From NCBI RefSeq assembly GCF_030378205.1, contig NZ_CP127385.1:4008001-4072000 (forward strand): a DNA stretch of 64,000 nt, in the 5' to 3' direction. A model generated the notes under the pieces. That model searched no databases. It saw only the letters and a list, made by a program, of their open reading frames with translations, and had not been told where the DNA came from. This document shows, piece by piece, positions 1 through 64,000 of the stretch. Position numbers and translations under genes: made by a program. The stretch's first letter is position 1. Each line of letters begins with the position of its first letter. This stretch comes from Bradyrhizobium sp. NP1 (GTDB lineage: Bacteria > Pseudomonadota > Alphaproteobacteria > Rhizobiales > Xanthobacteraceae).

Positions 1-566
1 CGGTTGGAGGCGGCATGCAGCGTGCGCGCCACCAGCTCCTTGCCGGCCCCGGCAGGGCCGACGATCAGGATGCGGCTGTTGGCCTTGGCGGCGCGCTCGA
101 TGGTCTGGCGCAGCTGGTTCATGCAGGGCGAGCGGCCCGTCAACGTGCTCGCGGTCGGCGCGAGCTGCTTCAGCTCCTTCACCTCGCGCTTGAGCCGCGA
201 GGTCTCCAGCGCCCGCGTCGCCACCAGGATCAGGCGGTCGGACTTGAACGGCTTCTCGATGAAGTCGTAGGCGCCGCGCTTGATCGCCGCGACCGCGGTC
301 TCGATGTTGCCGTGACCCGAGATCATGACGACCGGAAGGTCGGCATTGTCGCGCTTGATCTGCTCCAGGAGCTGCAGGCCGTCGAGCTTGCTCCCCTGCA
401 GCCAGATGTCGAGGAACACCAGATGCGGCCGACGATTAGCGATCTCGGCCAGCGCCGAATCGCTGTCGCGCGCCGTGCGCGTGGCAAAGCCTTCGTCGTC
501 CAGGATGCCGGCGACCAGGTCGCGAATATCGGCCTCGTCGTCGACGATCAGAATCTCACTCGCCAT
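1..566 (-). CDS. ntrX: Nitrogen regulatory response regulator NtrX (5' part; runs off the window)
   Basis: NtrX is the response regulator of the NtrY/NtrX pair, a bacterial enhancer-binding-type protein linked to nitrogen, redox and envelope control in alphaproteobacteria. About 188 residues are visible. The receiver domain (1-120) has acidic pocket residues near 10-11, the phospho-acceptor Asp53 in FLDIWL and the conserved Lys in EKPF. The AAA+ domain then begins and its Walker A reads GPAGAGKE, close to the usual GESGTGKE but with the loop pattern typical of NtrX. The C-terminal half and the helix-turn-helix lie outside the window. The ATG start is 17 nt after the ntrY stop, so the two are almost certainly one operon. 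Confidence 0.93.
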   Translation of the reverse strand, partial: MASEILIVDDEADIRDLVAGILDDEGFATRTARDSDSALAEIANRRPHLVFLDIWLQGSKLDGLQLLEQIKRDNADLPVVMISGHGNIETAVAAIKRGAYDFIEKPFKSDRLILVATRALETSRLKREVKELKQLAPTASTLTGRSPCMNQLRQTIERAAKANSRILIVGPAGAGKELVARTLHAASN

Positions 567-583
567 GGGTCCCGTCTGCCTCG

Positions 584-2950
584 TCAGTTGCCTGTTGCGG
601 CTTGAATTTTTGTTTCACCATTGGTCGTCTCAACCTGCCCCGCGGTTTCAGCCGCAGGCTGATTTGTCGCTTCCGGCTTTGCCGAATCCTCTTTTCCGGG
701 TTCCTTGGGCCCCTGCTCCTTCGCCTCGACCTTGGCGGCGTGGCCGGAAACCGCAAAGCGCAGGCGCATCCAGGCCCCGCGCTGGCCGGGCCGGAAATCG
801 GCGGCATCCTTCAGCTCGATGCGGCCGCCATGGTCCTCGAGCACGCGACCGACGATCGCAAGCCCAAGGCCGGTGCCCTTGGCCCGCGTCGTCACATAGG
901 GCTCAAGCAGGCGCGCGCGCGCCACCTTGGGCAGGCCGATGCCATTGTCGATCACGTCGATCACGATATCGTCGTTCTCGCGCGCGGCGATGACATCGAT
1001 GCGACCCTTGCCGAGTTCATCGGGCGGCACCTGCTCGATGGCCTCGGTCGCGTTCTTGATGATGTTGGTCAGCGCCTGAGAGATCAGGCGACGGTCGAAC
1101 TGCGCCTTCAACGGATCCTGCTTGATGTCCGCCTCGATATCGAGGTCGGGATGGCCAACCTTCATCAGGAACACGGCCTGCCGCACGGTATCGGCGACGT
1201 CCTCGCCTTCCATCACCGGCTTCGGCATCCGCGCAAAGCGCGAGAATTCGTCGACCATGCGCCTGATGTCGTCGACCTGCCGCACGATGGTATCCGTGCA
1301 TTGGTCGAACACCGCCTTGTCCTCGGTGATGACCTTGCCGAATTTGCGGCGGATGCGCTCGGCCGACAATTGAATCGGTGTCAGCGGATTCTTGATCTCG
1401 TGCGCAATGCGGCGTGCGACGTCGCCCCAGGCCGAGGTGCGCTGCGCCGAAACCAGTTCCGTGATGTCGTCGAGCACGATGATGTAGCTGTCGCGTGCCT
1501 GGCTGGTCTTCTCGGCGGAAACGCGGACCGACAAATTGTGCTCCTGGCCGTCGCGGGTGATGGTGATCTGGCCCTGGACCAGGCGCTGGGTGCCGTCGCG
1601 CGCGGTCTTCATCAGTTCGTCAAGCTCGGGCAGCACATCCGACAAGGGATGGTCGAGCGTCTCCGATTCCGCGTGCCCGATCAGTTTTTCCGCCGAGCGG
1701 TTGAGGATGCCGACGCTGCCGGAGGCATCGACGCCGATGATGCCGGCGCTGGCGGAGGACAGGACCGCCTCGATGAAGCGGCGGCGGCTGTCGATCAGGT
1801 CGGAAGCGCTGACGAGCTCGTCGCGCTGGGTGCGCAGCTCCTGCGTCATCTTGTTGAAGGTTTCCGCCAACTGCGCAAGATCACCTTCAGACTTGTTGAC
1901 GGGCACCTGCACATGCAGGTCGCCGGTCGAGACGACGTTGGCCGCGCCCATCAGGCGGCGGATCGGCGCCACCAGCCAGTTCGCGAAACTCAGCCCGGTG
2001 AGGACCGAAGCCATCAGGATGGTCAGCGCGATCACGGCAAACATCAGCGCGAACGCCACCTGGATGCCGAGCCGGCGCGATTCGACCTGCGCGTATTCGG
2101 CGACGCTGGTCTCGGTCTGCTTGAGCTGCGCCACCACGCGCGGGTCGAGCAGCCGCGCCACGTAGAGGAAGGTGTCCGAGAAGGCACGCAGCCGGATCAC
2201 CGCCGCGACATAATTGGCTTCCGGGAACACCGCGATTTGCGGCTCGGTCTCGTTGACGTTGCTGAGGAAATCCTGCGGCGGGGTCGTGAAGTTCTGCTGG
2301 ATGCCGGTTTCCGCCGTCTCCAGGACGTTGCGTTCCTTGTCGATCAGCATGGCGCCCGGCAGGTTGCGCATCTGGGCGCTCGTGGTCAGGAGCTGCCGGA
2401 ACGAGCTGCGGTCCTGGTCGTAGAGCGGGCGGGCGTGCGCGATGTCGTTGGCCATCCCCAGGATGTCGCCGCGGATCAGCTGGGCGTGCTCGTAGGTATA
2501 GGCGCGCGCGATGATCAGCGAGTTCTGGATCACTTCCCGCGTCGGCCCGGAAAACAGCCGGTCGAGGCCGCGGTCGATGGTGACATTGGCGACGATGGCC
2601 ACCAGCACGGCCGGCAGCACCGCGATGACGGAAAACAGGCTGACGATCTGCACATGGAGCCGCGCCGCGGCGCGGCCGCGGCGGCGGGCCTGCACCATCA
2701 GCCAGACCTCGCGGCAGATGATGCCGACGAGCAGCAGGATGGTGCCGGCATTGATGAGAAGGAACGAGCTGACCACCTCGCGGGTCGGCTCGATGCTGGT
2801 CATCCCCGTCAGCACCAGGAAGGTCAGAAGCGCCGACAGCAGCGCGAGCCCAACGGCGAACGGCGCTAGCACCTTCCGGAGGGACCAGCGCTTGGATTCG
2901 ACAAGCGACGGATCGAACGGTGTGGCGGCCGAGGTGTCTGCGCTGGTCAT
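584..2950 (-). CDS. ntrY: Membrane sensor histidine kinase NtrY
   Basis: NtrY is the inner-membrane kinase that phosphorylates NtrX and can cross-talk with NtrC. The 788 residues show hydrophobic segments at about 28-49, 61-82, 101-121 and 297-320. A periplasmic sensing region lies between the last two. Then come a HAMP linker (about 320-375), a PAS domain (about 390-490) and the kinase core. The phospho-acceptor is His517 in [11 protein letters not shown]. The N box is near Asn633 and the ATP lid motifs are DNGIGLP (668-674) and GTGLGL (692-697). The last 50 residues are a Lys/Glu/Pro/Ala-rich tail of low complexity that the kinase fold does not need. It lies 173 nt downstream of ntrC and immediately upstream of ntrX. 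Confidence 0.95.
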   Translation of the reverse strand: MTSADTSAATPFDPSLVESKRWSLRKVLAPFAVGLALLSALLTFLVLTGMTSIEPTREVVSSFLLINAGTILLLVGIICREVWLMVQARRRGRAAARLHVQIVSLFSVIAVLPAVLVAIVANVTIDRGLDRLFSGPTREVIQNSLIIARAYTYEHAQLIRGDILGMANDIAHARPLYDQDRSSFRQLLTTSAQMRNLPGAMLIDKERNVLETAETGIQQNFTTPPQDFLSNVNETEPQIAVFPEANYVAAVIRLRAFSDTFLYVARLLDPRVVAQLKQTETSVAEYAQVESRRLGIQVAFALMFAVIALTILMASVLTGLSFANWLVAPIRRLMGAANVVSTGDLHVQVPVNKSEGDLAQLAETFNKMTQELRTQRDELVSASDLIDSRRRFIEAVLSSASAGIIGVDASGSVGILNRSAEKLIGHAESETLDHPLSDVLPELDELMKTARDGTQRLVQGQITITRDGQEHNLSVRVSAEKTSQARDSYIIVLDDITELVSAQRTSAWGDVARRIAHEIKNPLTPIQLSAERIRRKFGKVITEDKAVFDQCTDTIVRQVDDIRRMVDEFSRFARMPKPVMEGEDVADTVRQAVFLMKVGHPDLDIEADIKQDPLKAQFDRRLISQALTNIIKNATEAIEQVPPDELGKGRIDVIAARENDDIVIDVIDNGIGLPKVARARLLEPYVTTRAKGTGLGLAIVGRVLEDHGGRIELKDAADFRPGQRGAWMRLRFAVSGHAAKVEAKEQGPKEPGKEDSAKPEATNQPAAETAGQVETTNGETKIQAATGN

Positions 2951-3050
2951 TCCGGCTTGGTGATGCTGTGGAAGGTCAGGCCCGCCTAATAGCGGACTGA
3001 TGCATTCATATCACATTGTTGCCGAATTACGACAATTCCGCGGCGCACAC

Positions 3051-3066
3051 GCGCGCGAAAGCGCGC
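3051..3066. other. Perfect GCGCGC-GAAA-GCGCGC hairpin between ntrC and ntrY
   Basis: Two GCGCGC arms flank a GAAA loop (TTTC on the minus strand). It lies in the 173-nt gap downstream of ntrC and about 100 nt upstream of ntrY. There is no T tract, so it is not a standard intrinsic terminator. It may be an mRNA stabiliser or weak attenuator between ntrBC and ntrYX. The fold is seen directly; the role is a guess. Confidence 0.35.
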
Positions 3067-3123
3067 ATCCCCAGCGAGTGCGCAGGATCGGCCGAAAGCA
3101 GCCGATTTCGGCCCAAGACCAGC

Positions 3124-4566
<1,443 letters not shown>

Positions 4567-4575
4567 TGTCGTTCC

Positions 4576-5751
4576 TCATTTGGCATCCTGCGGTGCAGGC
4601 GACGGCGTACCCGGAACGTCATCGCGGTGGCTTGGTTCAGCGTGTTTGCTGGCGCTGTACATCGGCAGCAGCACGCGGAAGGTGGTCTTGCGCGGTTGCG
4701 ACTCGCATTCGATGATGCCGCCATGATCGCCGACAATCTTCGCGACCAGGGCCAGGCCCAGCCCGCTCCCTGTGGGCTTGGTGGTGACGAAGGGATCGAA
4801 CAGGTTCGGCAGCAGGTCCTCCGGCACGCCGGGACCGTTGTCCTTGACGCAGAATTCCAGCGGCAGCGACACCCGCGATTTCTTGCCGGGCACCGATAGC
4901 CGCACGCCCGGGCGGAAGGCGGTGGTGAGCTGGATCTCGGCATCGGCACCGAGATCGACCACGGCTTCGGCGGCGTTCTTCACGAGATTCAGGAACACCT
5001 GGATCAGCTGATCCTGGTTGGCCAGCACAGGCGGCAGCGACGGGTCGTAATCCTCGACAAAGCGGACGTTGCGGGCAAAGCCCGATTGCGCCAGCCGCTT
5101 GACGTGGTCGAGCACGCTATGGATGTTGACCGGCCCGCGCGCCACGGGGCGGTCGTCGCCGAACACCTCCATGCGGTCGACCAGCGTGACGATACGGTCG
5201 GCCTCGTCGCAGATCAGCCGCGTCAACAGGCGGTCCTCGGAGGAGGCCTGCTGCTCGAGGAGCTGCGCCGCGCCGCGGATGCCCGACAGCGGGTTCTTGA
5301 TCTCATGGGCGAGCATCGCGGCGAGCGCGATCACCGAGCGCGCCGCGGAGCGATGGGTGAGCTGCCGGTCCATCTTGTCGGCGATGGTGCGCTCCTGCAG
5401 CATCACCACGATATGGCCGGGGCGCTCCGCAAGCGGCGCGACATGGAGGTCGACCAGGCGGTCACCGCCCATTCGCGGGGTGCCGAGATCGACCTTGTAT
5501 TCGTTGACCGGGGAACCGGCGTTGCGCACCTGCTCGATCAGCGCAAGCAAGGGGCTGCCGAACGGCACCAGCTCCTTCAGCGACTGCCGGCGCAGGAACT
5601 GGGTGGAATTCTCGAAGAAGGATTCGGCGGCGATATTGGCGTCGACGATCTTGCCGTCGGGCGCGACCAGGAGCACCGGGTTGGGCAACGCATTGAGGAT
5701 GGCCTCGCCGTCCGACGGTATCTGTCCGCGGTACTCGGCGGCATGCGTCAT
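4576..5751 (-). CDS. ntrB: Nitrogen regulation sensor kinase/phosphatase NtrB (NRII)
   Basis: NtrB is a soluble PII-controlled kinase/phosphatase for NtrC. The 391 residues carry an N-terminal PAS domain (about 15-85), the H box with His149 in [11 protein letters not shown] and a HATPase domain with DNGPGVP and GSGLGLAL motifs. No membrane segment is visible, as expected for NtrB. The C-terminal 25 residues are variable. Its ATG overlaps the dusB stop as ATGA, the usual arrangement in nifR3-ntrBC operons. Confidence 0.96.
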
Positions 5752-6782
5752 GCGGCGGCACTCCAGGCAAAATCGTCGAAGGCTTCCGACAGCGAGCGGT
5801 GCACGCCGTCCGGATCTTCCGCGGTCAGGATACGCGCCCGCCAGGCCTTCAGCCGCTCCGCAGGCACGCCGCTGAAGCGCGCCGCGGTCTCAAGCGCCCA
5901 GCCGAGGTGCTTGCGTGCGTGGCGCAGGCCGACCCGCAGGCCGTAATGGGCACAGATCTCGTCGTAGAGCGTGCGCAGGAGAGCCAGCTGGTCCGAAAGC
6001 GCGGGCGCTGCTTCCGTTGCCCCGCCGTCGAGCCGGCGCGCGATCTGGCCCGGCAGCCAGGGCGCGCCTTGCGCGCCGCGGCCGATCATCACGGCGTCGG
6101 CGCCGGATTCGTCAAGCGCCGTCAGCGCCGTCTCGTAAGAGGTGATGTCGCCGTTGACGACAAGGGGAATATCGATCGCGTCCCGCACCGCCCGAATTGC
6201 GGTCCAATCGGCCTCGCCCTTGTAGAACTGGCAGCGGGTGCGGCCATGCACGGTGACCATCCGCACGCCGGCTGCCTGCGCCCGGCGCGCCAACTCCGGT
6301 GCGTTGCGGCTCCGGTCGTCCCAGCCGAGCCGCATCTTCAGCGTCACCGGCACCTTCACGGCCGATATCGTCGCCTCGATCAGGCTCACCGCATGGTCGA
6401 GGTCGCGCATCAGCGCCGAGCCGGACTGACCGCCTGTCACGTGCCGCGCCGGGCAGCCCATGTTGATGTCGATGATGTCGGCGCCGCCCGCTTCCGCGAT
6501 CCGGGCCCCCTCCGCCATCCAGCGGGCCTCGCAGCCCGCAAGCTGCACGACATGCGGGCCGACCCCGGCGGCCTCTGCCCGCAGAAGCGTCATCGGACGG
6601 CCGCCCACGAGATCATCGCTCGCGGTCATTTCGGAGACCACCAGCCCCGCGCCGAGCTTTGCGGCGAGCCGCCGGAAGGGCGCGTCGGTAATGCCCGACA
6701 TGGGCGCGAGAAGAACCCGGTTGGCGAGCCGAATACCGCCTATCTCCAAAGGCTTGGAGCCAGATTTTGCCGGGCTGGTCAC
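5748..6782 (-). CDS. dusB: tRNA-dihydrouridine synthase DusB (NifR3)
   Basis: DusB is an FMN enzyme that reduces uridine to dihydrouridine in the tRNA D-loop; in alphaproteobacteria it is the first gene of the ntrBC operon (nifR3). Family motifs are visible: [11 protein letters not shown] near the N-terminus, [10 protein letters not shown] with the catalytic Cys, a Lys in the [10 protein letters not shown] strand and [15 protein letters not shown] chose the GTG at 6782 (MTSPAKSG, 344 aa) because the longer reading from a TTG at 6830 would overlap the predicted -10 box at 6831-6836. A GAGAG ribosome-binding sequence lies 4 nt before this GTG. Confidence 0.93.
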
Positions 6783-6830
6783 AGAGCTCTCGTGTCCTCG
6801 GCAGGCGCTCCATCGCGTCTGCTGCCGCAA

Positions 6831-6858
6831 ATGTTACGCACAAATCTTGTGCAGTCAA
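6831..6858 (-). promoter_or_regulatory. Predicted sigma-70 promoter of dusB-ntrB-ntrC
   Basis: On the minus strand, TTGACT (6853-6858), 16 nt, then TAACAT (6831-6836). This fits a -35/-10 pair well and would start transcription near 6824, leaving a roughly 40-nt leader before the dusB GTG. The spacer is occupied almost entirely by the palindrome at 6838-6852. The promoter is predicted from sequence only. Confidence 0.55.
6838..6852. promoter_or_regulatory. Putative NtrC-binding site (GCAC-N7-GTGC) inside the dusB-ntrBC promoter
   Basis: The palindrome GCACAAATCTTGTGC matches the core GCAC-N7-GTGC of the known NtrC operator. It lies between the predicted -35 and -10 boxes of the nifR3-ntrBC promoter, where bound NtrC would block RNA polymerase. 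Autorepression of ntrBC operons is established in other proteobacteria; its action here is inferred. Confidence 0.6.
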
Positions 6859-7018
6859 GTTTCATGCCTACACTTTAGACAGCTGTTGGCGTCAACGCAA
6901 GTGCACTGCAACAAAATTGGCATTTCCCACAGCAATCGCTGTGTTCTTCGATCAACGCCGTGATAAGGGCTGTGCGCCGTCACCCCTCGCGCCACAGCCG
7001 TCACTTCCGATTTGTCCC

Positions 7019-8200
7019 ATGGCCCCTTCGCCACGCACTGCCGCCATCGTCGTCGCCGCCGGCCGCGGCCTGCGCGCGGGTCACGGCGGACCGAAGCAGT
7101 ACCGTATGATCGGCGGGCAGACCGTGATCTTCCGCGCCATGGCGCCGTTCTGCACCCATCCCGGGATTGCCGTCGTGCAGCCGGTGCTCAACCCCGACGA
7201 CACCGCGATGTTCGAGGCCGCCACCCAGGGCCTGCGCCATGCGCGGCCCGCCAATGGCGGTGCGACGCGGCAGGCTTCGGTGCATGCGGGGCTTGAGGCG
7301 CTCGCGGCCGAAAAGCCGGACATCGTCCTGATCCACGACGCCGCGCGGCCGTTCGTGTCCCCTGCCCTGATCGCGCGCGCGATCGAGGCTGCGGCACGCA
7401 CCGGCGCGGCGATCCCCGCGATTCCCGTTGCCGACACTATCAAGCTGATCGATGCCACCGGCGATATCGAGGCGACGCCGGAGCGTGCGCGGCTGCGGAT
7501 CGCACAGACGCCGCAATCATTCCGCTTCGATGCCATCCTCGACGCCCATCGCCGCGCCGCGCGCGAGGGCAGAGCCGATTTCACCGACGATGCGGCGCTC
7601 GCGGAATGGGCGGGATTGACGGTGGCGACCTTTGAGGGCGATGTTGCCAACATGAAATTGACCACTCCCGAGGACTTCGTGCGCGAGGAAGCGCGGCTTG
7701 CGAGCCTGCTCGGCGACATCAGGACCGGCACCGGCTATGACGTCCACGCCTTCGGCGAAGGCGACCATGTGATGATCTGCGGCGTGCGCGTGCCGCATGC
7801 GAAAGGCTTTCTCGCCCATTCCGACGGCGATGTCGGTCTGCATGCGCTGGTCGATGCCATTCTCGGCGCGCTCGCCGACGGCGACATCGGCTCACATTTC
7901 CCGCCCTCCGACCCGAAGTGGAAGGGCGCTTCCTCCGACCGCTTCCTGAAATATGCGGTCGAGCGCGTCACCGCGCGCGGCGGCCGCATCGCCAATCTCG
8001 AGGTGACGCTGATCTGCGAGCGGCCGAAGATCGGCCCGCTGCGCGATGCCATGCGTGCTCGCATTGCCGAGATTTCCGGCCTCGACATCTCGCGCGTGGC
8101 GGTGAAGGCGACGACCAGCGAGCGGCTCGGCTTCACCGGCCGCGAGGAAGGGATCGCAGCCACCGCAAGCGCCACCATCCGCCTCCCCTGGAGCGCATGA
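7019..8200 (+). CDS. ispDF: Bifunctional IspD/IspF: MEP cytidylyltransferase and MEcPP synthase
   Basis: This enzyme covers two steps of the MEP isoprenoid pathway: transfer of CMP to methylerythritol phosphate (IspD) and cyclisation to 2-C-methyl-erythritol 2,4-cyclodiphosphate (IspF). The fusion is characteristic of many alphaproteobacteria. From the ATG at 7019 it is 393 aa. The IspD half (about 1-230) shows [18 protein letters not shown] and [10 protein letters not shown]. The IspF half (about 235-393) shows GYDVHAF and [14 protein letters not shown], which hold the metal-binding Asp/His residues. The frame is open upstream to 6767, but that would overlap dusB and its promoter. The gene is divergent from dusB. 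Confidence 0.95.
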
Positions 8201-8201
8201 C

Positions 8202-8834
8202 ATGACCGGAAGCGGCGCTAGTGGCAGCGAACGTCAAAACCGCTCCACTAGCGCCTTGGCCCGCTCGCTGCTCGATCTGTGCCGGAGCCGCAAGCTCACC
8301 ATTGCGACCGCGGAATCCTGCACCGGCGGACTGCTTGCCGGCGCGCTGACCGACATTCCCGGCTCGTCTGATGTCATTGACCGCGGCTTTGTGACCTACT
8401 CCAACGAGGCCAAGCGCGCCATGCTCGGCGTCAACGCCTCGACGCTTTCGACCTTCGGCGCGGTTTCCAAGGAGACCGCGACCCAGATGGCGGTCGGCGC
8501 GCTCGAGCGCGCCGGCGTCGATCTCGCGGTCGCCACAACAGGCATTGCCGGACCCGGCGGCGCGACCCCCGGCAAGCCGGTCGGGCTCGTGCACTTTGCC
8601 GCCGCCGCGCGCGACGGCCGCATCATCCACCGCGAATGCCGCTTTGGCGCGATCGGCCGCAGCACGGTGCGCGAGCGCTCGGTGATCGAAGCCTTGCGCA
8701 TGCTGATGGAATTGGCACGCGGGCCGCAGGCGGCCGCAAAGCCGCGCCGCGCCGCAGTCAGCCGCTTGCGCCCGCGCGTGGTGCGCACGCCGCGCCGACA
8801 TGCCGCGAAGGGGCGGCGGCCGCCAAGAGGCTGA
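8202..8834 (+). CDS. pncC: CinA C-terminal-type nicotinamide-nucleotide amidohydrolase (PncC)
   Basis: Proteins of this family deamidate NMN to nicotinic acid mononucleotide in pyridine-nucleotide salvage. Family motifs are TAESCTGG (36-43, with the catalytic Ser), YSNEAK (66-71) and TGIAGPGG (113-120). The ATG follows the ispDF stop by one base. Two oddities stand out. The first 20 residues are encoded by a palindromic repeat (8214-8255), so the ancestral start may have been further in. The last 40 residues are a very Arg/Ala/Pro-rich basic tail beyond the usual end near residue 165. The core is intact, so the enzyme should be functional. Confidence 0.87.
   Translation: MTGSGASGSERQNRSTSALARSLLDLCRSRKLTIATAESCTGGLLAGALTDIPGSSDVIDRGFVTYSNEAKRAMLGVNASTLSTFGAVSKETATQMAVGALERAGVDLAVATTGIAGPGGATPGKPVGLVHFAAAARDGRIIHRECRFGAIGRSTVRERSVIEALRMLMELARGPQAAAKPRRAAVSRLRPRVVRTPRRHAAKGRRPPRG
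8214..8255. repeat. Short copy of CTAG-bounded palindromic repeat, inside the 5' end of pncC
   Basis: A perfect 11-bp inverted repeat, GGCGCTAGTGG (8214-8224) and CCACTAGCGCC (8245-8255), surrounds a 20-nt loop. The right part resembles the right part of the second hairpin in the longer copies at 18.2 and 31.0 kb (AGCGAAyGTCAmA...CCACTAG). It looks like a deletion derivative of that element. Confidence 0.75.
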
Positions 8835-8934
8835 GCTGCATCCCGCCTTCAAAGACGAGTTCGCGCGCGGACCGCAAGACCAGTTGCGTCCGCGCGCTCA
8901 CTCCGAACTTGTCAAAACAGGGCCGATCAAGATC

Positions 8935-9030
8935 TCACGAAGCGAGGATCTTCACGCCCCACCACATTACGGTCGCGAACATCACCAGGGATGCCGCGAC
9001 CAGAATATTATCAATGGAAGCGAATTTCAT
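8935..9030 (-). CDS. 31-residue predicted single-pass membrane peptide
   Basis: The minus-strand ORF begins MKFASIDNILVAASL and ends at TGA after GVKILAS. It has a hydrophobic stretch from about residue 8 to 27, including VMFATVMWWGV. A GGAGAG ribosome-binding sequence sits 4 nt before the ATG. Composition (short charged ends, one transmembrane span, two adjacent Trp) is typical of small bacterial membrane proteins. Neither neighbour points to a role. I do not recognise a family. Confidence 0.55.
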   Translation of the reverse strand: MKFASIDNILVAASLVMFATVMWWGVKILAS

Positions 9031-9179
9031 GGTGCTCTCCGCTTCCTACCCCTTCCAGCAGGCTACTTGATTCGCAGCCGGGCGACATCAGGCCGCCCCC
9101 GTCTATCCATCCGATCAAGTTTCGCCCCTTCCCTTGCGAGCAGCCGGAACCGGCTGCATCGCCGTCGATCGCGCCGGCC

Positions 9180-9205
9180 GCGGACGATGCGATGTCATCG
9201 TCCGC
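9180..9205. terminator. Perfect 10-bp hairpin, possible terminator of the 9.2-9.6 kb gene
   Basis: GCGGACGATG (9180-9189) pairs perfectly with CATCGTCCGC (9196-9205) across a 6-nt loop. It begins 27 nt past the stop of the minus-strand gene at 9233-9634. No T tract follows on the minus strand, so it may instead be an mRNA 3'-end stabiliser. Confidence 0.45.
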
Positions 9206-9232
9206 AAAGACCGTGCTGCGAGGAATGCCGGC

Positions 9233-9634
9233 TCAAAACGCCGCGTAGGCCGTCCGGAATGCAATGGCTCCAGCCAACGATCGCGGCCGAACCCGAACGC
9301 CGTGCCCGTCATTGCCGCTTTGCACGATCCATTGGCCATTCTCCTGGCCAACGATTTTTCCGACATGGTGGGGCCAGACAACGATAGCCCCGACGGACGG
9401 ACCACCGGCATTGCTGCCGTAACGAGCCCAGGAGCGCGCCAGATTGTATTGCGGGCCCGGGTCCTGGCCTACCTGCGTTCGCATGTACCAACCGCACCAC
9501 GCGGCGGGACGCCCGGCATAGGAAGAGCCGTGACCATGCCGGTGATGATGATACGAATGATGACGGTGCGTTCTGGCTTCTGCATGTGAGACGCAGGCAA
9601 AAGTCAACGCCGCGGCCATAGCGATTTTACGCAT
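9233..9634 (-). CDS. Exported small protein, TIGR02594-like (NlpC/P60-CHAP related)
   Basis: 133 residues from the ATG at 9634. Residues 1-22 look like a signal peptide (MRKIAMAAALTFACVSHAEA). A His/Arg/Ser/Tyr-rich stretch follows, then a domain with WCGWYMRTQVG, SWARYG, VGAIVVWPHHVGKIVG and WIVQSGNDG. The order of a Cys-containing WCG motif, a GAIVVW strand and a downstream His in HHVG resembles the small TIGR02594/CHAP-like domains common in rhizobia. Whether it hydrolyses peptidoglycan is not shown. The open frame extends upstream to 9718, but only the internal ATG gives a signal peptide. Confidence 0.7.
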   Translation of the reverse strand: MRKIAMAAALTFACVSHAEARTHRHHSYHHHRHGHGSSYAGRPAAWCGWYMRTQVGQDPGPQYNLARSWARYGSNAGGPSVGAIVVWPHHVGKIVGQENGQWIVQSGNDGHGVRVRPRSLAGAIAFRTAYAAF

Positions 9635-9733
9635 TACTCTGTCCTTCACTGCTGGGGAAAAAACCGGCCGCCGGAATGGACGCGGCCGGTCAGCCACCGC
9701 CGGCGCGATGTGCACCAAGCGTTGCTGTCTCTG

Positions 9734-10072
9734 TTATTCGAGGGAAACGCGAACGACGCCCGATCGCATCATGCCGAGCGCGCGCGCCGCGCTCATCGAG
9801 AGATCGATGACCCGGCCGCGCACGAACGGGCCGCGGTCATTGACGCGACACTGAATGGAGCGGCCTTCATGCCTGACAGTCACCATGCTTCCCATCGGCC
9901 TCGTCCGGTGAGCGCACGTCAATCCGTGACCGCGGCCGCCGTAATACGAAGCAAGTCCCGTCTCGGCCTGTGCGGAGGAAACGAAGAGCGGGAGAGCGGC
10001 TAGCAGAAGCGGGAGGGTGGTGATCAGAAATGTTCGATACATGAATGTCAGATGCATGAATGTGAGATACAT
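9734..10072 (-). CDS. RlpA-like double-psi beta-barrel exported protein
   Basis: 112 residues from the ATG at 10072. An export signal ending near SSAQA precedes the short RlpA/DPBB domain: GLASYYG, GLTCAHR, GSMVTV, CRVNDRGPF and VIDLSMSAARALGM. RlpA proteins bind or cleave denuded peptidoglycan strands; this one lacks a SPOR domain. The N-terminus contains three 15-nt near-repeats giving MYLTF-MHLTF-MYRTF, so there are three in-frame ATGs (10072, 10057, 10042). GAGGA precedes the first, which is why I chose it. Confidence 0.75.
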   Translation of the reverse strand: MYLTFMHLTFMYRTFLITTLPLLLAALPLFVSSAQAETGLASYYGGRGHGLTCAHRTRPMGSMVTVRHEGRSIQCRVNDRGPFVRGRVIDLSMSAARALGMMRSGVVRVSLE

Positions 10073-10104
10073 GGGTCCTCGCAGGGTGCGTGACCCCTGC
10101 CCGA

Positions 10105-10155
10105 AGCCCTGAAAACGTCCAATTGTGACGCAAACTGGACGAAATCCGGGCTTTT
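10105..10155. other. Nested inverted repeat in the cusA to RlpA gap
   Basis: AGCCC (10105-10109) with GGGCT (10148-10152) encloses CGTCCA (10116-10121) with TGGACG (10136-10141). The right arm is followed by TTTT on the plus strand. No plus-strand gene ends here, so it may act as an operator for the RlpA-like gene or as a 3' structure of the cusBA transcript. The remainder of the roughly 200-nt gap shows nothing else I can support. Confidence 0.3.
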
Positions 10156-10268
10156 CTAGACGCGCATGGCTGGGCTGCTTTCCCGGCCTCTCCAATGCAT
10201 GGCGCAGGATCGCGCGAATTTCGTTTGCAGCGGGCGTTTGCTCGTTGATCGGCGATCCCTCGCCCGTC

Positions 10269-13200
10269 TCATTCTGCCGGCTCCGCAATCAGCACCTTGG
10301 CCGGCTGCGGCTCCTCCGCGGCTGGCAGCTGCGGCTCGTTTGGATGATCCGGAGACGGCCCGACGCCCTTGACCAGCCCGAAGATCGCCGGGATCACGAT
10401 CAGCGTCAGCAGGGTCGAGGAGATCATGCCGCCAATCATAGGCACCGCGATGCGCTGCATGATCTCCGAGCCGGTCCCCGTGCTCCACATGATCGGTAGC
10501 AGTCCCGCCATGATGGCGACCACCGTCATCATCTTCGGGCGGACACGCTCGACCGCGCCCTCCATGATCGCGTCGCGAACATCGGCATGGCTCAGCGGCC
10601 GCCCCTCGGCGACGCGGCGGTTCCTGAGCGCGGCCAGCGCCTGATCAAGGTAGATCAGCATCACGACGCCGGTCTCGGCGGCGACGCCGGCGAGCGCGAT
10701 GAAGCCCACGGCGACGGCGACAGAGAGATTGAAGTTGAGCCACCACATCAGCCAGAGCCCGCCGACGAGCGCGAACGGCAGCGACAGCATGACGATCATC
10801 GTCTCCGTGAGCGACCTGAAATTGAGGTAGAGCAGCAGGAAGATGATGAGCAGCGTCGCCGGCACGACGATCTTCAGGCGCGCCATCGCCCGCTCCAGAT
10901 ATTCGTACTGGCCGCTCCAGATCACGTAATAGCCCGGCGGAAACTGGATGCTCGCCTGCACCGCGCGCTGCGCCTCCGTGACGTAGCCGCCGAGGTCGCG
11001 GTCGCGGATGTCGACATAGATATAGGTCGCAAGCTGTCCGTTTTCCGTCCGGATCGAGCTCGGCCCGCGCGTGAGCGCAACCGTTGCGACCTCGCCGAGC
11101 GGCACAGCCCCTCCCGCCGGCATGGCAACGAGGATGTCGCTTGCAATCGCTTTCGGATTGTCCCGGAGGTCGCGCGGGTAGCGCATGTTCACGGTGAAGC
11201 GCTGCCGGCCCTCGACCGTGGTCGTAACGGTCTGGCCGCCGAGCGCGGTCGCAATGCTGTCCTGGACGTCCTGGACCGTGATGCCGTAGCGCGCGAGCGC
11301 CGAGCGGTCGGGGCTGATTTCGAGATAGTAGCCGCCGAGCCCGCGCTCGGCGTAGGCCGACGAGGTGCCGGGCACGGTCCGCAGTACCTGCTCGATCTGC
11401 CTGGCCAGCCGGTCGATCTCGACGAGGTCGGTGCCGATCACCTTGACGCCGACGGGCGTGCGGATGCCGGTCGAGAGCATGTCGATGCGCGCCTTGATCG
11501 GCATGGTCCAGGCGTTCGAAACGCCGGGAAACTGCAACGCCTTGTCCATCTCGGCGATCAGGCCGTCGATGGTGAGACCCTCGCGCCATTGTGCCTTCGG
11601 CTTGAGGTTGACGACGGTCTCGAACATCTCCGGCGGCGCCGGGTCGGTCGAGGTCGAGGCGCGCCCGGCCTTGCCGTAGACGGACGCGACCTCGGGAAAC
11701 GAGCGAATGATCCGATCCTGGGTCTGCATCAGTTCGGCGGCCCTGGTGACGGAGATGCCAGGCAGCGTGGTCGGCATGTAGAGCAGCGTGCCTTCGTTCA
11801 GGCTCGGCATGAACTCGGTGCCGAGCTGCCGCGCCGGCCAGATCGTGACGGCGAGCACGCCGATCGCAAGCAGCACGACGAGGATTTTCGCGCGCAGCAC
11901 GCCCCTGATCACGGGACGATAGATCCAGATCAGGAATCGGTTGATCGGGTTCTTATGCTCCGGAACGATCCGCCCGCGAACGAAGATCACCATCAGCGCC
12001 GGCACCAGGGTGACGGAGAGCAGCGCGGCGGCTGCCATCGCGAAGGTCTTGGTGAAAGCGAGGGGGCTGAACAGTCGCCCCTCCTGCGATTCCAGCGTGA
12101 AAATCGGCATGAACGAGACGGTGATGATCAGCAGACTGAAGAACAGTGCCGGCCCGACCTCCGATGCGGCCTCGATCAGGATCGCGATCCGCGACTGGCC
12201 GGGCTTTGCGCGCTCGAGGTGCTTGTGGGCGTTCTCGATCATCACGATCGCGGCGTCGACCATGGCGCCGATGGCAATCGCGATGCCGCCGAGGCTCATG
12301 ATGTTGGAGCCGATGCCAAGCAGCTTCATCGCCCCGAACGCCATCAGCACGCCGACCGGCAGCATCAGGATGGCGACCAGCGCACTGCGCACGTGCAGCA
12401 GAAAGGCGATGCAGACCAGCGCGACGACCAGGCTTTCCTCGATCAGCGTGTGCCTGAGCGTGTCGATGGCGGCGTAGATCAGGTTCGAGCGGTCATAGAC
12501 CGGCACGATCTCCACCGATTTCGGCAGGCTGGTCGCGATCTCCTTGAATCGCTTCTTGACGTTCTCGATGACGTCGAGCGCATTGACGCCGAAGCGCTGC
12601 AGGACGATGCCGCTTGCGACTTCTCCCTCGCCGTTGAGCTCGGTGATGCCACGCCGCTCATCCGGTCCCAGCTCGACCCGCGCGACGTCGCGCAGCAGCA
12701 CGGGCGTGCCCTTGTCCGTCTTGAGCACGATGTTGCCGAGGTCATCGATGCCCTTGAGGTAACCCTTGCCGCGGATGACGTATTCGAACTCCGACAGCTC
12801 GACGGTGCGCCCGCCGACATCCGCATTGCTGGCGCGGATCGCGTCCCGTACCTTCTGCATAGTGATGCCGAGATCGCGCATCCGCTGCGGGTCGAGGATC
12901 ACGTTGTACTGTTTGACGAAGCCGCCGACGCTCGCGACTTCGGCGACGCCTTCCGCCCGGGCAAGCGCGAATTTGAGATTCCAGTCCTGGATCGTGCGCG
13001 TCTCGGCGAGGTTCAGCTCCCGGGACATCAGGGCGTACTGGTAGACCCAGCCAACGCCGGTGGCATCCGGGCCGATGGTCGGCGTCACGCCCGCGGGCAG
13101 CCGCGACGCGGCGCCGTTGAGGAATTCGAGCACGCGCGAGCGAGCCCAGTAGATGTCGGTGCCGTCCTCGAAGATCACGTAGACGAACGAAACGCCGAAG

Positions 13201-13460
13201 AAGGAGAAGCCACGCACCACCTTCGATTTCGGCACGGTCAGCATGGCGGTCGTGAGCGGATAGGTGACCTGGTCCTCGATCACCTGCGGCGCCTGCCCCG
13301 GATACTCCGTATACACGATCACCTGCGTGTCGGAGAGATCGGGAATGGCATCGAGCGGCAGATGGATGAGCGCGTAGATTCCAGCCGCGGCGGCGAAGCC
13401 GGTGCCGAACAGCACCAGCAGCAGGTTGCGGGCCGACCAGGCGATGAGGCGGGTGATCAT
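10269..13460 (-). CDS. cusA: Heavy-metal RND efflux pump, CusA/CzcA family
   Basis: This is the inner-membrane proton-driven pump of a tripartite CBA exporter for cations such as Cu/Ag or Co/Zn/Cd. At 1063 aa it is full length. It opens MITRLIAWSARNLLLVLFGT (first membrane span) and has the heavy-metal RND pattern of two large periplasmic loops and a central GGIAIAIGAMVDAAIVMIEN segment with the proton-relay acidic residue. The final 30 residues are a cytoplasmic Pro/Glu-rich tail. Its start overlaps the cusB stop (ATGA). Metal specificity cannot be set by eye; CusA is used because the partner has a CusB-like metal-binding domain. Confidence 0.9.
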   Translation of the reverse strand: MITRLIAWSARNLLLVLFGTGFAAAAGIYALIHLPLDAIPDLSDTQVIVYTEYPGQAPQVIEDQVTYPLTTAMLTVPKSKVVRGFSFFGVSFVYVIFEDGTDIYWARSRVLEFLNGAASRLPAGVTPTIGPDATGVGWVYQYALMSRELNLAETRTIQDWNLKFALARAEGVAEVASVGGFVKQYNVILDPQRMRDLGITMQKVRDAIRASNADVGGRTVELSEFEYVIRGKGYLKGIDDLGNIVLKTDKGTPVLLRDVARVELGPDERRGITELNGEGEVASGIVLQRFGVNALDVIENVKKRFKEIATSLPKSVEIVPVYDRSNLIYAAIDTLRHTLIEESLVVALVCIAFLLHVRSALVAILMLPVGVLMAFGAMKLLGIGSNIMSLGGIAIAIGAMVDAAIVMIENAHKHLERAKPGQSRIAILIEAASEVGPALFFSLLIITVSFMPIFTLESQEGRLFSPLAFTKTFAMAAAALLSVTLVPALMVIFVRGRIVPEHKNPINRFLIWIYRPVIRGVLRAKILVVLLAIGVLAVTIWPARQLGTEFMPSLNEGTLLYMPTTLPGISVTRAAELMQTQDRIIRSFPEVASVYGKAGRASTSTDPAPPEMFETVVNLKPKAQWREGLTIDGLIAEMDKALQFPGVSNAWTMPIKARIDMLSTGIRTPVGVKVIGTDLVEIDRLARQIEQVLRTVPGTSSAYAERGLGGYYLEISPDRSALARYGITVQDVQDSIATALGGQTVTTTVEGRQRFTVNMRYPRDLRDNPKAIASDILVAMPAGGAVPLGEVATVALTRGPSSIRTENGQLATYIYVDIRDRDLGGYVTEAQRAVQASIQFPPGYYVIWSGQYEYLERAMARLKIVVPATLLIIFLLLYLNFRSLTETMIVMLSLPFALVGGLWLMWWLNFNLSVAVAVGFIALAGVAAETGVVMLIYLDQALAALRNRRVAEGRPLSHADVRDAIMEGAVERVRPKMMTVVAIMAGLLPIMWSTGTGSEIMQRIAVPMIGGMISSTLLTLIVIPAIFGLVKGVGPSPDHPNEPQLPAAEEPQPAKVLIAEPAE

Positions 13461-14902
13461 GGCCGCGCCTCCTTGCCGACCGGCTGGCTGGACAGCGTGC
13501 CATCGGCCTCGGCAAATCCCTTCAACGCCGCCTTCAAATTGCTCTCGGCATCGATCAGAAAGTTGGCGGAAGTCACGACCGCTTCGCCTTCGCTGACGCC
13601 CTCGGCGATTTCGACGTAGCCGCCGCCGCGACGGCCGAGCTTGACCGCGCGCGGCTCGAAGCGGCCTGCTCCCTTGTCGATCAGGAGGGCCTGACGTGCG
13701 CCGCTGTCGAGCACCGCGCTTTCGGGGACGGCGAGCACCGGGCCTGGCGTGCCTGTTTCGATCTCGGCGTCGACGTACATCTCGGGCCGCAGCACTTCGT
13801 CGGGGTTGGGCACTTCGATGCGGATGCGCGCGGTGCGGGTCTGGGCGTTGAGATGCGGATAGATCAGCGTCACCGCACCGGTGAAGGTCTGGCCTGCGAG
13901 GGCGCGCGGACGGATCGTCACTTTCGTTCCGACGGCGACCTGAGGGAGGTCGCGTTCCGCCACGTCGACAACCACCCAGACAAGTTGATGGTCGGCGATC
14001 CTGAACAGGACATCACCGGGTCCCGCCCGCATTCCGCTCACCGCGTTGCGCTCGAGGATTTCGCCATCCTGCGGCGCGAGCCAGGGAATCGAGAGCGAGA
14101 TATCGCGGGTGCGTTCGAGCTCCCTGATCGCCGGTTCAGGTGTCGCGAGATTCTCGAGCCTGCGGCGTGCGCCCTTCAACTCCTTTCCGGTCGCGCCGGC
14201 GTTGATTGCGGAGAGATATTCGGCGGCGGCGCTGGAGAGCGCCGGACTGTAGACGTTCATCATCGGCTGCCCCTTGTGGACATGATCGCCGGTCGTGACG
14301 TTGGCGACGCTTTCAACGAATCCTTCGAAACGCAGGGCGACAACCGAAACGCGCCGCTCGTCCTCCTGGACGGTCCCCGGCGCCCGGATCACCGACCTGA
14401 TCGCTTGCCGCACGACCGGCTCGGATTTCGCGCCGCTGCGCTGGATCTTGCCCTGCGAGAGCTTTACGGTCCCGTCGTCGCTGTCCTCGCCTTCGTAGAC
14501 CGCGATGTAGTCCATCCCCATCGAGTCCTTCTTCGGCACCGGCGAGGTGTCCGGCAGTCCCATGGGGTTGCGGTAGTATTTGATCTTGCGTTCGGGCTTC
14601 GCTTCAGCCGCTTTTGTGTCGGCCGGCGGCTCCTCAGGCTCGTCGAAGCTCACATCGGCGCTCGCCGGAACGGCGCGCCAGAGGCGTCCGTCCGGCGTCT
14701 TCTTTGGCGTGAGGGAGTAAAGCGGCTTCCCATCGGGGTCCTGGTAATAGACGGCCGGACCGCCCTCACCGGCGGCAGCCGCCGACACCACGACAGGTGC
14801 GGCGACGAACGGATTGGCACGCGGGATCGCCCCCGCGAGCACGGCGGCGCCGGCCGCTGCGCCAATCGCAGCGGCCGCGCCCATGGCGAAAGCGCGGTTC
14901 AT
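13457..14902 (-). CDS. cusB: CusB-type efflux periplasmic adaptor with N-terminal metal-binding domains
   Basis: This membrane fusion protein links the RND pump to an outer-membrane channel and hands metal to it. It is 481 aa from the ATG at 14902, which overlaps the upstream stop by ATGA. It begins with an Ala-rich membrane anchor (MNRAFAMGAAAAIG). Two short heavy-metal-binding modules follow: YYQDPDGKPLY at about 55-75, and YYRNPMGLPDTS through KKDSMGMDYI, with the Met residues typical of CusB. A barrel-sandwich adaptor core completes it (VEIVANVTTGDHVHKGQ-like biotinyl-lipoyl region). No outer-membrane partner is in this operon; a TolC-type channel is encoded at 32.1 kb. Confidence 0.88.
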   Translation of the reverse strand: MNRAFAMGAAAAIGAAAGAAVLAGAIPRANPFVAAPVVVSAAAAGEGGPAVYYQDPDGKPLYSLTPKKTPDGRLWRAVPASADVSFDEPEEPPADTKAAEAKPERKIKYYRNPMGLPDTSPVPKKDSMGMDYIAVYEGEDSDDGTVKLSQGKIQRSGAKSEPVVRQAIRSVIRAPGTVQEDERRVSVVALRFEGFVESVANVTTGDHVHKGQPMMNVYSPALSSAAAEYLSAINAGATGKELKGARRRLENLATPEPAIRELERTRDISLSIPWLAPQDGEILERNAVSGMRAGPGDVLFRIADHQLVWVVVDVAERDLPQVAVGTKVTIRPRALAGQTFTGAVTLIYPHLNAQTRTARIRIEVPNPDEVLRPEMYVDAEIETGTPGPVLAVPESAVLDSGARQALLIDKGAGRFEPRAVKLGRRGGGYVEIAEGVSEGEAVVTSANFLIDAESNLKAALKGFAEADGTLSSQPVGKEARP

Positions 14903-15306
14903 TTTTGTGCCGTGACGACGAGCTTGCTTTCGAGCGTCCCGGTCTCGCCCTGCACCTTGGCACCGAGCGACAACTGCCAACGGCCGGCCATGCCGAAATT
15001 GGCCTTGAAGCGGTACGTGCCCGGCTCCGTCCCCGGCATCGACGTCACCTTGGTCGCCATCTCCTGCATGCCGTCGGGCGCCATGTCGAGACGGGAGGCG
15101 AAGATAACGGCATCGGGCACGGGCTTGCCGGTCTTCTTGTTGACCAGGCGAACGGTCACGATCTTGTCGGCGCCGGCCTGGACGGTCGGCTCGACGAGCT
15201 GGAATTCATAATCCTTGATGTCGGCAAGCGCGAGCTTCGGCGCTCCCGTCACGGAAAGGCCGATCAGCGCGGCGGCGAGCGCGCGCGCGATAGTGGAAGT
15301 CTTCAT
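14899..15306 (-). CDS. Exported FixH/YtkA-like protein of the metal-efflux operon
   Basis: 135 residues with a signal peptide ending near KLALA (1-28). The mature part is a small beta-sandwich-like domain: QLVEPTVQAG, VTVRLVNKKTGKPV, MAPDGM, and PGTYRFKANFGMAGRWQLSL. The 'Y.f...f.maG.W.l' pattern is typical of FixH/YtkA-like domains, which often accompany Cu transport genes in alphaproteobacteria. It overlaps cusB by 4 nt and is probably a periplasmic accessory of the pump. Copper binding is inferred from context and the Met content. Confidence 0.72.
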   Translation of the reverse strand: MKTSTIARALAAALIGLSVTGAPKLALADIKDYEFQLVEPTVQAGADKIVTVRLVNKKTGKPVPDAVIFASRLDMAPDGMQEMATKVTSMPGTEPGTYRFKANFGMAGRWQLSLGAKVQGETGTLESKLVVTAQK

Positions 15307-15409
15307 GATGTCTTTGTCCTCGAAACGTCTGATGAAGCCGCGTGAACGGCATGCGAAGACGCGCGTCCGGCGCTGGCCGCGCGTCAGCGTTCCGGCACTG
15401 AAGTGCCGG

Positions 15410-15769
15410 TCAGACGATGTTTCGAGGTGGTTGGTCGGGCGGATGCTCGCCCAAGCCGTCGATCAGACGATCGTCCGGCAGGGCAAAGGCGCGGCGCGAG
15501 GGCTGGCGATCGGCCAGCACGGCAGCGTCCGGCAGCGGCAAAGCGACATTGAACACGCACAGCGCCATCAAGGCGCAGACCCCGCAATCCCTGGCTTTCT
15601 GCTCCTGCTGGTCCGGGCAGCAGGGCATGTCGTCAGCCATCATCTGCATGTCGCCCATGGTGGCGACAGAATGCGCTGCAGCGATCGCCGGCCCGGCGAG
15701 GGGCGCCGCCAGCAATCCCGCCGCGATGGCGAGAGCGATCAGCCACCTGAAGAAATTCTTCGGACTCAT
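15410..15769 (-). CDS. Small exported Cys/Met-rich protein, first gene of the efflux operon
   Basis: 119 residues from the ATG at 15769 (MSPKNFFRW), preceded by GGAAAAGGG; earlier in-frame starts at 15784 and 15796 have weaker ribosome-binding sequences. A hydrophobic signal or anchor (about 7-30) leads into MGDMQMMADDMPCCPDQQEQ and DCGVCALMALC. These contain five Met and five Cys in about 45 residues, suggesting a periplasmic metal-binding segment. A second hydrophobic stretch (ALMALCVFNVALPLP) follows. The gene is 103 nt upstream of the FixH-like gene. The pattern resembles short DUF2946-type proteins found beside copper genes; no enzymatic function is suggested. Confidence 0.6.
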   Translation of the reverse strand: MSPKNFFRWLIALAIAAGLLAAPLAGPAIAAAHSVATMGDMQMMADDMPCCPDQQEQKARDCGVCALMALCVFNVALPLPDAAVLADRQPSRRAFALPDDRLIDGLGEHPPDQPPRNIV

Positions 15770-15887
15770 GCGCCCTTTTCCCATGTTCCGGCTCATGGCG
15801 CAAATAGGCCCGATATCACGATCGCGCCAGATTGCGGATGGTCGACGCCCTCATTTGCCGGCCACACGGTTGCCGGCGCGCCACGAC

Positions 15888-16358
15888 TCAGGTCGAGGAA
15901 ATCGCCTTCTTCCCGTAGATCGCGTCCGCCCGTTTCTCGAACGCAGAGGAAAAGCGCGCGAATGCCGCGTCGAACATCGAGCCCATCAGCATCGCGAGCA
16001 TACGGCTCTTGAACTCGTAGGAGAGAAAGAAGGTCACGTCGCAAGCCTCCTCGCCTTTCGGCTCGAACAGCCAGCGGTTCTCGAGATTCGAGAACGGCCC
16101 GCGCAGGTACTCGACCAGGATCTTCAGGTTGGGGCGGTCGAGCGTAACGCGGCTGGTGAAACTCTCCTTCACCAGCTTGAACGATACCGTCATGTCGGCG
16201 ACCACGACCTCGGTGCCGTCGCCCCTCGACGTGCGCTGGCGGACCTTCAGCGCCTGGCACAGCGGCACGAATTCCGGGTAGCGCTCGACATCGGCGACAA
16301 GGTCGAACATCTGTTCGGCGCGGTGCTGGACGTGGCGCTTGCTGGAAAATCTCGGCAT
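15888..16358 (-). CDS. ratA: RatA/COQ10-type START-domain protein
   Basis: 156 residues forming a single START-like lipid-binding domain with the family landmarks FDLVADVERYPEFVPLC, TSRVTLDRP and WLFEPKG, and the helix-forming C-terminus. Mitochondrial Coq10 homologues bind coenzyme Q and assist respiration; the E. coli relative RatA was described as a ribosome-associated toxin. In alphaproteobacteria it commonly follows lipA, as here with a 9-nt gap, favouring the ubiquinone-related role. Which role applies is not decidable from sequence. Confidence 0.85.
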   Translation of the reverse strand: MPRFSSKRHVQHRAEQMFDLVADVERYPEFVPLCQALKVRQRTSRGDGTEVVVADMTVSFKLVKESFTSRVTLDRPNLKILVEYLRGPFSNLENRWLFEPKGEEACDVTFFLSYEFKSRMLAMLMGSMFDAAFARFSSAFEKRADAIYGKKAISST

Positions 16359-16367
16359 GGCGTTCGC

Positions 16368-17327
16368 TTAGCGCGATGCCGCTGCGCGCGCCGCCTTGAG
16401 CCGGGCGAAATCCTCCCCGGCATGGTGGGAGGAGCGTGTCAGCGGGCTCGCCGACACCATCAGGAATCCCTTGGTGTAGGCGACCTTCTCAAGACCCTTG
16501 AACTCGTCCGGCGGCACATAGCGCATCACGGCGTGATGCTTGCGGGTCGGCTGCAGATATTGACCGACGGTGAGGAAATCGACCTCGGCCGAACGCAGGT
16601 CGTCCATCACCTGCAGCACCTCGTGGCGCTCCTCGCCCAGGCCCACCATGATGCCGGACTTGGTGAAGATCGTGGGATCGATCTCCTTGACCCGCTGCAG
16701 CAGGCGAATGGAGTGGAAGTAGCGCGCGCCTGGACGCACCGAGAGATAGCGCGAAGGCACGGTCTCGAGATTGTGGTTGAAGACGTCGGGCTTGGCGGCA
16801 ACCACGGTCTCCAATGCGCCGTCCTTGCGCAGGAAATCGGGCGTCAGGATCTCGATCGTGGTCTGCGGGCAGCGCGCGCGGATGGCGCGGATGGTCCGGG
16901 CAAAGTGCTCGGCCCCGCCATCGGCGAGATCGTCGCGGTCGACGGAAGTGACCACGATATGCGCCAGGCCGAGCTTGAAGGTCGCTTCGGCCACGTGCTC
17001 GGGCTCGCTGACATCGAGCGCGTCGGGCATCCCGGTCTTCACGTTGCAGAAGGCGCATGCCCGCGTACAGGTGTCACCCATGATCATGAAGGTCGCGTGC
17101 TTCTTGTCCCAGCACTCGCCGATGTTGGGACAGCCCGCCTCCTCGCACACGGTGACGAGGCCGTTCTCCTTCACGATGTTGCGCGTATCGGCGTAGCCGC
17201 GGCTATTCGGCGCGCGCACCCGGATCCAGTCCGGCTTCGCCGGCGAAAGCGCGTCCGGCCGGTTCACCTTCTCGGGGTGACGCGGGCGCAGCGGGGTCGC
17301 TGAAACGGTATCGATGATGACGGCCAT
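16368..17327 (-). CDS. lipA: Lipoyl synthase LipA
   Basis: LipA is a radical-SAM enzyme that inserts two sulfurs into octanoyl groups on E2 and GcvH proteins. It has 319 residues. Both iron-sulfur clusters are visible: the auxiliary cluster ligands Cys61, Cys66 and Cys72 ([12 protein letters not shown]) and the radical-SAM ligands Cys87, Cys91 and Cys94 (CTRACAFC). The conserved GEERHEV and the C-terminal [10 protein letters not shown] motif, whose RSSxH contains the cluster Ser ligand, are present. It is transcribed together with ratA and diverges from the glycosylase gene. Confidence 0.97.
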
Positions 17328-17458
17328 GGTGGTCGAGAAATTCCTGTTTGCTTTAGCTAATCTGTATTCCCGAAGGCCGCAACCCGGCTCGCCTACGGTA
17401 TCAGAACATGCAAGATTGGGTACCGTTCCCGCCCGTCCCCGCCGATTTCCACCCCAGA

Positions 17459-18067
17459 ATGGCTCGAAAACCGAATCCTGCGCCCCCGCTGGGCAAGCCC
17501 CTGAAACGCGCCTTCTTCGGCCGCAGCGTGCATGAGGTCGCCCCCGACCTGATCGGCGCCACGTTGCTGGTGAACGGCGTCGGCGGCCTCATCGTAGAGG
17601 TGGAGGCCTATCACCACACCGAACCCGCCGCGCATTCCTACCGCGGGCCGACGCCGCGCAACCTGGTGATGTTCGGTCCGCCGGGCTTTGCCTATGTCTA
17701 CCGCTCCTACGGCATCCACTGGTGCGTGAACTTCGTCTGCGAGGAAGAGGGCTCGGCGAGCGCCGTGCTGATCCGCGCGCTGGAGCCGACCCATGGACTG
17801 GCTTCGATGCGGCGACGGCGCGGCGTCACCGAGGCGCGGATGCTGTGCTCGGGCCCCGGCAAATTGTGCGAGGCGCTCGGCATCACCATTGCGCATAGCG
17901 GCCTGCCGCTCGACCGACCGCCGATCGCGCTGTTCGCCCGCACGTCGAAGGTGGAGATCGCTGCCGGCGTGCGGATCGGCCTCACCAAGGCGGTGGAACT
18001 GCCCTGGCGCTACGGTCTCAAGGGCTCGAAATTCCTCAGCAAGCCGTTTCCGGCCGGTCGCGGCTAG
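17459..18067 (+). CDS. DNA-3-methyladenine glycosylase (AAG/MPG family)
   Basis: This base-excision repair enzyme removes alkylated purines. It has 202 residues from the ATG at 17459; an in-frame ATG at 17408 would add 17 weakly supported residues. MPG-family motifs: [21 protein letters not shown] with the catalytic Glu, [26 protein letters not shown] and [14 protein letters not shown]. The stop codon TAG (18065-18067) is part of the CTAGTGG end of the palindromic repeat that begins here. The protein ends at the usual length, so the repeat inserted at or beside the original stop. Confidence 0.92.
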
Positions 18068-18231
18068 TGGTCCGATTCTAGCGCTCGCATCCCGTTTTCC
18101 CAGAATGTTCTTGCGGACGCTAGAATCGAAGGACAAACAGCAAATATGGGCTTCCGGTGGAGTTCTGAATTTGACACTCGCTTTGCGGACCCACGGTCAG
18201 ATGGGTAGCGAATGTCAAATCCACTCGGTTA
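18064..18231. repeat. Long copy of CTAG-bounded double-hairpin repeat (mpg / dehydrogenase gap)
   Basis: About 168 bp holding two adjacent imperfect hairpins. The first pairs GTCC.ATTCTAGCG with CGCTAGAATC..GGAC. The second pairs TTTGACAcTCGCT with AGCGAATGTCAAA and has GTGGA/TCCAC flanks. Its left end (CTAG) provides the stop of the glycosylase gene and its right end overlaps the TAA of the dehydrogenase gene at 18229. It fills the whole convergent gap. A closely similar element lies at 30889-31052. Confidence 0.85.
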
Positions 18232-19227
18232 GTATTCGCGGCGCACGTCGACGAGATTGAGCAGCCTGCGATCTGCCAGCGTTCTCGATGCGTTTTCCAG
18301 CACGAGGTCCAGCGTCATCGGAAGATACTCCGTGAGGTCATCAGACGAGCAATGCGGCGTGATTAGCAGATTTGGCGTCTTCCACAGCGACGAGCTTCGC
18401 GGCAGCGGCTCGGGATCGAAAACGTCCAGCACGGCGCCGCCGAGTCGCCCCTTCCGCAGGTGCTTCTCAAGCGCACCATAGTCGACGACCTGCGCCCGCG
18501 CGAAATTCAGGAAGCCTGCCGTCTTTTTCATTAGCGCAAACTCGCTCGCACCGATCATCCCATCCGTTGCCGAGGTCGACGGCACCGCGACAACTACGAA
18601 GTCGGCGCGCGGCAAGCATTCGTGCAGCCGTTGCGGACCAACCACCTCATCGCAATACCGGTGCGGCTTCGCGCCGCGGCGGATTCCGATCACATGGAGG
18701 CCGACCCGCTTGGCCTCGCGCGCCCCCGCCCCTCCGAGATGGCCTGCACCGATAACGAGCAGCGTCTTGCCCTTGAGCTGGGTCGTGAAAAGCGGAAGCC
18801 ATTCCCGGCGCGCCTGCGCGTTCATCAGGGCCGGTATCCGATTGTTGAGCATCAGGATACACATCAGAATGTACTCGCCAGCCTTCTGGCGATGAATTCC
18901 CTTGTTGTTGGTGATCGCGATATCCTTCGGCAGCCAGTCGAAAGGCCGCAGATATTCGATACCCGCTCCAATCAAATGAATGGAGCGCAGATTCGGCGCC
19001 ATATCGCGTAGGTTCCTGCGCGGGACCTGCTGGGACGTCACGAACATCGACGCCGTCTTCAGCATCGCCGGAGCGTTGTCGAGGTCCCATCCGACGCTTG
19101 TGCGAATCCGGCTTGAGAGGTCCTTTCGCCGAAGCAGCGCGGCCTTGATGATATCCGGCGTCATGTGGAACACCGGATGAGCCTCGCGGCGCGAGTTGAA
19201 GTGTATGTGGAATTTTTCGTTCTTCAT
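18229..19227 (-). CDS. D-2-hydroxyacid dehydrogenase / ketoacid reductase, paralogue 1
   Basis: 332 residues from the ATG at 19227, five bases after the ABC ATPase stop. This is a D-isomer-specific 2-hydroxyacid dehydrogenase. It has a Rossmann GAGHLGG loop (160-166), an Arg in NFARAQVVDYGAL, a Glu in DVFDPEPLP and a His in ITPH, the catalytic Arg-Glu-His triad of the family. The end of the second Rossmann strand reads IGIRR (Arg183-Arg184) rather than an acidic residue, which suggests NADP(H). It is about the same length as the gene at 23.1 kb, and both end VDVxREY. It is the last gene of the transporter operon. Substrate unknown. Confidence 0.85.
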   Translation of the reverse strand: MKNEKFHIHFNSRREAHPVFHMTPDIIKAALLRRKDLSSRIRTSVGWDLDNAPAMLKTASMFVTSQQVPRRNLRDMAPNLRSIHLIGAGIEYLRPFDWLPKDIAITNNKGIHRQKAGEYILMCILMLNNRIPALMNAQARREWLPLFTTQLKGKTLLVIGAGHLGGAGAREAKRVGLHVIGIRRGAKPHRYCDEVVGPQRLHECLPRADFVVVAVPSTSATDGMIGASEFALMKKTAGFLNFARAQVVDYGALEKHLRKGRLGGAVLDVFDPEPLPRSSSLWKTPNLLITPHCSSDDLTEYLPMTLDLVLENASRTLADRRLLNLVDVRREY

Positions 19228-19232
19228 GATGT

Positions 19233-20345
19233 TCAGGGCTGCCCGTCGGGTTGATCGGCATAAGCGAGCACGTCGCGCGGTTCGATATTGATGAACACCC
19301 CGCCGCCGACTTCGAGCTGCGCGAACTCGCGCTCGTCGGCGAGATGTGCGGTCCACGATGTGCCGTCGTTCAGGCGAAGACCGACTTCGATATATCGGCC
19401 GAGATAGGTCTTCGAGGTCACCGTAGCGCCAAGCGATTGACCTGCATCCTGTCCTCCCGCCGTCAACGCGACCCGTTCCGGCCGCGTGAAGATCGTCACG
19501 CGCTCGCCGACGCCGATCGATTGCACCGGCGCGCGAGATCGAACGAGGCCGACCGCCGGGATCTCCAGCACCAGCGTCTGGGCGTCACGTTCCCGGCAAA
19601 TCGCCGTTACCGAATTCGTGACGCCGACGAACTTTGCCACGAATGGACTGGCGGGCTGTCGATAGATATCTTCGGGCTTGCCGAACTGAAGCAGGGAGCC
19701 TTTCGACATCAGCGCCAGGCGGTCGGCGAGCCCGAGTGCTTCGTCCTGATCATGCGTCACGAAGATCGTCGTTACGCCGGTGAGCCGCTGAATCCGTTTC
19801 AGCTCGATCCGCATTTCCTCACGCAGCTTCTTATCGAGTGCACTGAGCGGTTCGTCGAGCAGCAGGACCGTCGGCTTGATCACGAGCGATCGAGCGAGCG
19901 CAACGCGTTGTTGTTGGCCACCAGACAACTGGCGGGCCATGCGTCCGCTAAACCCATCGAGGTCGACCAGCGCGAGGGCCTCCGATACCCGCCGCTCGAT
20001 CTCGGCGCGGTCGACATGCCGCATCTTGAGGCCGAAACCGACATTTTCTCCGACCGTCATATGTGGAAACAGCGCATAGTCCTGAAAAACCATACCGATG
20101 TTGCGGCGGTGCGGCGGTACGTCCGTCATGCGCCGCGAACCGATATGGATATCGCCCGAGTGTGATACGAAGCCAGCCACGCTGCGCAGAAGCGTGCTCT
20201 TGCCGCAGCCCGACGGCCCGAGCAGCGCGAGAATCTCCCCGGCCGGCAAATCCAGATTCAGTCGATCGACCGCGACGAGATCGCGATATCGCACGCTCAC
20301 GTCGTCGAGCCGAACCGATTCCGATTGAAGCATCGAGATACTCAT
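19233..20345 (-). CDS. ABC transporter ATP-binding protein, PotA/FbpC type
   Basis: 370 residues from the ATG at 20345, which overlaps the preceding permease stop by ATGA. Walker A GPSGCGKS (43-50), Q-loop FQDYALFPH, signature LSGGQQQR, Walker B VLLLDEPLSALD and the switch His in FVTHDQDEA are all intact. The C-terminal 120 residues form a TOBE-type regulatory domain, as in polyamine, iron and thiamine importers (PotA/FbpC/ThiQ group). It energises the two permeases encoded immediately upstream. Confidence 0.93.
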   Translation of the reverse strand: MSISMLQSESVRLDDVSVRYRDLVAVDRLNLDLPAGEILALLGPSGCGKSTLLRSVAGFVSHSGDIHIGSRRMTDVPPHRRNIGMVFQDYALFPHMTVGENVGFGLKMRHVDRAEIERRVSEALALVDLDGFSGRMARQLSGGQQQRVALARSLVIKPTVLLLDEPLSALDKKLREEMRIELKRIQRLTGVTTIFVTHDQDEALGLADRLALMSKGSLLQFGKPEDIYRQPASPFVAKFVGVTNSVTAICRERDAQTLVLEIPAVGLVRSRAPVQSIGVGERVTIFTRPERVALTAGGQDAGQSLGATVTSKTYLGRYIEVGLRLNDGTSWTAHLADEREFAQLEVGGGVFINIEPRDVLAYADQPDGQP

Positions 20346-21124
20346 CCCGTGACCATTTCCAGACCGGCCCACCGCTCGATCGCGAGTACCACCACTGTCG
20401 TCAGAGCAATGAGCATCGCCGAAATCGCGCAAACAGTCGGATCGGTTTCAAGCATCGCGTAGGAATAGATTTCGACAGGCAGCGTCGTCCGGTCCCATAC
20501 GAGAAACTGCGTCGCGGTGAAGTTGTCGAACGACGTCACGAAAGCGAAGATCGCGGCCGCGACCATCGCCGGCTTGACGCAGGGTATGGTGACGCGGACG
20601 AAGGCGGTAACGGGATGCGCACCGTGAATGATGGCTGCATCCTCCAGCGATTGCGGAAATCGAAGGAGCGACGCGCTCAGGACCTTCACCGTGTAGGGCA
20701 GCGTCAGGATCAAATGCAGGATGCCGAGGCCCAGGAAGGAGCTCGCCAGCCCCGCATTTGCAAGCAGAACCAGGAGCGCCATGCCCATGACGACCTGCGG
20801 CACGATCAACGGGGAGTTAATCAGCGCAGCGACCAGTTCCCTTCCGGGAAACCGATGCCGCATCAACGCTACCGAGCACATCAAGCCGATGATCAGCGAC
20901 AATGCCGTTGAAATCGCCGCAAGCACGAGGCTGAACTGGAGACTGTGGAGAAAACGTTCGCGCTGGAATGCATTCGCATACCACCGCAACGAGAACCCAT
21001 GCGGGGGAACTGCGATCTCCGTGCCGTCATTGAAAGACGAGACAACCACGACGGCAAGCGGCACTGCCATGCATATCACGCCGACGGCGGTCAGAAACCA
21101 CGCGAACCATCCGGGCCGATTCAT
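20342..21124 (-). CDS. ABC transporter permease, PotC type
   Basis: 260 residues with about six hydrophobic segments, the first at 7-30. The EAA-like motif is DAAIIHGAHPVTAFVRVTIP, the contact site for the ATPase. It matches the second permease (PotC-like) of spermidine/putrescine-type importers. Overlaps both neighbours by 4 nt. Confidence 0.92.
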   Translation of the reverse strand: MNRPGWFAWFLTAVGVICMAVPLAVVVVSSFNDGTEIAVPPHGFSLRWYANAFQRERFLHSLQFSLVLAAISTALSLIIGLMCSVALMRHRFPGRELVAALINSPLIVPQVVMGMALLVLLANAGLASSFLGLGILHLILTLPYTVKVLSASLLRFPQSLEDAAIIHGAHPVTAFVRVTIPCVKPAMVAAAIFAFVTSFDNFTATQFLVWDRTTLPVEIYSYAMLETDPTVCAISAMLIALTTVVVLAIERWAGLEMVTG

Positions 21125-21969
21125 GTCCTAAGCCCCCGGAGCTGGGAACTCAGCCGCTGAATCACGATCAGCGTGAGCAGCGCGATCACCAGCAGAACGA
21201 CCGACATCGCCGCGGCAAACGGCGTATCCAGCACCGCCATCGCCTGCTCCTGAATGATATTCGCAATCATGTTGAAATAGCCGCCGCCCATCATGCCCGG
21301 CATGATGTAGGCGGTCAGGTCGAACAGGAAAACGAGCACGATTCCGGCAAGGACGCCTGGAAGGCTCAACGGAAGCGTCACGTGGACAAACGTTCGCAGA
21401 CGGCTTGCCCCGAGCGAAGCGGCAGCAGCTTCCAGGTTGCGCTCAAGGTTTTTCAGTACGCTATAGATGGGAAAGATCATGAACGGCAGCGGCACCAGGA
21501 TCAGACCGATCGCGACGCCCGCCTCGTGGAACAGCAGTGAAACCGGCCGCTCGATCAGCCCAAGCTGAAGCAGCGCGCGATTGATGATGCCATTGTTGCC
21601 CAGCACCAGGATCAGCGCGTAGGTGCGCACGATGTAGCTGGTGAAGAACTGCACCACGAGAAGTAGCGTCAGCGTCAGCCGAACAGCCTGCCCCGACCGC
21701 GCCATCACATAGGCGAAGGGATAGCCGAGCAACAGCGTAATCGGCGTGCAGTACGCCGCGACCCTGAACGACCGCCACATGAAGCCGAGATAGAACGGGT
21801 CGGAGAGGAAACGTCTGTATTGCGCGAGGCTGACGTTCCCCTCCGGGTCGTGCAGGCTTATGAGGCCCGCAACGACCAGTGCAGCGAGAAAGATACCGAT
21901 CAGCAGCGCGCCGGGCGCGAGCAGGACAAAGATCGCTCCATTCTTCCGCAGCGTCGCATCCGGTTGCAT
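21121..21969 (-). CDS. ABC transporter permease, PotB type
   Basis: 282 residues with six predicted membrane spans and an EAA loop AAAASLGASRLRTFVHVTLP. It is the first permease of the importer, PotB-like. The region between spans 1 and 2 (about 35-70) is a short periplasmic loop containing DPEGNVSLAQYRRFL. The gap to the binding-protein gene is 55 nt. Both permeases being present favours import of one small charged solute. Confidence 0.92.
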   Translation of the reverse strand: MQPDATLRKNGAIFVLLAPGALLIGIFLAALVVAGLISLHDPEGNVSLAQYRRFLSDPFYLGFMWRSFRVAAYCTPITLLLGYPFAYVMARSGQAVRLTLTLLLVVQFFTSYIVRTYALILVLGNNGIINRALLQLGLIERPVSLLFHEAGVAIGLILVPLPFMIFPIYSVLKNLERNLEAAAASLGASRLRTFVHVTLPLSLPGVLAGIVLVFLFDLTAYIMPGMMGGGYFNMIANIIQEQAMAVLDTPFAAAMSVVLLVIALLTLIVIQRLSSQLRGLRT

Positions 21970-22024
21970 CGACGACCATCACCTATCGCGTGGAGACCAA
22001 GAGGCGGAACGCGCACACCTGCCC

Positions 22025-23038
22025 TTATCTGGTCAGGATTTCGCGATTCCAGCGCTCCACCCAAGCGCCATAGTGGGCATTCACATAGTCCCAATCAGGC
22101 GTAAACAGATCGCCCAATGGCGGGATGACATCCCGAATGCTGGACGGTGCCTTCGCATTCCTGTTCGATGGGATCGAGCCAAGCTGCTCGACGATGCGCT
22201 CCTGAATGCCCGGATCGAGGATCGCATTGAGCACCTTCGCCGCCTCCGCCTCGTTGGGCCGGCCCTTCAGCATCGTGATAACGTTGACCGACAGAAATTG
22301 AGGCTTGGCCGGCATCACAAACCGGTAGTTTGAACCGGGCCCCAGCAACTTGTAGACCACCCCGAGAACGCCGTAGCCCGCGACATTGGCTTCGCCAGCC
22401 TGAACGAGCTTGAGCGCCTCGGCATCCGCCTTGTAGATGACGCCGAGATTGGCTTTGAGCGCCTTCAGTTTCTCAAAACCAGGGTCGATGTTCTTTTCAT
22501 TTCCGCCGGCGAGCAACGCGGCGATCATGATGAACATGCCTTTGTCCTGATCGATCGATGTCGTTATCATCCCTTTCAACCGAGGATCCCAAAGATCCTC
22601 CCAGGTCTTGATCTCGAAAGGCGTCCGGTCGGCGCGATAGAAAATTCCGCGCGGCGATGACCACATGGTCGGCCCGCTCGGAAAGATCAGCTGCTCGGGA
22701 ATGTCCTTCAAGTTCGGAACGAGATCGGCCGGAACGGGCCGGATGACGCCGCTCGCCAGCGCTTTTGCGGCGGTCGCGTCAGCCGTCATCCAGAGGTCGA
22801 CCTGCGGATTGGCCTTCTGCGCCTCAAGGCGCTGCAGGCCGGCCACCGAGCTTGCCTGAGTGACGAACTCGATCTTCGTACCGGTCGCCTTTTCCAGGTC
22901 GGGCTTGACGCTGTTCATCGCGTCGATGAACGCGCCGGCCCACGTCTGAATGACGATGGTTTTCTGAGCGAACGCTGGCGACAAGAGCACGACCTGCAAT
23001 GCGACTGCACAAAAGCAGGATCTCAATATCCACCTCAT
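22025..23038 (-). CDS. ABC transporter periplasmic binding protein (PotD/AfuA-like)
   Basis: 337 residues from the ATG at 23038; an in-frame GTG at 23047 would add three residues. Signal peptide 1-25 (MRWILRSCFCAVALQVVLLS, ending at AFAQ). The mature protein has the two-lobed type-2 periplasmic binding fold: VIQTWAGAFIDAMNSVKPDLE, then KIEFVTQ, then WSSPRGIFYRAD and the C-terminal domain-closing helix. It is in the solute-binding group that serves polyamines, ferric iron and phosphonates. The residues expected for a ferric site (paired Tyr) are not apparent, so an organic cation or amino-acid-like ligand is more likely. Confidence 0.88.
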   Translation of the reverse strand: MRWILRSCFCAVALQVVLLSPAFAQKTIVIQTWAGAFIDAMNSVKPDLEKATGTKIEFVTQASSVAGLQRLEAQKANPQVDLWMTADATAAKALASGVIRPVPADLVPNLKDIPEQLIFPSGPTMWSSPRGIFYRADRTPFEIKTWEDLWDPRLKGMITTSIDQDKGMFIMIAALLAGGNEKNIDPGFEKLKALKANLGVIYKADAEALKLVQAGEANVAGYGVLGVVYKLLGPGSNYRFVMPAKPQFLSVNVITMLKGRPNEAEAAKVLNAILDPGIQERIVEQLGSIPSNRNAKAPSSIRDVIPPLGDLFTPDWDYVNAHYGAWVERWNREILTR

Positions 23039-23102
23039 CGTGACCACCCCCCTCGTTGCTACGATCGGTCCGATCGCAAGTCACCCTGTCATCCGCATCG
23101 CC

Positions 23103-24134
23103 TCAATACTCGCGACTGACATCGACCACGTTGGTCAACGGCTCCCCCGCCAGATGTCGCCTAACATTATTGAAGAAGATGTCCAGCGTCCGCGGGACAT
23201 ATTGATCCAGGTCGTCCGAGAGCACATGCGGCGTTATCAGAAGGTTCGGCGCATCCCACAGGCTCGCATCGGCCGGCAACGGCTCGGGATAGGTGACGTC
23301 GATGATCGCGCAACCGATCTGATCGGTTCGCAGCGCCTCCTCGAGCGCCTTGGGATCGACCAGCCCGCCCCGCGACATGTTGATGAAGGCGGCACCGCGC
23401 TTCATGCGCCTGAATTCCTCGCGCGCCATGATGAAGCGAGTCGTGGACGTCAACGAGATGTTGACCAGGACGATGTCTGCGCGCGGCAAGAGCTCGTGCA
23501 GGGCGCCCGGCCCGTGCATCTCGCTCACCGCCGGATGCGGTTCCTTGCTTCTCCTGATACCGATAACGCGCATGCCGAGCTTCTTGGCCTGCTCGGCCGC
23601 TCCTCCGCCGATGTGGCCGACGCCAACGATCAGGAGCGTCTTGCCCTCCACCGTGGGCGTAAAGATGCGATTCCACTCCTTGCGGCGCTGGGCGGTTATC
23701 AGCTTGGGTATCTGTGCGTTGGCCATCAATATGGCCATCAGCGCGGACTGGGAAGCCTTCGGAACATGCGCCCCGCAGTTCGTGGTGAGTGTAAGCCCCT
23801 TTGGCACCCAATCGAACGGCAGCATGTAGTCCACGCCCGCACCGAGCACCTGCACGAGCTTCAGTCGTGGCGCCTTCTCGGCAAGGCGGTCGCGAGGAAA
23901 CCGATACCCGATCATGGCGTCGGCATTCCCGATCGCCCGATCGAAAACATCGCCGTCGATGCCCCAGCTCGTTTCGGTAATCTTCGCAATATCGGGAAAC
24001 CGCTGCAACGCCTCCTCGTATTGCTTCGGATAAACCGTAAATACCGGCATCAGCCTGGTTTCGTTCTCGATATGGATACGAAACGGCTTCTCTTTCGAGA
24101 ATAAAGGTCTGTCCGTTGCGGGGAAGCTGCCCAT
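23103..24134 (-). CDS. D-2-hydroxyacid dehydrogenase / ketoacid reductase, paralogue 2
   Basis: 343 residues from the ATG at 24134, directly adjacent to the ureohydrolase stop (no spacer). Rossmann loop GVGHIGG (171-177), catalytic Arg in NMSRGGLVDPKAL, Glu in DVTYPEPLP and His in LITPH are all present. As in paralogue 1, the cofactor position reads IGIRR (Arg194-Arg195), pointing to NADP(H). The two share the landmarks PFDW(L/V)PK, EW, LLITPH and VDV.REY, so they are related copies within one operon rather than two unrelated recruits. Probably reduces a 2-keto acid made during catabolism of the imported compound; the substrate is not identifiable. Confidence 0.85.
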   Translation of the reverse strand: MGSFPATDRPLFSKEKPFRIHIENETRLMPVFTVYPKQYEEALQRFPDIAKITETSWGIDGDVFDRAIGNADAMIGYRFPRDRLAEKAPRLKLVQVLGAGVDYMLPFDWVPKGLTLTTNCGAHVPKASQSALMAILMANAQIPKLITAQRRKEWNRIFTPTVEGKTLLIVGVGHIGGGAAEQAKKLGMRVIGIRRSKEPHPAVSEMHGPGALHELLPRADIVLVNISLTSTTRFIMAREEFRRMKRGAAFINMSRGGLVDPKALEEALRTDQIGCAIIDVTYPEPLPADASLWDAPNLLITPHVLSDDLDQYVPRTLDIFFNNVRRHLAGEPLTNVVDVSREY

Positions 24135-25112
24135 CTAGCCGGAACCTCGCTTGATCCGCTCGTGGAAAATATAGCCGAGAAAATCCATCAGAACGCGCGC
24201 GGCAAGAAAAGCCGTCGTTCCCGTATGGTCATAGTCGGGCGCAACCTCGACCAAGTCGACACCTACGACGTCACCCAGTCTTGCCAGACCTTTCAGCAGG
24301 TCGATCACCTCGTAGTACTGGAAACCGCCATGGCTCGGCGTTCCGGTACCGGGCGCAATCGACGGATCAAAGCCGTCAATATCGATCGTCACATAGTAGC
24401 GCGGAGCCTTGGGGATCTCGTTCAGCGTCGCTTCGGTGCCGAGCCGTCGGATCTGCCGCACGGACAGGATTTTCGAGCCGAGCGCCCGTGCCGCATCGTA
24501 GTCGCCCCTGTTCGAGGACGACACGCCTCGAATGCCGAGATGGGTGATGCCGCGCACGTGCTTCATCTCGGATGCGCGCCGCAGCGGATTGCCGTGGCCG
24601 TAGCGGACGCCATGCCGCTCGTCGACGAAATCGAGGTGCGCGTCGAAATGCACGATATGTACAGGGGGCTGTTCGTCGAACGCCTTGATGCAAGCGGCAT
24701 GCACGGCGTGGTCGCCTCCCAGCGAAACCGGCAACGCGCCGGCCTTCAGGATGGCGCGCACCGCCGTCTCGGCGTTGGCGAGGCTTTTCAGCGTATCGGT
24801 GTGCACGATGTCGGCGTCACCGATATCGACGATCCTCACCTTGTCGCGCGGCAGGTAGACGACGTCGTCCTCGTGGTCGTAACCACCGCTATGCCCGAAA
24901 GAGAACAGCGTCGAGGCCTCGCGGATCGCCCGCGGTCCGAAGCGCGCACCGGCACGGTATTGGGTGCCCATGTCAAAGGGAATGCCGAGAATCGCAACGT
25001 CGGCGTCGATCGCGTTCCAATCGAGACAGACCGGCTGCTTCCCGAAGGTGGCGTGACCCACAAAGGGCAGATTGAGCCGCCCGCTCTCGTAGCCATGTGA
25101 TTCGTTCGTCAT
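24135..25112 (-). CDS. Agmatinase/guanidino-acid ureohydrolase family protein
   Basis: Ureohydrolases use two Mn ions to cleave a guanidino group and release urea. The metal ligand motifs are intact: SLGGDHAVH, HFDAHLDFVD and ITIDIDGFDPSIAPGTGTPSHGG. It is 325 aa from the ATG at 25112; starts at 25133 and 25166 are also open and none has a good ribosome-binding site. Length and the GTGTPSHGG loop fit the agmatinase/guanidinobutyrase/proclavaminate amidinohydrolase group rather than arginase. It is first in the operon with the importer and two dehydrogenases, and faces the LysR gene. Substrate: an amidino or guanidino compound; the exact one cannot be read from sequence. Confidence 0.88.
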   Translation of the reverse strand: MTNESHGYESGRLNLPFVGHATFGKQPVCLDWNAIDADVAILGIPFDMGTQYRAGARFGPRAIREASTLFSFGHSGGYDHEDDVVYLPRDKVRIVDIGDADIVHTDTLKSLANAETAVRAILKAGALPVSLGGDHAVHAACIKAFDEQPPVHIVHFDAHLDFVDERHGVRYGHGNPLRRASEMKHVRGITHLGIRGVSSSNRGDYDAARALGSKILSVRQIRRLGTEATLNEIPKAPRYYVTIDIDGFDPSIAPGTGTPSHGGFQYYEVIDLLKGLARLGDVVGVDLVEVAPDYDHTGTTAFLAARVLMDFLGYIFHERIKRGSG

Positions 25113-25178
25113 CTCCAAGCGGCCCCCGAACATCCGCTTGGCAAACCTAGGCCGCGGCCATATCATCGGTAAATATCG

Positions 25179-25217
25179 ATGTTATGAACCTTATATCAGT
25201 ATTTTTCTATGTTATGA
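25179..25217. promoter_or_regulatory. Candidate LysR operator: two ATGTTATGA direct repeats
   Basis: The 9-mer ATGTTATGA occurs at 25179-25187 and 25209-25217, 30 bp apart, in an AT-rich island in the divergent promoter region between the LysR gene and the catabolic operon. Spacing is about three helical turns, which suits a LysR tetramer, although LysR sites are more often T-N11-A dyads. Predicted only. Confidence 0.4.
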
Positions 25218-25226
25218 GATCGACCC

Positions 25227-26141
25227 GTGATCCCGCCGAAGCTCACAAATTCGGACATCAGCCTGCTCCGCGTGTTCGTTGCGGTGGTCCACAGCGGAGG
25301 CTTCTCGGCGGCGCGAACCGAACTAAACGTCAGCCAGCCAACGATCAGCATGAAGGTATCCGACCTCGAGGCTCGGCTTGGCATGCGTCTTTGCGAGCGT
25401 GGACGCGGCGGCTTCAAGCTGACGGCGGAGGGACAACGGGTTTACGAAGCTTCGCTCAACCTGTTTCAATCGCTCGAGACATTTCGCGCGGAGATCGGCT
25501 CCGTCCGCGGTCGCATCGTCGGCGATCTCCATATCGGCATCGCCGATGCAACGATTACCAATACCGGCCTGAAACTGGATCAGGCCATCGAACGGTTCAA
25601 AAGAAAGGCGCCGGACGTTCACATCCATATGCACGTGGCTTCTGCGCTCGAACTTGAACTCGGGCTGGTCGAGGACAGGTTGCATGTGGTGATCGGACCG
25701 CTGCAGCGTCGGCGCCCCGAACTGGTCTACGCGCCGGTACTGGTCGAAGAACAGGCTCTGTATTGTGGGCGCAACCACCCCCTGTTCGAGCGAGCGCCGG
25801 ACCGCATCGAGCCGTCTGAACTTAACAACATCGAATTTGTCCGACGCGGATATCTGACGCGCTGGCAGGCGCCACTCGGCGTGGAATTCAGGGCGACGGC
25901 GACCACCCTTCACATGGAAGCAACGACGCGCCTCGTTCTCAGCGGCACGCATATCGGATACCTGCCGACCCATCATGCAAGCTTCTGGGTGAAGCGCGGC
26001 GAACTGAAGCCTATCCTGCCAGCACTGTTGTCCTACGATTCCCCGTTTCTGCTGGCGACGCGACGCTCTCCGGCCAGCAGCGCGTTGCGGCGCTTTCTGG
26101 GGGATTTCCGCAGCGTCCAGCGGCATCCGCCGCCGAGTTGA
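25227..26141 (+). CDS. LysR-family transcriptional regulator of the catabolic cluster
   Basis: 304 residues. Start is the GTG at 25227 because an in-frame stop (TGA at 25215) leaves no earlier choice. The N-terminal winged helix-turn-helix (about 8-65) shows FVAVVHSGGFSAARTELNVS followed by QPTISMKVSDLEARLGM. The rest is the two-lobed inducer-binding domain. It is divergent from the ureohydrolase operon and 59 nt ahead of the Rid gene, so it likely senses the imported compound or its intermediate. The inducer is unknown. Confidence 0.93.
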   Translation: MIPPKLTNSDISLLRVFVAVVHSGGFSAARTELNVSQPTISMKVSDLEARLGMRLCERGRGGFKLTAEGQRVYEASLNLFQSLETFRAEIGSVRGRIVGDLHIGIADATITNTGLKLDQAIERFKRKAPDVHIHMHVASALELELGLVEDRLHVVIGPLQRRRPELVYAPVLVEEQALYCGRNHPLFERAPDRIEPSELNNIEFVRRGYLTRWQAPLGVEFRATATTLHMEATTRLVLSGTHIGYLPTHHASFWVKRGELKPILPALLSYDSPFLLATRRSPASSALRRFLGDFRSVQRHPPPS

Positions 26142-26200
26142 TGCCTGACGCTGACCACAAGAGCTAGTCTGGACACTGCAAAAATCTGCGGAGAGAAGCG

Positions 26201-26614
26201 ATGGGTGAAACGAAAGCGAAAAGACGGCGGGTGATCGTGCCGGGCGTCAATGAACCGGGCAGCGGATTGTCGTCAAATTGCTTCGTGGTCGGCGATCTCG
26301 TCATCATCACCGGGTTGACAGCGCGGACAGATGACGGACAACCGGCAGCTTTGGGGGATGCCCGCCAGCAAGCGGTCATCGTGTTGGAGCGGATGAAGGC
26401 ATTGATGCGCGCGGCCGGCGGCACGATGGGCGACATCATCAAGCTCAATTGCTATCTGACGGACATCCGTCATCGTGACGGCTTCGTCTCGGCGCGCCGC
26501 GAGTTCTTCGTCGGTGATTTTCCGCCCTGCGTTGTTCTGGGCGGCGTTGTCTTCACCGCGCCCGAACTGCTGATCGAGGTCGACGCCTGGGCCGTCCTCA
26601 ATTCCGCTCCGTGA
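26201..26614 (+). CDS. RidA/YjgF-family protein lacking the canonical catalytic arginine
   Basis: 137 residues with the Rid trimer fold: GLTARTDDGQ, QAVIVLERMKALMRAAGGTMGDIIKLNCYLTD, and IEVDAWA at the end. RidA hydrolyses reactive enamines and imines made by PLP or flavin enzymes using an Arg (Arg105 in E. coli) in an R.CVEV motif. Here the matching stretch reads FPPCVVLGG, so both that Arg and the following Glu are missing. This places it in one of the non-RidA subfamilies. Co-orientation with the LysR gene suggests a role in the same pathway, perhaps handling an imine intermediate by another mechanism. Confidence 0.85.
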   Translation: MGETKAKRRRVIVPGVNEPGSGLSSNCFVVGDLVIITGLTARTDDGQPAALGDARQQAVIVLERMKALMRAAGGTMGDIIKLNCYLTDIRHRDGFVSARREFFVGDFPPCVVLGGVVFTAPELLIEVDAWAVLNSAP

Positions 26615-26650
26615 CGGAATGCGAAGAGACCTGCCACGGTTCACGCCGTT

Positions 26651-27484
26651 CTAGCGTAGCGCCCGAACGACGTGCGCGCCGGGCCCGATCGGGATGCCTT
26701 CGCGCAGCGTGCCGTAGTAGCGATCACTGAGCGCCGCTAGGCCCAGGTCTTCGACAGCGGCGAATCCGGTTTCGCGAAGCAGAACGGAGATTGCCGAGGG
26801 ATCGAACAGGCTGAGCCACGGCTCTCCACGCGCCGCCGCCCGTTCGGCCACGCCCATGATCTGCGCGCGGCGCTCGGCCGGATAATTCTCGAACGGCTCC
26901 GCATAGTCGAACACAACTTCGGCAGCCGGAACGGTCGCGATGAAGCCGAGCGTCTCGGCAATCGCCTCCCGCGACAGGTAAGGCACGACGCCGAGCCACT
27001 GGAAGAAGGCGGGCTCGTCGGTGCGAAAGCCTGCTTTCGCCAATCCTTCTGCAAGGCGCTCGTGCTCGAAATCGACCGGCGCAAAAATCAGCGATGCCGG
27101 CACGGCAATCGCGGCCTCACGCAGCCGCTCGCGCTTCCAGGCTTGCGTCGCCGGAAAATCCACTTCGAAGACATGGACACTGGCATGCGGGTTGCGCAGG
27201 GCGAAAGTATCGAGGCCAGCGCCCAGCACGACCGCCTGCCGCACACCGCGCGCCACGCTTGCCAAAAGGCAGTCTTCCGAGAAACGGCTGCGCGCGGAGA
27301 CGAAAAGCCGCATCGGCCGCAGCGCCGGATCGGCGGCCACGGCATCCAGGCCCGCCCGCGTCTCTTCGTCGAGGATCGCCAGCGCAAAGGGGTCGCGGAA
27401 GATCGCCGCACGATCGAGGGTCTGATGCACGGCCCGATAGGCGGCCGCGCCGCGCGCCGTCTGGCTGGGTTGCCCGGCGCGCAT
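26651..27484 (-). CDS. Class I SAM-dependent methyltransferase, LCMT/TIGR00027 family
   Basis: 277 residues. The SAM-binding loop is VVLGAGLDTFALR, typical of leucine carboxyl methyltransferase-like proteins (TIGR00027), with the downstream conserved pattern FFQWLGVVPYLS. In bacteria these methylate small molecules or unknown acids; no substrate is known here. It follows the VOC gene by 8 nt and is probably third in a valS-VOC-methyltransferase transcript. Confidence 0.85.
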   Translation of the reverse strand: MRAGQPSQTARGAAAYRAVHQTLDRAAIFRDPFALAILDEETRAGLDAVAADPALRPMRLFVSARSRFSEDCLLASVARGVRQAVVLGAGLDTFALRNPHASVHVFEVDFPATQAWKRERLREAAIAVPASLIFAPVDFEHERLAEGLAKAGFRTDEPAFFQWLGVVPYLSREAIAETLGFIATVPAAEVVFDYAEPFENYPAERRAQIMGVAERAAARGEPWLSLFDPSAISVLLRETGFAAVEDLGLAALSDRYYGTLREGIPIGPGAHVVRALR

Positions 27485-27492
27485 CGCGCCCG

Positions 27493-27879
27493 CTACGGTG
27501 CCAGATGGCAGACGGCTTCGAGCCGGTTGCCGTCAGGGTCGCTCAGGAAAGCCGCATAGTAGGAAGCGTGGTAGTCCCGCAGGCCCGGCCTGCCCTCGTC
27601 CTTGCCGCCCGCCGCGACGCCGAGATGCCAGAACGCATCGACCTGCGCGCGCGATTTCGCCTTGAAGCACCAATGGCGGCCGAACGCCTCCTCCGGCTTC
27701 GCGCCCTTGCGAATGGTGAGATAGATGCGGTCGGGATGCGCCGCCCGCGCCCGCTCGCCATAGCCGAGCCAGTCCTCGCGGCGGCCGACCTTGACGATTT
27801 CGAGCGCCTTCATGATCGCATCATAGAAGCGCTCGGCCGCGGGGATGTCGGAAACCGCGATGGAAACGTGGTCGAGCAT
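27493..27879 (-). CDS. VOC-superfamily (glyoxalase/dioxygenase fold) protein
   Basis: 128 residues opening MLDHVSIAVSDIPAAERFYD, the typical first beta-alpha-beta-beta-beta unit of vicinal oxygen chelate proteins, and ending SDPDGNRLEAVCH, the usual second metal-ligand strand. His4, an internal His (HWCFKAK) and Glu in RLEAVCH could form the metal site. The start is 3 nt past the valS stop. Enzymatic function unknown: glyoxalase, extradiol dioxygenase and antibiotic-resistance members share this fold. Confidence 0.88.
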   Translation of the reverse strand: MLDHVSIAVSDIPAAERFYDAIMKALEIVKVGRREDWLGYGERARAAHPDRIYLTIRKGAKPEEAFGRHWCFKAKSRAQVDAFWHLGVAAGGKDEGRPGLRDYHASYYAAFLSDPDGNRLEAVCHLAP

Positions 27880-27882
27880 GGC

Positions 27883-30750
27883 TCAGCCGGCCTTCTTCAG
27901 CCGCTCCAGGGCTTCGAGAATCCTGGCCTTGCGCGCAACGGCTGCCTCGCGCTTCTCCTTCTCCTCCTCGACGATCTCCTCGGGCGCGTTGGCCACGAAT
28001 TTTTCGTTCGACAGCTTGGCGTCGACGCGCTTGATGTCGGCGTCGGCTTTCGCAATCTCCTTGTCGAGCCGCGCGCGTTCGGCCGCAAGGTCGATCACGC
28101 CCTTGAGCGGCAGGCTTGCGACTTCGCCGCGCACCAGGAGCTGCACCGAACCGTCAGGCGCCTGCTCAGCAAAGGATATGTCCGACAGCCGCGCGAGCCG
28201 CTTGATGACATCGATCCAGCGCGGCGCGCGCGCTTTGGTCTGGCCGGAAGCGCCGACCAAAACCAGCGCCGTCAACGTCGCCGGCGGAATGTTCATTTCC
28301 GCGCGCACCGAGCGGATTGCGGTGACGAGGTCGACCACCCAGCCGATCTCGGCCTCCGCCTCGGGGTGGACGAAATCGTCGTCGTCGAGCGCGAGGATCA
28401 CCGGCGGGATCGCCATGTCGTTCGGGCTCGTCGCGGCGAGCGCCGCGACCTGGTCCGGCGTCAGGGCGCCGGCCTTGCGCGGCCAGGGGGTGAGCGCCAG
28501 CAGGCCGTCGCGGCTTGCCGTCACCGCCCAGAGCTCCTCGGTGATGAAGGGCATGAAGGGGTGCAGCAGCTTCAGGATCTCGTCGCGCGCCCAGGCCACC
28601 ATCGCACGGGTCTCGGCCTTGGCCGGGCCGTCGTCGCCGAGCAAAACGGGCTTGGCGAGTTCCAGATACCAGTCGCAATAGACGTTCCAGACAAAGCGAT
28701 AGATCGCGCCGGCCGCATCGTTGAAGCGGAACGCCTCGATTGCTTCCGTCACCTCGCGCGTGGCCCGCGAGGTCTCGTGCGCGATCCAGCGGTTCAGCGT
28801 GTCCTTCGCCTGCTTCGGATCGAAGTCCGCAGGCAGCGCGCAGGCATTCATCTCGGCGAAGCGGCAGGCGTTCCACAGCTTGGTCGCGAAGTTGCGGTTG
28901 GTCTCGACCAGATGCGGCGACAGGCGGATGTCGTGCCCCTGCGCCGCCTCGCGGGTCAACGCGAAGCGCAGCGCGTCGGCGCCATATTCGTCGATCACGC
29001 CGAGGGGATCGATGACGTTGCCTTTCGACTTCGACATCTTCGCGCCCTTCTCGTCGCGGACGAGGCGGTGGATGTAGACGGTCGAGAACGGCGCCTCCTT
29101 CATGAAATGAAGGCCCATCATCATCATCCGGGCGACCCAGAAGAAGATGATGTCGAAGCCGGTCACCAGCACATTGGTCGGGTAGTAGCGCTTCACTTCC
29201 GGCGTGTCGTCGGGCCAGCCGAGCGTCGAGAACGGCCACAGCGCAGAGGAGAACCAGGTGTCGAGCACGTCCTCGTCGCGCGTGATGAAGCCTTCGCGCT
29301 TCGCCGGGTCGAGCGCCATGTCGTGCCCCTGCTCCGGCGTGATGACCTCCTGCTCGACGTAGTAGCCGAGCGCGTTGCTCACGGCTTCTTCCTCGCTCTC
29401 GGCGACGAACACCTTGCCGTCAGGCCCGTACCAGGCCGGAATCTGGTGCCCCCACCAGAGCTGGCGCGAGATGCACCAGGGCTGGATGTTCTCCATCCAC
29501 TCGAAATAGGTCCTTTCCCAGTTCTTCGGCACGAAGGCGGTATTGCCAGAGCGCACCGCCGCGATCGCCGGCCGCGCCAGCGTCTTGGCGTCGACATACC
29601 ACTGGTCGGTCAGATACGGCTCGATGACGACGCCGGAGCGGTCGCCATGCGGCACCATATGCGTGTTCGGCTCGATCTTCTCGAGAAAGCCGAAATCCTG
29701 CAGCCGTGCCACGATCTTCTTGCGCGCGGCGAAGCGTTCGACCTTGTCGAATTCTTCGGCGAACTGCTGCGCCCCCTCGGGCAGGCCGCGCAGATAGTCC
29801 TCGTTGCCGAGCAGGAACAGACACCCCTCCTGGTCGAGCACGTTGATCTGCGGCAGGCCGTGTCGCTTGCCGATCTCGAAGTCGTTGAAGTCGTGCGCCG
29901 GCGTCACCTTCACCGCGCCCGAGCCTTTCTCCGGATCGGAATAGGTGTCGGCGACGATCGGAATCTTGCGCCCGACCAGGGGCAGGATCACATCCTTCCC
30001 GATCACATCGGCATAGCGCGGATCGTCGGGATGGACGGCGACGCCAGTGTCGCCCAGCATCGTCTCGGGCCGCGTGGTGGCGACGACGATGAAGGTCGAG
30101 GGATCATCGGGTGAGAAATTCCTGCCGGCGATGGGGTAGCGCAGATACCAGAGGCTGCCCTTGACCTCGACCTGCTGCACCTCGAGGTCGGAGATCGCGG
30201 TGAGCAGCTTCGGGTCCCAGTTCACCAGCCGCTTGTCTTTATAGATGAGGCCCTCGCGGTGCAGCTCCACGAACACCTTGATCACCGCGCGCGACAGGCC
30301 CTCGTCCATGGTGAAGCGCTCGCGCGACCAGTCGCACGAAGCGCCGAGCCGCTTGAGCTGCTTGACGATGGTGCCGCCGCTCTCGGCCTTCCACTGCCAG
30401 ACCCGTTCGAGAAACTTGGCGCGTCCCATGTCGCGCCGGCCGGGCTCCTGCCGCTCCATGAGCTGGCGCTCGACCACCATCTGGGTGGCGATGCCGGCGT
30501 GGTCGGTGCCGGGCTGCCACAGCACGTCGCGGCCCCGCATCCGCTCGAACCGGCAGAGGATGTCCTGCAGCGTGTTGTTGAGCGCGTGGCCCATGTGCAG
30601 CGAGCCCGTCACGTTCGGTGGCGGGATCACGATGGTGAAGGTCGGGGCGTCGCGCCGTTCGGGGCGGCCGGCCTTGAACGCGCCGGCCTCCTCCCAGAGG
30701 CGGGACATGCGGCCTTCGATATCCGCAGGCTGGTAGTTTTTCTCGATCAT
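27883..30750 (-). CDS. valS: Valyl-tRNA synthetase
   Basis: Class I aminoacyl-tRNA synthetase charging tRNA-Val. It is 955 residues, normal length. The ATP-binding HIGH-type motif is PNVTGSLHMGH (45-55) and the second signature is KMSKS (571-575). An editing CP1 domain lies between them, and the C-terminal 70 residues form the ValRS-type coiled coil (RARLDKEIAKADADIKRVDA). It begins 299 nt downstream of popZ and leads a short operon with the VOC and methyltransferase genes. Confidence 0.98.
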   Translation of the reverse strand: MIEKNYQPADIEGRMSRLWEEAGAFKAGRPERRDAPTFTIVIPPPNVTGSLHMGHALNNTLQDILCRFERMRGRDVLWQPGTDHAGIATQMVVERQLMERQEPGRRDMGRAKFLERVWQWKAESGGTIVKQLKRLGASCDWSRERFTMDEGLSRAVIKVFVELHREGLIYKDKRLVNWDPKLLTAISDLEVQQVEVKGSLWYLRYPIAGRNFSPDDPSTFIVVATTRPETMLGDTGVAVHPDDPRYADVIGKDVILPLVGRKIPIVADTYSDPEKGSGAVKVTPAHDFNDFEIGKRHGLPQINVLDQEGCLFLLGNEDYLRGLPEGAQQFAEEFDKVERFAARKKIVARLQDFGFLEKIEPNTHMVPHGDRSGVVIEPYLTDQWYVDAKTLARPAIAAVRSGNTAFVPKNWERTYFEWMENIQPWCISRQLWWGHQIPAWYGPDGKVFVAESEEEAVSNALGYYVEQEVITPEQGHDMALDPAKREGFITRDEDVLDTWFSSALWPFSTLGWPDDTPEVKRYYPTNVLVTGFDIIFFWVARMMMMGLHFMKEAPFSTVYIHRLVRDEKGAKMSKSKGNVIDPLGVIDEYGADALRFALTREAAQGHDIRLSPHLVETNRNFATKLWNACRFAEMNACALPADFDPKQAKDTLNRWIAHETSRATREVTEAIEAFRFNDAAGAIYRFVWNVYCDWYLELAKPVLLGDDGPAKAETRAMVAWARDEILKLLHPFMPFITEELWAVTASRDGLLALTPWPRKAGALTPDQVAALAATSPNDMAIPPVILALDDDDFVHPEAEAEIGWVVDLVTAIRSVRAEMNIPPATLTALVLVGASGQTKARAPRWIDVIKRLARLSDISFAEQAPDGSVQLLVRGEVASLPLKGVIDLAAERARLDKEIAKADADIKRVDAKLSNEKFVANAPEEIVEEEKEKREAAVARKARILEALERLKKAG

Positions 30751-30888
30751 GGCGTCGCAATCGGGGGCAGAAAGAGGGGTAGAAAGCCGCCCAAGCCCGC
30801 CAAGTCAACACGGGAAGTCAGGCCAAAGGCACAATAAAACCTGTCGGGGTGGCTGAATCAGGGCCAGAAAGGCCGGCTTTTCACATCG

Positions 30889-31052
30889 AGTGGTCCGATT
30901 CCAACATTCGCTACCCATTCTGGGAGGCACTTTTGCGAATGTTAGAATCAAGGACCACTAGCGAATCTGAGATTCTAGTGGAGTTCTGGATTTGACATTC
31001 GCTTCACGAACTCGCGGCTGGAGGGGAGCGAATGTCACATCCCACTCCACTA
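30889..31052. repeat. Long copy of CTAG-bounded double-hairpin repeat (valS / popZ gap)
   Basis: About 164 bp with two hairpins. Unit 1 runs from GTGGTCCGATTC to GAATC.AGGACCACTAG with an AACATTCG/CGAATGTT inner pair. Unit 2 runs from CTAGTGGAGTTCTGG to CCACTCCACTAG with TTTGACATTCGCT/AGCGAATGTCA. The last CTAG supplies the TAG stop of popZ (31050-31052). It occupies over half of the gap between popZ and valS; the other 138 nt show nothing I can support. Confidence 0.87.
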
Positions 31053-31844
31053 GCGGCCGCGCGATACCCGCTCGATTTCGGCCTTCACGATCCGCTCGAC
31101 GAGTCCGGGCAGGTTGTCATCGAGCCAGGCCTTGAGCATCGGCCGCAGCATCTCCTTGACGAGATCCTCGAGCGTCCGCGCGTTGTTGCTCAGAACGGTG
31201 TGCGCCAGCGTATTGAAGGCCGATTCGACGGCTGACACCGTCGATTGCGAGAGAATCGCCTGGGACGGCGGTGGCGCCGCCGCGGGCGGCGGCTCGAACA
31301 CCGGCTGGCGACTGATGCTTCGCGCGGCCGCCGATTCGGCAAATTCGAGATCGTCCTGCGGTTCCACCCGTTGGAAAGAGGGCTGCTGCGGCGGCGACTG
31401 GCGCGGTGGTGGCGGCGGCGCCGGCATCGCCATCTCGTCGGTCAGCTCGAAAACCTCGCCATCTGCCTGCGGCGGCCGAACCTCGTCCGCTGACGTCGCC
31501 TCATCGAGCCCCGACAACAGGGCGTCGATATCGTCCTGGCTGTTGGCCTGGTTGCTGGCAGAAGGCGCCGCCGGCGGAGCTGGCGCCGGAGGTGTCGGCG
31601 TCGGTGCCGGCGTGGCCGCAGGTTTCGGCGCAGCAGCGGCCGGCGGCATCGGCGCGGGTGGAATGTCGGCCATCACCGATGGTCTTGGCGGCGCGGGCTT
31701 CTCCGCCTTGGCAGGCGCTGCCGGCGCCGCGCTCGGTGCCTTGTCGGATGCAGCCGGCTTGGCTTCGTCGTCGGCGATGATGCGCCGGATCGACGCCAGA
31801 ATCTCCTCCATCGAGGGTTCCTGGACCTTTGCAGGCTGCGTCAT
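31050..31844 (-). CDS. popZ: Cell-pole organizing protein PopZ family (DUF2497)
   Basis: PopZ self-assembles at cell poles of alphaproteobacteria and anchors the chromosome origin and polar signalling proteins. 264 residues from the ATG at 31844. The two conserved ends are present: SMEEILASIRRIIADDE (N-terminal interaction helix) and LVKEMLRPMLKAWLDDNLPG through IVKAEIERVSRGR (C-terminal oligomerisation helices). Between them lies about 170 residues of Pro/Ala/Glu-rich low-complexity linker, as in Caulobacter PopZ. The stop codon lies in the terminal CTAG of the downstream repeat. Confidence 0.92.
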   Translation of the reverse strand: MTQPAKVQEPSMEEILASIRRIIADDEAKPAASDKAPSAAPAAPAKAEKPAPPRPSVMADIPPAPMPPAAAAPKPAATPAPTPTPPAPAPPAAPSASNQANSQDDIDALLSGLDEATSADEVRPPQADGEVFELTDEMAMPAPPPPPRQSPPQQPSFQRVEPQDDLEFAESAAARSISRQPVFEPPPAAAPPPSQAILSQSTVSAVESAFNTLAHTVLSNNARTLEDLVKEMLRPMLKAWLDDNLPGLVERIVKAEIERVSRGR

Positions 31845-32141
31845 CGCCGACTCCACATCATCAACGCGCCAATTTACACCAAGCACGACGGGATTGGCCG
31901 GTTCCGGATGCGCAGGTCGGCGCTTTCATCGCGCAAGCCCGACTTGTCCCCAGATCAAGCGCCGAGCGACTCATCGCCCCGCCTTCCCCCCGCCGTGGGG
32001 CCGCCAAGCGCGCAGCCAAATGACGCCCAACGCAGCGCGAATCGCTTCAATGCCCCGCAAAAGGCTACGTCATGCCAGCAAATGATTGCAAGGTATGCGG
32101 GCTTGCGGCGTTTGACCGCGAGCCCGCAATCGACGCGGCGA

Positions 32142-33560
32142 TCAGCGTCCGTCCGGCGTACGCACGCCAGCCCAGCTGTCGCGCACTTGATGATAATGCA
32201 CGCTCGGATCGTAAGTCTGGGTCCGCAGCTTCAAGACCTGCGCCGACAACCGGCCGATCGAGTTCAGCACCGAGTAGGACGCAACGACGCGATCGTGCTG
32301 CGCGGTCACGAGGGCGACGCGCGCGTTGACCAGTGCCTGCTGCGCGTTGAGCACGTCGAGCGTGGTGCGCTGACCGGCCTTCGCTTCCTCGCGCACGCCG
32401 TTGAGCGCGATCTCGGATGCCGTGACTTGCGACTGCGCCGACTGCACCTGCGCCTTGCCCGCGACGAGCTGGCCCCATGCCTGCACGACGTTGGCACGGG
32501 TCTGATCGCGGACCTGTTCGAGATTCAAGCGCTGCTGCGCCAGCGTTTCCTTGGACTGGCGGATCAGCGAATATTCCGCGCCGCCCTGATAGATCGGCGC
32601 GGTGATCTGCGCGACCGCGGAAGCGCCGAACGAGCGGAAGATGGTCATCGTCTGCTCGTAGGATTGCTGCACCGAGGCCTGCAGCGTCACCGTCGGCAGC
32701 AACGCGCCTTCGTTGATCTTGACCTGCAGGAAATTGACGTCGATGCCATACATCGCCGCCGTGACGTTCGGATTCTCGATAAGGCTGAGCTCGACCGAGC
32801 CTGCAAGCGAGGGCGGCAGATAGCGGTCGACCGGCGAGCCCGGCGCGAGGCTTACCGGCTCGTCGCCGATGATGCGGCGATAGTTCGCCCGCGTCGTCGT
32901 CAGATTGGACTCCGCCTGAAGCTCCTGCGTCTTGCCGGCGGCGAGCTGAGCTTCGGACTGCGCCACGTCGGTGCGCGTCACCTCGCCCACGTTGAAGCGG
33001 TCGCGCGTCTGTTTCAGCGTCTGCTCAAGCACGCGGGTGTTGCTCTTCTGGACCTCGACGATGGCGGCGTCGCGCAAATAGTCCATGTAGATCGTCGCGG
33101 CCGACAACAGCACCGACTGGTCGAGCACGCGCAAGCCTTCGCGTGCGCCCGAAACCTGGCTCTCCGCCGCGCGCGTCTTGTTGGCGTTCTGATTGCCGTT
33201 GTACAGCGTTTGCGAAATCGTGAGCCCCGCGCTGCGCGGCGCATTCGCGCCGTGGATTTCCGTGCGCACGATCGCGGTCGGCGAGCCGCCCGACGTGGTG
33301 TTGACGTCGGTGTACTGGTAGCCGCCCGACGCAGTGACCGAGACCTTCGGACGATAGCCGGAGAGCGCCTGCGGCACGTTTTCGTCAATCGCGCGCACCG
33401 ATGCGCGCTGCGCATTGAGCTGCGGATTGTTTTGATAGGCCTTTACCAGCGCGCCCTCGATGGTCTCCGCCAGGGCAGGTAACGGGCCCATAGCCGCCAT
33501 CAAAAGGACCGTAGCCGCAGCCCCGGTGAAGAACTTCACCCCATGCATCCCAAGTATCAT
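32142..33560 (-). CDS. tolC: TolC-family outer-membrane channel protein
   Basis: 472 residues from the ATG at 33560 (also ATG at 33548). A signal peptide ends near PALAETI (about 29-32). Two repeats of the TolC type follow: alternating outer-membrane strands and long periplasmic helices, e.g. EGALVKAYQNNPQLNAQRA at the start and LNGVREEAKAGQRTTLDVLN, the hallmark of the second repeat. It forms a trimeric exit duct for type I secretion and RND pumps, and may serve the cusBA pump at 10 kb, whose operon has no channel gene. It is next to popZ and downstream of pcm. Confidence 0.92.
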   Translation of the reverse strand: MILGMHGVKFFTGAAATVLLMAAMGPLPALAETIEGALVKAYQNNPQLNAQRASVRAIDENVPQALSGYRPKVSVTASGGYQYTDVNTTSGGSPTAIVRTEIHGANAPRSAGLTISQTLYNGNQNANKTRAAESQVSGAREGLRVLDQSVLLSAATIYMDYLRDAAIVEVQKSNTRVLEQTLKQTRDRFNVGEVTRTDVAQSEAQLAAGKTQELQAESNLTTTRANYRRIIGDEPVSLAPGSPVDRYLPPSLAGSVELSLIENPNVTAAMYGIDVNFLQVKINEGALLPTVTLQASVQQSYEQTMTIFRSFGASAVAQITAPIYQGGAEYSLIRQSKETLAQQRLNLEQVRDQTRANVVQAWGQLVAGKAQVQSAQSQVTASEIALNGVREEAKAGQRTTLDVLNAQQALVNARVALVTAQHDRVVASYSVLNSIGRLSAQVLKLRTQTYDPSVHYHQVRDSWAGVRTPDGR

Positions 33561-33763
33561 CCGTTCTTTCGCGCTTACCGGCCCGAGCGCCTGAACCGGG
33601 TCACCGTTTCGGCCTGAGTCAGTACCCCGGGCCAACATAGGACGCGCGCAAGGGCAACGGAACTACCCTGTGGGGTTGGTGAGTGGAAACTCTCCGCAGT
33701 GCAGCTTCCGGGCCACACTTCTGATTCAGAACGGGATTTTAACAGCCTTCCCGGAACGAAGGG

Positions 33764-34426
33764 TTAAAAGACGAAGGCGGGAAGCCGTTCAAGCCCCGGC
33801 AAAATGGGGGCGGCGGCATCAAAAAGCGTCCGGTCCCCGAACTCGTCATGCGAGCGGGTGACTAGCATAGCCCGTGGGGGACGCTGCTCGGCAAATACCC
33901 CGACCAGCCGTCCGCCCTCCTTGAGCTGCTGGAAAAGCGCGTGGGGAACCACCTCGGTGGCGCCGTTGAGCACGATAACGTCATAGGGCGCATCGGCGGG
34001 GTCTCCGGCCGGCGCAGGCGCCACCTTGAAGGTAATGTGGCCGATCCCGAGCCGCGCCACGGCCTCCCTGCCCCGCGCAACCAGCGCCGAATCGCCCTCG
34101 GTGGCGGTCACGCGCGCCGCCAGGCGGGCGGCAAGCGCGGCCGTGTAGCCCGTGGCGCAGCCGACGACGAGCACATTGTCGGTCTCGGCGATCTCCGCAG
34201 CCTGCAGCATCTTGGCGGTGACGGCTGGCTTGATCAGAAACCGCTTGGTGCCGCCTTCACTGACGTCGAGATCGAGGTCCAGATAGGCCAGGGCCTGCCG
34301 GTCCGCCGGGACAAACGCCTCGCGCGGGACCTCGAGCATGGCCTCGATGATCCCTGCATCGGTGACGTCGCTGGTGCGCACCTGTCCGTCGACCATCTTC
34401 TGGCGCGCGGTGGAAAAGCCGGTCAT
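33764..34426 (-). CDS. pcm: Protein-L-isoaspartate O-methyltransferase family protein
   Basis: 220 residues from the ATG at 34426; the frame runs upstream through tRNA-Asn, so the longer version is false. PCMT repairs L-isoaspartyl damage using SAM. Visible: MVDGQVRTSDVTD, PREAFVPADR, MLQAAEI, SAM loop VLVVGCATGYTAALAA and DAPYDVIVLNGATEVVP. The family motif GTGSGY is here GCATGY. This variant typically sits next to tolC in rhizobia, and its repair activity is unproven. Confidence 0.87.
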   Translation of the reverse strand: MTGFSTARQKMVDGQVRTSDVTDAGIIEAMLEVPREAFVPADRQALAYLDLDLDVSEGGTKRFLIKPAVTAKMLQAAEIAETDNVLVVGCATGYTAALAARLAARVTATEGDSALVARGREAVARLGIGHITFKVAPAPAGDPADAPYDVIVLNGATEVVPHALFQQLKEGGRLVGVFAEQRPPRAMLVTRSHDEFGDRTLFDAAAPILPGLERLPAFVF

Positions 34427-34566
34427 TGGCGAATCCTGGAACGAAGCGGACGTGGCCCGCGGAACGAAGCGGCGCCATCTTTGGAACAAGGCCCGCCAAA
34501 ACGCAACATGGTGCTTGCGCGGTCGCGACGCCCCTTCCGGAAATGTCTGGATCGCAAGGCGAAATT

Positions 34567-34641
34567 TGGCTCCCCGGGCTGGATTCGAACCAGCGACCAT
34601 TCGATTAACAGTCGAATGCTCTACCGCTGAGCTACCGAGGA
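34567..34641 (-). tRNA. tRNA-Asn (anticodon GTT)
   Basis: Seventy-five bases including the encoded CCA (34567-34569). The acceptor stem pairs TCCTCGG with CCGGGGA with one G-T pair. The anticodon loop is CTGTTAA on a TCGA/TCGA-type stem (CATTCGA..TCGAATG), giving GTT. T-arm GGTTCGAATCC is canonical. It lies between pcm and an acyltransferase gene. Confidence 0.97.
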
Positions 34642-34672
34642 ACAGGCGAAACAAGTGTTCGCGAGCGGGCAG

Positions 34673-34700
34673 CGTATAACAAAGCCTTTTCAGCTTGCAA
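34673..34700 (-). promoter_or_regulatory. Predicted promoter of tRNA-Asn
   Basis: TTGCAA (34695-34700), 16 nt, TATACG (34673-34678), read on the minus strand, about 31 nt upstream of the mature tRNA 5' end. The spacing is good and the -10 is moderate. Confidence 0.4.
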
Positions 34701-34750
34701 AGGACCAAATCGCGGTGCCGGCATCCGAAAACGGCGACAAAAATGCCCGG

Positions 34751-36631
34751 TCAGCGCATGGGCGGAACATGACCCGGCGCCGTGCCGGCCGGGAGCAGCT
34801 GATCGCGAATCGCATTGACGAGGAACGTGGCGCCACTGCGCGAGAGGTGGACGATGTCGGTGGTAACGAGGTCGGAGGCCGCCGGCCCGGACCGGGTGAG
34901 GCAGCCGCGCTCGTCGCACAAGGCCTGTCTCGCGGAGATGTACTCAATCCCCTCGGTGCTGGCGAAGGATCGCATCATGGCATCGGCCTCGGCGCCTGAA
35001 AAACCGGTCGCGAGGCGATCGGGCAGCAGGTGGAAAAAGCGGTAGTGGTTGATCAACTCATGCGGCAAGGTTCGCTTCCAGACCGGCACCGGTCCAAGCA
35101 GCACGATGCGCGAAACCCGATTGGCCCGGATCGCCGCGATCGTCTGTCGCAGCTTTTCCAGGTCCACGTTCTTGTCCCACATAGCATGAAGCAGGACGAC
35201 GTCCGGGTGCGAGGCCGCCACGAAGCCGAGCGCGGTGTCATTGGCCTGGCTGCACGCCGGCCGCGGTGAAGCCATGATCGGCGCACAGCCCGGCGACGTA
35301 AATCGTGCCAGGCGAAACGCGCCCGCGCTGCTTTCGATCTCCTTAAGCGGCGGATAGATCGCTGCAGCGGTCGAATCGCCCCACAGGAACAGGAGCGGCT
35401 TGGTCCCCTCTTCGATGCAGCTTGCATCGAATCCGCTGCCCGGATCCTCCAGGAAGCAATGGTCGGCAAATCCCGGATTGTCGCGCGGACGGACGCGCGC
35501 GATCTCCTGCACTTCCGCCGGGAACCGAAAAGCGAATCCCGCACCCAGCACCGAGACGACGCCGACCGCGCCCAGTATCGCCTGCCCCATGACGAGCCTG
35601 GGGACGATATGCTTGGCCCGGCGGAGCGGCCTCTCGATCCAATAGAACGTCAGCGCCGACAGGATCACCGCAACGGCCACCCCCGCCCAGGCGTCGAGGA
35701 CGTTGGGGACGCCGTTTCGCATGATCGAGAGATACGACAGTAGCGGCCAGTGCCAGAGATAAAGCGGATAGCTGATCAACCCGAGCCACACCATCGGCCG
35801 GCTCGACAACATGCCCCTGTTCAAGATCGCGTTCGGCGACGCCAGGATCAGGCCTGCTCCGACCACCGGCAGGAGGCCGTAGAAGCCGGGAAACGAGCTG
35901 TTGTTGTCGAGCAGAAAAAACGCGGACGCGAGGATGGCAGCCAGGCCCGCGCCGCTCAGCAGGTTTTCAGGAAGGCGGCCGGGACGTGGCGACAGGTCCC
36001 GACCAGCGAGAAGACAGCCGGCCAGGAGTTCCCATGCCCGCGTGAGCGGAGAGTAGAACGACCAATCCTTGTCGACGGCGAAGACGACCAGTCCGGCGCA
36101 AAACGAGAGCAAGGCAAGAAACAAAATCCAGCTTCGCCGCCGTGCCGACCGGGAGATCATCCACAGCACCGGTGGCCAGAAGATATAGAACTGCTCCTCG
36201 ATGCCTAGTGACCACAGATGGAGCAGCGGGTTCTCCGCCGCATGCGGCTCGAAATAGCTCGCCTGACCGATCTGAAAAAGATTGGCGGCGAAAGCAACGC
36301 CCGCGACGATGTTCTTGGCGAGCAGTTCGAACTGGTCTGGAAACAGCACGAACCAGCCAATGATGTAGGTCGCGGCCAGCACGACCAGCAACGCCGGAAA
36401 AAGTCGGCGAACGCGGCGCGCATAGAAGGCGGCCAGCGAAAAGCTCCCGTCGGCCATCTCGGCGGAAATGATCCGCGTGATCAGGAATCCGGAAATGACG
36501 AAGAAGACGTCGACGCCGACGAACCCGCCCGGCGCCAGGCCGGGCTGTGCGTGGTAGGCCACCACGAGCAGGATCGAGAGCGCTCGCAACCCGTCGATAT
36601 CGGACCGATAGCGCATTTCTGGGGCAGACAT
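34751..36631 (-). CDS. OafA/YrhL-type membrane acyltransferase with C-terminal SGNH domain
   Basis: 626 residues. The N-terminal half (about 1-370) is an acyltransferase-3 domain with about ten membrane spans, beginning RYRSDIDGLRALSILLVVAYH (catalytic His of the RxxDxLRG..HH region). The C-terminal half (about 400-620) is a periplasmic SGNH hydrolase-like domain with LFLWGDSTAAAI (block I, GDS) and DIVHLSRSG (block V, DxxH). This architecture O-acetylates surface polysaccharide, LPS O antigen or peptidoglycan. There are no glycan biosynthesis neighbours here, so the acceptor is unknown. Confidence 0.93.
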   Translation of the reverse strand: MSAPEMRYRSDIDGLRALSILLVVAYHAQPGLAPGGFVGVDVFFVISGFLITRIISAEMADGSFSLAAFYARRVRRLFPALLVVLAATYIIGWFVLFPDQFELLAKNIVAGVAFAANLFQIGQASYFEPHAAENPLLHLWSLGIEEQFYIFWPPVLWMISRSARRRSWILFLALLSFCAGLVVFAVDKDWSFYSPLTRAWELLAGCLLAGRDLSPRPGRLPENLLSGAGLAAILASAFFLLDNNSSFPGFYGLLPVVGAGLILASPNAILNRGMLSSRPMVWLGLISYPLYLWHWPLLSYLSIMRNGVPNVLDAWAGVAVAVILSALTFYWIERPLRRAKHIVPRLVMGQAILGAVGVVSVLGAGFAFRFPAEVQEIARVRPRDNPGFADHCFLEDPGSGFDASCIEEGTKPLLFLWGDSTAAAIYPPLKEIESSAGAFRLARFTSPGCAPIMASPRPACSQANDTALGFVAASHPDVVLLHAMWDKNVDLEKLRQTIAAIRANRVSRIVLLGPVPVWKRTLPHELINHYRFFHLLPDRLATGFSGAEADAMMRSFASTEGIEYISARQALCDERGCLTRSGPAASDLVTTDIVHLSRSGATFLVNAIRDQLLPAGTAPGHVPPMR

Positions 36632-36821
36632 GATGAGTGATGATTACACGAGGCACGGCCGTATTCCCAGTGTCCGGCAACCGCGCGAGGTGCGGAACCT
36701 CAACAGGTTATCCGCAATGTTCCCACACGCGCGGCATCCTGATTTTGCAATGACGCGCGGGCGCTTGCTGCGCACAAATCCACAGCCTGTGGAAAATATG
36801 CCGCCGCGCATATCGCGCGCC

Positions 36822-37079
36822 TCAATTGCCCGACGCGTCGAACACTGTCCGGCAGGCTTCGCTCAAACTGGCCCTGTTCCGGCGCAGGCAGGCCGTGATC
36901 GCGCGGACATTCGGAATCTCGCCGGCGCAGAGGCGATAGACATCAGGCGTGCACGCCTTGCGCTGTTCGGGCGTGCCCTGCGCGAAGGCCGAGCTTGATG
37001 ACGTCAGCGTGACAGCTAGTCCTAGAGCGACAACCACGCACCATAGCGGTTTCGTGCATTGTGCAGATTGCGTGTCCAT
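36822..37079 (-). CDS. Small exported Cys-rich-repeat protein (PF00839-like)
   Basis: 85 residues from the ATG at 37079. A signal peptide of about 33 residues ends near SSAFAQ. One repeat then reads ACTPDVYRLCAGEIPNV..ITACLRRNRASLSEAC, matching the bacterial version of the Cys-rich FGFR/Golgi-glycoprotein repeat (four conserved Cys). Such small exported proteins are frequent in Bradyrhizobium. Function unknown. Confidence 0.72.
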   Translation of the reverse strand: MDTQSAQCTKPLWCVVVALGLAVTLTSSSSAFAQGTPEQRKACTPDVYRLCAGEIPNVRAITACLRRNRASLSEACRTVFDASGN

Positions 37080-37319
37080 GGCAATGTTTCCGTTGCGGCG
37101 CCTGTGCGCCTGCATCGCCATACGCGAAGCAATTTTCTGGAAATGTGATTTCTCTCACACGTGCGTTTCCCACGGCCTGCGAGACTGTGGCCGGGACATC
37201 GAAACAGAGCAGTAACCATTCAGGCTACGATCGTCGGATCGATAAAATTCGAACGATCGATTCAATGAGGAAAAGAAGGAGTTTTGCGACCGTGCGCCCC
37301 TGAGTTTGGGGAGTGCGCG

Positions 37320-37514
37320 ATGCGTGAATTTGAATACGAGCTGCTGCTGGACGCGGTACGCGCAGTGGTAACGCCGGTTCCCGAGGAGGATTCCATGGCC
37401 TTTTTGGCCCAAAAGCCCGTGTTTTTCGCGGTTCAGCCCCGCAAGGCGGCAAACGACAACCAGCTGTGCTGGCCGCTGGTCCCATTCCCTGACGGCTGGA
37501 ACGGCGCCTGCTGA
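37320..37514 (+). CDS. Small uncharacterised protein (64 aa)
   Basis: MREFEYELLLDAVRAVVTPV begins a 64-residue ORF preceded by GGGGAG 6 nt before the ATG, a strong ribosome-binding site. It has an acidic helix-like N-terminus, a PVFFAVQPRKAANDN segment reminiscent of short rhizobial proteins ending in ANDN, and a C-terminal Trp/Pro-rich end (WPLVPFPDGWNGAC). No family recognised. Confidence 0.5.
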   Translation: MREFEYELLLDAVRAVVTPVPEEDSMAFLAQKPVFFAVQPRKAANDNQLCWPLVPFPDGWNGAC

Positions 37515-37556
37515 GGCAATGCCGCAAGACCGGGCCGCAAGTCCCTGATCTTGTTG

Positions 37557-37630
37557 TGGAGGCCACGACCAGAATTGAACTGGTGTAAACGGTTTTGCAG
37601 ACCGCTGCGTAACCACTCCGCCACGTGGCC
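37557..37630 (-). tRNA. tRNA-Cys (anticodon GCA)
   Basis: Seventy-four bases including CCA. Acceptor GGCCACG pairs perfectly with CGTGGCC. The anticodon loop CTGCAAA sits on an AGCGGT/ACCGT-type stem. T-arm GGTTCAATTCC is canonical for tRNA-Cys. The low-conservation accessory region starts on its upstream side. Confidence 0.96.
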
Positions 37631-37641
37631 CCACGCCGAAT

Positions 37642-37670
37642 GCCATAGACATTTCCGTCGGTTGTCGCAA
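37642..37670 (-). promoter_or_regulatory. Predicted promoter of tRNA-Cys
   Basis: On the minus strand TTGCGA (37665-37670), exactly 17 nt, TATGGC (37642-37647), with the mature tRNA 5' end 11 nt downstream of the -10 box. Confidence 0.5.
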
Positions 37671-37700
37671 GCGTAACGGTTACGGTAGCGAGAGTGCTCC

Positions 37701-37714
37701 TGGCACATGTGCCA
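37701..37714. promoter_or_regulatory. Perfect 14-bp palindrome TGGCACATGTGCCA
   Basis: A perfect dyad without a spacer, between tRNA-Cys and the exported-protein gene at 37.8 kb. It could be an operator for a dimeric regulator. The XRE protein encoded at 38.4 kb is the nearest candidate binder; that link is a guess. Confidence 0.35.
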
Positions 37715-37724
37715 GATGTTCTTG

Positions 37725-37752
37725 TTCCGTGTCCGTCACATTCCGTGTCCGT
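37725..37752. repeat. Tandem 12-bp direct repeat TTCCGTGTCCGT, period 16
   Basis: Two identical copies at 37725-37736 and 37741-37752 separated by CACA. They lie just after the TGGCACATGTGCCA palindrome and upstream of the gene at 37809. Confidence 0.6.
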
Positions 37753-37808
37753 TCGATCGACGGCACTCTCTCCGTATTTGAGCCCCAGTGCCCTCGTCAG
37801 ATGCGACG

Positions 37809-38291
37809 ATGTTTCTGATTTTCTTGGAAGCCATCCGTTTGAGAACTGCGCTCGCCTTGTTGTTTCTGACCGCATCGTGGCCGGTCTTGGCCCAACCAGA
37901 GCAAAATGAAAAACTGCGGCAGGTTATCTCTGACCTTAGAGCTTGCGTACGAACGCATGCGCCACGCGCTCAGGCGGCCGGGATAAGGACAACCTCTGAA
38001 GCCGTCGAGTTTTTCTCTGGCAAGTGCGGCCCTCCCTTAAGCGACCTTGCCCCAGCGGATGTCGGCACTGTTCCGCCTGGCAGCTTCCGGCATGCTATCG
38101 TCGAGGCGTGGACTGCCGCAAAGGGGAAATCGGGAATCGCTAAGGCCACCCGAAGGCGACTCTGCGATCCAGATGCTTACGTTGGCAAGGGCGAGTTGCG
38201 CGGTCAGCGCGATTCACTAGCGCCGCGTCCAATTCCCATAGTGCGAGTTAAACTGCGCGGCTGCGTTAGTGACCGAACGGCGTTTCAATAA
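37809..38291 (+). CDS. Putative exported protein, unknown function
   Basis: 160 residues from the ATG at 37809. Hydrophobic N-terminus (RTALALLFLTASWPVLAQPE) looks like a signal peptide with cleavage after LAQ. Three Cys are spread in the mature part (ACVRTH, GKCGPP, RLCDPD) plus RGCVSD near the end. No domain recognised. No clear ribosome-binding site precedes the ATG. Base use and lack of recognisable homologues suggest accessory DNA. Confidence 0.45.
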   Translation: MFLIFLEAIRLRTALALLFLTASWPVLAQPEQNEKLRQVISDLRACVRTHAPRAQAAGIRTTSEAVEFFSGKCGPPLSDLAPADVGTVPPGSFRHAIVEAWTAAKGKSGIAKATRRRLCDPDAYVGKGELRGQRDSLAPRPIPIVRVKLRGCVSDRTAFQ

Positions 38292-38352
38292 CTGATGGAT
38301 ACTCGCGCGTCGCCCGGCCGCCTTGGTAGGTGGTCTCTGCAGGTTTCGGCGA

Positions 38353-38592
38353 TCAGTGGACGCGACGCTCCCAGCACAGCAGCCATTCCGGCATCACGTC
38401 GAGCGCATGGCACAGCTTTATCAGCTCGATCGGGTAGAGCTGTGCTCGCCCGCGCTCCCAGCTCACGATCTGCGCCTCACTGTAGCCCGTCAGTTCGGCG
38501 AGCTCCCTGCGATCAATGTGGGCCTTGGCCATCGCGCGCGTCAGGCGCTGACCAATCCGCTGCTGCTTGGCGACGTAGTTTTCCCCGAGCAT
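38353..38592 (-). CDS. Small XRE-family helix-turn-helix regulator
   Basis: 79 residues. A single Cro/C1-type HTH occupies about 10-70: IGQRLTRAMAKAHIDRRELA, then YSEAQIVSWERGRAQLY and LIKLCHALDVMPEWLL. An excellent AGGAGG lies 7 nt before the ATG. Such one-domain regulators usually control phage or island genes. No toxin partner is evident next to it. It is the only DNA-binding protein in the accessory segment. Confidence 0.88.
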   Translation of the reverse strand: MLGENYVAKQQRIGQRLTRAMAKAHIDRRELAELTGYSEAQIVSWERGRAQLYPIELIKLCHALDVMPEWLLCWERRVH

Positions 38593-38831
38593 CGCCGTGC
38601 CTCCTAGTCACACTACATCCTACACTGAATTTGTCAGCGATGGCAGCCTCGGGTGAACTTGGAGCAGCATAAGCTCACTGGAAGATCGTCGCCGCCCCTG
38701 CGATTGCCCGACCGCCTTTCGCCTCGACTCAGGCGGTCACGCCCCTCATCGGCACCACGTTGTCCTTAGCCGACGCCGGCGGGATCACGGGGTACCCGCC
38801 CTTACCTGTCCGCTGGCACCCGCGGACTGCC

Positions 38832-39170
38832 CTAATGCTCACGCCTGGAAGTCGCTACGCCAACCGTTGCGTGCTCCTGCGCAATCAGCTGGTGTTCTTC
38901 TGCCACCAATTGAGCCGGGGTACGCGCCGGCTGTTTGGCCGGACTAGGTGCGGGCTGCTCGTCCGGCCTCAGTAGACCCATCTGCACCGCTTCCTGCTTC
39001 GTGATGGAACGGCCCATCGCGGCATCAAACGCTTGGCACGGAGCAAAGAGGGTGGCGACCGAGGCAGCGGACGGTTGCGGACAATAATAGTCAGTGTCTT
39101 TGACGAGATAGATCACCACGCCGGCGATAGCAGCAATAGCCGCGATCCCAGCGACAAACAGGTCTTTCAT
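38832..39170 (-). CDS. Small single-pass membrane protein, unknown
   Basis: 112 residues from the ATG at 39170 (GAGG 9 nt upstream). MKDLFVAGIAAIAAIAGVVI gives one N-terminal membrane span, then a short domain with DTDYYCPQPS, LFAPCQAFDAAMGRSITKQEAVQMGLL and a Pro/Ala/Gln-rich tail. Two Cys may pair. No family recognised. The 239 nt between it and the XRE gene show nothing I can support. Confidence 0.5.
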   Translation of the reverse strand: MKDLFVAGIAAIAAIAGVVIYLVKDTDYYCPQPSAASVATLFAPCQAFDAAMGRSITKQEAVQMGLLRPDEQPAPSPAKQPARTPAQLVAEEHQLIAQEHATVGVATSRREH

Positions 39171-39298
39171 GGCGACGACCTCCATCGCCCCCCGTCTAAA
39201 TAAACAGGTTGGCCGGATGTCAGTTCCCTCGCGGACCGCGCTACCTTTCAATCCCCGTGGGTTGGGAGCATCGCGCCGGTCGGCCGGCTTTACGCTGT

Positions 39299-39667
39299 TC
39301 AAACACGTAGGACACCCGCGCGGATAGATCGGCGATCGTGGACATCGCCGCCTAGAAGCCGGACCGAGATCCTACACCCGATCAGGGCAGAGACCCCTAT
39401 TCGATCATCACCACCAAACAAGCCACCATCGCCGCGCTTCTTTCCGGCGCAACCGCTACAAGTGCCTCCCCAGGTGGATGGATCAAGATTTCTATTCTCC
39501 TCCGGAGGTATGCGCGGATTGCTGGGAAGCTTGTACCCCGGGGGGACGACCACACTTTGGCTGGGGCGAACGATGACGTGATGACGTGTGCGGGGGTGAT
39601 ACACCGTTGCGGCACTGACAGGCGCACAAAGGCTGATCAAAAGGCCTAGGGCAAAGGCAGAGCGCAT
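39299..39667 (-). CDS. Small exported protein with an anomalous C-terminus, likely decayed
   Basis: 122 residues from the ATG at 39667 (GGAG 8 nt upstream). Residues 1-20 form a signal peptide (MRSAFALGLLISLCAPVSAA). The next part, VYHPRTRHHVIVRPSQSVVV followed by PPGYKLPSNPRIPPEENR, resembles small His/Pro-rich exported proteins of Bradyrhizobium. The last 45 residues read antisense through the SRAP relic at 39398-39460 and so are probably not native. The original 3' end appears to have been replaced. Confidence 0.45.
   Translation of the reverse strand: MRSAFALGLLISLCAPVSAATVYHPRTRHHVIVRPSQSVVVPPGYKLPSNPRIPPEENRNLDPSTWGGTCSGCAGKKRGDGGLFGGDDRIGVSALIGCRISVRLLGGDVHDRRSIRAGVLRV
39398..39460 (+). 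pseudogene. Relic of the N-terminal coding region of a SRAP (YedK/HMCES) gene
   Basis: Translates as YSIITTKQATIAALL, parallel to YSITTNQAPIAALFR of the larger relic at 39734. DNA similarity continues to AACCGCTAC and then ends. No start codon, no open frame beyond. It is a second, shorter copy of the same gene end, 336 bp away. Confidence 0.6.
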
Positions 39668-39733
39668 CCAATCTGCTCCAAACGACCCTATCTTTACTTT
39701 TATCACACCGGCCGCCGATAGGAACTGTCTGGC

Positions 39734-40324
39734 ATCTGCAATCGCTATTCGATCACCACCAACCAGGCGCCCATTGCTGCGCTGTTCCGGCGCCTGAACC
39801 GCTACGTCGGCAACCTTGAGTCGATGCCCGGCGTCTTCCCGGACTTCCCAGCCCCCGTCATCCGCAATGCTGAGAGCGACGACGCGCAGGAGATGGTTTT
39901 GATGCGCTGGGGCCTGCCGCCGCCGCGCACGGGCGGCCCGCCCGTGACCAATATCCGCAACACGTCGTCACCGCACTGGCGCGGCTGGTTAGCCCCGCAG
40001 AACCGCGGCCTGTTCCCGGCCAATGTCGTTTGGTTCGCGCTCGACGACAGCCGCCCGCTCTTCACCTGGGCCGGCATCTGGACCACCTTCAACGGCGATT
40101 GCGGCACCAAGTCGAAGCCCATTCCGAGGCCGCATCTGGTCTACGGCTTTCTCACCACCGCGCCGAACGCCGTGGTCGCGCCGATCCATCCCAAGGCAAT
40201 GCCCGCGGCGGAAAACGCTGCTGACAGCTACGCGCGTTCGGTGAAGAAGGCTGCGGAACCGAGCCTCGCCGGTAAGCGCGAGAAGCCAATCAACGCGAAG
40301 CCGGTCAAAAAGAAGACGGGCTAA
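39734..40324 (+). pseudogene. SRAP domain (YedK/HMCES-like) gene lacking start codon and native C-terminus
   Basis: SRAP proteins crosslink to abasic sites in single-stranded DNA through an N-terminal Cys exposed by Met removal. Here the frame reads ATC-TGC-AAT-CGC, so the Cys codon is intact but the initiator ATG is ATC and no ribosome-binding site precedes it. The middle is well preserved (NRYVGNLESMPGVFPDFPAP, LMRWGLPPP, NTSSPHWRGWL, FTWAGIWTTF, YGFLTTAPN, IHPKAMP). After KAMP the usual VILTT... end is missing and a Lys-rich tail follows. The first in-frame ATG (39824) would drop the reactive Cys. Confidence 0.75.
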
Positions 40325-40776
40325 ATTTCGCAAATGGGTGGCGTCCGGCGCAGTGTGTCCAAATCCCCACACTGCGAAGGGAACAGCGCCTCTGTGTCAG
40401 TGATCGAACAGACTGGTCAGGTCAGTCCCGTCAACCTGTTGGTATTTCAGACCAATCAATTATTGGCGCGTCGCCCGGTGGTCTGGTAGGGGCCACCGGG
40501 CTTTTCGCGTGGTGACGAGGGAGATTTTTTCGGAAAGAATCTTGCGCGGCCGCGTATGCGTTGGAGGCAGGACCCTCGATGTTCGATCACGAAAGCAGAA
40601 AGGCCCCGATCAGCGAACTGCCGCGAATTCCCATAGCCCCAATGTACAGGCTGAAATGATGCGGACGAGGTTACGGAGGTCCTGCCGGATCTCGTGGGAT
40701 CGATCCGTCATTGCAGCGGTGGCCCCACCGGGCGCGCTCATATACGCCCTCCCCGGATAGGCAACCAAGGCCGCGA
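40325..40776. other. Non-coding stretch between SRAP relic and tapT
   Basis: Contains the orphan terminator at 40473-40505 and short open frames (40394-40489 and 40509-40760) without family resemblance. I see no convincing gene, tRNA or repeat in 40506-40776. Confidence 0.5.
40473..40505 (+). terminator. Intrinsic terminator without an obvious upstream gene
   Basis: GCCCGGTGG (40473-40481) pairs with CCACCGGGC (40493-40501), followed by TTTT. Nine perfect pairs and an 11-nt loop. The only plus-strand sequence above it is the SRAP relic and a 31-codon GTG-start ORF that overlaps the stem. A degenerate match of the same block (GCGCGTCGCCCGG...TGGTAGG) occurs at 38302-38331. Confidence 0.7.
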
Positions 40777-41493
40777 TCATGGCTGTCGGCGCCGGAAATC
40801 CCGCCGCCCCTTGGGCCTCGGCGCCAGCTCGGGCATCGCCGCCTGGACCTCGCGGTAGCGCGCCAGCATGCGCTCAAAACTGGCATTCAAGGTGGCTGCG
40901 ATATCGGGCCGCTTCTCCAGCGCCGCGATCAGCATCCCGGCGGCTTCGATGGTCGACAGCCCGTCACGCCGCGGCTCCCGGCGCAGCTTGCCGTAACGAG
41001 ACGGGCTGCGCGGCCCGAGAATCACGCGCCGGCATTTCAGCATCCAGGGATTGCGCCACCACAGCGCCTTGGCCTGGCTCCAGGTGCCGTCGAGCAGCAC
41101 CACGCCTTCGATCGAATGAAGAATCGCCCGCTGATTGTCCGCAAGCTCGCCCTTGCGGTTCAGTGCCACGATCTCGGCGTCGGTCTCGAGATCGGCGGCC
41201 CGCGCCGAGCCCAGATAGAGCACTGCCCAGCGCGCGGGGTCGGCCACCGGGCGGCCCAGCGCCTTCGACAGGCTCGGCCAGGACAGCCCGATCCTGACTA
41301 CCGCGTCCTTGAAGTGGCGCGCGGCAAGGCCGGCTGTGCCGAGCGCCCTGTCCTGCTCCTGCGGATGCTGCAGGATCAAGAGCGCGATCCGGCTCTCGAT
41401 CGGCTGGACGCTGTCGCAGATGCAAAGCGGCGCGGGCTTGCGGCAATGTGAACATTCCGCGATCGCGGCCGTGGCTTCGGATGGCTCGGTCAT
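40777..41493 (-). CDS. tapT: DTW-domain tRNA-uridine aminocarboxypropyltransferase (TapT-like)
   Basis: DTW-domain enzymes transfer the aminocarboxypropyl group of SAM to tRNA uridine (acp3U47 in E. coli). 238 residues: an N-terminal CSHCRKPAPLCIC cluster (CxxC..CxC, probably metal binding), LLILQHPQEQDR, then the hallmark LLDGTWSQAKAL (DTW motif) and RREPRRDGLSTIEA. The basic C-terminus may contact tRNA. It is divergent from cfa. Confidence 0.9.
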   Translation of the reverse strand: MTEPSEATAAIAECSHCRKPAPLCICDSVQPIESRIALLILQHPQEQDRALGTAGLAARHFKDAVVRIGLSWPSLSKALGRPVADPARWAVLYLGSARAADLETDAEIVALNRKGELADNQRAILHSIEGVVLLDGTWSQAKALWWRNPWMLKCRRVILGPRSPSRYGKLRREPRRDGLSTIEAAGMLIAALEKRPDIAATLNASFERMLARYREVQAAMPELAPRPKGRRDFRRRQP

Positions 41494-41737
41494 CCCCCGC
41501 TATAGCGCCGAAAGGACGCAATTCAACCGGCAAATGAAAGCCGCGCTGCATCCGGCCCCGCGACGTTGTCTTCCGCGACAGCAAAGTCCGCCATGCGCGC
41601 CGCCGATCGGCGGTAATCGCTGCCGCCGAGGCGCTTGCGATGCCGCATCTGCGAACGCTGGGAGGTGCTTGGCGGGCGGCGACCGGCGCGTTTATAGTTC
41701 CGGAGATTCCATGCTGCAGTGATTGAGGGATCGGCCG

Positions 41738-42967
41738 ATGGCGGGCGCGATTTCGGTAACCCCTGACAACATCGATGCGGTGCTCGCGGATTTGCCCCGC
41801 ATGGTGCGGCTGGCGCTTGGATTCGCTTCCAGGCTCAGACGCGGAACGCTCGACGTAACGCTGCCCGACGGGCGCGTGATCAGGCTCGGCGGGCTCGAAC
41901 CGGGGCCGGCCGCGGTGATGCGGGTTCACGCGTACAGTTTCGCATCGCGTCTCATCCGGGGCGGCGACATCGGCATCGCCGAGGCTTACATGCGGGGCGA
42001 GTGGGACACGCCCGACCTGACGCAGTTCCTCTATTTGTTCTGCGTCAACCACGACCTGATCCGCACCATGCTGCGCGACAAGCCGCTGATGCGGTTCGTT
42101 CAGGTGGTCCGGCACTGGTTCAACCGCAACACCAAGCGCCAGGCGCGCCGCAACATCTATGCCCATTACGACATCGGCAACGCCTTCTATTCGGCATGGC
42201 TCGATCCGAGCATGACCTATTCCTCGGCGCTGTTCGAGGACGACACGGCCGACCTGACGGCGGCGCAAACCAACAAGTATCGCCGGCTCGCCGAAGCCAT
42301 CGACCTGCAGCCCGGACAGAAGCTTCTTGAGATCGGCTGCGGCTGGGGCGGGTTCGCCGAATATGTCGCCAAGGCCTTCGGCGCCAGGGTGGTCGGGCTG
42401 ACCATCAGCAAGGAGCAGCGCGATTTCGCCCAGAAGCGCATCCACGACGCGGGCCTTGCCGAGAAGGTGGAGATTCGGCTGCAGGACTATCGTGACGAGC
42501 GCGACCAGTATGACCGCATCGCCTCGATCGAGATGATCGAGGCCGTGGGCGAGCAGTTCTGGCCGCGCTATTTCTCGCAATTGCGCGACCGCCTGCTGCC
42601 CGGCGGGCTGGCCGGCATTCAGGCCATCACCATCCAGGACAGCATGTTCCAGCACTATCGGCGCGAGGTCGACTTCATCCAGCGCTATGTGTTTCCCGGC
42701 GGCATGCTGCCCTCGCCGCAGGTGCTGAAGGCGCTCGGCGACCGCTTCGGTGTTCCTGTCATCCGCGAGCGCATTTTCGGGCAAGACTATGCCAAGACGC
42801 TCGCGACTTGGCGCAATAATTTCCGCGCCGCCTGGCCGAACCTGATGCCGCTCGGCTTCGACGACCGGTTCCGGCGGCTCTGGGAATATTACCTCGCCTA
42901 TTGCGAGGCCGGATTCCTGTCCGGCAATATCGACGTCCGGCAGGTGGTGTTCGCCAAGGCGCGCTGA
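41738..42967 (+). CDS. cfa: Cyclopropane-fatty-acyl-phospholipid synthase family protein
   Basis: 409 residues from the ATG at 41738 (GAGGGA 7 nt before). CFA synthases add a methylene bridge from SAM to membrane lipid double bonds. Visible: HYDIGNAFYSAWLDPSMTYS, SAM loop LEIGCGWGGFAEY, GLTISKEQ, IEMIEAVGEQFWP and GGMLPSP. Length and order fit the family; lipid methyltransferases with the same fold cannot be ruled out without trees. Confidence 0.93.
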   Translation: MAGAISVTPDNIDAVLADLPRMVRLALGFASRLRRGTLDVTLPDGRVIRLGGLEPGPAAVMRVHAYSFASRLIRGGDIGIAEAYMRGEWDTPDLTQFLYLFCVNHDLIRTMLRDKPLMRFVQVVRHWFNRNTKRQARRNIYAHYDIGNAFYSAWLDPSMTYSSALFEDDTADLTAAQTNKYRRLAEAIDLQPGQKLLEIGCGWGGFAEYVAKAFGARVVGLTISKEQRDFAQKRIHDAGLAEKVEIRLQDYRDERDQYDRIASIEMIEAVGEQFWPRYFSQLRDRLLPGGLAGIQAITIQDSMFQHYRREVDFIQRYVFPGGMLPSPQVLKALGDRFGVPVIRERIFGQDYAKTLATWRNNFRAAWPNLMPLGFDDRFRRLWEYYLAYCEAGFLSGNIDVRQVVFAKAR

Positions 42968-43107
42968 AGCCGCCAATCCGGCCGGCCTTGTTGCGCATGC
43001 GCTAACGCCTTGAGGAGCCGGGCGGTCTCACCGCAAGCCGCTTACGCTTGGCGGCATCATGCGCTAGGCTCGACGTGAATTTCAGTCAACGGACGGCCAC
43101 CGCTCGC

Positions 43108-44142
43108 ATGACCATCAGAAAAGACGTCGTTGAAGCCATCGGCAACACCCCGCTCATCAAGCTGAAGAAGGCGTCGGAGGAGACCGGCTGCACCATTCTT
43201 GGCAAGGCCGAATTCATGAACCCCGGCCAGTCCGTCAAGGACCGCGCCGGCAAATGGATGATCCTGGAAGCGGAGAAGCGCGGCGACCTCAAGCCGGGCG
43301 GGCTCGTGGTCGAGGCGACCGCCGGCAATACCGGCATCGGGCTTGCCGTGGTTGCGAGCGCGCGCGGCTACCGGACACTCATCGTCATTCCGGAGACCCA
43401 GAGCCAGGAAAAGAAGGACATGCTGCGGCTGTGCGGCGCGGAGCTCGTCGAGGTCCCGGCGCTGCCGTTTGCCAATCCCAACAACTACCAGCACGTGGGA
43501 AAAAGGCTCGCCGACAAGCTTCGCAAGAGCGAGCCCAACGGCGTGCTGTTCGCCGACCAGTGGAACAACCTGGACAATGCCAAGGCCCATTATGAATCGA
43601 CCGGCCCGGAGATCTGGGAGCAGACCGGCGGCAAGGTCGACGGCTTCGTCTGCTCGGTCGGCACCGGCGGCACGCTCGCGGGCACGAGCTCGCTCCTGAA
43701 GGAGAAGAACAAGGGCATCGTGATCGGCTGCGCCGATCCGCGAGGTGCCGCGATGTACGAGCTGTTCACGCGTGGCGAGGCCAAGGCCACGCCGGGCGGG
43801 TCGATCACCGAGGGCATCGGGCTCGGCCGGGTCACGCCCGTGATCAAGGAGGCCAAGGTCGACGACGCCTGGCTCATCCCGGACGAGGAAGCGGTGCCCG
43901 TGATCTATGAGCTTCTGGAGCACGAGGGCCTCTGCCTCGGCGGCTCGACCGGCATCAACGTCGCCGGCGCGATCCGGCTCGCCAGGCAGATGGGCCCGGG
44001 CCACACCATCGTGACCATTCTGGCCGACTCCGGCAACCGCTATCAGTCAAAGCTGTTCAATCCGGAGTTCATGCGCTCGAAGAACCTGCCGGTGCCCGCC
44101 TGGCTCGAACGGCGCAGCAAGATCGACGTGCCGTTCGAATGA
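43108..44142 (+). CDS. cysK: Cysteine synthase A (O-acetylserine sulfhydrylase)
   Basis: 344 residues from the ATG at 43108. PLP enzyme making cysteine from O-acetylserine and sulfide. IGNTPLIKL (11-19), the PLP Lys44 in NPGQSVKDRAGKWM, ATAGNTGIGLA substrate loop and CSVGTGGTLAGTS phosphate loop are all intact. The C-terminal third with DSGNRYQSKLFN is typical. The two in-frame upstream codons (43048) are weaker starts. Together with metC at 49.2 kb it forms a sulfur amino-acid pair split by the aap operon. Confidence 0.95.
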   Translation: MTIRKDVVEAIGNTPLIKLKKASEETGCTILGKAEFMNPGQSVKDRAGKWMILEAEKRGDLKPGGLVVEATAGNTGIGLAVVASARGYRTLIVIPETQSQEKKDMLRLCGAELVEVPALPFANPNNYQHVGKRLADKLRKSEPNGVLFADQWNNLDNAKAHYESTGPEIWEQTGGKVDGFVCSVGTGGTLAGTSSLLKEKNKGIVIGCADPRGAAMYELFTRGEAKATPGGSITEGIGLGRVTPVIKEAKVDDAWLIPDEEAVPVIYELLEHEGLCLGGSTGINVAGAIRLARQMGPGHTIVTILADSGNRYQSKLFNPEFMRSKNLPVPAWLERRSKIDVPFE

Positions 44143-44180
44143 GCGAGTAGCTGACGAGGAGCGAGTGGAATGCGATCGCC

Positions 44181-44209
44181 TATTCGCTATTCGCCACTCA
44201 CCATTCGCC
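44181..44209. repeat. Short ATTCGC-rich microrepeat between cysK and aapP
   Basis: TATTCGC and ATTCGCC units repeat (TATTCGCTATTCGCC, CCATTCGCC) in the 68-nt gap, with GAGTGG/CCACTC arms that could pair. It may be the end structure of both convergent transcripts. Confidence 0.5.
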
Positions 44210-44210
44210 G

Positions 44211-44951
44211 CTAACGCAAGATCTGACTCAAAAACAGCTTGGTCCGCGCGTGCTGCGGATGGGCGAAGAACTCCGCCGGCGTGTTCTGTTCGATGATCTG
44301 GCCGGCATCCATGAACACGACGCGGTTGGCGACCTCGCGGGCAAAGCCCATTTCGTGGGTGACGACGAGCATGGTCATGCCCTCCCTGGCAAGGTCGACC
44401 ATGGTGTCGAGCACCTCCTTGACCATTTCCGGATCGAGCGCCGAGGTCGGCTCGTCGAACAGCATCACCTTGGGGTTCATGGTGAGCGCGCGGGCGATCG
44501 CGACGCGCTGCTGCTGGCCGCCCGACATCTGGCCCGGATACTTGCCGGCCTGATGCGGGATCTTCACGCGCTCCAGGAATTTCATCGCGGTCGCCTCGGC
44601 GTCCTTCTTCGGCACGTTGCGGACCCAGATCGGCGCCAGCGTGCAGTTGTCGAGCACGGTCAAATGCGGGAACAGATTGAAGCTCTGGAACACCATGCCG
44701 ACGTCGCGGCGGACCTCGTCGACCCGCTTCAGATTGGGACCAAGCTCGATGCCGTCGACGACGATCTGTCCCTCCTGGAATTCCTCCAGCGCGTTGATGC
44801 AGCGGATCAGCGTCGACTTGCCGGAGCCCGAGGGGCCGCAGATCACGATGCGCTCGCCGCGGGCGACCTCCAGGTTGATGTCGCGCAGCACGTGGAAGTC
44901 GCCGTACCATTTGTTGAGGCCGGATATGCTGACGATCGGGTTCTCGCTCAT
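44211..44951 (-). CDS. aapP: General L-amino acid ABC transporter ATPase AapP
   Basis: 246 residues. PAAT-family ATPase: Walker [11 protein letters not shown] loop [11 protein letters not shown], signature [10 protein letters not shown], Walker [13 protein letters not shown] and switch [11 protein letters not shown]. The [17 protein letters not shown] motif is characteristic of polar amino acid importers. It ends a four-gene aapJQMP operon, 7 nt after aapM. Confidence 0.96.
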
Positions 44952-44958
44952 GGCTCTC

Positions 44959-46479
44959 TCAGTTGCGCCGATGCGCGTTCAGCCTGTTCTCGACGAACAG
45001 CGAATAGCGCGACATGCCAAAACAGAAGACGAAGTAGATCAGGCCGGTGAAGGCGAAGCCGGTGAACAGCGTGGTCGGCGTCGCCCAGGCCGGATCGGAG
45101 AAGGAGGCGCGCAACTGGCCGAGCAGGTCGAACAGCGCAACGATGGAAACCAGCGAAGTATCCTTGAACAGCGCAATGAAACTGTTGACGAGGCCGGGGA
45201 TGACGTGGCGCAGCGCCTGCGGCATCACGATCAGCGCCGTCGTCTTCCACCAGGATAGGCCCAGCGCGGCAGCGGCCTCGCCCTGCCCGCGCGGGATTGC
45301 CTGCAAGCCGCCGCGGATCACCTCCGCCTGATAGGCGCCGGCAAACAGCGCGATGCCGATCAGCGCCCGCACCAGCCCGTCTACCGTGAAATTACCCGGC
45401 AGGAACAAGGGCAGCATGTAGGTTGCGAAGAACAGCACCGTGATCAGCGGGACGCCGCGCCAGAATTCGATGAAGGCGATCGAGAACACACGAATCAAGG
45501 GGATCGTCGAACGCCGCCCGAGCGCCAGCGCGATGCCGATCGGCATCGAGGTGACGATGCCGGTGACGGAGACGACGAGCGTCACCAGCAGGCCGCCCCA
45601 GAGCCTGCTATCGACAACAGGCAGACCGCCGCGGTCGAGCCCCATCACGGCAATGATCACGGCCATGCCGGCAAAGATCGCGAGGCTCGTGAGCAGCGCC
45701 CGCCAGCCGGCGCGGAAGCCACCGCCAAAGTAAAACAGCAGCAACGACACGACCGCCGCGGTGATCGCGAAATCGATCCAAAACGGCTGGCCCGACGCCT
45801 GGATCTGGTCGCCCAGCCAGGTCAGCGGCAGGACGAGATAACCGATGGCACCACCGATAAGGAGCAAGAGCTTGCCCAGTGCCCAGAGCACGGGACCGAG
45901 CAGCGAAGCCTGGCTTGCGCTCGCGAGCGCCTGACCGGCACTGGCGATGCTGGCATCGAATACCCCGAGAAAGGCGGCTGTCCAGCTCACGCCGAAGCCG
46001 CCCAGGCCGCCGCCGCGCAGCAGGAAGAATGCCACGATCGGAAATGCGAAGAAGAACAGGAGAGCGTTCGGCCCCTTGGCCGGCAGGCGCGGCACCAGAA
46101 GCGGCAGCAGCAGCACCGCGCCGAGCAGGAAGGTCAGATTGACGCGCCAGCGCTCGGGCTCCGGATAGAAGCCGTAGATAAACTGGGTGAATTTCGCGGC
46201 AATGAACGGCCAGCAGGCGCCGACGGCGCGGCCGGCATTGTCGGCCAGGCACGCATTGCGGTCGCCGCCGCGCCAGACCGCATCGATCAGCAGGAACTTG
46301 ATGGCGGGAACGAGCACGAACCAGAGCAGCAGGATGCTGACGATGGTGATGAGGATATTGGTCGGCGTGTTGAAGAGCCGCGTGCGCAGGAAGCCGACCA
46401 GCCCGGTGGTCTTCACCGGCGCGGGGCGCTCCGGCACGAGCTCGGCGCGGACGAAGGCGGATGTCGTGGTGTCGCTCAT
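44959..46479 (-). CDS. aapM: General L-amino acid ABC transporter permease AapM, with an extra hydrophobic insert
   Basis: 506 residues from the ATG at 46479 (ATGA overlap with aapQ). The C-terminal part is a normal PAAT permease: [40 protein letters not shown] and an EAA loop [20 protein letters not shown]. The family member of Rhizobium is about 380 aa. Here roughly 120 extra residues lie between about 170 and 290. They contain three or four further hydrophobic segments (e.g. [20 protein letters not shown] and [19 protein letters not shown]). The frame is uninterrupted, so this is an insertion or expansion rather than a frameshift. Confidence 0.9.
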
Positions 46480-47696
46480 CCGCCCATGCTCCGGCCGATG
46501 CGCCATCCGTAAAAGCTCATGATGGCGCTGGTTATGAGCGAGATCAGGAGATAGACGCCCATGGTGATGCCGATGATCTCGATCGCCTGCCCGGTCTGGC
46601 TCAATGTCGTTCCGGCAAATACCGAAACCAGGTCCGGATAGCCGATCGCGACCGCGAGCGAGGAGTTCTTGGTCAGGTTGAGATACTGGTTGGTGAGCGG
46701 CGGCAGGATCACCCGCATCGCCTGCGGAATCACGATCAGTCGCAGCACCGCGCCGCGATGCAGCCCGAGCGAGGAGCCTGCCTCCATCTGCCCCTTGTGC
46801 ACGGACAGGATGCCGGCGCGCACGATTTCGGCGATGAAGGCTGCCGTGTAGGTCGACAGCGCCAGGGTCAGCGCGACGAATTCAGGGATGATGCGGGCGC
46901 CGCCCGAAAAATTGAATCCCTTCAGTTCCGGGAATTCCAGCCGGAGCGGCTTCCCGAACACCAGCATGGTCAGAAGCGGCAGGCCGACGAGAAGGCCGAG
47001 CGCGTAGGGCCAGACCGCGATCACCTTCCCATGCTGAAAAAGCTGGCGGCGCGAATAACGCCACAGGATCAGCGAAGCGATGATGGCAACGGCAAGCGCC
47101 GCGACGAACGGCTCGAAGCCGGGATCGCCGATCGCCTTCGGCACGATCAGGCCACGGTTGTTAAGGAAGAAGCTGGAGAACAGCGCGATGCTCTGCCGTG
47201 GGCCCGGCAGCGCCGCGAGCACCGCCAGGTACCAGAACAGGATCTGGAACAGGAGCGGCAGGTTGCGGATCAACTCCACATAACCGCCCGATATCCGCGA
47301 CAGCAGCCAGTTCGGCGACAGCCGCCCGAGCGCGACCAGAAAGCCGATTAAGGTCGCGAAAAAGACGCCGATCACCGACACCAGCAGCGTGTTGAGCAGC
47401 CCGACCAGGAAGACGCGGGTATAGCTATCCGAGCCGGAATAGGGAATCAGCGTCTGGCTGACGTCGAAACCGGCGGTGTTGCGCAGGAATCCGAAGCCCG
47501 CCGTGATGTGCTGCGTCTCGAGGTTGGCGCGGGCATTGGCCACGATCTCGTAGCCGATCCACGCCAGCAACGCGACGAACACGACCTGGACCGCGAAGCC
47601 GCCCCATCCGGCGCGGCCGCCCAGCGCGCGCTTCAGTCTGAAGGCGAACTGCGTCGGGGGTGGCCGACTGCCCGCTTTTCCAAGTTCGTCTCCCAT
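46476..47696 (-). CDS. aapQ: General L-amino acid ABC transporter permease AapQ
   Basis: 406 residues, a normal length. Several membrane spans, with LIRNLPLLFQILFWYLAVLA and the EAA loop GSSLGLHRGAVLRLIVIPQA. The central region holds a periplasmic segment typical of the Aap/Bzt family, larger than in simple histidine permeases. It pairs with AapM. A short stem (CCCGC-TGT-GCGGG at 47791-47803) in the 165-nt gap to aapJ may reduce read-through so that more binding protein is made. Confidence 0.94.
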   Translation of the reverse strand: MGDELGKAGSRPPPTQFAFRLKRALGGRAGWGGFAVQVVFVALLAWIGYEIVANARANLETQHITAGFGFLRNTAGFDVSQTLIPYSGSDSYTRVFLVGLLNTLLVSVIGVFFATLIGFLVALGRLSPNWLLSRISGGYVELIRNLPLLFQILFWYLAVLAALPGPRQSIALFSSFFLNNRGLIVPKAIGDPGFEPFVAALAVAIIASLILWRYSRRQLFQHGKVIAVWPYALGLLVGLPLLTMLVFGKPLRLEFPELKGFNFSGGARIIPEFVALTLALSTYTAAFIAEIVRAGILSVHKGQMEAGSSLGLHRGAVLRLIVIPQAMRVILPPLTNQYLNLTKNSSLAVAIGYPDLVSVFAGTTLSQTGQAIEIIGITMGVYLLISLITSAIMSFYGWRIGRSMGG

Positions 47697-47861
47697 CGCA
47701 GCGTCCGCCCCTTCACGAATTTCGGAAAGTATCGGGCACTGGCAAGACCACGATTCCGGTGCCGCCTGTCGATTTGAAAACAGTTCGCCGCCCGCTGTGC
47801 GGGAACCTCAAATCGGCGGCACCGGCCTCGATGCTCATGCGCAAAACCGCTTGGCGAGGGA

Positions 47862-48875
47862 TCAGCGGATCGGCGGCGCGTACTGGATTCCGCCCTTGTT
47901 CCAGAGCTGGTTGAGGCCGCGCGCGATGCCGAGCTTGGAGCCGGCGCCGACATTGCGGTCGAAGGACTCGCCGTAATTGCCGACCGCCTTCACGATCCGG
48001 CTGAACCAGTCCTTGGTGAGGCCGAGCTGCTCGCCGAGATTGCCGTCGGTGCCGAAGGCGCGTTTCAGCTCCGGCTTGTCGGATTTCGCCATCTCGTCGA
48101 CGTTCTTCTGGGTGACGCCGAGCTCTTCGGCATCGAGCATTGCGAACAGGGTCCATTTCACGATGTCGAACCACTGGTCGTCGCCGTGGCGCACCATCGG
48201 ACCCAGCGGCTCCTTCGAGATCACCTCGGGCAGCACGACATGGTCGGCGGGATTGGCGAGCTTCAGCCGCTCGGCATAGAGCTGGGAAACGTCCGAGGTG
48301 AAGACGTCGCAACGCCCGGATTCATAGGCCTTGACGGTTTCGTCCGCGGTGCCGAAGGCGATCACCTCGTACTTCATGTTGTTGCCCTTGAAGTAGTCGG
48401 CGAGATTCTGCTCGTTGGTGGTGCCGGTCTGCACGCAGACCGAGGCGCTGTTCAATTCAAGCGCCGAGTTCACCTTCAGCGATTTCTTCACCAGGAAGCC
48501 CTGGCCGTCATAATAGGTGACGCCGGTGAAGTTGGCCCCGAGCGAGGTATCGCGCGACAGCGTCCAGGTGGTGTTGCGCGACAGCACGTCGATCTCGCCG
48601 GATTGCAGCGCCGTGAAGCGGTCCTTCGCCGACAGCGGCACGAACTTGATCTTGGTCGCATCGTCGAAGATGGCGGCGGCGAGCGCGCGGCAGACGTCGA
48701 CGTCGAGCCCGGTCCAGTTGCCCTTGTCGTCGGGCGAGGAGAACCCCGGCAGGCCCTGGCTCACGCCGCAGGACAGCAAGCCGCGGTCCTTGACCGTCTT
48801 GAGCGTCTGCGCGGTTGCGGTGGTCGACAGACCGGCGGCGAGAGCGAGGGCGAGAGCGAGGGATACGCGTTTCAT
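47862..48875 (-). CDS. aapJ: General L-amino acid ABC transporter binding protein AapJ
   Basis: 337 residues from the ATG at 48875; the longer open frame upstream has no signal peptide. Signal peptide MKRVSLALALALAAGLSTTA with cleavage near TAQT. Mature domain: CGVSQGLPGFSSPDDKGNWT (ligand Asp in GLDVDVCRALAAAIF), TALQSGEIDVLSRN, and VFTSDVSQLYAERL. It binds a broad range of L-amino acids for the AapQMP complex. First gene of the operon. Confidence 0.95.
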   Translation of the reverse strand: MKRVSLALALALAAGLSTTATAQTLKTVKDRGLLSCGVSQGLPGFSSPDDKGNWTGLDVDVCRALAAAIFDDATKIKFVPLSAKDRFTALQSGEIDVLSRNTTWTLSRDTSLGANFTGVTYYDGQGFLVKKSLKVNSALELNSASVCVQTGTTNEQNLADYFKGNNMKYEVIAFGTADETVKAYESGRCDVFTSDVSQLYAERLKLANPADHVVLPEVISKEPLGPMVRHGDDQWFDIVKWTLFAMLDAEELGVTQKNVDEMAKSDKPELKRAFGTDGNLGEQLGLTKDWFSRIVKAVGNYGESFDRNVGAGSKLGIARGLNQLWNKGGIQYAPPIR

Positions 48876-49094
48876 GGCAAGGCCTTTCAAGGGTCGTCCG
48901 GGGCATGGTCGCTTCGTCGCAGCGTCGGTTGCTGGGCTAACCCCGTGATCCACCAACGCAAATATCGGCCAAGCGGCGGTCGAATCTGCGGATCGGCTTA
49001 AGCGGTGGATCGAAGGTCGCGGCAAGCCCCTCAACGAGCGGCGACTGAATAGCTGGCGCGCATCACAGAACGGCTCGCAGGCCGGGTCAAGGGG

Positions 49095-49124
49095 TTGACG
49101 GCACTCTTCCCGCTCCTGTTAGTA
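49095..49124 (+). promoter_or_regulatory. Predicted promoter of metC
   Basis: TTGACG (49095-49100), 18 nt, TTAGTA (49119-49124). Initiation near 49131 would give a roughly 70-nt leader. The region 48876-49094, up to the divergent aapJ, shows nothing else I can support. Confidence 0.4.
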
Positions 49125-49129
49125 AGCGT

Positions 49130-49171
49130 CCGGGCGCGAGTCAGCTCGCGGTCGGCGCTTGCGACGCCCGG
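49130..49171 (+). promoter_or_regulatory. Structured 5' leader of metC
   Basis: CCGGGCG (49130-49136) pairs with CGCCCGG (49165-49171). Inside or alternative to it, CGCGAG (49135-49140) pairs with CTCGCG (49145-49150) around TCAG. The two stems share two bases, so they could be mutually exclusive. It begins at the expected transcription start. No SAM-II core sequence is recognised. Confidence 0.4.
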
Positions 49172-49199
49172 CAAAAATCCCCTGAAAAGCGGCAAACCC

Positions 49200-50393
49200 A
49201 TGGTTTCTTCGGACGGCTCAACCTCGCAGGCGCAACAAGCCGAGACCCGCCTGGTCACGTCCGGCCGCGACACCAAGGCGCAGAAGGGATTCGTCAATCC
49301 ACCCGTCGTGCATGGCTCGACCGTGCTCTATCCGACGGCGGAGGACCTGCACGCGCATCGCGGCGAGTTCCAGTACGGCCGCCACGGCACGCCCACGACC
49401 AGGGCCTTGCAGGAAACCCTGATGGCGCTGGAAGGCCCGCAATGCGCGGGGGTCGGGCTTGCGCCCTCCGGGCTGGCGGCGATCTCGACCACCCTGCTCG
49501 CGGTGCTCAAAGCCGGCGATCACCTCCTGGTCTGCGACAACGCCTACCGCCCGACGCGCAATTTCTGCAACGGCCTGCTCAAGCGCTACGGTGTGGAGAC
49601 CACCTATTTCGACCCGTTGATCGGGGCCGGCATCGACGCCCTGTTCAAACCAAACACGCGAGCCGTGCTGGTCGAGGCGCCGGGCTCGCAGTCCTTCGAG
49701 ATGACCGACATTCCCGCAATCGCCGCGGTCGCGCATGCGCGCGGTGCGCTTGTCATCGACGACAACACCTGGGCAACGCCGCTGTTTCATCGTTCGCTCG
49801 ATCAGGGCGTCGACATCAGCATGCAGGCGGCGACCAAATATGTCGGCGGCCATTCCGACATCATGTTCGGCACCATCTCGGCAAATGCCGAGGCCTGGCC
49901 TGTCATCGCCGAGAATATCAGGCTGCTCGGCGTCTGCGCCGGCCCCGACGACGTATTCCTGGCGCTGCGCGGTCTGCGCACGCTGTCGGTGCGGCTGCAC
50001 CAGCACTATCGCTCGGGGCTCGATATGGCGCGCTGGCTCGCAGGCCGGCCCGAGGTGCAGCGGGTGCTGCATCCGGCGCTCGAAAGCGATCCAGGCCACC
50101 CGATCTGGAAGCGTGACTTCACCGGCGCCTCCGGCCTGTTCAGCATCGTGCTGAAGCCTGCGCCGCAGCAGGCCGTCGACGCGCTGCTCGACACGGTCAA
50201 GCTGTTCGGCATGGGCTATTCCTGGGGCGGCTTCGAAAGCCTCATCATCCCCTTCGATTGCTCCGCCTATCGCACCGCGACCAAATGGGCGCCGGGCGGC
50301 CCGACCCTGCGGCTGCATATCGGGCTCGAAAGCACCGCCGATCTCAAGGCCGATCTCGAGCGCGGCTTTGCGGCGTTCAACGCCGCCGCCTGA
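49200..50393 (+). CDS. metC: Cystathionine beta-lyase
   Basis: 397 residues from the ATG at 49200 (an upstream codon at 49095 would lie in the promoter). PLP gamma-family enzyme that splits cystathionine to homocysteine in methionine synthesis. Visible: YGRHGTPTTRALQ, SGLAAISTTLL, the PLP Lys213 in QAATKYVGGHSD and GYSWGGFESL near the C-terminus. Related Cys/Met enzymes share these motifs; the family and length favour MetC. Confidence 0.92.
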   Translation: MVSSDGSTSQAQQAETRLVTSGRDTKAQKGFVNPPVVHGSTVLYPTAEDLHAHRGEFQYGRHGTPTTRALQETLMALEGPQCAGVGLAPSGLAAISTTLLAVLKAGDHLLVCDNAYRPTRNFCNGLLKRYGVETTYFDPLIGAGIDALFKPNTRAVLVEAPGSQSFEMTDIPAIAAVAHARGALVIDDNTWATPLFHRSLDQGVDISMQAATKYVGGHSDIMFGTISANAEAWPVIAENIRLLGVCAGPDDVFLALRGLRTLSVRLHQHYRSGLDMARWLAGRPEVQRVLHPALESDPGHPIWKRDFTGASGLFSIVLKPAPQQAVDALLDTVKLFGMGYSWGGFESLIIPFDCSAYRTATKWAPGGPTLRLHIGLESTADLKADLERGFAAFNAAA

Positions 50394-50405
50394 AGGCGTC
50401 GCGGT

Positions 50406-50434
50406 CGTCCCGGGCTCGTGGAACGCTCGGGACG
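50406..50434. terminator. GC-rich hairpin after metC
   Basis: CGTCCCGGGC (50406-50415) pairs with GCTCGGGACG (50425-50434) with one mismatch, 12 nt after the metC stop. There is no T tract, so it would be a weak or factor-assisted terminator. Confidence 0.4.
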
Positions 50435-50545
50435 CCCACGCGTTGGTGCCCGGTTTTGAGCCGACTGCTTTGCCGACAAAACGATTGATCCGCCGTCGTT
50501 TGGCGATAGCCTGAACCTTCATATCAAATCAGGGAAGCGCAAAGC

Positions 50546-52240
50546 ATGGGAAGCCTGGTCCTTCTCGACCTGATGGGCGGCGTGGCGCTGCTGCTGTGGG
50601 GCCTGCATATGGTCCACAGCGGCATCCTGCGGGCGTTTGGGCCCGACCTGCGGCGGGTCCTGTCCAAAGCACTGAGCAACCGTTTCAGAGCCTTTGCGGC
50701 CGGGATCGGCGTCACCGCACTCCTGCAGAGCAGCACCGCGACTGCGCTGATCACGAGTTCGTTCGCCGCCGAGGGGCTGATCGGCCTCGTCACGGCGCTC
50801 GCGATCATGCTTGGCGCCAATGTCGGCACCACCCTGATCGTACAGGTGCTGTCGTTCAACATCGCCGCGGTCGCCCCGGTCTTGTTCGTGCTCGGCCTCG
50901 TCGCGTTCCGCAGCGGAGCGCGCTCGCGCATCAAGGATCTCGGCCGAGTCGCGATCGGGCTCGGGCTGATGCTGCTCGCCCTGCATATCCTGCTCGACAC
51001 GCTGGCGCCTGCGGAGGACGCGCCGGGCGTCCGCGTCCTCGTCGGCGCGATGACCGGCGATCCCGTGCTCTGCATCATCATCGGCGCCGTCGTCACCTGG
51101 GCGGTGCATTCCAGCGTCGCCAGCGTACTCCTGGTGATGTCGCTGGCCTATGCGCATTTCATCACGCCCCTGGCTGCACTTGCCCTCGTGCTCGGGGCCA
51201 ATATCGGCAGCGCCATCAATCCGCTGGTCGAAGGCGCACAGCGCGACAATCCGGCGAGCTTCCGCCTGCCGCTCGGCAACCTGCTCAACCGCCTGGTCGG
51301 GGTGGTGCTGGTGCTGCCGTTCCTGCGCTCACTCGCGCAGGCGCTGCCGGGCTGGCAGCCCGACCTCGCGAAGCTGACCGCGGAATTCCACATCGCCTTC
51401 AACGTGGCGACCGCCGTGCTGTTCATCGGGATGCTCGACGGTGTTGCGCGGCTGCTGCGATGGATGCTGCCCGACCGGGTACAGGAAGCCGATCCGGCAC
51501 GGCCGCGCTATCTGGACGAGAGCGCGCTCGCGACCCCTTCGCTCGCGCTTGCCGATGCGGCGCGCGAAGTGCTGCACATGGGCGACCTCGTGGAAACCAT
51601 GCTGCGCAAGGTGATGGCCGCCCTGTTGACCAACGACCGTGCGCTGGTCGACGAAGTTTCCAAGACCGACAACAGCGTCGACCGGCTCGACGAGGCGATC
51701 AAGCTCTACGTCACCAAGCTCACCCGCGGCAGTCTCGACGAGAACGAGGGACGCCGGGCCATGGAAATCATTTCCTTTGCCATCAATCTCGAGCATATCG
51801 GCGACATCATCGACAAGAATCTGAGCGAGCTCGCCACCAAGAAGATCAAGCGACGCCTGCAGTTCTCTCCGGAGGGCACAGAAGAATTATCCGCCTTCCA
51901 CAAGCGGACCATGGAGTCACTGCGCATGGCGTTCGGCGTGTTCATGTCGGGCGACGTCAACGAGGCGCGCAAATTGCTGACGGAAAAGGCGGCGCTGCGC
52001 CAGATCGCGCTTGCCGCCACCGAGCGGCATCTCGACCGCCTCCGCGAAGGCCGGCCCGAGACGATCGAGACCACGTCGCTGCATCTCGACGTGCTGCGCG
52101 ACCTCCGGCGCATTCACTCGCACATCTGCTCGGTCGCCTACCCGGTGCTGGATGCCGCGGGCGAGCTAACCGCCATTCGCGCCAACGAAGGCGAGTTGAC
52201 GGCCGTGCCGGCGCCTTTGACGCAGCCGTTGCCGCGCTGA
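50546..52240 (+). CDS. Na/Pi cotransporter family protein with PhoU-like domain
   Basis: 564 residues. N-terminal half has two inverted Na/Pi repeats. The first carries the signature LLQSSTATALITS (QSSTA 61-65); the second reads VTWAVHSSVASVLLVMS, where the usual Gln of QSS is His. The C-terminal half (about 340-540) is a PhoU-like helical bundle. Such proteins import phosphate with sodium, and the PhoU part may link to regulation. It is convergent with the lipid A-type cluster. Confidence 0.9.
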   Translation: MGSLVLLDLMGGVALLLWGLHMVHSGILRAFGPDLRRVLSKALSNRFRAFAAGIGVTALLQSSTATALITSSFAAEGLIGLVTALAIMLGANVGTTLIVQVLSFNIAAVAPVLFVLGLVAFRSGARSRIKDLGRVAIGLGLMLLALHILLDTLAPAEDAPGVRVLVGAMTGDPVLCIIIGAVVTWAVHSSVASVLLVMSLAYAHFITPLAALALVLGANIGSAINPLVEGAQRDNPASFRLPLGNLLNRLVGVVLVLPFLRSLAQALPGWQPDLAKLTAEFHIAFNVATAVLFIGMLDGVARLLRWMLPDRVQEADPARPRYLDESALATPSLALADAAREVLHMGDLVETMLRKVMAALLTNDRALVDEVSKTDNSVDRLDEAIKLYVTKLTRGSLDENEGRRAMEIISFAINLEHIGDIIDKNLSELATKKIKRRLQFSPEGTEELSAFHKRTMESLRMAFGVFMSGDVNEARKLLTEKAALRQIALAATERHLDRLREGRPETIETTSLHLDVLRDLRRIHSHICSVAYPVLDAAGELTAIRANEGELTAVPAPLTQPLPR

Positions 52241-52273
52241 GGAGATCCGCGCGGCCGGCGGCCGCCGTCCCGA

Positions 52274-52612
52274 TCAGCGGTCCAGCGTCTTCGATCCGCT
52301 GCCGCGATTCTTCACGATCAGCATGATGTTGCGGACATAGATGAGGTTTGCGAGCAGCTGTCCAAAGATGATGACGGGCTCGCGCTTCACAAGGCCGTAC
52401 AGCAGCGTCATCAATCCGCCGCCGACCGAGAAAAACCAGAACGCCATCGGCACCACGCTGTTGCCGGCGCGTTCGCTGGCAATCCATTGCACCAGGAAAC
52501 GCGCGGCAAAAAGCAGCTGCGCGACCAGGCCGAATGCAAGCCAGACATCGAACTTGGCAACGAAGACGTCATAGAGATAGCTGCTGAGCGCCTGCCCGTA
52601 CTGGATCAGCAT
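52274..52612 (-). CDS. Lipid A biosynthesis N-terminal (LABN) domain protein
   Basis: 112 residues from the ATG at 52612, which overlaps the GT2 stop by one base (TGATG). Three hydrophobic segments with FDVWLAFGLVAQLLFAARFL, VQWIASERAGNSVVPMAFW and FFSVGGGLMTLLYGL fit the small LABN membrane family. Members accompany GT2/GT39 lipid glycosylation genes. Exact activity unknown; it could be an undecaprenyl-sugar flippase-like partner. Confidence 0.85.
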   Translation of the reverse strand: MLIQYGQALSSYLYDVFVAKFDVWLAFGLVAQLLFAARFLVQWIASERAGNSVVPMAFWFFSVGGGLMTLLYGLVKREPVIIFGQLLANLIYVRNIMLIVKNRGSGSKTLDR

Positions 52613-53346
52613 CACATCACCTCGGTCGCAACTGGAGTGGGCTTCTTGCGGCGGATCAACCACCAGACCCCGGCCAGGTCCATGATCCCGATCCATAGCC
52701 GGTCGAAGAAGCCATAATTTGACACGCCGGCGCGGCGTGGCCGGTCGATCACGTCGACATAGGCGATCTCGTAACCTTCCCGGCGCATCAGCGCGGGCAG
52801 GAAGCGGTGCAACCCGTCGAAATAGGGCATCATCAGGAAGACGTCGCGGCGGAAGGCCTTCAGCCCGCAGCCAGTGTCGCGGGTGCCGTCGTGCAGGATG
52901 GTGCTGCGCACCTTGTTGGCGATGCGCGACTGCAGCTTCTTGAAACCGGTATCTTTGCGCCCGACCCGCTGGCCGGCGGCAAGCCCGATGCGCTCGCCGC
53001 CGTTTTCGACCGCCGCGATCAGGTCAGGCAGGAACACTGGATTGTTCTGCCCGTCGCCGTCGAGCGTCGCTACGATTGCGCCGCGCGCGGCACGCACGCC
53101 GCTGCGCACCGCCGCCGATTGCCCGGCCGACGCGGCATGGCGGAGCTGGCGCAGATTGGGCCGCTGCTTCATGACGGCGGCGAGCCGATCGGCGGTCGCA
53201 TCGGTCGAGCCGTCGTTGATATAGATGATCTCATACGCCCAGCGGCCATCGAGCGCGGCGACGATCTCGTCGATCAGCGGCACGATGTTGTCCGCCTCGT
53301 TGCGCACGGGAACAACGACGGAAACGGCAGGTTCGAAGGAAACCAA
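52612..53346 (-). CDS. GT2 glycosyltransferase, DPM1/ArnC-like
   Basis: 244 residues, GT-A fold: VVVPVRNEADNI, YINDGSTDATADRL, TLDGDGQNNP (DxD-type nucleotide-sugar site), GCGLKAFRRDVFL and RREGYEIAYVDV. Related enzymes make dolichyl- or undecaprenyl-phosphate sugars. It lacks the C-terminal membrane hairpins of ArnC, so membrane attachment may come from the LABN partner. Context suggests it builds the lipid-linked sugar donor for the GT39 enzyme at 54.2 kb. Confidence 0.88.
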   Translation of the reverse strand: MVSFEPAVSVVVPVRNEADNIVPLIDEIVAALDGRWAYEIIYINDGSTDATADRLAAVMKQRPNLRQLRHAASAGQSAAVRSGVRAARGAIVATLDGDGQNNPVFLPDLIAAVENGGERIGLAAGQRVGRKDTGFKKLQSRIANKVRSTILHDGTRDTGCGLKAFRRDVFLMMPYFDGLHRFLPALMRREGYEIAYVDVIDRPRRAGVSNYGFFDRLWIGIMDLAGVWWLIRRKKPTPVATEVM

Positions 53347-53445
53347 ATCGAGGCCTTGGGTTAACGGGGTTTGGGGCGGAGCCCGCGCCAGGGTACCGGC
53401 GGGCCGCCCGCTTCTTATGGGCCGGCGACGCCGCGGGCAACCCTT

Positions 53446-54231
53446 TTAAGCCGGGACAGGCTCCGCCGGCGGCGCAATCCGGCCCGCCTCGCCGATCACA
53501 AAAACCAGGCTTCGGCTGGCAAACCAGTAGCGGACCCAAAGCGCGCCGATCACCCCGACCACACCGCCGGCGACGATATCGCTCGGATGATGGGCGAGCA
53601 GCACGAGCCGTGTGAACGCGATCGCCAGGGCATAGATCGCCATCGCGACCCGCGCCCGCGGCCAGATCGCGCCGACGGCGAAGGCCAGCGCAAACGCCGT
53701 GATCGCATGGCTGGAGGGAAGGCTGAAATAGGGCTCATGTCCGGTGAATGGCGCAAAGTTGAACGGATCGGCCTTGCCGCCAACGAAAGGACGGCCGCGG
53801 CCAGCCGCCCATTTCAGGACTTGTCCGATCAAGACCGGCAGCAGCACCGCAAGGAACAGATAGCCCACGCGCGCATCGAAGCCGAGCAACCTTGGGCGCA
53901 AGCTTGCTTCGGCGCGCGGCGCGGCGAGCGTGACCACCACCATGACCCCGAACAACAGCCACAGCACGTAGTCGTCCTTGCCGAAATCGGTGAGGATGCG
54001 AAACGGCCACAGGCTGGGTGCGCCGCGCGGCGGCATCCAGCCGATCTCGGTGGCATCGAACGCGAACATCAGGACGACGATCGCGATCGCGCCGATCGCG
54101 AGCAGCCAGCCGGTCTGCCGGGCCGCGCGTGCCAGCGCCTCACCGCGCCCGAAGTGCGACGGGGCGCGGACCAGCGCCACGAGCGAGCTTCGGGTCAGCG
54201 CCAGAACTTGCGGAAAATAGCCCGCCTGCAT
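53446..54231 (-). CDS. PAP2-family membrane phosphatase (LpxE/LpxF-like)
   Basis: 261 residues with several membrane spans and the three phosphatase blocks: KWAAGRGRP (K-x6-RP), LPSSHA and TRLVLLAHHPSD (R-x5-H-x3-D). PAP2 enzymes remove phosphates from lipids; LpxE/LpxF relatives dephosphorylate lipid A in rhizobia. It lies 1 nt after the GT39 stop and so is co-transcribed with it. An undecaprenyl pyrophosphate phosphatase role remains possible. Confidence 0.9.
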   Translation of the reverse strand: MQAGYFPQVLALTRSSLVALVRAPSHFGRGEALARAARQTGWLLAIGAIAIVVLMFAFDATEIGWMPPRGAPSLWPFRILTDFGKDDYVLWLLFGVMVVVTLAAPRAEASLRPRLLGFDARVGYLFLAVLLPVLIGQVLKWAAGRGRPFVGGKADPFNFAPFTGHEPYFSLPSSHAITAFALAFAVGAIWPRARVAMAIYALAIAFTRLVLLAHHPSDIVAGGVVGVIGALWVRYWFASRSLVFVIGEAGRIAPPAEPVPA

Positions 54232-54232
54232 C

Positions 54233-56011
54233 TTACTCGGTACCCTCCGAGCGGAAGATCGCGATCGAGACGGCCCTGCCCTGCGAGATATTATAACCGT
54301 CGATGCGCCGGGCGACGTTGTAGCGCAAGCCGATCGCCTCCGCGCGCTGCACGAAGCTGCGCTCGGAGCGCTGCTCGACCAGCGCGAAGCGGCAACTGCC
54401 CTGATTGAGGAAATCGGCCGCGCCCGAGCCGTCGGTCAGCACCGTCGCGCTGCCGGTCATGAACACCAGGCTCGGCTCGTGGAAACCGGCGGCAGCGGCC
54501 TTCGGGCCGACGCAGACCACGTTGCGCAGGGCGCGCGCGATCTCCGCGCTCGGAAACAGCGTGTTCAGCGACGGCATGACCACGCCGTCGATCGCTACCG
54601 CCAGGAACATCGCCGCCACCACGGCATTGAGCAGCGAGCGCTCGGCGTGGTTGTCGTCATAGAGCCACCACGCGAACAGGCCGAAGATCATCGATGCGGC
54701 GGCGAACGGCCACGCCAGGAAGGCTGGCTGCCGCGTCAGCATGATCGCGCCGACCACCGCGATCGTTGCGGCAAGCGCCGGGATGACGAACCACCAGGCC
54801 GAGCCGCGCGTCAGCCACGAGCGCGACAGCACCCGCCGCTCCAACGCGCCGACCGTCAGGATGGCGATCGCCGGATAGAGTGGCAGCACGTAGTGCGGCA
54901 GCTTGGTGAGCACGAGCTCGAACACGATCCAGGACGGGATCAGCCAGGCCAGCAAGAATTGCGCCCCCGGCTCGCGCCGTGCCCGCCAGACCGCGGGCGC
55001 GGCCATCGCGGCCAGCGCAGCTCCGGGCCAGAACGTCACCCAGAACAGCAGGAGATAGACGCCGGGCGGCGCGCCATGCGACTCCTGTGCCGCGAGTTTG
55101 CTCAGCATGTCGCCGCCGACGGAATCGGAGAAGAAGGCATCGCCCGCGCGCCAGAAGATCGCGACGAACCACGGCAGCACCAGGACCAGCATCCACATCA
55201 GGCCCCATACCGGGCGCAGCCGCCACAGCCACGCGGCACTGCGATCGAGGATCGCGAGCATGACGATGGTCAGTCCGACAAACATCAGGATCAGCGGCCC
55301 CTTGAGCAGGATGCCGCCCGCCAGCGCCGTCCAGAAGATCGCGGGCCAGCGCCACGGCGGCTGCGCGAAATCCTCACCGCGCTGCCAGGACAGGTAGGCG
55401 CGCGCCATCGCCCCCATGGCGGCGATCACCGTGAACAGCAGCATCGCGTCGGTCTTTGCCAGCCGCGCCTCGGCGCCGAGCAGGACCGACGAGCCCATGA
55501 TCAGTCCGGCCAGTACGGCGCCGCGCCGCGTGACGAAGGCAAGCGCTGTCCAATAGGTCAGGAGCATCGCGCCGATCGCGCCGATCAGCGACGGCAGACG
55601 GTATACCCAGATGCGAAGCTCGGCCTTCGGCAGACCGAGCGCGGACGCCGTCTCCACCGCCGCAGCCTGCAGCCAGTAGATGCCGACCGGCTTTTTGTAA
55701 CGGACGTCGTCCTGGAAGCGGATGTCGATGAAGTCGCCGGTCTCCACCATCTGCTTGGTCGCTTGCGCAAAGCGCGCTTCGTCGCGATCAACAGGCGGAA
55801 TCGAGAAGAAGCCTGGCAGGAAGAGCAGCAAGCCGCAGAGCGCGAGGAAGAGCACGGCGCGGGTGTGGCTCGCGACGACGAAGTCGAGCGCGCGCGACAG
55901 ACGGCTGCCCGGATTCACCAGGTTCTTGGGCTCGCGCGGCTCGCCGATGCGGCCGAAACGGGGACGGGCGTAGGTCTCCACCATCGGTTCCGCATACGCC
56001 GAAACCGCCAT
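54233..56011 (-). CDS. GT39 membrane glycosyltransferase, ArnT-like
   Basis: 592 residues. A cytoplasmic N-terminal extension of 50 residues precedes about 11-12 membrane spans. The first periplasmic loop has PPVDRDEARFAQATKQMVET, the acidic-DEA motif of the ArnT/PMT family, and a KKPVGIYWLQ segment. It transfers a sugar from a polyprenyl-phosphate donor to lipid A or another envelope acceptor. With the PAP2 and GT2 genes it makes a set for swapping phosphate for sugar on lipid A. Confidence 0.92.
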   Translation of the reverse strand: MAVSAYAEPMVETYARPRFGRIGEPREPKNLVNPGSRLSRALDFVVASHTRAVLFLALCGLLLFLPGFFSIPPVDRDEARFAQATKQMVETGDFIDIRFQDDVRYKKPVGIYWLQAAAVETASALGLPKAELRIWVYRLPSLIGAIGAMLLTYWTALAFVTRRGAVLAGLIMGSSVLLGAEARLAKTDAMLLFTVIAAMGAMARAYLSWQRGEDFAQPPWRWPAIFWTALAGGILLKGPLILMFVGLTIVMLAILDRSAAWLWRLRPVWGLMWMLVLVLPWFVAIFWRAGDAFFSDSVGGDMLSKLAAQESHGAPPGVYLLLFWVTFWPGAALAAMAAPAVWRARREPGAQFLLAWLIPSWIVFELVLTKLPHYVLPLYPAIAILTVGALERRVLSRSWLTRGSAWWFVIPALAATIAVVGAIMLTRQPAFLAWPFAAASMIFGLFAWWLYDDNHAERSLLNAVVAAMFLAVAIDGVVMPSLNTLFPSAEIARALRNVVCVGPKAAAAGFHEPSLVFMTGSATVLTDGSGAADFLNQGSCRFALVEQRSERSFVQRAEAIGLRYNVARRIDGYNISQGRAVSIAIFRSEGTE

Positions 56012-56034
56012 GGGGACAACCGCTTAGCACGGTA

Positions 56035-58158
56035 TCATTGAACTCTGACGACAACTGTGTCCGCGGCGCCCGTGGCGTCGATCACAGTGAGGCGGGCAAA
56101 GCCTGGACCGGGCGGATCGATCAGCCTTTGGCGGCGGCCGTCGATCTCGCCCACCGCCATGCCGTTGACCAGCATGGTCATCGGCAGCACGCCGCCGGCG
56201 ACCCTGACCGGCATGGCTGCCGCCTCGCTGCCTGCCGAGCGGTCGACGTCAATCCGCGAGCCGTTCAGCGGGAACTGGATGTGCGGCGCCTGCTCGCCCC
56301 CGCTGCGCACGAGTTCCCCGATGGGGCGGAACCGGCGCAACGGCGGCGGCAGCTTGGTGTTGCTCGCGAGCAGCGCGCCCTTGGGCGGTCTGGGCAGCGG
56401 AACCGGAAGCTTGCCGGTCCGGGCAAAGGCGTCGAACAGGATCGGTGCGGCCGCCGCCCGGCCGATCAGACCGGGAACCGGTGCTCCGTCGGGGCGTCCG
56501 ACCCAGACGCCGATGGTGATGCGGCCGTCAAAGCCGACGGACCAGGCATCGCGATAGCCGTAGCTGGTTCCGGTCTTAAAGGCGATCCGGTTGTGCACGC
56601 CGTTTTCCGGCGGCGGCGTGCCCATCAGCACGTTGCCCACCTGCCACGCCGCGACCGGGTCGAGCAGGCGCAGCGTGTCCCGCTCCTCGTTAGATGGAGT
56701 GACGATCTCGCGCAGCGGGCGCGTGTTGCCGAGCCGCGCCAGCCCGGCATAGAGCTGCGCCAGATCCCGCAGGGTGACGCCGACGCCCCCTAGCCCCATC
56801 GCAAGCCCCGGCGCTTCTTCTTTCGGCAGGACGAGATTGGCGCCCGCCTGCCTGATCCGCGACGCGAGCCGGCTGGTGCCGACGCGATCGAGCAAGGCGA
56901 TCGCCGGCACGTTGAGCGAGAGCTGCAGCGCGCGCTTGACCGGCACCGTTCCCTGATAGGTCAGGTCGAAATTCTCCGGCGCATAGGAGCCGAAGCGGAT
57001 CGGCCGGTCCTCGATCAGACTTTCCGGATGCACAAAGCCGTCCTCGAAGGCAAGGCCATAGATGAACGGCTTCAGCGTCGAGCCCGGCGAGCGCACCGCG
57101 CGCGTCATGTCGACCTGGCCGGCGCGGCTTTCGTCGAAATAGTCGGCCGAGCCGACATGGGCGATCACGTCGCCGCTCGCATTGTCGATCGCGATGATGC
57201 CGACGGAAATGTTTGGCCCCAGAGCCAGCGCGCGATCGCGCGCCAGCGGCTCCAGCACCTTCTGCAGGCTTGAATCCAGGGTCAGCCGGATCACGGGTGC
57301 ATCCTTGATGATCGCGACCGCCTGATCGGACGCGTGCGGCGCCAGGATCGGCATCGGCTTGCGCAGCTTCGGCACTGGTACCGCCTTCGCCTGCACGGCG
57401 TCGTCAGCGGTGATGCGGCGCTCCTCGACCATGCGCTCCAGCACGCGGTCGCGCGCGGCGCGTGCCGCTAACGGATAACGGTCGAGCCGGCGGGTCTCCG
57501 GCGACTGCGGCAGCGCCACCAGGAGGGCTGCTTCCGCCAGCGACAGCCGTTTCGGCTCCTTGCCGAAATAGCCGAGGGTTGCGGCGCGAATACCTTCCAG
57601 ATTACCGCCGAACGGCGCGAGCGCGAGGTAGAGATTGAGGATCTCGTCCTTGCTCATCTGCCGCTCGATCTCGATCGCGCGCACGATCTGGCGCAATTTC
57701 GCATAGACCGAACGCTGTCGCCGCGGCTCCATCAGACGCGCGAGCTGCATGGTGATGGTGGAACCGCCGGAAACGATGTGGCCGCGGGTGGCAAGCTGGA
57801 AGGCAGCACGCCCCAGCGCCAGCGGATCGACGCCGTGATGCGAATAGAAGCGCTGATCCTCGAAGGCGAGCAGAAGCTTCACATAGGTCGGATCGACATT
57901 AGCCTTCGCATCGACTGGCAGCCGCCAGCGGCCGTCGGCCATCGCATAGGCGCGGAGCAGCTTGCCGTTGCGATCGACCGTCGTGGTCGAGACCTCCCTC
58001 GCCTTCTCAAGCGGCAGCGGGCCGAGCGAGATCACCCAGCCCGCGAAGCCGACGATCGCAAGCACGGCGACGGCAGCGAGGATCGCTGCCAGCAGCTTGA
58101 GCCGCGGCCACCGACGCGCCTTGCCCGCCGATGGCGTTATGGTCACCACCTCGCTCAT
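56035..58158 (-). CDS. pbpC: Penicillin-binding protein 1C
   Basis: 707 residues. One N-terminal membrane anchor (21-43) and a GT51 transglycosylase domain (about 60-230) with catalytic Glu100 in FEDQRFYSHHGVDP. The transpeptidase domain follows, with nucleophile Ser360 and Lys363 (SPGSTLKP), SLN and KTGTSYG. The C-terminal 90 residues are a BiPBP_C domain. PBP1C polymerises and possibly crosslinks peptidoglycan. Its ATG overlaps the alpha-2-macroglobulin stop (ATGA), a conserved pairing. Confidence 0.95.
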   Translation of the reverse strand: MSEVVTITPSAGKARRWPRLKLLAAILAAVAVLAIVGFAGWVISLGPLPLEKAREVSTTTVDRNGKLLRAYAMADGRWRLPVDAKANVDPTYVKLLLAFEDQRFYSHHGVDPLALGRAAFQLATRGHIVSGGSTITMQLARLMEPRRQRSVYAKLRQIVRAIEIERQMSKDEILNLYLALAPFGGNLEGIRAATLGYFGKEPKRLSLAEAALLVALPQSPETRRLDRYPLAARAARDRVLERMVEERRITADDAVQAKAVPVPKLRKPMPILAPHASDQAVAIIKDAPVIRLTLDSSLQKVLEPLARDRALALGPNISVGIIAIDNASGDVIAHVGSADYFDESRAGQVDMTRAVRSPGSTLKPFIYGLAFEDGFVHPESLIEDRPIRFGSYAPENFDLTYQGTVPVKRALQLSLNVPAIALLDRVGTSRLASRIRQAGANLVLPKEEAPGLAMGLGGVGVTLRDLAQLYAGLARLGNTRPLREIVTPSNEERDTLRLLDPVAAWQVGNVLMGTPPPENGVHNRIAFKTGTSYGYRDAWSVGFDGRITIGVWVGRPDGAPVPGLIGRAAAAPILFDAFARTGKLPVPLPRPPKGALLASNTKLPPPLRRFRPIGELVRSGGEQAPHIQFPLNGSRIDVDRSAGSEAAAMPVRVAGGVLPMTMLVNGMAVGEIDGRRQRLIDPPGPGFARLTVIDATGAADTVVVRVQ

Positions 58159-61100
58159 TTCGCCGCGCGCACCTCGACCGTGCCGGTGCCGGTGCGGCCG
58201 TAGCGCGAGGGATTGTACATGTCCTCGACATAGGCCTGCGGCAGCACATATTTGCCCGGCGATACCGCGCGCACGACATAGGCGACGGTGAACACCGACT
58301 TGGAGTCGGCGGCCCGGTCGATCGCCGCGGTGAAGCGGTCGTCGCGGAACTCGGTATTCTCCGGCTCCTCGCCATCCTCGATCCAGTCGAGCGTGCCGCT
58401 ATCACCTGACGACACCAGATGCGGATTGTCGATCTCGAGGCCCGCAGGCAGATAGTCCGACACCATGATATGGGCGTACTCCGGCTTCGGCTCGGTGATC
58501 TTCAGCACCACCGCGAAGCGGTCGTTCTGCTTCGCCTTGCTGATGTCGGCCGGCTTGCCATCGAGCGTGAAGTAGTTGCGCTCGATCTTGAAGCCGTTGG
58601 CAGCGGCAGGCTCCGGCGTGACTGGCGAACCCGACACCGAAACCACGGCCTGCACCGGCGCGTCACCCGTGTTGGTGATCTTGATCGGCTTGCCGCTCAG
58701 CGCCTCCGCCTTGTAGCTGCGATAGAGCGCAGTCTTGACCGGCTGGCCGTCCAGATCGAGCGCGAGTGTCTCTTTCGCAAGCGCGCGCGCCGCCAGCACC
58801 ATCCAGGCATTCTCCTGTGTGGAGGTGAATGGCGTCAGCCCGCGCGCGGCTTCGACCCGGGCCACCGCCTGCGTCAACGTCGCGCGCGGCGCATTGCCCT
58901 CGCCCGCCAGCGACACCAGGGCCGCCGCATCGCGCAGCGCCGAGCCGTAGTCGGTCCGGCCGAATTCGAGCACAGGCTTCGGCGCGAGGCTGTCGAGCGC
59001 GGCGGCATAGACGCGCTCGGCGCGGACGCGGTCGCCGACCATGGCAAGCGCCGCCGCAAGCTGCGACTTCGCGATCGGGGTCGCGAGGTTGTCCAGCTTG
59101 GTGTCGGCGAGATAGCGCAAATCGCCGATCGGAGCCGCGCCGTTGCGCGCGAGCACATAGAGGCCGTAGGCGAGATCGCGCCCGCCGTCCTTCTCCGGCT
59201 CGTTGGCGTTGACCACGGAATTGCGGATGCGGTCGAGCGCATTCTTGAACAGCACGTCCGGCACCACAAAACCCTTTTCCCGCGCGCGGGTCAGGAAATC
59301 CGTGACATAGGCATCGAGCCAGGCGTCATCGCCGCCGGCCGACCACAGGCCGAACGAGCCGTTCGAGCCCTGACGCGCCAGCAGGCGGTCGATCGCGTCG
59401 CGGATACGCTGATCGACCGCGGTGTCCATCGCGAGCTGCGCGGACGCCGCAAGGTCGTTGACGTAGAGCAGCGGCAGCGCGCGGCTCGTGATCTGCTCCG
59501 AACAGCCGTGCGGATAGCGGTCGAGCGCCTGCAGGATGGTTGCAGCGTCGAGCGCGCTCGACAGGCCGGCCGAGATCGAGACGCCGCCGGTGCCCGGCAC
59601 CAGATCGGAGAACATGTCCGAGGTCAGCGTCAGGCTTTCGCCCTTCGCCAGCGTCCGGATCGAGCGGCGCGCCAGCACCTGCGTCGCGGGCTTGACCTCC
59701 AGCGCATAGTGCCGGGCCAGCGTGAGGCCTTCCGGTCCCCTGACCGCGACGTCGAACTGTGCGGTGCCGGCGCTGCCGGCGTCCAGCGCCAGCGACAGCG
59801 AGCTGCGCTGCCTGGCGGCGAGCTTCACGGTGCTCGATTCATTGCCGGAAACCTTCACCGGACCCGTCGCCTTCACGTCGATGGTGTAGTCGCCCGCCTT
59901 GCCTTCGACATTGTCGACCTCGAGGTTCATGGTGCCGCGGTCGCCGTTGAGCAGGAAGCGCGGCAGGGTCGCGGTCAGCACGACGGGGTCGCGCACCGTG
60001 ACATCGGTCGTGGCGCGGCCGAGCTTGGTCGCAGTCCAGGCGATCGCCATCACCCGCGCGGTGCCGGCAAATTCCGGAATGTCGAAGCTGATTTCGGCGC
60101 TGCCGTCGGAAGCGACCGTCACGATGCCCGAATAGAGCGCGAGCGGCTTTTGCGTGGGCGGCGAGCCCTGCAGCTCGCCACCGGAATCACCGCCGGACTT
60201 GATCGCACCGCGCGTGCCCTGCATGCCGTCGATTAGTTGCCCGTAAAGATCACGGATCTCCGAGGTGAGACGACGCTGACCGAGATAGTAATCGTCAGGC
60301 GCCGGCGGCTTGTAATTCGTGAGGTTGAGGATGCCGACGTCGACGGCGGCGACCACGACCTTGGCGTCCTCGCCGGGATTGAGCCCGGACAGCTTGACCG
60401 GAATCTTCAGGGTCGCGTTCGGCCGCACCAGCGCCGGCGGCGAGAGCTTCACCTCGAGCGTCCGCGTCTTCTTGTCGATGCCGAACCATTTCAGCCCGAT
60501 GGCGCGACCCGGCATGCGCTGGGCCGCCGCGTCGAGCGGCCGGCGCAGCGTGGTCACGACGTAGGCGCCGGTGCCCCAGTCCTTGCCGACGGGAATCTTG
60601 ACCTGCGCGGTGCCTTCCTTGACGCTGATGGTCTGCGTGGTCAGGAGCCGGTCGCCGACCACGTTGACGGTCAGCCGGCCGGCAGTGCGGGCATTGACCG
60701 ACACCGTCATGGTGTCGCCGGACTGGTATTCCGGCTTGTCGATCGAGGTCTCCAGGAGGTCCGGCGTGTCGGAGCTGCCATCGGAATACCAGCCGACGTC
60801 GAACTGCACCGAGGTCAGCGGACCATCGGCGTCACCGGACTTGACGTCGAGGCGATAGCGGCCCGGCTCCGGCGAGAACGAAATTCGCGACGGCTTGTCG
60901 GCGGCGATCGCCAGATCGCCGTCGGCGACGCGCCGCGTCGACTTGACCGGCTCGTACTCCCAATAAGAGTTCTGCCGATACCACTGATAGCGGGATTCCA
61001 GCTTGAGCAGCTCGTAGCGCAGGCCGCTGCGCGCCAGCGTGTTGCCCTCGGGACTTGCGAACACGACGTCAAACTCGGCCTTGTCGCCTTCGGCGACGTT

Positions 61101-63359
61101 CTTGTCGCCGAACAGCGGCTTGACGCCGATCATCGCGTTCGTCGGCACCACCGGCAGCACCAGCTTGCGCTCGACCGCGCGGCCACCGGCTTCCGCCATG
61201 CGGATGAAGATCTGCGCCTCTTGGGGCCGCGTCGATTCCGGCGGCTTGGGCAGGCTGACCGGGAAGGTTGCGACGCCATTGGCATCGGCCTCCGGCAGAT
61301 TCTCGATCGGCGTGCGTTCGTTGGAAGTGGTTTCCTCGTCGGCGACGCCGAACTGATAGCCGGCGAAGCCCGGCCGGCCGGCGGCCGGCGCGACCAGCAT
61401 GTCACCCTCGAGCTGCAGGCCCGAGGCCGGCGCGCCATAGAGGAAATGCCCGTCGGCCTTCAGCTCCACAGGAGCGTCAGCTTTGATCTGCTTGTCCTTG
61501 GAAGTTAAATCGAATTCGATCCGGTCGGGAACGTAGTCCTCGACCATGAAAGTGGTCTCGCCGACCGAATTGCCCTTCGGGTCGGTGAATGCGCGGACGC
61601 GCCAGGTCCCGGTCGGCACCGCCGAATTCAGGGGCACCGCGAGCGAACGGCCGCCGGCGCCCTGGTCGGCCAGCACGGCACGGCGGAATTCGACGCCATC
61701 GGGCCGCTCGATGACGAGCGTCAGCGGCCCGCCCGTGACCGCATTGCCCTGCCCGTCGCGCAACAGCGCGGTCAGGTACACCGTTTCATTCGAGCGATAG
61801 ACGCCGCGCTCGGCATAGACAAAGGCATCGGCAGCGCCGGCAGGCACCTCGCGGCCGGCGACGCCGCGATCAGACAGGTCGAACGCATTCGATTTCAGGC
61901 TGAGGAACGCGTAGTCGGTCTTCTCTCCGGTCACCGTGAGCAGTGCCGGCGACAGTCCGCCCTCGCCGCGCGCCAGTCCCGTCTCGAACAGCACATGGCC
62001 GGACTCGTCGGTCTTGCGGGTCGCCAGAATCTCGTTGTTGCGCGCGATCAGCCGAACGTCCGCGCGCGCGACCGGATCGGTCGAAGCCAGCGAATTGACG
62101 AAGACATGGATGCCGTCATTGCCGGAGAACGCGGCGATGCCGAGATCGGACACGATGAACCACTGGGTCGCAAGCTGCCCGTCATCGTCGCTGGACGGAG
62201 CCTTGGGCGCCGCGGTCATGACATAGACGCCCGGCTGCAGATCGCCGAGCGCCTGGTCGACGGGGAATGCGGTCGTGACTTCCTGGTTCAGCGTGGTCGC
62301 GGTCGCAAGCTCGCCGGTCCAGACCTTGGCGCCGCGCTCGTCGCCGAGATCGGAGAGCTGATAGCGACTCAAGGTGCGCTGGAAGTCGCTGTCGATCACC
62401 GTGTTGATCAGGTTGCGGTCGCCGATCCGGAACACGTTCACGGTCACCGCCGGGGTGTTGACGCTGACCAGCGGAATGCCGCGCTGGCCGGTGCGCGGCA
62501 GCACATAGGCGCGCCCGGTGAAGCGTACGAACGGCTTGCGGTCGCGCACATAGATGTTGAACTCGGCCGATTTCGGCAGGCCTTCCTTCACCGACGACGG
62601 CAGGCCGGCGCGCAGGTTGATATTGTAGCGCTCGCCATGCTTGAGCCCGTCGACGCAGAGCTGCTTGGCTTCCGAGGAAAGCGCCGGCTTGTCGGTGCCG
62701 GCGAGCGCGATGAAGGGCGAAAAATCCGTGCGCTTGGCTAGCTCTTCGGAGAACTGGAAGCAGGCCCGCGGCGAGGCCGAATCGGAATCCACGGTGTAGT
62801 CGAGCAGCCGGAAGCCGTGCTCGTCGCGCAGCTTCTCGTACTGGCCACGGACATCGGCGACCTCGCGCAGGTCGAGCGACATCCGCAAAGCATCCAGCGC
62901 CGGGCGCCACAATTTGCGGTCGGCGAATGCGCGGCCGAGCACCGCGAGCGCATCGGCCTCCTCGCCCGGATTGCCCGCACGCTGATAGGCGATATAGGCC
63001 GCGGTCGAGGCGCGCTCGAGGAAGAAGGTCTGCTCGCTCGAGGTCGCGGTCCTGATCTGCAGGATGCTGCGCGCAAGGCGGAGCCAGTTGCCGCTGTCCT
63101 CAGGAGCCGTGGTGGCGATCTGCCCGAGAATCTGCAAGCCGCTGCGGAAATCGTTGCGCTTGAAGGCGGCATCCGCGTCATTGCGCAAGGTGGCCACGGG
63201 TTTTGCGACGACGCCGGCCTCGCTCTTGATCTGGGCCTCGAGCTTGATGGCGGAATCCGCAAGATCGTCGCGCTTGAAGGCCTTGTCGGCGGCCTCAGCG
63301 GAGGTGAGCCCGAGCACCAGCGTTGCGCAAAGTGCGAGAGCGCGGACCAAACCGATCAT
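58155..63359 (-). CDS. Bacterial alpha-2-macroglobulin (YfhM/MagD-like)
   Basis: 1734 residues from the ATG at 63359. Signal peptide ends near SAEAADKA (about 24). Repeated macroglobulin (MG) domains form the first 1150 residues, followed by an alpha-2-macroglobulin thioester domain with the intact CxEQ site, Cys1286-Ser-Glu-Gln1289. Proteases that cut the bait region are trapped covalently; the protein defends PBP1C and peptidoglycan in the periplasm. No lipobox is seen at the end of the signal peptide, so it appears soluble rather than lipid anchored. The 275 nt before the next gene shows nothing else convincing. Confidence 0.94.
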   Translation of the reverse strand: MIGLVRALALCATLVLGLTSAEAADKAFKRDDLADSAIKLEAQIKSEAGVVAKPVATLRNDADAAFKRNDFRSGLQILGQIATTAPEDSGNWLRLARSILQIRTATSSEQTFFLERASTAAYIAYQRAGNPGEEADALAVLGRAFADRKLWRPALDALRMSLDLREVADVRGQYEKLRDEHGFRLLDYTVDSDSASPRACFQFSEELAKRTDFSPFIALAGTDKPALSSEAKQLCVDGLKHGERYNINLRAGLPSSVKEGLPKSAEFNIYVRDRKPFVRFTGRAYVLPRTGQRGIPLVSVNTPAVTVNVFRIGDRNLINTVIDSDFQRTLSRYQLSDLGDERGAKVWTGELATATTLNQEVTTAFPVDQALGDLQPGVYVMTAAPKAPSSDDDGQLATQWFIVSDLGIAAFSGNDGIHVFVNSLASTDPVARADVRLIARNNEILATRKTDESGHVLFETGLARGEGGLSPALLTVTGEKTDYAFLSLKSNAFDLSDRGVAGREVPAGAADAFVYAERGVYRSNETVYLTALLRDGQGNAVTGGPLTLVIERPDGVEFRRAVLADQGAGGRSLAVPLNSAVPTGTWRVRAFTDPKGNSVGETTFMVEDYVPDRIEFDLTSKDKQIKADAPVELKADGHFLYGAPASGLQLEGDMLVAPAAGRPGFAGYQFGVADEETTSNERTPIENLPEADANGVATFPVSLPKPPESTRPQEAQIFIRMAEAGGRAVERKLVLPVVPTNAMIGVKPLFGDKNVAEGDKAEFDVVFASPEGNTLARSGLRYELLKLESRYQWYRQNSYWEYEPVKSTRRVADGDLAIAADKPSRISFSPEPGRYRLDVKSGDADGPLTSVQFDVGWYSDGSSDTPDLLETSIDKPEYQSGDTMTVSVNARTAGRLTVNVVGDRLLTTQTISVKEGTAQVKIPVGKDWGTGAYVVTTLRRPLDAAAQRMPGRAIGLKWFGIDKKTRTLEVKLSPPALVRPNATLKIPVKLSGLNPGEDAKVVVAAVDVGILNLTNYKPPAPDDYYLGQRRLTSEIRDLYGQLIDGMQGTRGAIKSGGDSGGELQGSPPTQKPLALYSGIVTVASDGSAEISFDIPEFAGTARVMAIAWTATKLGRATTDVTVRDPVVLTATLPRFLLNGDRGTMNLEVDNVEGKAGDYTIDVKATGPVKVSGNESSTVKLAARQRSSLSLALDAGSAGTAQFDVAVRGPEGLTLARHYALEVKPATQVLARRSIRTLAKGESLTLTSDMFSDLVPGTGGVSISAGLSSALDAATILQALDRYPHGCSEQITSRALPLLYVNDLAASAQLAMDTAVDQRIRDAIDRLLARQGSNGSFGLWSAGGDDAWLDAYVTDFLTRAREKGFVVPDVLFKNALDRIRNSVVNANEPEKDGGRDLAYGLYVLARNGAAPIGDLRYLADTKLDNLATPIAKSQLAAALAMVGDRVRAERVYAAALDSLAPKPVLEFGRTDYGSALRDAAALVSLAGEGNAPRATLTQAVARVEAARGLTPFTSTQENAWMVLAARALAKETLALDLDGQPVKTALYRSYKAEALSGKPIKITNTGDAPVQAVVSVSGSPVTPEPAAANGFKIERNYFTLDGKPADISKAKQNDRFAVVLKITEPKPEYAHIMVSDYLPAGLEIDNPHLVSSGDSGTLDWIEDGEEPENTEFRDDRFTAAIDRAADSKSVFTVAYVVRAVSPGKYVLPQAYVEDMYNPSRYGRTGTGTVEVRAAK

Positions 63360-63608
63360 GACGGAACTCCTGGGGGACGGCAGCCAACGGCCGCCTTTGA
63401 GAAGGGCGCGAAATGGTGACGGACTCAAGGCATACGAAAGCACGAACGAGAACCTCGCATGCGATAGACCACCGGAAAGACACGTGGTCAGCATGGTGCT
63501 ACCGGCGGGCTGCGCAGCCGCCGTTTCGCTTAGTCGCTCTGGCTGAGGAACGGGTTCGGGAGGACTTTCCGGAAGCAGCGGATTTTTCATTCCCGCAGTG
63601 CTAGAAAG

Positions 63609-63628
63609 CGCGAAGCGATCACTTCGCG
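63609..63628 (+). other. Perfect 7-bp hairpin just upstream of tRNA-Arg
   Basis: CGCGAAG (63609-63615) and CTTCGCG (63622-63628) flank a 6-nt loop, six bases before the mature tRNA start. It may fold in the tRNA precursor or mark an operator. Confidence 0.35.
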
Positions 63629-63634
63629 AAATGC

Positions 63635-63711
63635 GGTCCCATAGCTCAACTGGATAGAGTAGCGGATTTCTACTCCGCGGGTTGCAGGTTCGAGTCCTGC
63701 TGGGATCGCCA
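63635..63711 (+). tRNA. tRNA-Arg (anticodon TCT)
   Basis: Seventy-seven bases with encoded CCA. Acceptor GGTCCCA pairs with TGGGATC with one G-T. Anticodon loop TTTCTAC on GCGGA/TCCGC gives TCT. T-arm GGTTCGAGTCC is canonical. Confidence 0.97.
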
Positions 63712-63818
63712 ATCTTTTCAATTACTTAAACAGAATAAATAAAACCAAATCTGGAATCGCTTCAAGCGATCGGCAGCTCGCGCAGCGCTAGGGCCGCACG
63801 GTCTGCCCACAAACAAAA

Positions 63819-63850
63819 AGGCCCCCGGTTAGCGGGGGCCTTCTGTTTTT
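63819..63850. terminator. Bidirectional intrinsic terminator between tRNA-Arg and the HU gene
   Basis: AAGGCCCCCG (63819-63828) pairs with CGGGGGCCTT (63833-63842), loop GTTA. TTCTGTTTTT follows on the plus strand and TTTTTGTTT on the minus strand. The right T tract touches the HU stop codon. Confidence 0.9.
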
Positions 63851-64000
63851 AAACGGCGTCCTTGGCGGCCTTGACCGGCCTTGCGCGGACGATCTTCCGG
63901 GCGGGCTTCGCCTTGAACATCATCTCTTCGCCGGTGAACGGGTTGGTGCCCTTGCGCGCCTTGGTCGCCGGCTTCTTGACGACGACGAACTTGGCGAAGC
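63849..64000 (-). CDS. HU/IHF-family DNA-binding protein (3' end only)
   Basis: The last about 50 residues are visible: FAKFVVVKKPATKARKGTNP, then FTGEEMMFKAKPARKIVRAR and VKAAKDAV. The NPFTGEE.M.F.A.....K.VR pattern is the DNA-intercalating arm and C-terminal strand of HU, here with an extra Lys/Ala-rich end. A nucleoid protein. The N-terminus lies beyond the window. Confidence 0.85.
   Translation of the reverse strand, partial: FAKFVVVKKPATKARKGTNPFTGEEMMFKAKPARKIVRARPVKAAKDAV

Follow-up and report, generated by a model that had tools for sequence, protein, structure and literature searches.

The window, a stretch of 64,000 nucleotides from Bradyrhizobium sp. NP1, contains a nine-gene block (Table 1) in which a LysR gene and a Rid-like gene face seven tightly packed minus-strand genes. 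This arrangement had been described in the original prediction and is borne out here: the open reading frames are found in place, the Pfam families agree with those assigned, and the facing genes belong to PF00126/PF03466 and PF01042. The close spacing, described earlier as ATGA overlaps, a zero spacer and a 5-nt gap, was measured as 0 nt from UreH to DH1, –4 nt from permease 1 to permease 2, –4 nt from permease 2 to the ATPase and +5 nt from the ATPase to DH2. Two junctions are looser, namely DH1 to the binding protein (64 nt, counted from ATG 23038) and the binding protein to permease 1 (55 nt). Judging from the translations, the binding protein likely starts near 23038 and not at the beginning of the longest ORF; for UreH, whose relatives begin M...GYESGRLNLPF, a start near 25112 is likewise probably the better choice. 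No tandem repeats were found in the block, and sigma-70-like promoters (3, vs. 2.6 in shuffled sequences) and terminators (6, vs. 7.3) occur in it at chance level.

Table 1 Features of the nine-gene block, in window positions
Feature	Position	Strand	Remarks
Whole inserted block, nine genes	18049..26646	.	Absent from L172; lower GC
DH2, second D-2-hydroxyacid dehydrogenase	18229..19227	-	PF02826; longest ORF from 19356
ABC ATPase, ABC_tran/TOBE_2, PotA-like just below cut-off	19233..20345	-	Longest ORF from 20432
ABC permease 2, BPD_transp_1, PotC-like but below cut-off	20342..21124	-	
ABC permease 1, BPD_transp_1, PotB-like but below cut-off	21121..21969	-	
Periplasmic binding protein, SBP_bac_8	22025..23038	-	Longest ORF from 23047
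DH1, D-2-hydroxyacid dehydrogenase	23103..24134	-	PF02826
UreH, ureohydrolase; predicted urea release from guanidino acid	24135..25112	-	Longest ORF start 25166
Divergent promoter region, 23-nt direct repeat and candidate LysR site	25113..25226	.	
LysR regulator facing UreH	25227..26141	+	PF00126/PF03466
Rid-like protein	26201..26614	+	PF01042 (Ribonuc_L-PSP); alternative start 26231

Locus L172 of the same genus is cleanly without the block. The alignment of the flanks ends at window position 18048 (5933 in L172) and restarts at 26647 (5939 in L172), with 5 bp in between. In L175 the genes flanking the block are likewise neighbours according to the gene calls, and three different gene calls occupy the insertion site in L174. 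The GC content is 0.605 in the block and 0.652 and 0.654 on its two sides; GC3 is also lower and is even over all nine genes. Nine genes in a low-GC block that is cleanly absent from a same-genus relative have therefore arrived together, and the block is a horizontally acquired single unit. This insertion, and the placing of UreH in a distinct and widespread clade, go beyond the original prediction.

UreH belongs to the Arginase family (PF00491, E = 8.7e-82) and has the fold and the dinuclear metal ligands (GGDH, DAHxD and DxD) of the ureohydrolase superfamily. At least 576 matches to relatives were listed and 80 loci were kept. In an alignment of 90 UreH sequences, including that of the window, the active-site loop is nearly fixed: metal ligands D141, H142, H166, D168, D251 and D253 as well as R173, H174 and H268 are present in 90 of 90, and metal ligand D164 in 89. 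The guanidino-acid hydrolases GbuA and GpuA of Pseudomonas aeruginosa, each with its own regulator nearby, share the fold and metal-ligand motifs with UreH, to which they are 32% and 37% identical by structure alignment, but UreH has TPSHGG where they have TPEIGG. R173 aligns with Met161 of GbuA and Tyr157 of GpuA, residues described as recognizing the substrate in PMC10833137, and neither Met nor Tyr is found at this position in any of the 90 sequences. In the nearest structure, the “agmatinase” 1wog of Deinococcus radiodurans, Asn takes the place of His180. Judged by sequence, the UreH clade, which spans alpha-, beta- and gammaproteobacteria, is a distinct, widespread and uncharacterised branch of the arginase/agmatinase family. 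The invariant Arg/His pair in its pocket may bind a nearby carboxylate, and the likeliest UreH substrate would then be a short N-amidino amino acid. Guanidinoacetate and creatine are not accepted, according to PMC9772407, by a human guanidino-acid hydrolase whose substrates must carry a negatively charged head group, so a positive pocket is no proof of that substrate.

It seems improbable that UreH is a plain agmatinase and the block a system for uptake and breakdown of agmatine or polyamines. UreH does score above the cut-off of the TIGR01230 agmatinase model (187.3 vs. 174.3 bits), every relative in the listed plasmid records whose match falls on an annotated gene is named speB, agmatinase, and the importer is Pot-like. 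However, paralogs in L063 and L140 also exceed the cut-off of this model (203.8 and 212.6 bits), and a paralog of the same kind in L127 is nearest to guanidinopropionase (407.3 bits); the model is therefore not substrate-specific. R173/H174 occupy the substrate-reading position where GbuA and GpuA carry Met and Tyr, and 1wog, although named agmatinase, lacks a kinetic characterisation according to PMC8125230. The importer shares an ABC superfamily branch with PotABCD, but every subunit stays under its family cut-off, PotA just below (348.5 vs. 355.6) and PotB (190.6 vs. 348), PotC (132.2 vs. 326) and PotD (26.9 vs. 582) far below. The polyamine-type importer named in the original prediction thus stands at the superfamily level only.

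The pairing of the regulator with UreH is conserved. Among 36 LysR matches in the fetched loci (at least 60% of the query covered), 29 score at least 120 bits. Every one of these has a UreH gene no more than 7 genes away, and for 28 the distance is at most 5 genes; the remaining seven score at most 56 bits. LysR and UreH form a conserved core paired with varied importers and oxidoreductases. The divergent promoter in the window contains a 23-nt direct repeat (25165–25187 and 25195–25217, 78%, spacing 30). An element common to this and other LysR–UreH promoters was found in 16 of 21, being missing in L041, L088, L143, L149 and L150. In 500 mononucleotide shuffles it appeared with a mean of 0.16 and a maximum of 2, figures that overstate its strength, as the pattern was written post hoc from the sequences and has a branch of its own that covers the window.

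Genes around UreH in other genomes were called with a codon-score caller; longest-ORF calling gave many ORFs judged to be spurious antisense. UreH was anchored in 75 of the 80 loci, and the other five were left out of the counts, which rest on reference proteins from the same loci with a 35% identity floor and include many closely related loci. In 37 of the 75, no reference-set partner lies within 4 genes of UreH. In six loci, five of them from one family, a creatininase gene lies two genes away from UreH; the one tested, in L131, is a TIGR04448 equivalog (359.9 bits, cut-off 235). This recalls creatinine and creatine degradation, but the window block has neither a creatininase nor an M24-family creatinase. 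Genes of glycine metabolism also recur: seven loci have glyA no more than 7 genes from UreH, five have gcvH at a distance of 3 genes and five have lipA at 5–6 genes; Pseudomonas L094 is a locus with gcvH–glyA beside UreH. The loci concerned are six closely related Pseudomonas loci and one Shinella locus and amount to about two independent cases. Six loci have a TyrR-like regulator two genes away from UreH. In Pseudomonas L093 a choline-dehydrogenase equivalog adjoins UreH (776.3 bits, cut-off 732.1). For an ALDH beside UreH, the phenylacetaldehyde dehydrogenase model is best (590.9 vs. a cut-off of 850) and the betaine-aldehyde dehydrogenase model second (503.6 vs. 668.6), both below cut-off. 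The guanidino catabolism foreseen in the original prediction finds partial backing in this context: creatininases, some ABC importers and, in one case, a urea-carboxylase-associated protein lie near UreH relatives, but ABC parts are not clearly enriched close to UreH (9/75 near vs. 6/55 farther off).

In Comamonadaceae-type loci and in two Hyphomicrobiales MAGs, UreH lies amid allantoin genes. UreH might accordingly serve ureide catabolism, for example by a non-orthologous hydrolysis of allantoate to ureidoglycolate and urea, with the two NADP-type dehydrogenases oxidising ureidoglycolate or reducing glyoxylate; we consider this unlikely. In its favour, L042 has a row of UreH, an NCS1 permease, a PuuE–UraD fusion and ureidoglycolate lyase, the last two above cut-off and the permease best matched, below cut-off, by the allantoin permease model (270.7 vs. 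620 bits). L044 has the same arrangement by similarity, and allantoicase was not found in either genome, but these assemblies measure 2.2–2.3 Mb and may be incomplete. PuuE, OHCU/M20 and M20 genes adjoin UreH in the Comamonadaceae-type loci L066, L074, L079 and L081 (L079 tested), although the Comamonas cluster already has an allantoate-amidohydrolase-like M20 domain. Ureidoglycolate lyase is present in 29 of 42 genomes, which account for 42 of the 80 loci, or, once the window's own genome is counted, in 30 of 43. On the other hand, 63 of the 75 anchored loci have no polysaccharide-deacetylase (PuuE-type) reference gene within 4 genes, and allantoicase also occurs in 12 of the 42 UreH-bearing genomes, for which reason UreH as an allantoicase replacement was demoted to a rival reading.

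Both dehydrogenases match PF02826 (2-Hacid_dh_C; 159.7 and 154.6 bits). Alignment by eye places Arg, Glu and His in each, at positions that we take to be the catalytic residues of D-2-hydroxyacid dehydrogenases; in DH1 the Glu lies in the motif DVTYPEP. The Rid-like protein matches PF01042 and stays below the TIGR00004 cut-off (34.9 vs. 106.25 bits). PDB matches of the binding protein include mannopine-binding (48.3 bits), Fe(3+)-binding (45.7) and aminoethylphosphonate-binding (41.9) proteins, and by sequence its ligand may also be iron. Its relatives at E <= 1e-40 occur in 3 of 397 genomes of the order including its own (best other, 34%) and in 1 of 398 of the phylum, its own, and no relatives were found in plasmids. 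DH1 relatives at 1e-70 are similarly confined to the own genome, 1 of 398 at the phylum level.

No other fetched locus was found to have the whole nine-gene set, and the roles of dehydrogenases and importer therefore rest on linkage in a single genome. The LysR–UreH pair and the importer, dehydrogenases and Rid-like protein might even handle two substrates and be brought together by mere proximity, which we think unlikely, if less so than the agmatinase and ureide readings. No dehydrogenase at least 35% identical to DH1 or DH2 lies within 4 genes of UreH in the 75 loci; L129 has a 30% relative two genes away. DH1 relatives (66% and 64%) adjoin Rieske oxygenase and triple-Rid genes, and distant binding-protein relatives have genes for Rid and for FAD-dependent (DAO) oxidoreductases as neighbours, in both cases without UreH. 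Against this, UreH and DH1 meet at a zero-nt junction and the nine genes were inserted as a single unit with even GC3. The original prediction had named a lack of co-conservation of the ureohydrolase with transporter and dehydrogenases as a refutation; by this rule only the LysR–UreH pair is co-conserved, and UreH is not co-conserved with these dehydrogenases.

Systems of guanidine carboxylase and carboxyguanidine deiminase, which are linked with UAAP1/UAAP2 and DUF1989, resemble the block in having an amino-acid-type ABC importer and a LysR regulator. DH2 relatives (48–49%) adjoin DUF1989 and amino-acid-type ABC genes, and dehydrogenase relatives elsewhere are accompanied by DUF1989 proteins, amidases or Rid, some of them in UAAP or DUF1989 clusters (L148; L122–L124, L135). 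The window block differs in having neither DUF1989 nor a carboxylase. Taken together, the neighbourhoods of the UreH and dehydrogenase relatives are consistent with catabolism of small nitrogen compounds.

With moderate confidence, we read the block as a horizontally acquired islet that is controlled by LysR and serves the catabolism of a small guanidino acid. This retains the guanidino uptake and catabolism of the original prediction insofar as ureohydrolase, importer, LysR and Rid form one block, but the exact set was not found in the other loci. Going by the protein families, the importer (binding protein, two permeases and ATPase) would bring the compound in, and UreH would split its guanidino group into urea and an amine, the likeliest substrates being short N-amidino amino acids such as guanidinoacetate (to glycine and urea) or creatine (to sarcosine and urea). 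LysR would sense substrate or product and switch the divergent promoter, as its conserved pairing with UreH and the common promoter element suggest. The weakest step is that of Rid and the dehydrogenases, which might act after amino-acid oxidation, from imine to 2-oxo acid (glyoxylate or hydroxypyruvate, for example) to hydroxy acid; the block contains no amino-acid oxidase or transaminase to supply them.

We know of no sequence-assigned reference enzyme for guanidinoacetase (EC 3.5.3.2, guanidinoacetate to glycine and urea). More tentatively, the UreH clade could be the missing sequence family of this bacterial enzyme, or a ureohydrolase-type creatine hydrolase. LysR–UreH would then be a widespread module that converts N-amidino glycine compounds to glycine or sarcosine and urea with interchangeable importers and oxidoreductases, and in the window the pair of 2-hydroxyacid dehydrogenases, together with Rid, would be a new plug-in. 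If UreH proteins act on a guanidino acid instead of agmatine, the widely used agmatinase name is a misannotation in alpha-, beta- and gammaproteobacteria alike, and the old guanidinoacetase activity could gain a gene. The LysR–UreH pair with its swapped importers and oxidoreductases offers a direct handle on the guanidine nitrogen sources of soil and marine bacteria. Any urea released in the window's host could feed its ureases, as the genome has two urease alpha genes above cut-off, together with one GcvP gene.

The region at 18229–26614 contains seven minus-strand and two plus-strand genes, as identified from open reading frames and family models, in agreement with the gene set and strands of the original prediction. 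In transcription order, the minus-strand genes encode a ureohydrolase (UreH), a D-2-hydroxyacid dehydrogenase (DH1), a binding protein, two ABC permeases, an ABC ATPase with a TOBE domain, and a second D-2-hydroxyacid dehydrogenase (DH2). The predicted tight junctions were also borne out, with spacings of 0 nt (UreH–DH1), –4 nt (permease 1–permease 2), –4 nt (permease 2–ATPase) and +5 nt (ATPase–DH2). Both junctions flanking the binding-protein gene are looser than these four.

Features in the window and in related loci (L-numbers; positions within each locus)
Feature	Position	Strand	Description
LysR gene	25227–26141	+	Faces the minus-strand genes
Rid-like gene	26201–26614	+	Faces the minus-strand genes
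Divergent promoter	25113–25226		114 bp
L119	6438–11681		Rieske oxygenase, DH1 relative, triple-Rid protein and regulator-sized gene in a row, ferredoxin-type reductase next
L120	7359–11597		As L119
L167	2292–12817		Distant importer relative beside Rid, FAD-dependent oxidoreductase, 4-hydroxyphenylacetate-hydroxylase-type and amidase-like genes
L042	10010–14969		UreH-clade gene, then allantoin-permease-like NCS1 gene, PuuE–UraD fusion, ureidoglycolate lyase (tested)
L044	200–4934		Gene row as in L042, by similarity
L084	10031–13070		Three tandem ureohydrolase genes: one UreH-clade, two ~34% identical to UreH
L169	5542–11125		Cluster named by similarity: ureohydrolase (36% identical to UreH), LysR-like, amino-acid-type ABC-like and M20-like genes

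The nine genes lie in a block with a GC content of 0.605, compared to 0.652 and 0.654 on the flanks. Third-position GC is 0.72–0.79 in the block and 0.845–0.896 in flanking genes that, from their translations, we take to be lipA, a DNA glycosylase, a glyoxalase-type gene and valS; it is also low (0.77) in a neighboring gene, presumably a methyltransferase, found in 13 of 60 same-genus genomes, its own included. Six methyltransferase regions were fetched from same-genus genomes, three of which retain both flanks. The L172 alignment extends to window position 18048 and restarts at 26647 with 5 bp between, 8598 bp being absent as a unit. The flanking gene calls adjoin each other in L175, with ~1.1 kb separating the aligned ends, whereas L174 has three other gene calls where the window has its block. 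L173 stops at a contig end, and the methyltransferase is located elsewhere in L176 and L177. The nine genes have therefore travelled as a group on at least one occasion, a point in favor of a shared role, though no proof of one. Given the occupancy in L174, this may be a hot spot for insertions.

The window LysR has 36 LysR-type matches in the fetched loci at ≥60% query coverage. Of these, 29 score 120–230 bits and have a UreH gene no more than seven genes away (no more than five in 28 cases), and the remaining seven score at most 56 bits. The closeness is partly built in, as most loci were picked around UreH, but the score gap is not. The divergent promoter contains a 23-nt direct repeat with a spacing of 30 nt and an ACATC–GATA element; a pattern for the latter, composed post hoc, is present in 16 of 21 LysR–UreH intergenic slices, 14 times at 60–64 nt into the slice.

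Within four genes of UreH in 75 anchored loci, references at ≥35% identity detected LysR (17), ALDH (15), a choline-dehydrogenase-like GMC enzyme (15), NCS1 permease (14), polysaccharide-deacetylase family (12), ABC parts (9), OHCU/M20 (5), SDR (2), and creatininase, a second ureohydrolase and M24 (1 each), while 37 loci had no partner from the set. At 6–12 genes (55 loci) the counts fall to LysR 1, ALDH 1, ABC 6 and 0 for every other class. LysR, ALDH, GMC, NCS1 and deacetylase genes are therefore concentrated around UreH; for ABC genes this is not clear. DH1/DH2-type, Rid, Rieske and UAAP/DUF1989 genes each scored 0 in the near range, and no fetched locus outside the window combines a DH1/DH2-type gene with UreH at ≥35% identity. 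Other Rid references detected a Rid gene immediately before UreH in L032, and in L129 a DH1 relative of 30% identity is two genes away from UreH. Pot-type ABC genes flank UreH together with an M24-family gene in L068 and L099 and are close to it in L085 and L037. On plasmids, UreH lies behind an amino-acid-type ABC importer (Rhizobium leguminosarum), with a urea-carboxylase-associated protein (Mesorhizobium ciceri), or with two SDR genes and a polysaccharide deacetylase (Roseovarius, Shinella, Gemmobacter). Allantoicase was not found in the genomes of L042 or L044.

DH1 and DH2 share 45% identity. Of 391 family genomes, 14, the window's own included, had any DH1 match at 1e-60. Two relatives (66% and 64%; L119, L120) both adjoin a Rieske oxygenase, a triple-Rid-domain protein, a gene encoding 227 aa (GntR in L119) and a flavin/ferredoxin reductase, assigned by Pfam in L119 and by similarity in L120, which we read as a putative oxidative pathway. 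DH2-like genes (48–49%) accompany DUF1989 and an amino-acid-type ABC importer in L122 (tested), L123, L124 and L135 (by similarity), joined by an amidohydrolase in all of these but L135; an amidase besides UAAP1 and UAAP2 in Paraburkholderia (L148); and a Rieske oxygenase and RidA in Roseovarius (L147). Rieske genes are present in L121, L125 and L126, and none of these partners in L136. Such dehydrogenases thus recur in what appears to be small-nitrogen-compound catabolism, with Rid in three cases. The nearest importer relatives, found through the binding protein (33% and 31%; L167, L168), lie in clusters containing Rid and FAD-dependent (DAO) oxidoreductase genes, a setting that weakly fits an amino-acid-like ligand.

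A creatininase gene lies two genes from UreH in six loci, five of which belong to the same family as the window; the gene tested, that of L131, is a creatininase equivalog at 359.9 bits. In six Pseudomonas loci the LysR–UreH pair adjoins glyA and a TyrR-like regulator (442.9 bits in L094, the one tested, below the TyrR cut-off of 576), five of them also containing gcvH and lipA, the latter 5–6 genes from UreH. In Shinella, glyA and a folD-type gene lie seven and eight genes upstream. L046 (tested) and L051 place UreH by S-formylglutathione hydrolase and a gene read as alcohol-dehydrogenase-like, a pair that would be a formaldehyde route. A D-amino-acid-dehydrogenase gene adjoins lysR in L061 (728.4 bits, cut-off 494) and, by similarity, in L070 and L091 (Caballeronia, Paraburkholderia). 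In L093, of the Pseudomonas type, the GMC enzyme scores as a choline-dehydrogenase equivalog (776.3 against a cut-off of 732.1), and the ALDH best matches phenylacetaldehyde and then betaine-aldehyde dehydrogenase, under both cut-offs. Altogether, 18 of 90 UreH loci have a glycine, C1, DadA or creatininase reference within five genes. We read these neighbors as pointing to N-substituted glycines, with guanidinoacetate/creatine giving glycine/sarcosine and urea, a trail that we grade as suggestive because the six Pseudomonas loci represent one lineage.

Of the readings considered, the original one, in which a guanidino compound is taken up and broken down to release urea, is the best, at roughly even odds; we refine the compound to a small guanidino acid. 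Guanidinoacetate or creatine as the substrate is a more doubtful proposal. In the genome to which the window belongs, two urease alpha genes score above cut-off and there is one glycine decarboxylase gene. A literature search covering a minority of subscription journals returned neither a sequence-assigned guanidinoacetase nor a mention of this gene set; novelty is therefore provisional.

Second ureohydrolases, 35–38% identical to UreH, adjoin a UreH-clade gene and a creatininase gene in L127, L130, L131, L134, L129 and L063; that of L127 is nearest to GpuA, the Pseudomonas aeruginosa guanidinopropionase. Two different ureohydrolases in one cluster may possibly form a heteromer. The L169 cluster is a second ureohydrolase cluster of the window's own genome, at ~2.0 Mb.
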